Below, piece after piece: positions 1-27,053 of a DNA stretch of 27,053 nt. Made by a program: the position numbers and the translations under genes. Position 1 is the first letter of the stretch, and each line of letters begins with the position of its first letter. The DNA is from a virus: IMG/VR virus record IMGVR_UViG_3300025853_000537, positions 1-27,053 of that record, one strand, 5' to 3'. The notes under the pieces were generated by a model that was not told the DNA's origin, searched no databases, and saw only the letters and a list, made by a program, of their open reading frames with translations.

Positions 1-345
1 AAGTTGAGAGCAATGGGTCTTAAGATGTCTTATGATATGGAAGGTGATATGGTTGATGAGAAGTATCAGGGAATGTATCAGTCCCCTGCTCCTACTTATA
101 ATAGATTAAAGAGTGGAGATCCAAAGGCAACTATGTCTCCTGGTCGTCGTGCTCTGGAAAGATCCGATGAACTTCAAAGGAAAGATCCAAAATCTCCGAG
201 AGCAAAGAAACAGAAGAGAGTATCAGATCAAATAAATCGCAACTTCCAATCTGCACGTAAAACTGTAGGTGAAGGATCGAGTGTTGAAGATCAGATGGCA
301 GTGAGTCAAAACCTATACAGATCACGTCCAGGAGAGAGTGATTGA
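1..345 (+). CDS. C-terminal end of a basic virion-type protein (5' partial)
   Basis: The frame is open from base 1 with no stop or convincing start before it, so this is the tail of a gene beginning outside the window. The visible ~114 residues are hydrophilic and rich in Lys, Arg, Ser and Gln, with no membrane segment. The part SPGRRALERSDELQRK followed by a Lys/Arg-rich stretch and QINRNFQSARKTVG resembles the C termini of large structural proteins of T4-like cyanophages, which I recall as having repeated RRxxxLxRK-type segments; this is inference. The TGA stop overlaps the next ATG (TGATG), implying translational coupling. Function beyond 'probably virion-associated' cannot be given. Confidence 0.6.
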   Translation, partial: KLRAMGLKMSYDMEGDMVDEKYQGMYQSPAPTYNRLKSGDPKATMSPGRRALERSDELQRKDPKSPRAKKQKRVSDQINRNFQSARKTVGEGSSVEDQMAVSQNLYRSRPGESD

Positions 346-575
346 TGCCTGCAGTATCACAAAATCAAAAGATTGAAGTGAAAGAAGCACTTCGTAGTTC
401 TTTGCTTTCTGATCCAAAATTTATGGCGAGAATTGCCAAAGAAGAAGAAGAACAAAAACCTAAAGTAAAAAAGTCTTTTTCTACATTCAATAAAAATGCT
501 CAGAAAGCAAAGAAAGGATATGAAGTAGATAATAAAAACCCATTCAATGTTCATAGAAACACTACATATTATTAA
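345..575 (+). CDS. Small hydrophilic phage protein, unknown function
   Basis: A 76-aa charged protein. ATG at 345 overlaps the stop of the upstream gene (TGATG), which favours it over the in-frame TTG three bases earlier. It has an N-terminal helix-like region (KIEVKEALRSSLLSDPKF), a Glu/Lys-rich middle and an Asn-rich C terminus ending NPFNVHRNTTYY. There is no signal peptide, membrane segment or recognisable catalytic motif. Position directly after a virion-type protein suggests the same late operon, but no function can be assigned. Confidence 0.6.
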   Translation: MPAVSQNQKIEVKEALRSSLLSDPKFMARIAKEEEEQKPKVKKSFSTFNKNAQKAKKGYEVDNKNPFNVHRNTTYY

Positions 576-611
576 AAATTTCCTATATAGTTTAGACTTC
601 TGGTTCAAACT

Positions 612-815
612 ATGTTAGCATTTTTACTTCCACTCGCATCAAAAATTATTGGTGATGCAGTTTCTAAAGTTCCTGATAATGAGGAACTGGGTGAGAGACT
701 TATAGAGATTTGTTTAGTTATTCTTAGTAAGGCAGTTAAACTGACTAAAACTGATATGGATGATCAACTTCTTGAAGTAGTTTCAAATGCTATTAAAGCA
801 AGAGAAACTGAATAA
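612..815 (+). CDS. Small protein with hydrophobic N terminus, unknown function
   Basis: A 67-aa protein starting MLAFLLPLASKIIGDAVSKV, a hydrophobic or amphipathic N-terminal helix, followed by an acidic patch (DNEELGERLIEI), a second hydrophobic helix and a polar C terminus. It looks helical and could associate with membranes, but no proper transmembrane segment longer than about 17 residues is clear. The start lacks an obvious Shine-Dalgarno sequence. The late promoter of the next gene overlaps the region right after its stop. No function is assigned. Confidence 0.6.
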   Translation: MLAFLLPLASKIIGDAVSKVPDNEELGERLIEICLVILSKAVKLTKTDMDDQLLEVVSNAIKARETE

Positions 816-823
816 TATAAATA
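816..823 (+). promoter_or_regulatory. T4-type late promoter
   Basis: Exact TATAAATA, 40 nt (first base to first base) before the ATG of the structural protein gene at 856. The same octamer sits 29-41 nt before six other gene starts in this window, which supports it as the phage late promoter (gp55/gp33-type recognition in T4). Confidence 0.75.
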
Positions 824-855
824 TCATTATAAAAAGAATTATAAGGTAATAGAAC

Positions 856-1404
856 ATGTCTCTATGGGGCGATAAAGATTTAGTAACAAGCACGGGAACT
901 ATTTCCATTGACTTTGCTAGTAAAACTGTTACTGGTGCTGGAACAACATTTACCGATGATGGTGTCACTCAAGGTGATGTTATTAGTGTAGGTACCGGTG
1001 CAACTTATGGTTTTGCTGTAGTTGATTCTGTAACAAATAATGGATCACTAACAATCTATAGCACAGATTATTTTGTTGCTGGTGTTACGACAGTTCCTGC
1101 ATCAACTACGTTTGCTATTTCACAGGAACCTCTGTATGCAATGGCGGATACTGCATATGCTGCACCTGAAGTTCAGACTGGACTTTCAACTAATCCTGTA
1201 ACTCGTGTAGTATACGGAATAGATGAAATTGAAGCAGGAATTGCTGCAACAACGGCATATGCTGTTACACATTCTGGTTGGGTTGGAATTACAACTTATA
1301 TTGATATGCACGGAAAATTGAGAGTTAAGAATGAAGTTTTAGTTGCTGGTGGTATTCTGACTACATCTGATGCTACTGACGATAGTGTTTTCCCAGATAG
1401 TTGA
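856..1404 (+). CDS. Virion structural protein, cyanomyovirus type
   Basis: A 182-aa protein beginning MSLWGDKD, followed by beta-rich Thr/Val/Gly repeats (ISIDFASKTVTGAGTTF, VISVGTGATYGFAVVDSV) and a region with repeated Ala/Thr/Gly. I recall proteins starting MSLWG(K/N)xD with this TVTGxGTTF pattern as structural proteins of T4-like cyanophages, present as several paralogues per genome; that link is from memory. It is expressed from a TATAAATA late promoter 40 nt upstream with an AAGG ribosome site. No signal peptide or membrane helix. Probably a virion surface or tail-associated protein; its exact position in the particle is unknown. Confidence 0.75.
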   Translation: MSLWGDKDLVTSTGTISIDFASKTVTGAGTTFTDDGVTQGDVISVGTGATYGFAVVDSVTNNGSLTIYSTDYFVAGVTTVPASTTFAISQEPLYAMADTAYAAPEVQTGLSTNPVTRVVYGIDEIEAGIAATTAYAVTHSGWVGITTYIDMHGKLRVKNEVLVAGGILTTSDATDDSVFPDS

Positions 1405-1413
1405 TAATGTAGT

Positions 1414-1785
1414 ATGAGATTTGAAGAGTTGAATGAGAGTAATTACTTACTCTTTGCTATAAAATTCTATAATAATCCCCAAGCAGTCACAAAAGATGAT
1501 TTTGAAGATGACTTAAAAAGAATTAAGTACATTAAAAGATTATTGAAAAGATATAAGAATACTGGGGAACTTAAAACTCATCTCATACTTAATCATTTAA
1601 CTGTACTATTCAACGTCTTTGATGATGCAGCAATTCCCTTATTATTTTATAATCTTGAAGATGAACTTTGGCCTTGTATAAAAAGTTTTTTTGTATTTTT
1701 AAATAGGATACCAGAATACCCTAAAACAAAAATTACTGAATTGAAAGAAGATGAGTATTGTATACAACAATTAAAAGAAATCTGA
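1414..1785 (+). CDS. Conserved cyanophage protein, unknown function
   Basis: A 123-aa, probably all-helical, soluble protein. Key stretches are NYLLFAIKFYNNPQAV, a basic helix LKRIKYIKRLLKRYKNTGEL, then LKTHLILNHLTVLFNVF and a hydrophobic Trp/Phe-rich helix (LWPCIKSFFVFLNRIPEYP). This arrangement matches a small protein family I recall as near-universal in T4-like cyanophages but without a known role. ATG at 1414 lies 9 nt after the upstream stop. The downstream gene starts 5 nt after its stop, so it belongs to a compact late operon. Confidence 0.7.
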   Translation: MRFEELNESNYLLFAIKFYNNPQAVTKDDFEDDLKRIKYIKRLLKRYKNTGELKTHLILNHLTVLFNVFDDAAIPLLFYNLEDELWPCIKSFFVFLNRIPEYPKTKITELKEDEYCIQQLKEI

Positions 1786-1790
1786 GTGTT

Positions 1791-2003
1791 ATGAATGATA
1801 GAAGATTAAATCACATAAGGAATATGATTAGATCTTTGAAAGAAGAAGCAATTGCTAATTCTGTTGGAGATGGTAGTGGTGTTGCAGGATTGACTGGAGA
1901 ACCTCCTGTGAATTTAATAAAGAAAAAGAAAAAGAGACCTACTATTATCGCCAGAGGTTTGATGCCTGGAGCAAGAAAACGATGGAATAGTGGAGTAAAA
2001 TAA
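1791..2003 (+). CDS. Small basic phage protein
   Basis: A 70-aa protein (MNDRRLNHIRNMIRSLKEEA...), with an N-terminal charged helix, a Gly-rich middle with GVAGLTGEPPV, then KKKKKRP and a basic tail GARKRWNSGVK. Start chosen at ATG 1791, just after the stop of the upstream gene; the frame is open 33 nt further up but that would overlap. Similar short proteins with an RRLNHxRN start and a poly-Lys plus RKRW tail occur beside the upstream gene in related phages, from recall. The stop TAA overlaps the next ATG (TAATG). Function unknown; the basic tail could bind nucleic acid. Confidence 0.65.
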   Translation: MNDRRLNHIRNMIRSLKEEAIANSVGDGSGVAGLTGEPPVNLIKKKKKRPTIIARGLMPGARKRWNSGVK

Positions 2004-2419
2004 TGCTATCCAACAACTCAAAGGTTGCTGTATTAGAATCAAAACTTGATATGTATGAGGAACTCTCAAGGGAGATGCTTTCTAAATTGGAATCGGCAGT
2101 AGAAAAAATATCTGAAGGAAATAATCGTATTGCTCAAATCCTAACGAAGCATGATGAAAGAATTGAGCAAAGTATGAAGACTGATGGTCTTATTATAAAG
2201 ATGATTGACGAATTAAAAGATACAGAAGAAAAGAATAATAGAATTCTACACGAAAGAATAGATAAAATACAGATAGAGATAAAAGCATTTTCAAAGTTTA
2301 GATGGCAGGTAGGAGGAGTTCTAGTGGTCTCCGCACTGCTCATAGGTGCCGGTAGTCGAATCGCACCTTTCTTCTTGACTCAGACCCCACAGCAGGTTAT
2401 AATAGACCCAGTAAGGTAG
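2003..2419 (+). CDS. Coiled-coil protein with C-terminal membrane anchor
   Basis: A 138-aa protein. Residues ~5-95 are a long heptad-rich coiled coil (Leu/Ile/Met with Glu/Lys), followed by KFRWQVGGVLVVSALLIGAG, a single predicted transmembrane segment near residues 100-120, and a short outer tail. The layout resembles small phage proteins such as XhlA-type or holin-accessory proteins that oligomerise through a coiled coil and sit in the inner membrane, but sequence identity to those is not evident. It starts by TAATG overlap with the gene before and lies 12 nt ahead of primase. A membrane-tethering role is inference. Confidence 0.6.
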   Translation: MLSNNSKVAVLESKLDMYEELSREMLSKLESAVEKISEGNNRIAQILTKHDERIEQSMKTDGLIIKMIDELKDTEEKNNRILHERIDKIQIEIKAFSKFRWQVGGVLVVSALLIGAGSRIAPFFLTQTPQQVIIDPVR

Positions 2420-2431
2420 TACCTATACATA

Positions 2432-3403
2432 ATGGATCTGGTTGACTCCAAGTATATTGGGATGATATCTTCTCGTCTCCAGAAATTTAAGAGAGTTAAA
2501 GATAACCTCTATAACTTTCGTTGCCCTATTTGTGGTGACTCACAGAAGAATAAAAATAAGACACGGGGATATATCTACCAGGTCAAAAATAATACAAACT
2601 TCAAGTGCCATAATTGTGGTGCGAGTATGTCTTTTAATAATTTACTGAAAGAGATTGATGTAAGTCTTCATAAGCAATATACTCTTGAGAAGTTTAAGGA
2701 AGGACATACCGGTAGAAACTTTGTTGTTCAAGCACCAAAGTTTGAATTTAAGAAACCAGTATTCAAGAAATCGATCAATCTTCCAAAGGCATCTACAAAT
2801 TCTTTTGCCAATGAATATCTTGTAAATCGCAAGATAGATCCGGATAGGTTTTATTATGCTGACAAGTTCATGGAGTGGACGAATACTCAGAAACAAACCT
2901 TTGATACTATCAAGAAGGATGAGAGTCGTATCGTAATACCAATGTATGATGAGAACAAAAATCTCATTGGATTTCAGGGTAGAGCACTGGGAAAATCATT
3001 CACTAAATACATCACCGTGATGTTGGATGAGGAAGCACCGAAGGTTTATGGACTTGAAACTATTGACAAAACAATTGCTGTTTATATCACAGAAGGACCT
3101 TTCGACTCAACATTCATTTGTAACTCGATTGCGATGTGCGGAGCTGACGTTGATATTAGTAACTGGGGCATTAGCAATCCTGTTTGGATCTATGATAACG
3201 AACCACGCAATCGAGAAATCGTCAATCGAATCGGTAGAACAATCGATAATGACAACTCCATAGTGATTTGGCCGACGAATATAATACAGAAAGATATCAA
3301 TGACATGGTTCTTTCTGGACATGATGTTATGTCTGTGGTAGAATTGAATACCTATTCAGGATTAGAAGCAAAAATTAAATTTAACAACTGGAAAAAAATA
3401 TGA
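2432..3403 (+). CDS. 61: DNA primase subunit gp61
   Basis: A 323-aa protein matching the T4 gp61 primase (about 340 aa), which makes RNA primers for lagging-strand synthesis on the gp41 helicase. The N-terminal zinc-binding domain has C31-x2-C34 and C59-x2-C62 (CPIC...CHNC). The catalytic TOPRIM-like part has EGPFD at residues 221-225 and a DNE metal-binding motif at 255-257, with IVIPMYDENKNLIGFQGRAL upstream in the primase core. The last four bases overlap the nrdA start (ATGA), so the two are translationally coupled. Family assignment is strong from the zinc motif, TOPRIM residues and length. Confidence 0.9.
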   Translation: MDLVDSKYIGMISSRLQKFKRVKDNLYNFRCPICGDSQKNKNKTRGYIYQVKNNTNFKCHNCGASMSFNNLLKEIDVSLHKQYTLEKFKEGHTGRNFVVQAPKFEFKKPVFKKSINLPKASTNSFANEYLVNRKIDPDRFYYADKFMEWTNTQKQTFDTIKKDESRIVIPMYDENKNLIGFQGRALGKSFTKYITVMLDEEAPKVYGLETIDKTIAVYITEGPFDSTFICNSIAMCGADVDISNWGISNPVWIYDNEPRNREIVNRIGRTIDNDNSIVIWPTNIIQKDINDMVLSGHDVMSVVELNTYSGLEAKIKFNNWKKI

Positions 3404-6400
3404 CTAACGGGACAAAGGTAACTAAAAGAAATGGAAAAAATGAACCTCTTGATTTAAATAAACTACATGTAATGGTAGAAGAGGCATGTAAAGATCTTGC
3501 CGGTGTATCTGCAAGTCAGGTTGAAATTCAATCTGGTATTCAGTTTTATGACGGTATTACAACAGATGAGATTCAGGAGATTCTAATTCGTTCTGCATCA
3601 GATTTGGTAAGTTTGGATAATCCCAACTATCAGTTTGTTGCCGCACGACTTCTTTTGTTTGCCGTTCGTAAGCAATTGTATGGTCGTATGCACGAAACTC
3701 CAACAGTAAAGGAGCAAGTTGAGCAATGTGTTGCTAAAGAAGTTTATGATGCAGAAATACTTGACCTGTATTCTGATGAAGAGTTTGATAAACTTCAGTC
3801 CTTTATTGATCATGATAGAGACTACTTGTTTACTTATGCAGGTTTACGTCAAGTCTGTGATAAGTATCTTGTGCAAGACAGAAGTAATGGTAAGGTATAT
3901 GAGACTCCACAGTTCATGTATCTTCTGATTGCCGCAACCATATTCTCTAAATATCCAAAGGAGACAAGATTAGAATACGTTAGGAAATATTACGATGCAA
4001 TCTCAAGACACAAAATCAACATTCCCACACCTATCATGGCAGGGGTGCGAACTCCACTTCGACAATTTGCTAGCTGTGTTCTTGTTGATGTTGATGACAC
4101 CCTCGATAGCATCTTTAGTTCTGATATGGCTATCGGCAAATATGTTGCACAAAGGGCGGGAATCGGTATCAACGCAGGTCGAATCCGTGGCATCAACAGT
4201 AAGATCAGAGGTGGTGAAGTACAACACACAGGTGTTGTCCCTTTCCTCAAAAAGTTTGAAGCAACTGTCAGATGCTGCACTCAGAATGGCATCAGAGGTG
4301 GATCAGCGACTGTCCACTTCCCAATCTGGCACATCGAAATCGAAGACATCCTAGTTCTTAAGAACAATAAGGGTACAGAAGACAACCGAGTGAGGAAACT
4401 TGACTACTCAATCCAAATTTCAAAACTTTTTTACGAACGTTTCATTAAGAATGAGCAGATTAGCTTATTCTCACCGCATGACGTACCAGGTCTCTATGAT
4501 GCTTTTGGTACTGATGCATTTGACTCTTGTTATGTGGACTATGAATCAGATCAGTCTATTCCAAGAAAGACTATCGGGGCACAAGAATTATTTTTCGACC
4601 TTCTAAAAGAACGTGCCGAAACTGGTAGAATTTATATCATGAACATTGACCATTGTAATTCTCACTCATCCTTTATGGATAAAGTTGAGATGAGCAACTT
4701 ATGTGTTGCCCCAGAAACTCAAATTCTTACTAAAGATGGATATCAAACTATTTATGAAATGGTGGGTGATTATGTTGATGTTTGGAATGGTGAAAAGTGG
4801 TCTAATGTTTTAATTGAAAAAACATCAGATTGTCAAGAATTGATGAAGGTTATTATTGATAGTGAAGAAATTGAATGTACTCCATACCACAGATTTTTTG
4901 TTGTAAACGGAAAAAATTATTCCAGAAATAAAAAAATTATTGAAAAGAGGGCATATGATTTGAAATCGGGTGATAAAATTATTAAGTTTGATTTACCTAT
5001 CATTGAAGGAGAATTAAATCTAGAAAATTCATATACTTTAGGTTTTCATTCTGGAGATGGATCATATCATAGAGGTACTCCAATACTTGATTTGTATGGA
5101 TCTAAAAAAGATATTTTAGAGTATCTTCCATATACAAAATACTATAATTTGGATAATAAAATTAGAGTAATTTTAGATATTCCCCCCCATACTAAATTTG
5201 TGGTTCCCGATTGCAATTATACAATTGAGTCTAGATTGAAGTGGTTTGCTGGATTGGTTGATTCAGATGGACACATTGCAAAAAACAATCAGACAGAAAC
5301 AGTTCAAATAAATTCAATTAACTTTGAATTTCTTAGAAGTATCAAGTATATGCTTCATACTCTTGGAGTTGATTGTAAAATCAAAAAAATTTATGAAAAT
5401 AGAAAGCAATTTATGCCTGATGGTAAAGGTGAAACGAAAGAGTATGAATGCAATGAAGTGTGGAGATTGCTTATTTCTAATAGCGGTCTCATCAAATTAT
5501 GCAATCTTGGTTTTGCAGAATATGTAATGAGATCTAAAATTTCAAAAAATATTCCAAATAGAAATGCTGAAAGATTTCATATTGTTGAAGATATTATTTT
5601 CACTGGAAGAAAAGATTCAACCTATTGCTTTACCGAATCAGATAGAGGAATGGGTATGTTCAACGGATTTCTTCTTGGGAATTGTCAAGAGATTACTTTG
5701 CCTACAAAACCTTTACAACATATTGATGATGAAAATGGTGAAATTGCTCTCTGCATCCTTAGTGCTATTAATATTGGTAAAATTAGGGATCTTGAAGATC
5801 TTGATGTTCTTTGTGATCTTGCTGTCAGGAGTCTTGATGAACTCATTGATTTTCAGGGATATCCCGTCAGAGCAGCAGAGATTGCCACAAGAGCACGTCG
5901 TTCGTTAGGTATTGGTTATATTGGACTGGCACACTACCTTGCCAAGAATGGTCATAGGTATGAAGATCCTGAGGCATGGAAATCTGTTCATGACCTATCT
6001 GAAGCATTCCAATACTATCTCATTCAGGCAACTGTTAATCTTGCGAAAGAAAAAGGTGCATGTGAATACAGTCATCGTACCAAGTATGGTAATGGAATTC
6101 TTCCGATTGATACATATAAGAATGAGGTAGATGAAATAGTTACAAATGAGCTTCACTATGATTGGGAGAGTCTTAGGGCACAAGTTAAGCATTATGGAGT
6201 TAGGAACTCAACATTGTCCGCACAGATGCCTTCAGAGAGCAGTTCCGTTGTGTCAAACGCAACAAATGGAATCGAACCACCTAGAGGATACTTGTCCATT
6301 AAGAAGTCCAAAAAAGGACCTCTTAAGCAGATTGTTCCACAATACGGAACACTGAAGAACAATTATGATCTTCTTTGGGAAATGAGATCCAATAAAGGAT

Positions 6401-6678
6401 ACATTAATATTGTTGCCGTAATGCAAAAGTTCTTTGACCAGGCAATTTCTGGTAATTGGAGTTATAATCCGGAACATTATCCCAACAATGAGATCCCTGT
6501 GTCAGTTATGGCACACGATATGCTTTACTCATATTCAATGGGATGGAAAACCGCATATTACCAAAACACTTATGACATCAAGACTGATGAAATGGACGAT
6601 TCCAATGAGTCACTTGATAGTTTAATTTCTCAATTAGAAACCGCAGAGGAGGAAGACTGTGAGTCTTGTAAGATTTAA
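3400..6678 (+). CDS. nrdA: Ribonucleotide reductase class Ia, large subunit NrdA, interrupted by an intein
   Basis: The precursor is 1092 aa; removing the 327-aa intein (codons 435-761) leaves 765 aa, close to E. coli NrdA (761 aa). It reduces ribonucleoside diphosphates to deoxy forms for phage DNA synthesis. Visible features are an N-terminal ATP cone (VTKRNGKNEPLDLNKLH), the first active-site cysteine C226 (FASCVL), LFSPHDVPGLYDAF, the thiyl-radical cysteine at precursor C762 (first residue after the intein, NLC/QEITLPTKPL), the third active-site cysteine C785 (GEIALCILSA), the radical-transfer tyrosine pair in KTAYYQNT, and a C-terminal redox pair CESCKI. It overlaps gp61 by 4 bases and precedes nrdB by 22 nt, so the subunits are probably co-expressed. 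Confidence 0.95.
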   Translation: MTNGTKVTKRNGKNEPLDLNKLHVMVEEACKDLAGVSASQVEIQSGIQFYDGITTDEIQEILIRSASDLVSLDNPNYQFVAARLLLFAVRKQLYGRMHETPTVKEQVEQCVAKEVYDAEILDLYSDEEFDKLQSFIDHDRDYLFTYAGLRQVCDKYLVQDRSNGKVYETPQFMYLLIAATIFSKYPKETRLEYVRKYYDAISRHKINIPTPIMAGVRTPLRQFASCVLVDVDDTLDSIFSSDMAIGKYVAQRAGIGINAGRIRGINSKIRGGEVQHTGVVPFLKKFEATVRCCTQNGIRGGSATVHFPIWHIEIEDILVLKNNKGTEDNRVRKLDYSIQISKLFYERFIKNEQISLFSPHDVPGLYDAFGTDAFDSCYVDYESDQSIPRKTIGAQELFFDLLKERAETGRIYIMNIDHCNSHSSFMDKVEMSNLCVAPETQILTKDGYQTIYEMVGDYVDVWNGEKWSNVLIEKTSDCQELMKVIIDSEEIECTPYHRFFVVNGKNYSRNKKIIEKRAYDLKSGDKIIKFDLPIIEGELNLENSYTLGFHSGDGSYHRGTPILDLYGSKKDILEYLPYTKYYNLDNKIRVILDIPPHTKFVVPDCNYTIESRLKWFAGLVDSDGHIAKNNQTETVQINSINFEFLRSIKYMLHTLGVDCKIKKIYENRKQFMPDGKGETKEYECNEVWRLLISNSGLIKLCNLGFAEYVMRSKISKNIPNRNAERFHIVEDIIFTGRKDSTYCFTESDRGMGMFNGFLLGNCQEITLPTKPLQHIDDENGEIALCILSAINIGKIRDLEDLDVLCDLAVRSLDELIDFQGYPVRAAEIATRARRSLGIGYIGLAHYLAKNGHRYEDPEAWKSVHDLSEAFQYYLIQATVNLAKEKGACEYSHRTKYGNGILPIDTYKNEVDEIVTNELHYDWESLRAQVKHYGVRNSTLSAQMPSESSSVVSNATNGIEPPRGYLSIKKSKKGPLKQIVPQYGTLKNNYDLLWEMRSNKGYINIVAVMQKFFDQAISGNWSYNPEHYPNNEIPVSVMAHDMLYSYSMGWKTAYYQNTYDIKTDEMDDSNESLDSLISQLETAEEEDCESCKI
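4702..5682 (+). other. LAGLIDADG intein inside NrdA
   Basis: In-frame protein-splicing element of 327 codons (precursor residues 435-761). It begins with Cys435 (CVAPETQILTKDGY, block A), has a T494-P-Y-H497 block B motif, two LAGLIDADG helices of a homing endonuclease (LGFHSGDG at 547-554 and AGLVDSDG at 617-624), and ends NGFLLGN at Asn761, followed by Cys762 as the +1 nucleophile. The usual penultimate His is replaced by Gly760. It interrupts SNL/CQEI directly before the catalytic thiyl cysteine, so an unspliced precursor cannot be an active reductase. The base composition looks more AT-rich than the flanking extein. It is both splicing element and probable mobile genetic element. Confidence 0.93.
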
Positions 6679-6700
6679 GACAAATAAAGAAGAGAGACCA

Positions 6701-7843
6701 ATGATCGATTCTATGACCGTGTTCAATGCAGAAGAGGTAGACACTAAAAAGCAACCAATGTTCTTTGGAAAACCATTAGGTATTCAGAGATATGATTCTT
6801 ATAAGTATCCAATTTTTGACAAACTTACAACGCAACAACTGGGATATTTCTGGAGACCCGAAGAAGTATCCCTCCAGAAAGACCGTGCGGACTATCAGAC
6901 ACTACGCCCTGAGCAAAAGCACATTTTTACCAGCAATCTTAAGTACCAGATCATGCTGGATTCTGTACAAGGGCGTGGTCCTGGGATGGCTTTTATCCCT
7001 TACTGTAGCTTACCTGAATTAGAAGCATGTATGGAGGTCTGGGGGTTCATGGAGATGATCCATAGTCGTTCATATACTCATATCATTAAGAACGTTTATT
7101 CAGACCCCTCAGATGTGTTTGATCACATTCTGAATGATGAACGAATTGTTGAACGTGCAATGAGTGTGACTGGGGCATATAATGATTTTATTAATGCAGC
7201 ACATCATTATGATAGTACTAATGATTGGCAACACGCATTAGAAGGAGTTCCTTATGCACAAGAATCAAGATATGAACTCAAACGCAAACTCTTCAAAGCA
7301 GTTGCGAATGTTAATATCCTTGAAGGTATTCGATTTTACGTATCATTTGCTTGCAGTTTTGCTTTTGGTGAACTCAAACTTATGGAAGGAAGTGCAAAAA
7401 TCATCTCACTGATTGCTAGAGATGAGAATCAGCATCTTGCCATTACTCAGAATATTCTAAAGAAGTGGAGAGAAGGTGATGATCCTGAGATGGCAAAAAT
7501 CTTCAAAGAAGAAGAGCAGTGGTTGATTAATACGTTTGAAAATTGTGTTAATCAAGAAAAACTTTGGGCAGAATATTTGTTCAAGGATGGTTCGATGATT
7601 GGTCTCAATGATAAATTGCTTCAGCAGTATGTGGAATGGATTGCCAATCGTAGAATGAAATCAATTGGACTTAAGACGATCTATGACGTACCCGCAAAGA
7701 ATAACCCACTCCCCTGGACGGAACATTGGATTTCTTCTAAAGGTCTTCAGATCAGCCCACAGGAAACGCAAGTGCAGTCATATATTGTTGGTGGTATTAA
7801 GCACGATGTCACTGGCAATACATTTGCTGGTTTCAGTCTTTAA
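6701..7843 (+). CDS. nrdB: Ribonucleotide reductase class Ia, small subunit NrdB
   Basis: A 380-aa protein holding the diiron centre and tyrosyl radical that activates NrdA. Conserved residues are visible: D87 in LKYQIMLDSVQGR, E118 and H121 in MEMIHSRSYTHI, the radical Tyr Y125, the Glu in LEGIRFYVSFACSF, and Glu and His in ARDENQHL. Length matches E. coli NrdB (376 aa). ATG 6701 is chosen with AAGAAGAGAG upstream; ATG 6713 is an alternative that gives 376 aa and an N terminus (MTVFNAEEV) closer to T4. The frame is open further upstream into nrdA, but a GTG there would force an unlikely overlap. Confidence 0.95.
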   Translation: MIDSMTVFNAEEVDTKKQPMFFGKPLGIQRYDSYKYPIFDKLTTQQLGYFWRPEEVSLQKDRADYQTLRPEQKHIFTSNLKYQIMLDSVQGRGPGMAFIPYCSLPELEACMEVWGFMEMIHSRSYTHIIKNVYSDPSDVFDHILNDERIVERAMSVTGAYNDFINAAHHYDSTNDWQHALEGVPYAQESRYELKRKLFKAVANVNILEGIRFYVSFACSFAFGELKLMEGSAKIISLIARDENQHLAITQNILKKWREGDDPEMAKIFKEEEQWLINTFENCVNQEKLWAEYLFKDGSMIGLNDKLLQQYVEWIANRRMKSIGLKTIYDVPAKNNPLPWTEHWISSKGLQISPQETQVQSYIVGGIKHDVTGNTFAGFSL

Positions 7844-7872
7844 TTGACCTTAAGACTGAACTAATATATTAT
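7844..7872 (+). promoter_or_regulatory. Host-type early promoter after nrdB
   Basis: TTGACC at 7844-7849 and TATTAT at 7867-7872 with a 17-bp spacer. Transcription would start near 7879 and include both arms of the inverted repeat in front of the GIY-YIG gene. Confidence 0.5.
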
Positions 7873-7885
7873 ATCGGGCAGCAAC

Positions 7886-7962
7886 TTGTGTCTTGGCGGA
7901 TTATAGTTGCGTAAGTCCCACTTTTTTATTATAAATAATAGTAAGTCAACGCCAAGACACAA
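7886..7962 (+). promoter_or_regulatory. Start-codon-sequestering inverted repeat with late promoter in its loop
   Basis: TTGTGTCTTGGCG at 7886-7898 is a perfect 13-bp reverse complement of CGCCAAGACACAA at 7950-7962. The last A of the 3' arm is the A of the endonuclease ATG. The 51-nt loop holds a TATAAATA late promoter (7930-7937) and a direct repeat GTAAGTC at 7911 and 7941. RNA starting upstream can fold and mask the start; RNA from the internal late promoter (start near 7943) lacks the 5' arm. The arrangement matches the known T4 I-TevI control logic. Confidence 0.8.
7930..7937 (+). promoter_or_regulatory. T4-type late promoter for the GIY-YIG gene
   Basis: Exact TATAAATA, 32 nt before the ATG at 7962 and between the two arms of the inverted repeat. 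Expected transcription start is around 7943 by analogy with T4 late promoters. Confidence 0.75.
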
Positions 7963-8498
7963 TGAACGAATATTATACTTACGCTTACTTGCGTAAAGAT
8001 AGGACTCCCTATTATATTGGTAAAGGTAAAGAATATAGAGCATATTTTAAGTGTAAAGGTGAAATACAACCACCTAAAGATAAATCCAGAATAATCTTTC
8101 TAAAACAAAACCTAACTGAAGAAGAATCATTTAGGCACGAAATCTATATGATTGCTGTCCTTGGTAGAAAGGATTTGGGAACTGGTATTCTTCGCAACAG
8201 AACTAATGGTGGTGAAGGTGCTTCTGGTATTGTTATAAGTGAGGAAACTAGGAGAAAATTGAGTGAAATAAACAAAGGTAAAATCCTTACAGAAGAAACA
8301 AAAAGAAAGATGAGTGAATCAAAAAAAGGTAAAAATCATCCTACTTACAATAAAACAATCTCGCAAGAAACCAGACAAAAATTAAGTGAATCTCATAAAG
8401 GAGAAAAAAATCATTTTTATGGTAAAAAACATTCTCCAGAGACAAGAGAAAAAATGAAACTTGCTTGGAAGAAAAGAAAAAATGAAGAGAAAGTTTAG
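7962..8498 (+). CDS. GIY-YIG homing endonuclease with NUMOD3 repeats
   Basis: A 178-aa free-standing homing endonuclease. The nuclease domain (residues ~3-90) has the diverged GIY and YIG elements TYAYL (6-10) and YYIGKG (17-22), a basic residue in KEYRA, the metal-binding Glu in FRHEIY (E60), and TNGGEG (81-86). It is followed by NUMOD3-type DNA-binding repeats: SEETRRKLSEINKGK, TEETKRKMSESKKGK, SQETRQKLSESHKGE and SPETREKMKLAWKK. It sits just after nrdB, a common site for such genes in T4-like phages, and its target may lie in nrdA or nrdB (inference). No good ribosome site is seen; translation is likely controlled by the hairpin overlapping its ATG. The next gene overlaps its 3' end by 17 nt. 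Confidence 0.9.
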   Translation: MNEYYTYAYLRKDRTPYYIGKGKEYRAYFKCKGEIQPPKDKSRIIFLKQNLTEEESFRHEIYMIAVLGRKDLGTGILRNRTNGGEGASGIVISEETRRKLSEINKGKILTEETKRKMSESKKGKNHPTYNKTISQETRQKLSESHKGEKNHFYGKKHSPETREKMKLAWKKRKNEEKV

Positions 8499-8883
8499 AT
8501 TGTCATTACCAGAAGATGATTGTGTGGTTAAACTTCAAGAGTATTGTAAGTTTTCTCTTACTCTTTTAAAAGTACCTGTAGTATCTAAACCATTATGTAT
8601 TGATGCAAACTGTCATAATAATGTAAATCATTATGTAGAAACTTATGGTGGAGAAAAAATAAGTGGATATTATTTGATTACAGATATTAGTGATGAAAGA
8701 TATGGATGTGCAATATATCATAGTATTTGGAAAAATACTTATGGAGATATGGTGGATATAACACCTTTTGATGATAGGGAGTATAATATATTTTCTGTAT
8801 TGAATACAGATAAATATTATTCAGGAGTTCTTTTTGACGGTAAAAAATATATGATACTTAAACCAGGAAAAAATATAATCTGA
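8482..8883 (+). CDS. Small protein with possible Cys-His-Asp hydrolase-like motifs
   Basis: A 133-aa protein. ATG 8482 is chosen because it follows a purine-rich stretch inside the end of the endonuclease gene; the frame is open further up. The conserved-looking parts are C44-H-N-N-V followed by YVETYGGEKISGYYL, then AIYHSIW (H80), then GDMVDITPFD (D92). The order CHxNV...GG...GY, HxxW and DxTP recalls a scattered family of small bacterial and phage proteins and could form a Cys-His-Asp hydrolase triad. This is inference from motif spacing and not a firm assignment. It is coupled to the next gene by TGATG. Confidence 0.6.
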   Translation: MKRKFRLSLPEDDCVVKLQEYCKFSLTLLKVPVVSKPLCIDANCHNNVNHYVETYGGEKISGYYLITDISDERYGCAIYHSIWKNTYGDMVDITPFDDREYNIFSVLNTDKYYSGVLFDGKKYMILKPGKNII

Positions 8884-9035
8884 TGGAAGAAAATAAAACT
8901 ATCTGTAAAGGAAATTGTAAGTGCAACTGTGTAAAAACTGAAGATGCATTAGAGATGTATAGAGAAGCAGCAAAATCTGATGCTTTTCTATTTGGTGATT
9001 ATAATGGTTATGAAGCATATACCGAGGACTCCTAA
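8883..9035 (+). CDS. 50-aa cysteine-rich microprotein
   Basis: A short ORF starting by TGATG overlap with the gene before. The N terminus contains four clustered cysteines (CKGNCKCNC, residues 8-16), a likely metal-binding knuckle, and the remainder is an acidic, aromatic helix-like tail (ALEMYREAAKSD, FGDYNGYEAYTEDS). The 3' end lies inside the 5' arm of a rho-independent terminator. Coupling and terminator position support it as the last gene of the operon. Function unknown. Confidence 0.6.
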   Translation: MEENKTICKGNCKCNCVKTEDALEMYREAAKSDAFLFGDYNGYEAYTEDS

Positions 9036-9050
9036 GGGAGTCTTTTTTTT
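9027..9050 (+). terminator. Rho-independent terminator
   Basis: GACTCC (9027-9032), loop TAAG, GGAGTC (9037-9042), then eight T. The 5' arm overlaps the end of the 50-aa gene, and the next late promoter begins right at the T-run's end. Confidence 0.85.
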
Positions 9051-9058
9051 TATAAATA
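9051..9058 (+). promoter_or_regulatory. T4-type late promoter
   Basis: Exact TATAAATA 37 nt before the ATG at 9088, directly abutting the preceding terminator. Confidence 0.75.
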
Positions 9059-9087
9059 TTCTTATAAAGAGTTAATTAAGAATTACG

Positions 9088-10341
9088 ATGAGAGCTTTAT
9101 CGCAGTCCGAGTACGGAGAAATCAGAAGTTTGTATGAGAGTATCTATGCTCCTCAAGTAGATGAGGAACTAGAACTTTCTGATGAAGAGTTAGAAGATAT
9201 TGTAGAAGAAGTTGTTTCAGATCTTCTTGAAGAAGGATATGATATTGATGACATCGAAGAAGGTTTTAACGACTATATTGAAGAAGATTTTCAATTTTTA
9301 AATGAAGCAAGAGCAGCAAAAAAAGCACGTAAAGGTTCTAAGTCTTATGCTGAAGTAAAAGCAGAACAGGATGCTAAGGAAGCAGAAAGAAAAGCAAGAA
9401 AAGAAGCAAAGAAAAAACCAGCATCAACAGGAATGGGTGCTACAAAAACATCTACTCCATCTATTCCATCTACTAAAAAATCCCCAGAGAAAAAATCTAT
9501 TGCGAGTAGGTTAAAGGGAGCAGTTAAGAGAGTGGTTGGGGGTAAAAAGGGTGCGGAAAGAGTTACTGCTAGTGATCGTTACCAAAAATCCACAAGGATG
9601 TCTCCTGTAAGAGCGCAGAAAAATTCAAGGGTAACGATAGGGTCTGAAGATAAGAGAGACCTTGCAAAAAGAAAAGCAGAAAGAACCCAAAACAGAATTG
9701 ACAAAAAAATTAAAAGTGCTCAAGGAGATTCAAGTAAAAGTCTTAAAGCAAGAGTCTCAACGGGTGTTAAAAAAGCAACTGATACTGCAAAACGTGTTAA
9801 AGCAGGTGCTCAAATTGCTGGTATAATTGCAAAAGGAAGTGCTCAAAATGCACAAGATAGTGCTGTAAGAGCAAAACGTAGAGCAGAACTTGCTGGTAGT
9901 AAAGCAGTGACGGCAGTCAAGAATGCTCCTGGTAATATCAAAAAAGGAATTAAGAGTAGAATTGCTAGTGGATTACAGAAGGTTTCTGATAGGGCAGGTA
10001 GTGCTGCTAAGAGAATGTCTGAAGAGGTTGAGACATATGATGTAGTAGTCGAGTTCCTGTGCGACTACGGCATCGCAGAAGACCTCCAAGAGGCGGAATG
10101 GTTGATGGTCAATGAGATTGACTCTGAGGACATTGAGAACATTCTAGAGGCATACGGATCACCGAGACCAACTAACCTTCCTCTCTCTAGAGAAAGAATG
10201 ACTAGAAAAGTAGATGACTGGAAAGAAAATCCAAATAGAGACTTTGGTAAGAGAGGAACTGCTGCTAAAAATCTAAGGTCTAGAGCAAATGCAGTTGTAG
10301 GAACACAACGTCGTCAAGACACAGAAGTTGGATTGCGTTAG
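9088..10341 (+). CDS. Lys/Arg/Ala-rich virion-type protein with acidic ends
   Basis: A 417-aa protein in three zones. Residues 1-75 are strongly acidic with the start MRALSQSEYGEIRSLYESIY, a leader I recall from cyanophage structural proteins. Residues ~75-320 are very basic and Ala/Lys/Ser/Gly-rich (RKARKEAKKKPA, KSLKARVSTGVKKATDTAKR, ELAGSKAVTAVKNAPGNIKK), reminiscent of histone-H1-like or DNA-condensing tails. Residues ~320-417 hold an acidic module (VVVEFLCDYGIAEDLQEAEW, NEIDSEDIENILEAYG) followed by a basic Arg-rich end. It has its own late promoter and terminator, so it is a single-gene late unit. A virion role with DNA or scaffold contact is inference. Confidence 0.75.
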   Translation: MRALSQSEYGEIRSLYESIYAPQVDEELELSDEELEDIVEEVVSDLLEEGYDIDDIEEGFNDYIEEDFQFLNEARAAKKARKGSKSYAEVKAEQDAKEAERKARKEAKKKPASTGMGATKTSTPSIPSTKKSPEKKSIASRLKGAVKRVVGGKKGAERVTASDRYQKSTRMSPVRAQKNSRVTIGSEDKRDLAKRKAERTQNRIDKKIKSAQGDSSKSLKARVSTGVKKATDTAKRVKAGAQIAGIIAKGSAQNAQDSAVRAKRRAELAGSKAVTAVKNAPGNIKKGIKSRIASGLQKVSDRAGSAAKRMSEEVETYDVVVEFLCDYGIAEDLQEAEWLMVNEIDSEDIENILEAYGSPRPTNLPLSRERMTRKVDDWKENPNRDFGKRGTAAKNLRSRANAVVGTQRRQDTEVGLR

Positions 10342-10362
10342 AAAACTCACATAATACTCAAA

Positions 10363-10388
10363 GGGGGCTTGACAAGTCTCCTTTTTTT
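10363..10388 (+). terminator. Rho-independent terminator
   Basis: GGGGGCTTG (10363-10371) can pair with CAAGTCTCC (10373-10381) using two G-U pairs, with the innermost bases forming the loop; seven T follow. It shares the AGTCTCC-T core with other terminators here. Confidence 0.75.
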
Positions 10389-10397
10389 ATGTAGACT
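10369..10397 (+). promoter_or_regulatory. Possible early promoter overlapping a terminator
   Basis: TTGACA at 10369-10374 lies inside the terminator stem. With a 17-bp spacer it faces TAGACT at 10392-10397, a weak -10. It could give early expression of the SegE-like gene, but the -35 may be a by-product of the stem sequence. Confidence 0.3.
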
Positions 10398-10415
10398 AGG
10401 TTTGTCCCCGTTAAA

Positions 10416-10423
10416 GATAAATA
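10416..10423 (+). promoter_or_regulatory. T4-type late promoter (one-base variant)
   Basis: GATAAATA, 30 nt before the ATG at 10446. It differs from the consensus only in the first base and has the same spacing as the exact copies. Confidence 0.55.
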
Positions 10424-10445
10424 ATAGCTCATTGAATTCTATAAG

Positions 10446-10895
10446 ATGAGTTATGAGAATTCTTGGATATACAATAATGAACCTTTTGAGTCTGATGCTA
10501 TTGGGAATTACTTTGGTTTTGTTTACTGTATTACCAATAAGACCACCGGTAGAAAATACCTTGGAAGGAAATACTTTTGGTCATTCAGAACTCCACCAGG
10601 AAAAAAGAGAAAAGTAAAACAAGAATCTGATTGGAAGAAATATTATGGTTCTTGTCCTGAGTTAAAGGAAGATATAAAAAGATACGGCAAAGAGTTCTTC
10701 AGTAGAGTAATACTAAGTCTTCATGAGAAGAAGGGAGACTGTAACTTTGAGGAGACCAAGCAGTTGTTTCTAAATAATGTGCTATCAGAGGCACTTGACA
10801 ACGGAGCACCAGCATACTATAATAGCAACATTCTCGGCCGTTACATGCGGAAAGATTATGGAAATTTTGGAAAAGACTCTACAGGTGACTCATGA
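10446..10895 (+). CDS. SegE-like GIY-YIG endonuclease
   Basis: A 149-aa protein with the SegE-type GIY-YIG layout: SWIYNNEPF at the N terminus, then FGFVYCITNKTTGRKYLGRK (residues ~23-42, holding the diverged GIY and YIG elements), a basic SFRTPPGKKRKVK loop, SDWKKYYGSCPELKEDIKRY, the Phe/Arg helix KEFFSRVILSL, and NFEETKQLFLNN with the likely catalytic Glu. It ends AYYNSNILGRYMRKDYGNFG. The family is found in T4 and many relatives, as homing enzymes or resident nucleases. It has no NUMOD repeats. The start codon lies in the loop of a 7-bp inverted repeat (10434-10462). It overlaps the next ORF. Confidence 0.8.
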   Translation: MSYENSWIYNNEPFESDAIGNYFGFVYCITNKTTGRKYLGRKYFWSFRTPPGKKRKVKQESDWKKYYGSCPELKEDIKRYGKEFFSRVILSLHEKKGDCNFEETKQLFLNNVLSEALDNGAPAYYNSNILGRYMRKDYGNFGKDSTGDS

Positions 10896-11061
10896 CTGGG
10901 CAGTTGACAGAATGCACATTCTGTGTGACATGAAGAAGGATGATGTGCTAAAATCTGTAGAAGATGCTCATGCGATTCAGTCAGAGTTTGCCGAATGGTT
11001 AGACCCTAATCTTGAGGATCATGAAATTTACTCACTCGAATATCTTGGAGACAATGTTTAA
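10858..11061 (+). CDS. Small acidic phage protein
   Basis: A 67-aa helical, acidic protein if ATG 10858 is used (MEILEKTLQVTHDWAVDRMH); ATG 10912 would give 49 aa and the frame is open further up to 10777. The middle (DMKKDDVLKSVEDAHAIQSE) and tail (FAEWLDPNLEDHEIYSLEYL) look like a compact soluble protein. It overlaps the SegE-like gene at its 5' end and the lysozyme gene by 8 nt at its 3' end. Unknown function; start uncertain. Confidence 0.5.
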   Translation: MEILEKTLQVTHDWAVDRMHILCDMKKDDVLKSVEDAHAIQSEFAEWLDPNLEDHEIYSLEYLGDNV

Positions 11062-11638
11062 ATCACTTTTTGGAATTGGACTTCTTGCAAGTGTAGTTGC
11101 AATCCCTTCCCCAGAACCTGATCAAATCAAAGTGACACAGGAACCAGAACCTGTAGAAGAAATTCTTATAGAGGAAGAGACTTGGAAGTGTCCTAGTTGT
11201 ACTCCTAATGAGCAAGTTGTTTTAGCAGCATTACAAGAGCACACAAAGATCTCTGATCGTAATGCACTTGCAACAATCATGGGAAACATTCAACAGGAAT
11301 CTAAGTTCATTGCTAACATTTGTGAGGGTGGTGCTCGTGTTACTTATGAGAACTGTTTGAGAGGTGGTTATGGATTGATTCAGTGGACTTCTATCAATCG
11401 TTATAGAGGACTTGGAAACTTTGCAGTGAAGTATGATTGCAATCCAAGTGAATTAGATTGCCAAGTTCGTTGGATGATTAATGAACCTATCTTTCAACGT
11501 GTTCTTCCACAATTTGAGGGTGGTGGACAAACAGTATCTTATTACATGAGACCTGCATACTACTGGTTAGGATGGGGAATCAAAGGTAATAGAGAACTTT
11601 ATGCATATGATTACACTAAGAAAATGGTATGGGCATGA
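11054..11638 (+). CDS. Tail-lysozyme-type peptidoglycan hydrolase with N-terminal signal
   Basis: A 194-aa protein. ATG 11054 has GGAG 4 nt upstream and overlaps the previous stop. Residues 1-17 (MFKSLFGIGLLASVVAI) form a hydrophobic signal or anchor, followed by a Pro/Glu linker. The domain at ~45-194 matches the phage tail lysozyme (Phage_lysozyme2) family: LATIMGNIQQESKF with probable catalytic E82, and GGYGLIQWTSINRYRGL. Six cysteines fit an exported, disulphide-containing enzyme. It could be an endolysin using host export or a virion lysozyme; the signal and the neighbouring holin-like gene favour a lysis role, but this is inference. Confidence 0.8.
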   Translation: MFKSLFGIGLLASVVAIPSPEPDQIKVTQEPEPVEEILIEEETWKCPSCTPNEQVVLAALQEHTKISDRNALATIMGNIQQESKFIANICEGGARVTYENCLRGGYGLIQWTSINRYRGLGNFAVKYDCNPSELDCQVRWMINEPIFQRVLPQFEGGGQTVSYYMRPAYYWLGWGIKGNRELYAYDYTKKMVWA

Positions 11639-11985
11639 CTTTAGATTTAATTGACAACTTAGAAGCATCATTATTTGAATGTGGTCCTGGATACTTCACT
11701 CAAGGATATGGTTCTTTTGTAGGGGTTCTTGCTCCGAAGTATTTGGAAGATGATTCTTGGTTTGGTCCGGCAGTCTTATCTGATCGTCAAATGACTATCA
11801 AAGAAGCATATGAACATGCAGTATCTGATGGACAACTATTGTATGAAGATGATACAATAGAACCAAAAAATATTCATGAGGTGATTTATAATATTGCTAC
11901 TAATAGTGGTAAAACTACAACACAACTGAATCCGATTGGTGTTGGTGGTTGGCAATCTGGGACTGGTTGGGAGCAGTTTAGGTGA
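11635..11985 (+). CDS. Unknown soluble phage protein
   Basis: A 116-aa protein starting at the ATG that overlaps the lysozyme stop (ATGA). It has FECGPGYFTQGYGSFVGVLAP, an acidic middle (EHAVSDGQLLYEDDTIEP) and a Gly/Trp-rich end (GVGGWQSGTGWEQF). No signal peptide, membrane segment or recognised catalytic motif. It lies in a tight lysis-type operon (lysozyme, this gene, a 69-aa gene, a secreted HExxH protein) with stop/start overlaps throughout. Confidence 0.65.
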   Translation: MTLDLIDNLEASLFECGPGYFTQGYGSFVGVLAPKYLEDDSWFGPAVLSDRQMTIKEAYEHAVSDGQLLYEDDTIEPKNIHEVIYNIATNSGKTTTQLNPIGVGGWQSGTGWEQFR

Positions 11986-12191
11986 TTGAAGATTGGCGTT
12001 ACAGTGAAAATAAGTTAAAACTTCGTGAGTCGGCACTTAAAGTTCTTCTTACTAAATATGGTAGTCAACTAAAAGAATCATTACCCGAATACACTAATCA
12101 ATCAATGTATGAATGTGCTCATGATTGGGTATCTCAAGGTAATGTAAATACTAATGGTATTATTAAATATTTTGAGGCATATTATACATGA
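11982..12191 (+). CDS. Small phage protein, GTG start
   Basis: A 69-aa helical protein starting at GTG 11982, which overlaps the previous stop (GTGA). Begins (M)IEDWRYSENKLKLRE, continues with LKVLLTKYGSQLKESLPEY and ends in VNTNGIIKYFEAYYT. No known motif. Its stop overlaps the start of the HExxH gene (ATGA). Confidence 0.6.
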   Translation: MIEDWRYSENKLKLRESALKVLLTKYGSQLKESLPEYTNQSMYECAHDWVSQGNVNTNGIIKYFEAYYT

Positions 12192-12859
12192 AAAAACTTT
12201 TACTATCTCTTCTTGGATGTGCTGCACTAGCAGGAACAGCATATGCAGGAGATGAAAAAATAACTAAAGGATACTATACTAATGATTCTTTGGGTTGCAT
12301 GATCTTACGGGAATGCACCGATAATGTTCAAAGAATCAAAAGTATCAAAGACATTCAAGATAATTATCCCAACTCTGATTATTCTGCTGTTGCTATTGAG
12401 TTTAATGAGATGTTGGACTCCCTTGATAAGATCGGAGTTATGGTTTTTCTAGGAGATCAGAAATATTTTCCTGTAGGTAATCGTGGTGTTTATCATACCG
12501 TAAGTAATAACTTCTTTCTGAATGATGCATTCATGGGTAGACAATCTACATTAATGAGTGTGGTTAGACATGAAGGATGGCACGTAGCACAAGATTGTAT
12601 GGCAGGAACAATTGATAATTCAATGATTGCTATTATTCTTCCTGAAGATAATGTTCCTTTTATTTGGAAAGAAATGGCAGAAAGAACTTATCCAAAAACT
12701 GCTGTTCCGTGGGAAGCAGAAGCATCATGGGCAGGTAGAACTGAAGGAATGACTGCGGATGCTCTTGCAGCATGTTCTACTGGTAAGATGTGGGAGATTT
12801 ATGAACCCACTCCATTAACAAGAAAATACTTGGTTGATGAAGGGTATATTACTAAATAG
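12188..12859 (+). CDS. Secreted HExxH protein, putative zinc metallopeptidase
   Basis: A 223-aa protein with a clear signal peptide (MKKLLLSLLGCAALAGTAYA, cleavage after residue 20). Residues 128-132 are HEGWH in VVRHEGWHVAQDC, the HExxH zinc-binding and catalytic signature, and PWEAEASWAGR (174-184) offers Glu176/Glu178 as possible third ligands, as in gluzincins. Cysteines at 37, 43, 137 and near the C terminus may form disulphides. It follows the lysozyme operon directly, so it probably acts in the periplasm, possibly on the cell envelope during lysis or entry. Substrate is unknown; I recall related genes in other cyanophages without an assigned role. Confidence 0.7.
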   Translation: MKKLLLSLLGCAALAGTAYAGDEKITKGYYTNDSLGCMILRECTDNVQRIKSIKDIQDNYPNSDYSAVAIEFNEMLDSLDKIGVMVFLGDQKYFPVGNRGVYHTVSNNFFLNDAFMGRQSTLMSVVRHEGWHVAQDCMAGTIDNSMIAIILPEDNVPFIWKEMAERTYPKTAVPWEAEASWAGRTEGMTADALAACSTGKMWEIYEPTPLTRKYLVDEGYITK

Positions 12860-12861
12860 TA

Positions 12862-13194
12862 ATGATCAAAACTATCAGATCAATGCTTCCAAAAAAGAAG
12901 AAAGATCATGATGATGATGGATTCCATTGGCATGAAGAAGGAATTTCAAGTTTGGTTAGATTAATTGTATTGATATGGACTGGTGCAATCTTAACTTTAA
13001 ACTATGTTTCAATTCCAGGAATACCTCAGCAAAAAATTGACCCTACTTTTATTGCCAGTGTTTTTACTGGTACATTAGCAACCTTTGGTGTAACACCATC
13101 AAAGTCTAATGGAAATGGTGGGGGAACACAAAAAACAACGGTAACAGTTCCTGTTCCTAAACCAAAAGATGAAGAGGAGAAAAAAACTACATGA
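12862..13194 (+). CDS. Two-TM small membrane protein, holin candidate
   Basis: A 110-aa protein. The N terminus is very charged (PKKKKDHDDDGFHWHEE), then two hydrophobic segments (SLVRLIVLIWTGAILTLNYV around 30-50; PTFIASVFTGTLATFGV around 61-77), then a Gly-rich linker and a Pro/Lys/Glu-rich C terminus. Size, two TM helices, charged ends and location just after the lysozyme and HExxH genes fit a holin or another lysis-membrane factor, but no sequence motif proves it. The last four bases overlap the next start (ATGA). Confidence 0.6.
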   Translation: MIKTIRSMLPKKKKDHDDDGFHWHEEGISSLVRLIVLIWTGAILTLNYVSIPGIPQQKIDPTFIASVFTGTLATFGVTPSKSNGNGGGTQKTTVTVPVPKPKDEEEKKTT

Positions 13195-13493
13195 AGTTTG
13201 AGTCTCAATGGGGTGGTGAAGATACTTGGTATACAAAGTTCAAAAGATGGGCAAATAAAAAAAACCCTATTGTTCGTCATCTTGCATTAGGGTTTATTGA
13301 ATGGTTGTGGTTGAAATGGATGGAGGGTAAAGTCCGAATGGAAATGGCATCTGTCGATAAGCAGGCAGAAGACATTGTAGAAATGTGGGAAAATGAAGAT
13401 AAACCAATTATAAAATCAACACCATCTAAAGTAGAAGGACTAGATATTATAAGTATATCTACTACTGATGAAACTGATTCTTCGTCCACTTGA
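13191..13493 (+). CDS. Small amphipathic phage protein
   Basis: A 100-aa protein with a Trp-rich N-terminal half (FESQWGGEDTWYTKFKRWAN, HLALGFIEWLWLKWMEGKV), likely an amphipathic membrane-surface helix, and an acidic Ser/Thr-rich C-terminal tail (DIISISTTDETDSSST). It starts by ATGA overlap with the holin-like gene. Its tail overlaps the next microprotein gene by 26 nt. Unknown function. Confidence 0.6.
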   Translation: MKFESQWGGEDTWYTKFKRWANKKNPIVRHLALGFIEWLWLKWMEGKVRMEMASVDKQAEDIVEMWENEDKPIIKSTPSKVEGLDIISISTTDETDSSST

Positions 13494-13617
13494 TAACGTA
13501 AATGATCCTGTGTGGTCAGTGATCTTTATGGTATTTCTTTCTGTTTGCATGGCGGGTTATGCTATCTACTATATATTAGGTGTTGATGAGAGGGAAGAAG
13601 AGCACAAGGAACTTTGA
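13468..13617 (+). CDS. 49-aa single-TM microprotein
   Basis: ATG 13468 lies within the end of the previous gene in another frame. The peptide has a short polar N terminus (MKLILRPLDNVNDP), one transmembrane helix (VWSVIFMVFLSVCMAGYAIY, residues ~15-35) and an acidic cytoplasmic-type tail (DEREEEHKEL). The clean TM-plus-charged-tail pattern, and the way it fills the space between neighbours, support it as a real gene. Function unknown. Confidence 0.55.
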   Translation: MKLILRPLDNVNDPVWSVIFMVFLSVCMAGYAIYYILGVDEREEEHKEL

Positions 13618-13624
13618 TAGAGTG

Positions 13625-13711
13625 ATGAGTACTTTATTTGTATTTGGATTTATAACTTTATTGACATATACCCTACATATTACATGGCCTATAACAAAAG
13701 GTAAGAACTAA
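13625..13711 (+). CDS. 28-aa single-TM microprotein
   Basis: MSTLFVFGFITLLTYTLHIT followed by WPITKGKN: one hydrophobic helix with a basic end. It lies 7 nt after the previous stop, and the next start follows its stop by 1 nt. Not similar to PetN, PetG or PsbM, which I compared from memory. Short length limits confidence. Confidence 0.4.
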   Translation: MSTLFVFGFITLLTYTLHITWPITKGKN

Positions 13712-13712
13712 A

Positions 13713-13955
13713 ATGCAAAAAGTAATTAACGGAATCGCATTACTTTCGGGATTAGTATCACTTTCAATAGTTAGTGCAGGAGCATACCTTTATATGAATA
13801 AGGATGCTCTCATTGAGGATGCCAGAGTAAAGGCAACAGAAGCAGTTACTGAAGCAATTACAGAGGCACTTCCTGGTATGGTTGAAGGTCTTATGCCAGA
13901 GATGCCAGAAGTTCCTGAACTACCAGCACAAACTGGTGGTGTATTGCCTTTCTAA
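13713..13955 (+). CDS. N-terminally anchored small protein with Pro/Glu tail
   Basis: An 80-aa protein with a TM helix or uncleaved signal at the N terminus (INGIALLSGLVSLSIVSAGA, residues ~5-24), an amphipathic Ala/Glu-rich helix (VKATEAVTEAITEALPGM) and a proline-rich end (MPEMPEVPELPAQTGG). It probably sits in the inner membrane with the tail outside. Fourth in a series of small membrane genes; function unknown. Confidence 0.65.
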   Translation: MQKVINGIALLSGLVSLSIVSAGAYLYMNKDALIEDARVKATEAVTEAITEALPGMVEGLMPEMPEVPELPAQTGGVLPF

Positions 13956-14004
13956 AAAATTTATGAGAAGTGTTAAATAGTAAAGATGTTTTATTATTTA
14001 AAAA

Positions 14005-14115
14005 ATGGATAGATCAGTCCCAGCAAAAAAGAAAAGGGATAATCAAGATAAATTTTTCCTGTATGTAATTTTCTTTCATTTTTTTACAGCAGTTTCAAAT
14101 ATCTTTAAAGACTAA
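14005..14115 (+). CDS. 36-aa basic/hydrophobic microprotein
   Basis: MDRSVPAKKKRDNQDKFFLY followed by VIFFHFFTAVSNIFKD: a basic leader then an aromatic hydrophobic helix. Its TAA overlaps the next ATG (TAATG), a coupling arrangement common in this genome, which supports it as a genuine gene. Function unknown. Confidence 0.5.
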   Translation: MDRSVPAKKKRDNQDKFFLYVIFFHFFTAVSNIFKD

Positions 14116-14825
14116 TGCCACAAATTAATGATGTAAGGATTGAAGAAATATCCGCAACTGGTATTCCACCCATAAGAAGTATTTTTACTGGTCCACCTAT
14201 ATCATTACCAAATTCCCCACCAGTTACTTTAACTATTGGAACACCGATAGTCGATGTTCCTGGATGTGTAGAAGCAAATCTTAATGGTCCGGGATTAGTT
14301 AAAGATGATCCAAATGGAAATGTTGTTTTTTGTGATGGTCAAGTTCCTTCTTTCAATCCAATTGAATATGATCCGGAAGAAGATGTAAAATTAACTGGAC
14401 CACCAGAAGCAATAGCACCAAAGTTAGATCTTGAAGGTGATACTAAAATACCTGAAACTCCTCAGGTTTCTATACCAAAAACACCAGAAATTACTATTCC
14501 TTCTTGTGAAATAGATGAGGAATATAATGAGCAATTTAAAAGATGTGAAAAGAAAAATAATGAAGAAACTGTAGAGATAATAGAAGAACCCACATTCGTA
14601 GAACAGTATTTACCATCAGCAAACGAAGTTATAACAACAGTTACGATTGCTATGGCAGCAGCAACAGCAGCAGTCTTTGGTAAACCATTAGCAGAGATTT
14701 TATTAAAGTTAATCAAACCCCTTGTAAAGAAAGTAGTTCAGAAAGCAAAAGATAAAGTTGGTGTCAAGGAAGTGGTGCTCTCTGTGAGTGAGAGACGACA
14801 GTTACAAAGAGACTTGAGGAAGTAG
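14115..14825 (+). CDS. Proline-rich protein with C-terminal membrane helix
   Basis: A 236-aa protein. Residues 1-~140 are low-complexity and Pro-rich with repeats of the type TGPPISLP, PVTLTIGTPIVDVPGCVE, TGPPEAIAPKL and IPETPQVSIPKTPEITIPSC, probably extended. Four cysteines in this part suggest an extracytoplasmic or virion location. Residues ~170-190 (ITTVTIAMAAATAAVFGKPL) form a hydrophobic segment, followed by a strongly basic helix (LIKPLVKKVVQKAKDKVG) and a charged tail. I recall similar Pro-rich proteins in cyanophages as virion or hypothetical proteins. Translationally coupled to the 36-aa gene and followed by a terminator. Confidence 0.65.
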   Translation: MPQINDVRIEEISATGIPPIRSIFTGPPISLPNSPPVTLTIGTPIVDVPGCVEANLNGPGLVKDDPNGNVVFCDGQVPSFNPIEYDPEEDVKLTGPPEAIAPKLDLEGDTKIPETPQVSIPKTPEITIPSCEIDEEYNEQFKRCEKKNNEETVEIIEEPTFVEQYLPSANEVITTVTIAMAAATAAVFGKPLAEILLKLIKPLVKKVVQKAKDKVGVKEVVLSVSERRQLQRDLRK

Positions 14826-14846
14826 ACCACTTCCTAAACTGTCACA

Positions 14847-14872
14847 GCACTCCTTCACATGGGTGCTTTTTT
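14847..14872 (+). terminator. Rho-independent terminator
   Basis: GCACTCC (14847-14853), loop TTCACA, then GGGTGC (14861-14866), followed by six T. A further hairpin (AGGAAGT, loop AGACC, ACTTCCT at 14817-14835) overlaps the gene end. Confidence 0.7.
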
Positions 14873-14950
14873 ATTGTATGATGACTTCATACACATCAAA
14901 TTTATAATTAATTTTATTAAAAGAAATGTTCTCACAGAAAAAAACTAACA

Positions 14951-15268
14951 ATGAAATTGTATCTTGATGATGTAAGAACACCACCAGAAGGTTGGACTCT
15001 CGTATCAACTGTAAAGGATATGATGTTCTTAACAGCAACTGAAAATCCTACTCATATCTCTTTAGATCACGACCTTGGAGATACAGATCCAGATTATACT
15101 GGATATGACTTTATGAATTGGTTAGAAAAGGCAGTTTTCTCTGGTGAATATACTAAAGACGACTTTCCAATCATTACATTTCACACAGACAATCCAGTAG
15201 GTCTTCAAAATATGAGAAGATCTTTGGCAAGTATTAATCGTATGCTACTAATTCTATATCCACATTAA
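14951..15268 (+). CDS. cREC-type receiver-domain protein
   Basis: A 105-aa protein matching the cyclic-phosphate processing receiver (cREC) family, a receiver-like fold without a usual two-component partner. Features are MKLYLDDVRTPPEGW at the N terminus (the acidic pair D6-D7), the ISLDHDLGD strand with the phosphoacceptor-position aspartates, TGYDFMNWLE, and IITFHTDNPVGLQNM, where a His takes the place near the conserved Ser/Thr and Lys of true receivers. The family is known from bacterial genomes and phages, often near RNA or nucleotide signalling genes; its role here is unknown. It stands alone between terminators and minus-strand genes, and its stop overlaps the convergent gene's stop. 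Confidence 0.8.
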   Translation: MKLYLDDVRTPPEGWTLVSTVKDMMFLTATENPTHISLDHDLGDTDPDYTGYDFMNWLEKAVFSGEYTKDDFPIITFHTDNPVGLQNMRRSLASINRMLLILYPH

Positions 15269-15942
15269 CGAGGAATAGAATGACGATGAGGGGCAATAGC
15301 ATTCTTATTCATGACTGTCACATCGGCACATAACTTTGCCATTTCTGTGCCAGGAGTGAATAAGATCCCTTCCTTCATTAGATTTCCACAAGTCTTAAGT
15401 CTTGCCAGTTCAAAATCTAATCTTTTATTGGCAGTTAGTTGTCTCTGTAAAGCAATTTGTGTTGATGCTGCTTCTTTACACTGGTCTTGTAACTTTCGGT
15501 CCAGTGGACGACTCCATGTAGCAGAGAAACCTACAGATAAATTATAATTATCTTTCTGTCCAGTTCTGGTTCTCTTTTCAAAAATTATATCTCCTGGATT
15601 ATCAATCCTTCCATCTCCATCTAAATCACTAACATCATATACTGGATCATTAAAAAATGGTTCGTATGGTTTAGCAGCAGATATAGCACCTGTCACATAG
15701 GGTGTAAAGTTGAGAGTGGGACCTTGACACTGTATACCTCCACCGTAGGTGTTTGTAATGTAAGGTCCCTGAAGGACTTGTATAGCTTGGTTTGTAACAC
15801 TGCCTGAGGAGTTAGCAACAGGATTAGCAGTAGCAGAAACACCACCAACAGTTTCAGCATAAGATGGATTTGCAAATAATAATGTTATTGTGAGAATACT
15901 TTTAGATACTTTATTTCTTGTAAGTAGTTTTTGGATCATCAT
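15265..15942 (-). CDS. Exported protein with EF-hand-like DxDGDG segment
   Basis: A 225-aa protein if started at the tandem ATGs 15942/15939; the frame is open up to 15999. The N terminus is basic then hydrophobic (KSILTITLLFANPSYA), a signal peptide cleaved before ETVGG. The mature part is Gly/Asn/Thr-rich (GVSATANPVANSSGS), with DVSDLDGDGRIDNPGD, a calcium-binding-like loop, then beta-type NYNLSVGFSATWSRPLD and a C-terminal helix with cysteines (ARLKTCGN, LCADV). Third gene of a minus-strand set of exported proteins. Its stop shares TTAA with the convergent cREC gene. No enzyme motif; possibly a surface or envelope protein. Confidence 0.65.
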   Translation of the reverse strand: MMIQKLLTRNKVSKSILTITLLFANPSYAETVGGVSATANPVANSSGSVTNQAIQVLQGPYITNTYGGGIQCQGPTLNFTPYVTGAISAAKPYEPFFNDPVYDVSDLDGDGRIDNPGDIIFEKRTRTGQKDNYNLSVGFSATWSRPLDRKLQDQCKEAASTQIALQRQLTANKRLDFELARLKTCGNLMKEGILFTPGTEMAKLCADVTVMNKNAIAPHRHSIPR

Positions 15943-15964
15943 AATTTTGTTGGAATTATTAAAT

Positions 15965-16414
15965 TTATTGACTAAAAATTGAAGTCGTATCAGTTGCACT
16001 TTCTATTTCTGTTACTCTTTGTATTATTGTTTGATTACTTAATCCTGGACCCTGATAAGTTTCTGTAAATTGGAATGCCTTTCCTGGGTTTGTTTGTTTC
16101 CAATTTTGAGAATCTGTTTGTAATCCAGTCAATGTTGAAGTCACTCCATCAATAGTATTGGTGGTTACTACTTGGGGAAGATTGATTTTCCCATCAGTTG
16201 TTTCTACATTAGTTCCAGTTACTGAATACTGATAACCGGTGTTATAGTCCATCGAATTGATGGTTTCTGTAATAGTTTGTTTTGTTTCTGTTCTGCTGGT
16301 TAATGAACCTTGACTGAAGTTGGGAACAACAGGAACACTCCAAGAAGGTTGAAGTATTCCATGTACAACACCAAGAATCAATCCTATACTAATTGCTTCT
16401 TGTAAACTATTCAT
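15965..16414 (-). CDS. Exported or anchored beta-rich protein
   Basis: A 149-aa protein. The N terminus (LQEAISIGLILGVVHGILQP) is a hydrophobic signal or anchor; the rest is Thr/Ser/Gln-rich and beta-like (TETKQTITETINSMDYN). Parts resemble the upstream neighbour: YSVTGTNV versus YSVSGSNV, GKAFQFTE versus GQAFSFAE, and a C-terminal QRVTEI versus QFVSEI, suggesting diverged duplicates. Only 5 nt separate it from the upstream gene, so both are in one transcript. Function unknown; a fibrous or surface-binding protein is possible. Confidence 0.65.
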   Translation of the reverse strand: MNSLQEAISIGLILGVVHGILQPSWSVPVVPNFSQGSLTSRTETKQTITETINSMDYNTGYQYSVTGTNVETTDGKINLPQVVTTNTIDGVTSTLTGLQTDSQNWKQTNPGKAFQFTETYQGPGLSNQTIIQRVTEIESATDTTSIFSQ

Positions 16415-16419
16415 AATTA

Positions 16420-16920
16420 TTACTTAAAAATGGTGATTTCACTTACGAATTGTCCAATAGCATTTGTTCCAGGACCACCCGCAGTTAAACTAACTGTTCC
16501 AGTGGTATCGATAGAACCAGCAAGAGATCCTGCAGTACCACCTGCCTGAATAGTGTTGCTAGAATAAAGAGTCGGAATATCAAATCTACCATTAGATCCA
16601 AGATTATCATTAGTGATTACAGTATCACCAACTAATTGAGATTCTGCGAAACTAAATGCTTGACCATCAGTTGCAATACCATAAGTTCCAGAACGTATAG
16701 TTGCAGGTGCAGTTGCAGAAGATCCAGTAAGACCACCAAGATTAGTTACTGAAACATTGCTTCCAGATACTGAATAAGAAGAATCTAGACGTGTTGATGA
16801 TGTTACAGGACCATCAACGGTTAATTGAACACTCGAAGATAATCTAGATGTAAGTCCACCTGCTGATGCAGAGGATGCACTTATCAAAACCATTCCAAAA
16901 GCTAGTAATGCTTTTTTCAT
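16420..16920 (-). CDS. Exported beta-rich protein, first of the minus-strand set
   Basis: A 166-aa protein with a clear signal peptide (MKKALLAFGMVLISASSASA, cleaved near residue 20). The mature part is Ser/Thr/Gly-rich with few charged residues (LDSSYSVSGSNVSVTNLGGL, TIQAGGTAGSLAGSID, SLTAGGPGTNAIGQF) and looks like a secreted beta protein. I recall similar proteins in other cyanophages with no known function. It leads the minus-strand operon, with a T4-late-like sequence 42 nt upstream, back to back with the promoter of the plus-strand gene at 17007. Confidence 0.7.
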   Translation of the reverse strand: MKKALLAFGMVLISASSASAGGLTSRLSSSVQLTVDGPVTSSTRLDSSYSVSGSNVSVTNLGGLTGSSATAPATIRSGTYGIATDGQAFSFAESQLVGDTVITNDNLGSNGRFDIPTLYSSNTIQAGGTAGSLAGSIDTTGTVSLTAGGPGTNAIGQFVSEITIFK

Positions 16921-16954
16921 TTTTTTTTTCTTTTCTGATTTGTGGGCACTGATT

Positions 16955-16962
16955 TATTTAGT
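16955..16962 (-). promoter_or_regulatory. Possible late promoter for the minus-strand operon
   Basis: Read on the minus strand, ACTAAATA matches TATAAATA at 6 of 8 positions and sits about 42 nt before the ATG at 16920, the usual distance in this window. No other promoter for this operon is apparent. Confidence 0.35.
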
Positions 16963-16973
16963 TTCTTGTAAGT

Positions 16974-16981
16974 TATAAATA
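16974..16981 (+). promoter_or_regulatory. T4-type late promoter
   Basis: Exact TATAAATA 33 nt before the ATG at 17007. A 7-bp AT-rich hairpin (AATGAAA at 16984-16990 with TTTCATT at 16997-17003) lies in the short leader. Confidence 0.7.
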
Positions 16982-17006
16982 AAAATGAAATCTTTTTTTC
17001 ATTGAA

Positions 17007-17222
17007 ATGAACGAACAGGAAAATCATCTTTCTCAATTATTGGAGCAGAGATTAAAATTGATAGCAGAACTTGAAGGACTTAGTGAACATTCCACAAGAA
17101 CCAGAGATTTGATGCTTAAGACTCAAGGTGCTATTGAGTATCTGGAGGCAACTGGTGTCAAACTGCCAGAACCTGAACCAGAAGCAGAAGTGTCTGAGAC
17201 GGAAGTCGTAGAAGAGGGTTGA
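17007..17222 (+). CDS. Small coiled-coil protein with acidic tail
   Basis: A 71-aa protein. Residues 1-50 form a heptad-like helix (NHLSQLLEQRLKLIAELEGL, TRDLMLKTQGAIEYLEATG), followed by an acidic Pro/Glu tail (LPEPEPEAEVSETEVVEEG). It has the fold profile of a small dimeric coiled-coil protein and its own late promoter. I recall a similar gene in related cyanophages. Function unknown. The early promoter of the tRNA region overlaps its end. Confidence 0.65.
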   Translation: MNEQENHLSQLLEQRLKLIAELEGLSEHSTRTRDLMLKTQGAIEYLEATGVKLPEPEPEAEVSETEVVEEG

Positions 17223-17247
17223 CGCACAGACTAGAAGGCATTATAAT
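17219..17247 (+). promoter_or_regulatory. Host-type early promoter of the tRNA region
   Basis: TTGACG (17219-17224), 17-bp spacer, TATAAT (17242-17247). Transcription would begin near 17254 and run through tRNA-Arg and tRNA-Asn. The ~60-nt leader before tRNA-Arg has AGAGGC and GCCTCT arms that could pair, but no ORF of note. Confidence 0.7.
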
Positions 17248-17315
17248 AAACATGTTGAGAGGCAAAACACAGGTAAGAGCATCGACAAACAGATGACGCC
17301 TCTTGACTTTTTCAT

Positions 17316-17389
17316 GGGCAAGTAGCTCAGATGGAAAGAGCCACGCACTTCTAATGCGTTGGTCGGGGGTTCGAGTCCCTCCTTGCCCG
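17316..17389 (+). tRNA. tRNA-Arg(UCU)
   Basis: A canonical 74-nt cloverleaf. Acceptor GGGCAAG/CTTGCCC, D arm GCTC/GAGC with GG in the loop, anticodon stem ACGCA/TGCGT with loop CTTCTAA (anticodon TCT at 17350-17352), T arm with TTCGAGT loop. No encoded CCA. It reads AGA, a codon that looks common in these AT-rich phage genes. Confidence 0.93.
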
Positions 17390-17414
17390 TTGGAAACTTT
17401 ATGTTTCCTTATAA

Positions 17415-17487
17415 TCCCATCGACCGAGCAAGAGAACGGGCCGAACTGTTAATTCGAGATTGCTAGGGGCAGTACCTAGGATGGGAG
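17415..17487 (+). tRNA. tRNA-Asn(GUU) with non-canonical D and T loops
   Basis: A 73-nt sequence that folds as a cloverleaf of exact tRNA geometry: acceptor TCCCATC/GATGGGA, 3-bp D stem CCG/CGG, anticodon stem with four good pairs and loop CTGTTAA (anticodon GTT at 17448-17450), 5-nt variable region, and a perfect 5-bp T stem CTAGG/CCTAG. The D loop (AGCAAGAGAA) lacks the GG pair, and the T loop is GGCAGTA instead of a TTCRANY-type loop. One anticodon-stem pair (C-A) is mismatched. Either a strongly derived tRNA or a decaying one. The other three tRNAs here have normal loops. Confidence 0.65.
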
Positions 17488-17488
17488 T

Positions 17489-17536
17489 TTCTAACCTCTA
17501 AATTATTATAAATAATAATAAAGTTATAGGTTAGAA
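17489..17536 (+). promoter_or_regulatory. Start-codon-sequestering inverted repeat with late promoter in its loop
   Basis: TTCTAACCTCTAA (17489-17501) pairs with TTATAGGTTAGAA (17524-17536) at 12 of 13 positions. The 3' arm contains the only AGG ribosome-site-like triplet and ends on the A of the HNH gene's ATG. TATAAATA (17507-17514) lies in the 22-nt loop, so late RNA would lack the 5' arm. Same design as at 7886-7962. The 5' arm starts one base after tRNA-Asn. Confidence 0.75.
17507..17514 (+). promoter_or_regulatory. T4-type late promoter for the HNH gene
   Basis: Exact TATAAATA 29 nt before the ATG at 17536, between the arms of the inverted repeat. Confidence 0.75.
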
Positions 17537-18072
17537 TGTCTGGTAAAGCAGTTGTTCAATTTCGTCAAAGAAGAAAAAAATGGGCAGTTGATGCATTTGG
17601 TGGTAAGTGTGGTATTTGTGGTTATGATAAATGTGTTGAGGCATTAGAGTTTCATCACCTTGATCCATCCCAAAAAGATTTCACACTAACAGCATCTGTG
17701 GCAAATAGACAAGTATTTGTTGGAGAACTTAGAAAGTGTGTTTGTTTGTGCTCTAACTGTCATCGTGAAGTTCATTCTGGTATTGCCAATATTCCAGATA
17801 ATGTGCTAAAATTTGATGAAAGTTTTAAGGACAAACCTTTACCAGAAAAACCGAAGCACCCTTGTAAAGAGTGTGGAAAACTAACAACTATTACTCAAAC
17901 ATTCTGTTCAGTAAAATGCTCTCGCAAAAATAGAGAAGTTGCTGACTGGCCAAGTAATCGAGAGTTGCAAAAACTAGTTCTTGAAAATGGTTATTCTGCT
18001 ACTGGTAGAATGTTTGGTGTCAGTGATAATGCAGTTAGAAAACGATTAAAATCAGTGGATTTGGGTTTATAA
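17536..18072 (+). CDS. HNH homing endonuclease between tRNA genes
   Basis: A 178-aa free-standing HNH endonuclease. C25-x2-C28 (GKCGICGY) plus C72-x2-C75 (LCSNCHREVH) form the structural zinc site around the HNH fold; FHHLDP (H40, H41) gives the catalytic histidine and CHREVH the C-terminal metal ligands. A second zinc knuckle follows (CKECGK at 110-115, CSVKC at 124-128), then a helix-turn-helix (residues ~138-172, GYSATGRMFGVSDNAVRKRL) for target recognition. It lies inside the tRNA cluster, between tRNA-Asn and tRNA-Lys, suggesting tRNA-region homing (inference). Its final codons and stop overlap the first 10 nt of tRNA-Lys. Expression is probably late-only because of the hairpin at its start. 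Confidence 0.88.
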   Translation: MSGKAVVQFRQRRKKWAVDAFGGKCGICGYDKCVEALEFHHLDPSQKDFTLTASVANRQVFVGELRKCVCLCSNCHREVHSGIANIPDNVLKFDESFKDKPLPEKPKHPCKECGKLTTITQTFCSVKCSRKNREVADWPSNRELQKLVLENGYSATGRMFGVSDNAVRKRLKSVDLGL

Positions 18073-18135
18073 CTCAGTTGGTAGAGTATCGGGCTTTTAA
18101 CCTGCAAGTCGTCAGTTCGAGCCTGACTAAACCCA
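18063..18135 (+). tRNA. tRNA-Lys(UUU), 5' end overlapped by the HNH gene
   Basis: A 73-nt cloverleaf. Acceptor GGGTTTA/TAAACCC, D stem ACTC/GAGT with GG in the loop, anticodon loop CTTTTAA (anticodon TTT at 18096-18098), T stem GTCAG/CTGAC with loop TTCGAGC. The anticodon stem has one G-U pair and a T-C mismatch at its base. No encoded CCA. Its first 10 nt also encode the last codons and stop of the HNH gene. Confidence 0.9.
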
Positions 18136-18136
18136 C

Positions 18137-18165
18137 TTGACAAGAACTCAATCTTGTCTTATACT
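18137..18165 (+). promoter_or_regulatory. Host-type early promoter before tRNA-Gly
   Basis: TTGACA (18137-18142), 17-bp spacer, TATACT (18160-18165), 2 nt after tRNA-Lys. The -35 region is also part of the hairpin GACAAGA (18139-18145) / TCTTGTC (18152-18158). Confidence 0.7.
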
Positions 18166-18191
18166 ACTTCTTGTGTGAAGGAAGATGCGTC

Positions 18192-18207
18192 GGGAGAGCA
18201 ATCTCCC
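18192..18207 (+). other. GNRA-capped hairpin before tRNA-Gly
   Basis: GGGAGA, tetraloop GCAA, TCTCCC: a compact stable hairpin 5 nt before the tRNA-Gly 5' end, without a T-run. It may help 5' processing or folding of the tRNA transcript; role unproven. Confidence 0.5.
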
Positions 18208-18212
18208 ACTCT

Positions 18213-18283
18213 GCGGAATTAGTTTAGAGGCAAAACTAAAGGTTTCCAACCTTTCGTCACCAGTTCGATTCTGGTATTCCGCT
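18213..18283 (+). tRNA. tRNA-Gly(UCC)
   Basis: A 71-nt cloverleaf. Acceptor GCGGAAT/ATTCCGC, D stem GTTT/AAAC with GG in the loop, anticodon stem AAAGG/CCTTT with loop TTTCCAA (anticodon TCC at 18245-18247), T stem ACCAG/CTGGT with loop TTCGATT. No encoded CCA. Confidence 0.92.
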
Positions 18284-18307
18284 TTCGGGTTATCCGAATA
18301 CCCGAAA
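18283..18307 (+). other. Stable hairpin after tRNA-Gly
   Basis: TTTCGGGT (18283-18290), 9-nt loop, ACCCGAAA (18300-18307), a perfect 8-bp stem beginning at the tRNA discriminator base. An alternative hairpin TTCGG/CCGAA uses the loop. No T-run follows on the plus strand, so it is more likely a 3'-processing or end-protecting structure than an intrinsic terminator. Confidence 0.5.
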
Positions 18308-18317
18308 AATTGATGAG

Positions 18318-18325
18318 TATAAATA
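18318..18325 (+). promoter_or_regulatory. T4-type late promoter with long leader
   Basis: Exact TATAAATA, but 105 nt before the ATG at 18423 in place of the usual ~30-40 nt, giving a structured leader of about 90 nt. Confidence 0.65.
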
Positions 18326-18332
18326 CTCTGAA

Positions 18333-18401
18333 GTTACTGTAAGTAACGATTTACAACAGAACCAGTCGAGGTTCTTAACATCTGCGGGTAATCATTCCGC
18401 A
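18333..18401 (+). promoter_or_regulatory. Structured 5' leader: three consecutive hairpins
   Basis: Three stem-loops in the leader of the barrel-protein gene: GTTACT/AGTAAC (18333-18347), AGAACC/GGTTCT (18358-18375) and TGCGG/CCGCA (18383-18401), followed by an accessible AACGAGGAAAAC ribosome site. Such leaders can stabilise mRNA or control translation. They do not match a riboswitch class I recognise. Confidence 0.55.
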
Positions 18402-18422
18402 AGTAAAAAACGAGGAAAACAA

Positions 18423-18797
18423 ATGTTTAAAACGACTATCGCTGCAGCTGCTGTTGCTGTTGCTCTTGCCCCTGCTGCTGCCCTAGCCGGACCCTACGTC
18501 AATGTCGAAGCTAACTCCGGTTGGACGGGATCTGATTATGGTGGAACTGCTACAGACCTTCACGTTGGATATGAAGGTGAACTGGGTGAGTCTGCATCCT
18601 ACTACGTACAAGGAGGAGCTACTGTAGTCTCCCCTGATGGTGCTGAAAGCGACACTGTTCCTTCTGGTAAGGCAGGTCTCGGTCTTGCACTGACCGACGC
18701 ACTGGGTGCATATGGTGAAGTCTCCTTCGTCGGTTCAGGTGATTCTGACATCGACCGTGGTTACGGAACCAAGTTGGGTCTGAAGTACTCCTTCTGA
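18423..18797 (+). CDS. Small outer-membrane beta-barrel-like protein
   Basis: A 124-aa protein. Signal peptide MFKTTIAAAAVAVALAPAAA followed by LA/GPYVN (cleavage near residue 22). The mature ~100 residues alternate polar and hydrophobic residues with many Gly, Ser, Tyr and Asp (ATDLHVGYEGELGESASYYV, KAGLGLALTDALGAYGEVSF) and end LGLKYSF, a C-terminal Phe as in outer-membrane barrels. Close relatives are, from memory, common in cyanophages and cyanobacteria. GC content and codon choice (GCC, GTC, CTC, ACC) look higher than in neighbouring genes, fitting high expression or host origin. It has a good AGGA ribosome site, a long leader and its own terminator. Barrel function is inferred. Confidence 0.75.
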   Translation: MFKTTIAAAAVAVALAPAAALAGPYVNVEANSGWTGSDYGGTATDLHVGYEGELGESASYYVQGGATVVSPDGAESDTVPSGKAGLGLALTDALGAYGEVSFVGSGDSDIDRGYGTKLGLKYSF

Positions 18798-18823
18798 TAT
18801 CTAACATAGACATCTAGATGTTC

Positions 18824-18851
18824 GGGGACTCTGACGAGAGTCTCCTTTTTT
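18824..18851 (+). terminator. Rho-independent terminator
   Basis: GGGGACTC (18824-18831), loop TGACGA, GAGTCTCC (18838-18845), then six T; one G-U pair. A perfect 12-bp palindrome (ACATCTAGATGT, 18810-18821) precedes it. Confidence 0.88.
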
Positions 18852-18878
18852 ATGATTTAAAAAATTGTCATTAAATTT

Positions 18879-19841
18879 ATGAAATTCAAAGCACTTGCAA
18901 TAATCGCATCTGCTACTCCTCTAATGGTGGCATGTGGATCAGCAGAAAAGACTACATTCAGACTAGATGCAGCAGGTGCTACATTCCCTGCTCCGTTATA
19001 TCAAGCATGGTTTCAAACCATGGCAAGTGAAACTGGTAACCAAGTAAACTATCAAGCAGTTGGTAGTGGTGCCGGTGTCCGTCAGTATATGTCTGGCACA
19101 GTTGACTTCGGTGCCAGTGATGGTGCTGTGAGTGATGAGAAGCAAGACATTCCCATAATTCATATTCCTATGACTGGTGGTGCTATTGTCCCTGCTTACA
19201 ACTATCCTGGTTGTGATGTTAAGATGACTCAGACGCAACTTGCTGATGTATATCTTGGTAAGATTACTAACTGGTCTACCTTTGGATGTGATAGTAAAAC
19301 TATTGTTCCTGTATTCCGTTCTGATGGAAGTGGCACCACAAAAGGTTTCACTAACTCACTATCAGCATTCTCTCCTGAATGGAAAGAGAATGTTGGTACT
19401 GGTAAGGCAGTAAAGTGGCCTGCTGGTGTTGGTGGTAAAGGTAACTCTGGTGTTGCCGCACAAGTTAAACAAGTTCCTGGTGCCATTGGTTACCTGAACT
19501 ATGGTTATGTGAGTGGTGGTAAGTTTCAACAAGTATCCTTACAAAACAAAGCAGGTAACTATGTCATGGCAAATGCTGAAACATCTGCAGCAGGTCTATC
19601 ACGGATCATTTTGGACGATCAACTTCGTGGTGCTGATGCTAATCCTGCTGGTGCCAATGCATACCCTATTGTCTCTCTGACATGGGTCTTAGCATATCCT
19701 GAGTCTAAGACTGGTGTGAAAGAAACTCTTCGTTATATGTTAAGTGAGAATGCACAGGCAATGTCTGATGGTCTTGGTTATGTTCCTCTTCCGGAAAATC
19801 TTCGACAGAAAGCACTTGCTGCTATTGACAGTATCAACTAA
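18879..19841 (+). CDS. pstS: Phosphate-binding protein PstS (auxiliary metabolic gene)
   Basis: A 320-aa periplasmic phosphate-binding protein of the PstSCAB uptake system. The N terminus is a signal with a lipoprotein-like box (LMVACGS, Cys19). Typical PstS segments are visible: LDAAGATFPAPLYQAWF, YQAVGSGAGVRQYMSGTVDF with GASDGAV, ITNWSTF, VPVFRSDGSGTTKGFTNSLS (phosphate-contacting Ser/Asp/Arg/Gly), GNSGVAAQVKQVPGAIGYLN, and WVLAYPESKTGV. Cyanophages often carry host-derived pstS, whose known expression depends on host PhoBR under phosphate starvation. I could not find a convincing Pho box in the 33 nt before the start, so the route of expression is unclear. It has its own terminator. Confidence 0.93.
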   Translation: MKFKALAIIASATPLMVACGSAEKTTFRLDAAGATFPAPLYQAWFQTMASETGNQVNYQAVGSGAGVRQYMSGTVDFGASDGAVSDEKQDIPIIHIPMTGGAIVPAYNYPGCDVKMTQTQLADVYLGKITNWSTFGCDSKTIVPVFRSDGSGTTKGFTNSLSAFSPEWKENVGTGKAVKWPAGVGGKGNSGVAAQVKQVPGAIGYLNYGYVSGGKFQQVSLQNKAGNYVMANAETSAAGLSRIILDDQLRGADANPAGANAYPIVSLTWVLAYPESKTGVKETLRYMLSENAQAMSDGLGYVPLPENLRQKALAAIDSIN

Positions 19842-19853
19842 TATTAGTATCGT

Positions 19854-19878
19854 GGGAGACGATAGTCTCCCTTTTTTT
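19854..19878 (+). terminator. Rho-independent terminator after pstS
   Basis: GGGAGAC (19854-19860), loop GATA, GTCTCCC (19865-19871), then seven T that run directly into the next ATG. Confidence 0.9.
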
Positions 19879-20055
19879 ATGAAAAAGAAAATGAAAAAGT
19901 CGGAACAAAAAATTGCAGACTGCGATAACATCTATGATATGATTGAGATGCTACAGTTTCGTATTGAGGAAATGGAAAATGAACACACGCAATTGATTCG
20001 TAAGATGGGAGAACTAAATAGTCGCGTAGACGACTTTTCTACAAATGAAAATTAA
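19879..20055 (+). CDS. Small coiled-coil protein
   Basis: A 58-aa protein, basic start (MKKKMKKSEQKIAD) then a heptad-type helix (IYDMIEMLQFRIEEMENEHT, LIRKMGELNSRVDDF). ATG 19879 abuts the terminator T-run with no room for a ribosome site; ATG 19891, preceded by GAAAAAGAAA, is a likely alternative (54 aa). The frame is open further up, within pstS. The stop region overlaps the next gene's start. Function unknown. Confidence 0.5.
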   Translation: MKKKMKKSEQKIADCDNIYDMIEMLQFRIEEMENEHTQLIRKMGELNSRVDDFSTNEN

Positions 20056-20221
20056 TCTTTGGTACTCTAAGGGTATGAGTCAATGGAGATGGACTCTCTG
20101 TGAAGAATTTAGAAATGGTGTTACGAAAGTAGAACAACATGCCGGACAACGTGAGAAATTGCGAGATGCAATGAATGATGTTGCCAATACGGTAGAATAT
20201 ATATTAGAAGAAAAATTATAA
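20045..20221 (+). CDS. 58-aa phage microprotein
   Basis: Starts inside the end of the previous gene in another frame: MKINLWYSKGMSQWRWTLCE, then a charged helix (NGVTKVEQHAGQREKLRDAM) and a helical C terminus (VANTVEYILEEKL). The Trp-rich first part and compact helical remainder look like a real small protein. Its stop codon overlaps the late promoter of the next gene. Function unknown. Confidence 0.55.
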   Translation: MKINLWYSKGMSQWRWTLCEEFRNGVTKVEQHAGQREKLRDAMNDVANTVEYILEEKL

Positions 20222-20224
20222 ATA
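20217..20224 (+). promoter_or_regulatory. T4-type late promoter
   Basis: Exact TATAAATA 41 nt before the ATG at 20258, overlapping the stop of the 58-aa gene. Confidence 0.7.
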
Positions 20225-20257
20225 ATTGAAAACTGAAGACTTATAAAGAATTATACA

Positions 20258-20515
20258 ATGGAAAATATAAAGATTAGGTGTCGTTCCTGTGGAAAGGAAT
20301 TGGAAGGACATCCAAGTAAGACAGTTTGTTGTGGTTGTCCGAATATGGCAACCATTCGTGGTGATAAGATTTCAGCAATTGACTTTTCGAATATTGTTAT
20401 GTTAAACTCTTATCAATCTAAAAATAAAAAGTCAGTTCTTTCACAAGAAGATATTTTGTGGCAGGAACAAAGAAAGCAACGTAAAGTTCGTAAAATGAAT
20501 TTTGAAGTTAGGTAA
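20258..20515 (+). CDS. Small zinc-ribbon-type phage protein
   Basis: An 85-aa protein. The N terminus IKIRCRSCGKELEGHPSKTV continues into CCGCPN, giving CxxC...CCGC, a likely four-Cys zinc ribbon. It is followed by ATIRGDKISAIDFSNIVMLN, a segment I recall as conserved in a cyanophage and bacterial family of unknown function, and a basic C terminus (QRKQRKVRKMNFEVR) suited to nucleic-acid or protein contact. Expressed from a late promoter. Role unknown. Confidence 0.7.
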   Translation: MENIKIRCRSCGKELEGHPSKTVCCGCPNMATIRGDKISAIDFSNIVMLNSYQSKNKKSVLSQEDILWQEQRKQRKVRKMNFEVR

Positions 20516-20535
20516 TATTAGGAAATCAAAATAAG

Positions 20536-20563
20536 TTGACAAATTCAAATTAGTAACTATTAT
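20536..20563 (+). promoter_or_regulatory. Host-type early promoter
   Basis: TTGACA (20536-20541), 16-bp spacer, TATTAT (20558-20563), about 28 nt before the ATG at 20591. It would drive the early-type run of small genes and the Gnd-like gene. Confidence 0.65.
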
Positions 20564-20590
20564 AGCTAATATAGATTTTAATTAAAGGAA

Positions 20591-20749
20591 ATGGACGAGC
20601 ATACCTACAATAACTGGGTGAAAGTCAAAGAGACTTTTGAGTCATCTGGAAATACCAACAACTTCTTTTATCAGAGAGCATGTGCAATTGTTGGAGGATC
20701 ACCAGATCCTATTGATAAAATGATGAAAAATGATACATCAACAGAATGA
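20591..20749 (+). CDS. 52-aa conserved-type phage microprotein
   Basis: ATG 20591 has AAAGGAA directly upstream. The peptide starts MDEHTYNNWVKVKETFESSG and continues NNFFYQRACAIVGGSPDPID, a pattern (YNxWxxxKExxExxGxTxxxFYxRAxAI) I recall from several cyanophage small proteins. Soluble and helical, with a single Cys. It overlaps the following membrane-protein gene by 20 nt. First gene after an early promoter, so probably expressed early. Function unknown. Confidence 0.65.
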   Translation: MDEHTYNNWVKVKETFESSGNTNNFFYQRACAIVGGSPDPIDKMMKNDTSTE

Positions 20750-20948
20750 TATAGAATCAAAAGAACAATATGTCACTCTAAAGGAGTGTCAGGAGATGAT
20801 TGACGATGCTATTCGGAGACACAATAGAAATGCAGGTATTATCAGCATGTGTGTTTGGTGGGTTGTCTTATGCTTATTTGCTGAGGGCCTTCTCAGATTG
20901 ATTGGAGTTATTCCTCCACTATTGCCATGGTTACAAATTAAACTATAG
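20730..20948 (+). CDS. Small single-TM protein
   Basis: A 72-aa protein. A polar N-terminal helix (LKECQEMIDDAIRRHNRNAG) precedes one transmembrane segment (IISMCVWWVVLCLFAEGLLR, residues ~37-56) and a Pro/Leu tail (IGVIPPLLPWLQIKL). The EMIDDAIRRHNRNAG motif followed by a membrane helix is familiar from cyanophages. ATG 20730 overlaps the upstream gene. Early-type operon; function unknown. Confidence 0.65.
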   Translation: MIHQQNDIESKEQYVTLKECQEMIDDAIRRHNRNAGIISMCVWWVVLCLFAEGLLRLIGVIPPLLPWLQIKL

Positions 20949-20957
20949 GAGAATTTT

Positions 20958-21428
20958 ATGAAAGTTGGAATGATTGGTTTGGGTCGTACTGGTGAAGGTA
21001 TTTCCCGTCGTATGATTGAAAAGGGAATTGAAGTTTGGGGTTATAGTAGCAGTAGTTATGAGAATGCCTGTGGTCAATATGAAGCAGGATATATTAGTGG
21101 ATGTGTAACTTCACTAGAGTATCTTGTTCAGGCAGTTAAATCTGACGGTCTTAGATACACTAGTGCTGGAAAAGTTCCTGGCATCTTTCAGATTACACTT
21201 CCAGAACAAAAGGCAGAAGACACACTTGATGAGTTGCTACCTTTACTTGAAGAGGGTGATATTATTATTGATTACAGTACCAGTGACATAACAAAATGTC
21301 AGGAACTTGAGAAGTACTGCTCTAAGTTGGGTATATCTTATATCTTCTCCGGAGTATATGGAGCACCTTATGCTATCAATGCTTGTTCTAAAATTTTCCA
21401 ATCTCTATCACCAGGAAATGTCATATGA
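20958..21428 (+). CDS. gnd: Truncated 6-phosphogluconate-dehydrogenase-like NAD-binding domain
   Basis: A 156-aa protein with the Rossmann start of 6-phosphogluconate dehydrogenase: MKVGMIGLGRTGEGISRRMI (GxGxxG), EKGIEVWGYSSS, GYISGCVTSLEYLV, PGIFQITLPEQKAEDTLDEL and LEEGDIIIDYSTSD. Full-length phage Gnd proteins are about 340 aa; this one stops after the NAD domain (YGAPYAINACSKIFQSLSPG) and lacks the catalytic Lys and the C-terminal helical domain. No frameshifted remainder follows: the next bases encode other small genes. So it cannot be an ordinary 6PGDH; it is a remnant or a repurposed NAD(P)-binding protein. Good ribosome site (TAGGAG) and intact frame argue that it is expressed. Confidence 0.75.
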   Translation: MKVGMIGLGRTGEGISRRMIEKGIEVWGYSSSSYENACGQYEAGYISGCVTSLEYLVQAVKSDGLRYTSAGKVPGIFQITLPEQKAEDTLDELLPLLEEGDIIIDYSTSDITKCQELEKYCSKLGISYIFSGVYGAPYAINACSKIFQSLSPGNVI

Positions 21429-21556
21429 CTTTAGCAGATGTCTTACTCTGGGGAACGATACTCTTTCTATGTGCCACCATCTATTTCGGGCTCAGAAAAG
21501 GTGAAAATATCTACTATGAAAGTGACAAATATGACGGAAATGGAACAGCGCATTAA
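21425..21556 (+). CDS. 43-aa single-TM microprotein
   Basis: Starts by ATGA overlap with the Gnd-like stop. One N-terminal membrane helix (MTLADVLLWGTILFLCATIY) followed by a polar tail (FGLRKGENIYYESDKYDGNG). The start/stop coupling and the TM-plus-hydrophilic-tail design support a real gene. Function unknown. Confidence 0.6.
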   Translation: MTLADVLLWGTILFLCATIYFGLRKGENIYYESDKYDGNGTAH

Positions 21557-21743
21557 GATGAGACATGCGTTTGCCATGTCCTCATTTGGTAGAATGTTCA
21601 CACCAAATAGAATAACATGTGAGATGAGAATATTATGTGAGGAGTGGTCTGAAAATATTGATGAATCTCCACCTACTAAAGACTTATATCAAGTTGATCG
21701 TTACTTTTTAGAACTATGGAAAATATGGTCATTACCTTCATAA
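21531..21743 (+). CDS. Small soluble phage protein, start uncertain
   Basis: About 70 aa from ATG 21531 (MTEMEQRIKMRHAFAMSSFG); ATGs at 21516 or 21540 are also possible and the frame is open to 21438. It continues RMFTPNRITCEMRILCEEWS and ends DLYQVDRYFLELWKIWSLPS. Helical, with two Cys and an aromatic C terminus. It overlaps both neighbours, as is normal in this run of small genes. Function unknown. Confidence 0.5.
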   Translation: MTEMEQRIKMRHAFAMSSFGRMFTPNRITCEMRILCEEWSENIDESPPTKDLYQVDRYFLELWKIWSLPS

Positions 21744-21799
21744 TATTTTATTGCTCATTCGGTTTATTTCTTTTTATCCTTTCAATTTTACAAGAATAA
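21716..21799 (+). CDS. 27-aa membrane microprotein
   Basis: MENMVITFIIFYCSFGLFLF followed by ILSILQE: almost all hydrophobic, one TM helix. It starts inside the previous gene, and its TAA overlaps the next ATG (TAATG). That coupling is the main support; the short length keeps confidence moderate. Confidence 0.4.
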   Translation: MENMVITFIIFYCSFGLFLFILSILQE

Positions 21800-21954
21800 T
21801 GTTACATTTTGCTAGGTTTTGTGGAACAGTATTAAACAATCCATGGGGTTGTGGATTTTTGGCATGGTGTCTTATCTTCGTTCCTATTATAGGAATGTGG
21901 GCAGTCCACAAATATAATTGGCAGCACTGGGCACCATTTGACAGAGGTCACTAG
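21799..21954 (+). CDS. 51-aa Trp-rich single-TM protein
   Basis: Begins at ATG 21799 through TAATG overlap with the 27-aa gene. MLHFARFCGTVLNNPWGCGF, then a membrane helix (LAWCLIFVPIIGMWAV, residues ~21-36) and a His/Trp tail (HKYNWQHWAPFDRGH). Three cysteines. The 3' end carries the -35 box of a consensus early promoter. Function unknown. Confidence 0.6.
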   Translation: MLHFARFCGTVLNNPWGCGFLAWCLIFVPIIGMWAVHKYNWQHWAPFDRGH

Positions 21955-21966
21955 AGGTAGTATAAT
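21938..21966 (+). promoter_or_regulatory. Perfect-consensus early promoter
   Basis: TTGACA (21938-21943), 17-bp spacer, TATAAT (21961-21966), an exact sigma-70 consensus overlapping the end of the 51-aa gene. Start near 21973. Downstream, before the second promoter at 22052, lies a strong ribosome site (AAAAAGGAGC) followed by a six-codon ORF (MGTDRT, 21998-22018), and a further SD-like AAGGAGAT without a start codon. Confidence 0.8.
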
Positions 21967-22051
21967 GTATAAGATAGGTAAGGAAAGAAAAAGGAGCATG
22001 GGAACCGACCGGACGTAATCTGGAAGGAGATACCGCACCTGCCTTGACAAC

Positions 22052-22080
22052 TTGACTACATAATCACAACACCGTATAAT
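22052..22080 (+). promoter_or_regulatory. Second strong early promoter
   Basis: TTGACT (22052-22057), 17-bp spacer, TATAAT (22075-22080), 114 nt after the first. An extra TTGACA at 22044 is at the wrong distance. It drives the gene at 22103 with a short leader. Confidence 0.75.
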
Positions 22081-22102
22081 ATACAGGTAATCAAAACGGA
22101 CA

Positions 22103-22324
22103 ATGGCACTCACAGAAAAATTTAAAACCAGAGATTTAGAAACTCTTCGTAATGCAGCAAAAGGTGAAATTTTCTTAGATGTAAAAAGTCCAAAATTATT
22201 TAAGAAGGTTCGTAAATATTATGAATCTAATGGAGTAATTTTCTCTGGTGATCCACTTGATGATTATGAAATCATGATGGACTGTTTGTATTCTGATCTA
22301 AAAATTTCTGTTGAAGTTGCCTGA
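22103..22324 (+). CDS. Small early protein, unknown function
   Basis: A 73-aa protein (MALTEKFKTRDLETLRNAAK, ...) with mixed charge, a Lys-rich middle (VKSPKLFKKVRKYYESNGV) and an acidic tail (DPLDDYEIMMDCLYSDL). No membrane segment or known motif. Two strong host-type promoters directly upstream suggest it is among the most highly transcribed early genes here, a pattern typical of phage host-takeover proteins (inference). Its stop overlaps the next small ORF (TGATG). Confidence 0.65.
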   Translation: MALTEKFKTRDLETLRNAAKGEIFLDVKSPKLFKKVRKYYESNGVIFSGDPLDDYEIMMDCLYSDLKISVEVA

Positions 22325-22422
22325 TGAATGTTGTGCAAAAACCAACCGTTCTTCTTGAACGGTCTCCTTATCGTTCCCGAAGTCATGGAGAGACTTTAAA
22401 AATCCTGGTGGAGTCATTATGA
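22324..22422 (+). CDS. Possible 32-aa basic microprotein
   Basis: Starts by TGATG overlap with the early gene: MNVVQKPTVLLERSPYRSRS, then HGETLKILVESL. The overlap is its main support; a hairpin (ACCGTTC, loop TTCTT, GAACGGT) falls inside it and could instead be part of a non-coding structure. The rest of the stretch to 22537 holds only very short ORFs and no clear RNA gene. Confidence 0.35.
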   Translation: MNVVQKPTVLLERSPYRSRSHGETLKILVESL

Positions 22423-22537
22423 CCCTCTTATGAGTTTACGGCATCTCTCAAATGTCGTTGGTGCGGGTGGGTTACTACCGTCCAGTTTCTTACTTCTGGT
22501 CAAAGAGTAAGTGGCGCGGCATGGCAAGACCCTACAG

Positions 22538-22564
22538 GGAGAGTTGCATAAACTCTCCTTTTTT
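22538..22564 (+). terminator. Rho-independent terminator before the glycan island
   Basis: GGAGAGTT (22538-22545), loop GCATA, AACTCTCC (22551-22558), then six T. Confidence 0.88.
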
Positions 22565-22566
22565 AG

Positions 22567-22572
22567 TATAAT
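22567..22572 (+). promoter_or_regulatory. Possible promoter of the glycan island
   Basis: TATAAT right after the terminator and about 30 nt before the epimerase ATG. The -35 at proper distance is poor (TTGCAT inside the terminator loop), so strength or the need for a phage activator is uncertain. Confidence 0.4.
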
Positions 22573-22596
22573 ATATACTATGAGATTAAATATTTT

Positions 22597-23673
22597 ATGT
22601 CTGATTATAAGAAGACTGCACTTGTGCTTGGTGCAGGTGGATTCATTGGAAGTCATATGGTTAAACGACTTCGACAAGAAGGATACTGGGTTCGTGGAGT
22701 TGATCTTAAGCATCCTGAATATTCAGCGTCTCATGCGAATGAGTTTATTGTTGGTGACTTAAGAGACACTCGTTTTGTTTCTAGATGTGTTCGTTTTACT
22801 GGATATCTTGGAAACTTCTACAAAGATATTGTAGATAAGTTTGCCGAACCTTTTGATGAGATTTATCAGTTTGCTGCTGATATGGGTGGAGCAGGATTTG
22901 TATTCACTGGTGAGAACGATGCAGACATCATGCATAACTCTGTGTCCATCAATCTGAATGTTCTTGAGGAACAACGTAAACTGAATGAAATTACAGAACA
23001 AAATAAAACTAAAATCTTTTATTCTGGATCGGCATGTATGTATCCAGAGCATAATCAACTAGACCCTGATAATCCCGATTGCTGTGAAGAATCAGCATAC
23101 CCCGCAAACCCAGACTCTGAGTATGGATGGGAGAAACTCTTCTCTGAGCGTCTCTACCTTGCTTACAATCGTAACCATGGCATCCCTGTTCGGGTTGCTA
23201 GGTATCACAATATCTTTGGACCTGAAGGAACCTGGGACGGTGGCAGAGAGAAAGCACCAGCTGCAATCTGTCGCAAGGTTGCTTACCTCCCGGAGTCGGG
23301 TGGAGCAATCGAGGTGTGGGGAGATGGTCTACAGACTCGTTCCTTCTTGTTCATTAATGAATGCATCGAAGCAACTATAAGATTGATGGACAGTGATTTT
23401 ATGGGTCCTGTGAATATTGGTTCCGAAGAGATGGTTACTATCAATCAACTTGTAGATATTGCTGCTGAAGTTGCAGAAAAAGAAGTTTCTAAAATTCATA
23501 TTGATGGACCTCTGGGTGTTCGTGGTCGTAACTCTAACAATGATTTGATTCGTGAGAAGTTGGATTGGGATTATAAGATGACTCTTAAAGAGGGTATTCG
23601 TTACACTTATTATTGGATTGAGTCTCAGATTTCTGAATCATCATCCAAATTTGATTTCCATCATTCAGTTTGA
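22597..23673 (+). CDS. GDP-mannose 3,5-epimerase-like enzyme (SDR)
   Basis: A 358-aa extended short-chain dehydrogenase/reductase. It matches GDP-D-mannose 3,5-epimerase, which makes GDP-L-galactose and GDP-L-gulose from GDP-mannose in plants. Seen are GAGGFIGSH (12-20, NAD binding), AADMGGAGFVF, FYSGSACMYPE with C147 at the epimerase acid/base position, YGWEK (Y176, K180), FGPEGTWDGGREKAPAAICR with K219, the second epimerisation residue, WGDGLQTRSF, PVNIGSEEMVTINQL and GVRGRNSNNDLIREKLDW. All key residues are intact, so it is probably active. Opens an operon of sugar-modifying genes; product may feed a phage- or host-surface glycan (inference). Confidence 0.88.
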   Translation: MSDYKKTALVLGAGGFIGSHMVKRLRQEGYWVRGVDLKHPEYSASHANEFIVGDLRDTRFVSRCVRFTGYLGNFYKDIVDKFAEPFDEIYQFAADMGGAGFVFTGENDADIMHNSVSINLNVLEEQRKLNEITEQNKTKIFYSGSACMYPEHNQLDPDNPDCCEESAYPANPDSEYGWEKLFSERLYLAYNRNHGIPVRVARYHNIFGPEGTWDGGREKAPAAICRKVAYLPESGGAIEVWGDGLQTRSFLFINECIEATIRLMDSDFMGPVNIGSEEMVTINQLVDIAAEVAEKEVSKIHIDGPLGVRGRNSNNDLIREKLDWDYKMTLKEGIRYTYYWIESQISESSSKFDFHHSV

Positions 23674-23675
23674 TT

Positions 23676-24374
23676 ATGAAAAAGGTTGCTTTAGTTTATT
23701 CTGGTCAACCCAGACATTTGAGAGAGTGTTTTGAAAATCATAAAAAAAATTTTTATGATATCAACCCTGATTGGGAAGTCAATGTGTTTGCTCATATTTG
23801 GTATGACAAAAGTTGGGTAGGATCTTATTTCTGGGATCAATATAAAGAACGTGGAAAATGGGATGCTGACTTAATTCCATATATTGAGGAGAATTGGAAT
23901 CCAAAAGCATTGGAATTTGAAGAACCGAAAGATTTTGAAAGTGATTGGGCATCCGATTCTAGATTTCCTCATCCAGTTAATAATATTATCTCTATGTTCT
24001 ACAGCCTTGAGAAGGCAAACAACTTGAAAAAAACATATGAAGAGAAAAATAATTTTAAGTATGATTGTGTTATTAGATTGAGAACAGATGAATTTTTCTA
24101 TAAAGATGTTGGGTCTTTAGACAATTATAATTTAAATACCGTTAACGTTCTTGACGAATATGCACACTTAGAGTATGGTATTAATGATCATTTTGCTTTT
24201 GGCAACTCAGAACTGATGGATAAATATCTTAGTGTTTGTAGTAACCTTTCAGATATTATTGATGAGGGTGCTGCAATAAATCCAGAAACATTAATTGGAT
24301 GGAACGCACAAAAACATTATAAATTGCCAATTATAAAAAATAAATTTGGTTATCGACTTTGGAGGGATATGTGA
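23676..24374 (+). CDS. GQPR-family protein, probable glycan-related enzyme
   Basis: A 232-aa protein starting MKKVALVYSGQPRHLRECFE, then VNVFAHIWYD, a Trp/Tyr-rich region, NIISMFYSLEKANNLK, YDCVIRLRTDEFFYKDVGSL and NDHFAFGNSELMDKY, ending YRLWRDM. It shares SGQPR...FAHxW...(Y)DxxIRxRxD with the protein at 25838-26557, so the two are paralogues of one family. I recall this family from phages, algae viruses and bacteria in glycan clusters; RLRTD could serve like the DxD metal site of glycosyltransferases, but the fold is not proven. ATG 23676 preferred over an upstream TTG. Its ATGTGA end overlaps the next start. Confidence 0.65.
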   Translation: MKKVALVYSGQPRHLRECFENHKKNFYDINPDWEVNVFAHIWYDKSWVGSYFWDQYKERGKWDADLIPYIEENWNPKALEFEEPKDFESDWASDSRFPHPVNNIISMFYSLEKANNLKKTYEEKNNFKYDCVIRLRTDEFFYKDVGSLDNYNLNTVNVLDEYAHLEYGINDHFAFGNSELMDKYLSVCSNLSDIIDEGAAINPETLIGWNAQKHYKLPIIKNKFGYRLWRDM

Positions 24375-25744
24375 CAAAACTCGTTATTTTTGATTTGGAT
24401 GGTGTACTGATTGATAGTAAAGATTATCATTATTATGCCTTAAATCAAGCACTTGGTGATGAATATGCGATCAGTCGGGAAGAACATGTCAGCATCTATG
24501 ATGGTCTCCCTACTAAAGCAAAGTTGGAACTTCTTACAAAGAATAGAGGTCTTCCTGTAGAACTTTATGATACGATCTGGAGAGATAAGCAAGAAGCAAC
24601 TCTTAAAATCTTTAATGAGTGTGTTGCTAAAGACTATGAATTGATGGGTTACTTTCAACAGTTGGTAGATTCTGGATATAAAATTGCTGTTGCATCAAAC
24701 AGCATTCGCAATACTGTAAAGATCATTCTCTTGCGTTTGGGACTGCTTGAGTTTGTGGACATGTATGTTTCTAATGAGGACGTTGTTCGCAACAAACCAT
24801 TTCCAGCAATGTATTGGAAGTGTATGACTGCATTGGGTGCTATTCCTAATGATACTGTTATTTTAGAAGACAGTCACATCGGTCGTCAGGGTGCTTTAGA
24901 TAGTAAGTGTCATCTTGTTCCTATAGAAGAACGAAAAGATCTTAATCAAAGTAAGATTGATAAAATTAAAAAAATTCTTAATGGTGATAAGAAAAAAATA
25001 GCATGGGAGAGTAAGACGATGAATGTATTAATTCCTATGGCAGGTGCTGGTAGTAGATTTGCTAGTCAGGGATACACCTTTCCTAAACCTCTTATTGAAG
25101 TTAAAGGAAAACCAATGATCCAAGTGGTCACTGAGAATCTCAATATTAAAGCAAACTATACATTCATTGTACAAAAGGAACACTATGATAAGTATAATCT
25201 CAATTACTTGCTTCCTCTTATTGCTCCTGGGTGTAATATCGTACAGGTTGAAAGTATCACCGAAGGTGCAGCTTGTACCACTTTACTTGCGAAAGAATTC
25301 ATCAACAACGACGAACCGTTAGTAATGGCAAACTCTGATCAGTTTGTTGAGTGGGATTCTAATGAGACCCTCTATGCCTTCCAAAATGGTGAGGTAGATG
25401 GTGGTATCGTTACCTTCCCCGCAACTCATCCTAAGTGGTCTTATGCTAAGTTAGGAGAGGATGGATATGTTGCTGAGGTTGCTGAGAAGAAACCAATCTC
25501 AGAACATGCTACTGTCGGTATCTATTACTGGAAGAGAGGATCTGACTATGTGAAGTATGCCGAACAGATGATTAAGAAAGATATTCGTGTCAATAACGAA
25601 TACTATGTTTGTCCTGTATTCAACGAAGCAATTGGTGACGGTAAAAAGATACGCATTAAAGAGATCTATAAGTCTGGTATGTGGGGTATTGGAACTCCTG
25701 AAGATCTAAATTACTTTTTAGAACATTACGAAGGGGAAGTTTAA
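24371..25744 (+). CDS. HAD phosphatase - sugar nucleotidyltransferase fusion
   Basis: A 457-aa two-domain protein starting at GTG 24371 (GTGA overlap with the gene before). Domain 1 (~1-210) is a HAD-superfamily phosphatase of the beta-phosphoglucomutase type: IFDLDGVLIDS with nucleophile D8 and acid D10, IAVASNSI, RNKPFP (Lys), TVILEDSHIGRQGA. Domain 2 (~217-457) is a nucleotide-sugar pyrophosphorylase: VLIPMAGAGSRFASQGYTFP with KPLIEVKGKPMI, then LVMANSDQFVEWDSNE and SGMWGIGTPEDLNYFLEHY. Together they could dephosphorylate or process a sugar phosphate and activate a sugar as NDP-sugar (inference). An internal ATG (25019) with GGGAGAG upstream could also yield the second domain alone. Confidence 0.82.
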   Translation: MTKLVIFDLDGVLIDSKDYHYYALNQALGDEYAISREEHVSIYDGLPTKAKLELLTKNRGLPVELYDTIWRDKQEATLKIFNECVAKDYELMGYFQQLVDSGYKIAVASNSIRNTVKIILLRLGLLEFVDMYVSNEDVVRNKPFPAMYWKCMTALGAIPNDTVILEDSHIGRQGALDSKCHLVPIEERKDLNQSKIDKIKKILNGDKKKIAWESKTMNVLIPMAGAGSRFASQGYTFPKPLIEVKGKPMIQVVTENLNIKANYTFIVQKEHYDKYNLNYLLPLIAPGCNIVQVESITEGAACTTLLAKEFINNDEPLVMANSDQFVEWDSNETLYAFQNGEVDGGIVTFPATHPKWSYAKLGEDGYVAEVAEKKPISEHATVGIYYWKRGSDYVKYAEQMIKKDIRVNNEYYVCPVFNEAIGDGKKIRIKEIYKSGMWGIGTPEDLNYFLEHYEGEV

Positions 25745-25766
25745 ATTCCCTTCATTTTAAATAATT
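25730..25766 (+). terminator. Weak terminator-like hairpin
   Basis: GAAGGGGAA (25730-25738) with TTCCCTTC (25746-25753), one bulged G, spanning the end of the fusion gene and followed by an interrupted T-rich run (ATTTTAAATAATTTTT). It may attenuate rather than end transcription, since the next gene continues the island. Confidence 0.4.
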
Positions 25767-25781
25767 TTTATTTGAGAAACA

Positions 25782-25838
25782 ATGATTATGGAAAAAATTA
25801 GATCTCAAGTGGATCTTTCTATCTGTGGTAAGAAGTGA
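25782..25838 (+). CDS. Possible 18-aa leader ORF
   Basis: MIMEKIRSQVDLSICGKK, ending in TGATG overlap with the next gene. It may couple translation of that gene, be a remnant, or be chance; no strong ribosome site precedes it. Confidence 0.25.
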   Translation: MIMEKIRSQVDLSICGKK

Positions 25839-26557
25839 TGAGAGTAGCAGTTCTATTATTTGGTCAACCAAGATACTGTAATGATCCTAAACCTCAAGAA
25901 TTTTTGAAAGGAATTATTGAAAAATATAATGCTGATGTATATGCACATGCCTGGTTTGGGTCGAAAGTAGATTATCAAATCTCTTCTTGGGCAGAGAATC
26001 CTCCGGACGGAAAGGGAATAACTAAAAATCCTGTTCCTGACAATGCTTTAGATATAATTGAAGATGTGTATTCCCCTAAAAAATTTAAGATTGATCCTCC
26101 TCAAAAGTTTGAATTGACTAAACGAGCATTTAATTTTATTTCTCAAAAATGGGATGGTACACATGTTAATGAAAAAAATATTAGTAATATTAAGTCTCAA
26201 TTAACATCTATCGGTGAAGTTGTCAGATTATATGAAGAGAGTGGTGATGAACATGATCTTTATATTCTTGCTAGATATGATGCATGGGCTGTTGGTTTTC
26301 CTGAACTAAGTGATCTTCCTACCAATAAATTTTATGTTGCAGATCATCATCCAAGATTTCCTGATATTATTCAATTTGGAGGAAGAAAATTTTTCGATTG
26401 GATGAAAAATTGTTCCGATGATATGAATAAGTCAAGTATCTATCAAAAGATATGGGAACCTTCTCCCGAATCTTTCAAAATGCTTTCATTTTTGACAAGG
26501 CATTCATCTGATGATATAATTGGAGTTCCTATGGAAGGTTTTGTTATTAGGAGATAA
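25838..26557 (+). CDS. GQPR-family protein, second copy
   Basis: A 239-aa protein starting MRVAVLLFGQPRYCNDPKPQ, then ADVYAHAWFGSKVDYQISSW, DIIEDVYSPKKFKID, a middle with ISNIKSQLTSIGEVVRLYEE, and YILARYDAWAVGF in the place of the IRLRTD segment of its paralogue. It therefore has the same order of motifs as the protein at 23676-24374 but is well diverged (GQPR and AHxW retained, RxRxD altered to ARYD). ATG 25838 chosen over a GTG three bases upstream. Probably acts on a glycan; function not established. 0 nt separates its stop from the next start. Confidence 0.65.
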   Translation: MRVAVLLFGQPRYCNDPKPQEFLKGIIEKYNADVYAHAWFGSKVDYQISSWAENPPDGKGITKNPVPDNALDIIEDVYSPKKFKIDPPQKFELTKRAFNFISQKWDGTHVNEKNISNIKSQLTSIGEVVRLYEESGDEHDLYILARYDAWAVGFPELSDLPTNKFYVADHHPRFPDIIQFGGRKFFDWMKNCSDDMNKSSIYQKIWEPSPESFKMLSFLTRHSSDDIIGVPMEGFVIRR

Positions 26558-27016
26558 ATGAAAATAATTGCACATAGAGCTAATTTAAATGGTCCAGATC
26601 CTAAAACTGAAAATAGTCCAGACCAAATTGTAAAATGTATTGATGCTGGGTATGATGTTGAAATTGATATTCGATATGATTTGAAAACCAGTACTCTTTG
26701 GTTAGGTCATGATGAATCTCAGTATATGGTTACTTGGTACTGGTTAGCAGAGAAGCAAAATTACCTTTGGATTCATTGTAAAGATATTTCAACTCTTCAT
26801 CAGTTTTCTGCGATGACTAGTGGATATAATTATTTTTGGCATCATGAAGATGATTATACTCTAACTAGTAAAAATAATATTTGGGCTTATCCGGGAAAAT
26901 CATATACATCAAATACAGTTATTGTTATGCCGGAGTGGAATGATGTAAATTGGGATAAATTAAAAGTTACTAATTGTTATGGTATTTGTACAGATTATCC
27001 AGAAAAAATAAAATGA
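26558..27016 (+). CDS. Short GDPD-like (glycerophosphodiester phosphodiesterase family) protein
   Basis: A 152-aa protein. It has the GDPD metal and catalytic landmarks: IAHRAN (H6, R7), TENSPDQI (E18, N19), YDVEIDIRYD (E35, D37) and WLGHDES (H51, D52). Later YLWIHCKDISTLHQF and FWHHEDDYTLTS fit strands of the same TIM-barrel fold. Typical family members are about 250 aa, so this is a short version that may keep the active site and lose part of the barrel. Position inside the sugar island suggests it acts on a phosphodiester-linked glycan or lipid head group (inference). It overlaps the next gene (ATGA). Confidence 0.7.
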   Translation: MKIIAHRANLNGPDPKTENSPDQIVKCIDAGYDVEIDIRYDLKTSTLWLGHDESQYMVTWYWLAEKQNYLWIHCKDISTLHQFSAMTSGYNYFWHHEDDYTLTSKNNIWAYPGKSYTSNTVIVMPEWNDVNWDKLKVTNCYGICTDYPEKIK

Positions 27017-27053
27017 AAATTGTTATTATCGGACCAGGTATTATGCCCATTCC
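27013..27053 (+). CDS. Start of a further glycan-island gene (3' partial)
   Basis: MKIVIIGPGIMPIP runs to the window end. It starts by ATGA overlap. The IIGPGIMPIP start recalls family-4-type glycosyltransferases; only 13 codons are visible, so this is a weak guess. Confidence 0.45.
   Translation, partial: MKIVIIGPGIMPI

What the first reader, a model, noticed from the sequence alone, without database searches (positions are those of the whole stretch)
17415..17538. The same switch architecture at the HNH endonuclease inside the tRNA cluster
Seen: arms 17489-17501 and 17524-17536 pair at 12 of 13 positions; the 3' arm includes the AGG ribosome site and the A of the ATG; TATAAATA lies in the loop. 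The upstream RNA would be the early tRNA transcript (promoter 17219), and the 5' arm begins one base after tRNA-Asn. So early tRNA expression would occur without translating the nuclease, while late RNA can be translated.
Basis: partly seen in the sequence, partly recalled or inferred. Interest (0 to 1): 0.8.

Follow-up and report, generated by a model that had tools for sequence, protein, structure and literature searches.

The report
Late-gene switch beside odd phage tRNA
In a virus of ocean cyanobacteria, an RNA hairpin next to a selfish DNA-cutting gene probably keeps that gene silent early in infection and lets it be made late, as in phage T4; the tRNA gene that touches the hairpin belongs to a phage tRNA class whose normally universal 'elbow' contacts have been rewritten.

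Summary
The hairpin is real. Arms 17489-17501 and 17524-17536 pair 12/13, with late-promoter motif TATAAATA in the loop and the AGG ribosome site in the 3' arm. It is conserved in 20 distinct leaders of the same HNH nuclease; the 5' arm core stays invariant while silent sites diverge (dS up to 0.87). It should block the ribosome site in read-through tRNA transcripts but not in RNA starting near 17520. This is the known T4 arrangement (I-TevI, segB in T4's tRNA cluster, Aeh1 mobE), here with an HNH enzyme in a cyanophage. It recurs: 8 of 20 nuclease groups with an upstream late motif show at least 5 kcal/mol of upstream-dependent sequestration, against 3 of 63 other groups (p=3e-4). Timing is untested, and a sister clade of the nuclease lacks the blocking arm.

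Unexpectedly, the 'tRNA-Asn' inside the interval (17415-17487) lacks the universal T-loop (GGCAGTA, not TTCRA) and is missed by ARAGORN and Rfam. Its cloverleaf covaries perfectly. It belongs to a phage tRNA class (18 isotypes in the sample) in which T-loop G55 goes with D-loop AG instead of GG. I found no prior description in the open literature searched.

The parts
17219..17247 (+). early (host sigma-70 type) promoter TTGACG-17-TATAAT of the tRNA cluster
   Evidence: 11 of 12 consensus positions; kept in S-SKS1; use not shown
17315..17390 (+). tRNA-Arg (UCU), canonical
   Evidence: ARAGORN, Rfam
17415..17487 (+). tRNA-Asn (GUU) with non-canonical elbow: T-loop GGCAGTA, D-loop without GG
   Evidence: not found by ARAGORN or Rfam; 13 distinct relatives, all 19 pairs kept, 45 double changes; model R1 99.6 bits, though the window copy is one of the model's own 13 sequences
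17489..17504 (+). 5' arm of the leader hairpin (outer stem 17489-17501)
   Evidence: core CTAACC invariant in 20 distinct leaders
17507..17514 (+). late promoter motif TATAAATA inside the hairpin
   Evidence: cyanophage late motif NATAAATA (PMC2984593)
17520..17520 (+). predicted late transcription start (from T4 late promoter spacing; inferred)
   Evidence: T4 TATA box lies about one helical turn upstream of the start (PMC2988020); not measured
17521..17536 (+). 3' arm of the hairpin, with ribosome site AGG 17528-17530 and the A of the start codon
17536..18072 (+). HNH endonuclease, 178 aa, probably a free-standing homing endonuclease; the frame stops inside tRNA-Lys
   Evidence: PHROG HNH families, best E 3e-29; Pfam HNH_2 below cut-off; dN/dS 0.06-0.21
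18063..18136 (+). tRNA-Lys (UUU); its first 10 bases are also the end of the HNH frame

Best explanation
The leader of the HNH gene is a T4-type timing switch. RNA that starts at the early promoter (17219) reads through tRNA-Arg and tRNA-Asn into the HNH gene and folds 17489-17536 into a hairpin that holds the ribosome site, so little nuclease is made while the tRNAs are. When the phage's late sigma system recognises TATAAATA in the loop, RNA starts near 17520 without the 5' arm and the ribosome site is open. The tRNAs stay early and the selfish nuclease becomes a late protein. Shown: sequence, predicted hairpin, its conservation, predicted opening of the ribosome site in late-start RNA, recurrence at unrelated nucleases. 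Inferred: use of both promoters, read-through, timing of translation, homing activity.
For: Hairpin z -3.7, absent from late-start RNA. In 20 distinct leaders 96% of pair cells are standard, against at most 55% when slid, with 3 two-sided changes. The non-coding core CTAACC of the 5' arm is invariant although silent sites reach dS 0.87 and the protein is under purifying selection; it is kept behind an ordinary tRNA-Asn too (L024, L047). Removing the upstream segment lowers the cost of opening the ribosome site by 9.4 kcal/mol (measured on identical locus L002), p 0.0099 against 100 shuffles. Same architecture enriched at nuclease genes: 8/20 against 3/63 groups, p 3.3e-4; 7/19 against 3/63 without this family, p 0.001. 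Cyanophage late motif NATAAATA with gp55 and gp33 homologues (PMC2984593). Precedents: I-TevI, segB in the T4 tRNA cluster, Aeh1 mobE (PMC2988022), gene e (PMC3014915).
Against: No expression data. The clade at about 50% identity (L052-L063) keeps the late motif without the blocking arm. In L029 the 5' arm and the tRNA are replaced by other sequence. In the window the ribosome site is weak (ATAGG; relatives have GAGG or GGAGG). Only three pairs show two-sided change because the leaders are 93% identical. Some other nuclease leaders, including F-CphI of S-PM2 and the GIY-YIG gene of this window, lack the effect.
Confidence: 0.8

Rival explanations
1. The hairpin is mainly a spacer element for tRNA processing: a stem directly after tRNA-Asn that guides or limits 3' trimming, its reach over the ribosome site being incidental.
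For: Other spacers of the cluster are hairpins too: GGAAAC..GTTTCC after tRNA-Arg and GACAAGA..TCTTGTC after tRNA-Lys; in S-SKS1 GACAATCAT..ATGATTGTC after tRNA-Asn. The stem starts one base after the tRNA.
Against: The 3' arm covers the ribosome site in almost all close relatives and the stem moves with the nuclease, not with the tRNA: same stem behind an ordinary tRNA-Asn (L024, L047). The same architecture occurs at nuclease genes away from tRNAs, for example S-SKS1 SWZG_00023.
Confidence: 0.1
2. The inverted repeat acts as DNA: an operator over the late promoter to which the nuclease or another protein binds, as I-TevI represses its own late promoter.
For: I-TevI binds a site over its late promoter (PMC2988022). 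The protein has a C-terminal segment that looks like a helix-turn-helix (my reading).
Against: Several pair changes go through G-U, which keeps RNA but not DNA symmetry. Arm sequences differ completely between nuclease families while the position over the ribosome site recurs.
Confidence: 0.1
3. Chance: an A/T-rich leader around a palindrome-like late motif gives stems readily.
For: On this sequence alone the outer-arm score is about a 1% event per site; the inner stem partly follows from the motif itself.
Against: Conservation at high silent divergence, two-sided changes, enrichment at nucleases against other late genes with the same motif.
Confidence: 0.03

Closest known systems
T4 segB leader (GIY-YIG homing endonuclease in the T4 tRNA cluster, between tRNA-Arg and tRNA-Ile)
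   Same: Free-standing nuclease gene inside a phage tRNA cluster, predicted late promoter, RNA structure over the ribosome site (PMC2988022).
   Different: Unrelated enzyme family (HNH against GIY-YIG), cyanophage, different neighbours; here the late motif lies inside the hairpin and the arm touches tRNA-Asn.
T4 I-TevI, I-TevII, I-TevIII and Aeh1 mobE leaders
   Same: Structure sequesters the ribosome site in early and middle RNA; for I-TevI a late promoter gives RNA without it (PMC2988022).
   Different: I-Tev genes are in introns; mobE lies in a ribonucleotide reductase gene. No experiment on the cyanophage leader.
T4 genes e, soc, 49
   Same: Same logic for non-nuclease genes (PMC3014915).
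   Different: Lysis, capsid and resolvase genes, not mobile nucleases.
Bacterial and phage tRNA-Asn (GUU)
   Same: Cloverleaf, GUU with U33, U1-A72, G73, 73 nt; CCA encoded in many relatives.
   Different: T-loop GGCAGTA instead of TTCRANY, D-loop without GG, missed by ARAGORN and by the Rfam tRNA model.

Membership tests
T4-type late-promoter / ribosome-site hairpin switch | In read-through RNA the ribosome site is in a stable stem | tested here: met
   (prediction and comparison, no probing)
T4-type late-promoter / ribosome-site hairpin switch | Late promoter placed so that late RNA lacks the 5' arm | tested here: met
   motif 17507-17514 between the arms; motif known for cyanophages; promoter use not shown
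T4-type late-promoter / ribosome-site hairpin switch | An early transcript runs into the gene | tested here: inconclusive
   good promoter at 17219, no + strand terminator predicted before the gene; no RNA data
T4-type late-promoter / ribosome-site hairpin switch | Protein made late only; loss of the 5' arm causes early synthesis | not testable with these tools
   needs reporters or ribosome profiling
Free-standing HNH homing endonuclease | HNH domain with the motif residues in place | tested here: met
   PHROG HNH families, E 3e-29; CGIC, EFHHLDP, CSNCHREVH present; Pfam HNH_2 only 13.1 bits, cut-off 21
Free-standing HNH homing endonuclease | Sporadic insertion, with empty sites in relatives | tested here: met
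   S-SKS1 lacks it; same tRNA-Asn with and without it
Free-standing HNH homing endonuclease | Cuts the allele without the gene and is inherited preferentially | not testable with these tools
   needs cleavage assay and mixed infection
Canonical tRNA (RF00005) | Cloverleaf with covarying stems | tested here: met
   100% of cells paired, 45 double changes, 0/500 shuffles
Canonical tRNA (RF00005) | TTCRA T-loop, GG D-loop, match to the tRNA model | tested here: not met
   GGCAGTA T-loop, no GG; no Rfam match up to E 10
Intrinsic terminator | G/C stem followed by a T-run | tested here: not met
   none found on the + strand

The most novel reading that the evidence does not exclude
The tRNA-Asn inside the interval belongs to a large, apparently undescribed class of phage tRNAs with a rewritten elbow: the usual G18-U55 contact becomes A18-G55, and U54-A58 becomes A54-U58 or G54-G58. 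These are working tRNAs that replace the canonical ones; since U54 and U55 are gone they cannot receive the usual modifications and may escape host factors that read the elbow. Several nuclease families, most with a late hairpin leader, insert at the 3' end of this tRNA.
Probability: 0.55. Interest if true: 0.85.

Novelty: new variant of a known kind. Interest (0 to 1): 0.6.

Why it matters
The switch extends a T4 principle to phages of marine cyanobacteria and suggests that unrelated selfish nucleases converge on it: late production seems to be a common need of such elements, and this is testable in the cultured phage S-SKS1, which has one such leader. Taken alone the switch is a new member of a known kind. 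The tRNA matters more. A review calls position 55 of the T-loop universally conserved (PMC4810234). A class of phage tRNAs that changes both partners of that contact would be a natural experiment on how tRNA folds and is recognised, would explain tRNAs missing from phage annotations, and raises the question whether host enzymes or defences that read the elbow are being avoided.

Tried and rejected
Terminator: none found on the + strand. DNA operator: kept as a rival but disfavoured by G-U pairs and by arm sequences that differ between families. My first measure of sequestration (pairing probability of the SD) saturates in A/T-rich DNA and gave a median p of 0.148 for the query family; I then used opening energy against shuffled upstream DNA. 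I changed the measure after seeing the first result, so the enrichment p-values are exploratory. One script timed out; two family searches failed on wrong coordinates and were repeated. The original papers on T4 segB and Aeh1 mobE are not in the library; I rely on two reviews. Distant blastn of tRNA plus leader against named phages finds only part of the tRNA, in Microcystis phage Mwe-JY26. Two alternative-loop tRNAs (Trp, Glu) have no close copy among named phages. Searching bacterial relatives by genome was not possible from this record. Covariance-model hits in S-PM2 and S-SKS1 are ordinary tRNAs with TTC loops.

Full report
WHERE IT IS. The window is a virus record of 27,053 bases. Its closest named relative here is Synechococcus phage S-SKS1, 92.7% identity over 54% of the queried 1.6 kb. 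The interval lies in a small tRNA cluster. S-SKS1 has Arg-Asn-Pro-Ala-Ser-Ile-Ser-Thr-Lys-Gly and no nuclease there; the window has Arg-Asn-[HNH]-Lys-Gly. The HNH frame ends inside tRNA-Lys.

OBSERVATION. The stem is stable against shuffles (z -3.7, 0/200), and RNA that starts at 17520 or 17507 has no comparable structure. On one sequence alone the outer arms are about a 1% event per site, so I looked for conservation.

RELATIVES. A scan of IMG/VR gave 80 loci with relatives of the HNH protein; about 50 are at 75-100% identity and a further set at about 50%. In the close group the leader is nearly always the end of tRNA-Asn, then TTCTAACC...TATAAATA...GGTTAG and a start codon. In 20 distinct leaders the stem has 96% standard pairs; sliding the partners gives at most 55%; three pairs have a change on both sides (for example U-A to C-G in the inner stem of L039), and several vary through G-U. 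The shuffle control is weaker (95.1% paired on average) because the leaders are so alike. The proteins are under purifying selection (dN/dS 0.06-0.21) and silent sites have diverged to dS 0.87, yet the core CTAACC of the 5' arm, which codes for nothing, does not change. The arm is present behind the unusual tRNA-Asn and also behind ordinary tRNA-Asn in L024 and L047, so it belongs to the nuclease module. The clade at about 50% identity (L052-L063) keeps the late motif, but its predicted fold leaves the ribosome site alone: a real limit on the claim.

MECHANISM. NATAAATA is the described late promoter of cyanomyoviruses, which carry homologues of the T4 late factors gp55, gp33 and gp45 (PMC2984593); S-SKS1 has an annotated gp55. 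From T4 geometry (TATA box about one helical turn upstream of the start; PMC2988020) the late RNA would start near 17520 (inference), leaving AAAGUUAUAGGUUAGAAUG. In the close group the ribosome site is mostly 10-30% unpaired in the long RNA and mostly 35-85% in the short one (L015 and L051 are exceptions); the AUG changes little. So the predicted effect is on the Shine-Dalgarno sequence. The early promoter at 17219 matches 11 of 12 positions, and no + strand terminator is predicted before the gene.

IS IT GENERAL? I took all late motifs ([TC]ATAAATA) lying 13-60 nt ahead of an open frame in 1.46 Mb of held DNA, including nearly all of S-SKS1 and all of S-PM2: 196 sites, 83 protein groups. For each I computed how much the upstream segment, absent from late RNA, raises the cost of opening the ribosome site. 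Twenty groups were labelled nucleases: several on PHROG matches of a member, others on annotation or on sequence motifs alone (clusters 52, 53, 56, 63, 68 among them). 8 of 20 nuclease groups against 3 of 63 others reach 5 kcal/mol (Fisher p 3.3e-4; 7/19 against 3/63, p 0.001, without the query family). The strongest cases differ in protein family and arm sequence: GIY-YIG type (L089/L161, L148), HNH of several kinds (L086/L095, L083, this one) and SWZG_00023 of the cultured phage S-SKS1. Limits: most loci were fetched through this nuclease or its neighbouring tRNA, the labels were mine, and the measure was chosen after a first one saturated. Exceptions exist: F-CphI of S-PM2, the GIY-YIG gene at 7962 in this window, and one non-nuclease, a protease-like protein in L147 with the strongest effect of all.

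COMPARISON. The arrangement is the one described for T4 I-TevI, for T4 segB in the tRNA cluster and for Aeh1 mobE (PMC2988022), and for T4 genes e, soc and 49 (PMC3014915). New here are the lineage (cyanophage), the enzyme family at this place, the comparative support, and the sign of convergence across nuclease families. As a switch it is a new member of a known kind.

THE tRNA IN THE INTERVAL. The stretch 17415-17487 is not found by ARAGORN or by Rfam even at E 10. It has T-loop GGCAGTA and a D-loop without GG. An alignment of 13 distinct relatives gives 100% paired cells in all four stems with 45 two-sided changes, 0/500 shuffles. It has GUU with U33, U1-A72, G73 and exactly 73 nt. Many relatives encode CCA, among them an unannotated copy in the cultured Microcystis phage Mwe-JY26. 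Among arrays with at least eight ARAGORN tRNAs, a canonical tRNA-Asn is present in 3 of 65 that carry the unusual one and in 47 of 76 that do not, so it appears to replace the ordinary tRNA. In 84,980 bacterial and archaeal species a core pattern was found once, in a contig with a dense, phage-like tRNA array and a copy identical to the common cyanophage one.

A WIDER CLASS. Two more viral scans by T-arm pattern and a cloverleaf search gave 108 distinct tRNAs with T-loop RGCRKYN over 26 anticodons. Of ten permuted-loop controls nine gave 0-3; the tenth gave 38 and is itself a related variant, ATCGTTA. ARAGORN finds 29 of the 108 and 2 of the 30 Asn ones; the Rfam model finds some, for example the Glu one of Mwe-JY26 at 42 bits. 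Among 805 distinct CCA-encoding cloverleafs with any T-loop, T at position 55 goes with GG in the D-loop (640 of 670) and G at 55 goes with AG without GG (112 of 129), Fisher 2e-92; after 75% clustering 98 of 115 against 26 of 479. Positions 54-58 are T-A, A-T or G-G in 95%. Loops with A54/T58 or G54/G58 but T55 keep GG in 41 of 41, so the two changes are separable and the D-loop follows position 55, as a tertiary contact 18-55 would require. Limits: loci were fetched by T-arm patterns (the D-loop was not selected on), 'AG' is a substring test and not a placed position, the sequences are related to each other, and no RNA has been seen. A review held here calls position 55 universally conserved and notes that many metazoan mitochondrial tRNAs lack the elbow (PMC4810234); another gives the eukaryotic initiator tRNA with A54 as a special case (PMC7912444). 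Five searches found no description of such phage tRNAs, but subscription papers are not covered.

A LANDING SITE. Directly after base 73 of this tRNA-Asn, relatives carry this HNH nuclease, at least four other genes that are nucleases or look like them (L114/L157, L083, L120/L125, L140), or none, most with TATAAATA or CATAAATA inside a hairpin. Which site the enzyme cuts is unknown.

VERDICT. Observation confirmed; interpretation well supported by comparison but untested by experiment; a known kind of switch.

Noticed in passing
window 17415-17487 and about 180 other loci with a related tRNA-Asn: tRNA-Asn with rewritten elbow (T-loop GGCAGTA / GGCGGTA / AGCGTTA); member of a wider phage class with G55 paired with D-loop AG over 18 isotypes.
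   Followed up: yes
L173 (Microcystis phage Mwe-JY26, PP438418.1): 924-997, 1496-1570, 2031-2104: Three tRNAs with alternative T-loops (Thr GGU, Asn GUU, Glu UUC), CCA encoded, none annotated in the record.
   Followed up: partly
L083, L114/L157, L120/L125, L140, and the query family: Different nuclease or nuclease-like genes inserted exactly after base 73 of the unusual tRNA-Asn, most with a late motif inside a hairpin: an insertion hot spot.
   Followed up: partly
L029 upstream of position 1710: tRNA-Asn and 5' arm replaced by a spacer with TTGACA..TATGAT, late motif and gene kept: a natural loss of the switch arm, perhaps with an early promoter of its own.
   Followed up: partly
L100 near 7700: tRNA-Asn broken after GATTGG and joined to the coding end of the HNH gene: a deletion scar that records a former copy.
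   Followed up: no
L147 6538-7383: Protease-like protein with a signal-like N-terminus whose GGAGG site is covered by a perfect stem around TATAAATA (16 kcal/mol), the strongest case of the scan and not a nuclease.
   Followed up: no
L165 22787-23357 (S-SKS1 SWZG_00023, near psbD): Endonuclease-like gene annotated as hypothetical, with the same late-motif hairpin over GAAGG; a cultured test case.
   Followed up: partly
window 17391-17414 and 18137-18165; S-SKS1 spacers: tRNA spacers are hairpins, some with TTGACA..TATA(A/C)T or TATGAT promoter-like boxes in their arms.
   Followed up: no
window 18063-18072: The HNH frame ends inside tRNA-Lys, using its TAA; in relatives it ends in or just before other tRNAs.
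   Followed up: no
window 22430-22525: Rfam wcaG RNA motif, 76 bits.
   Followed up: no
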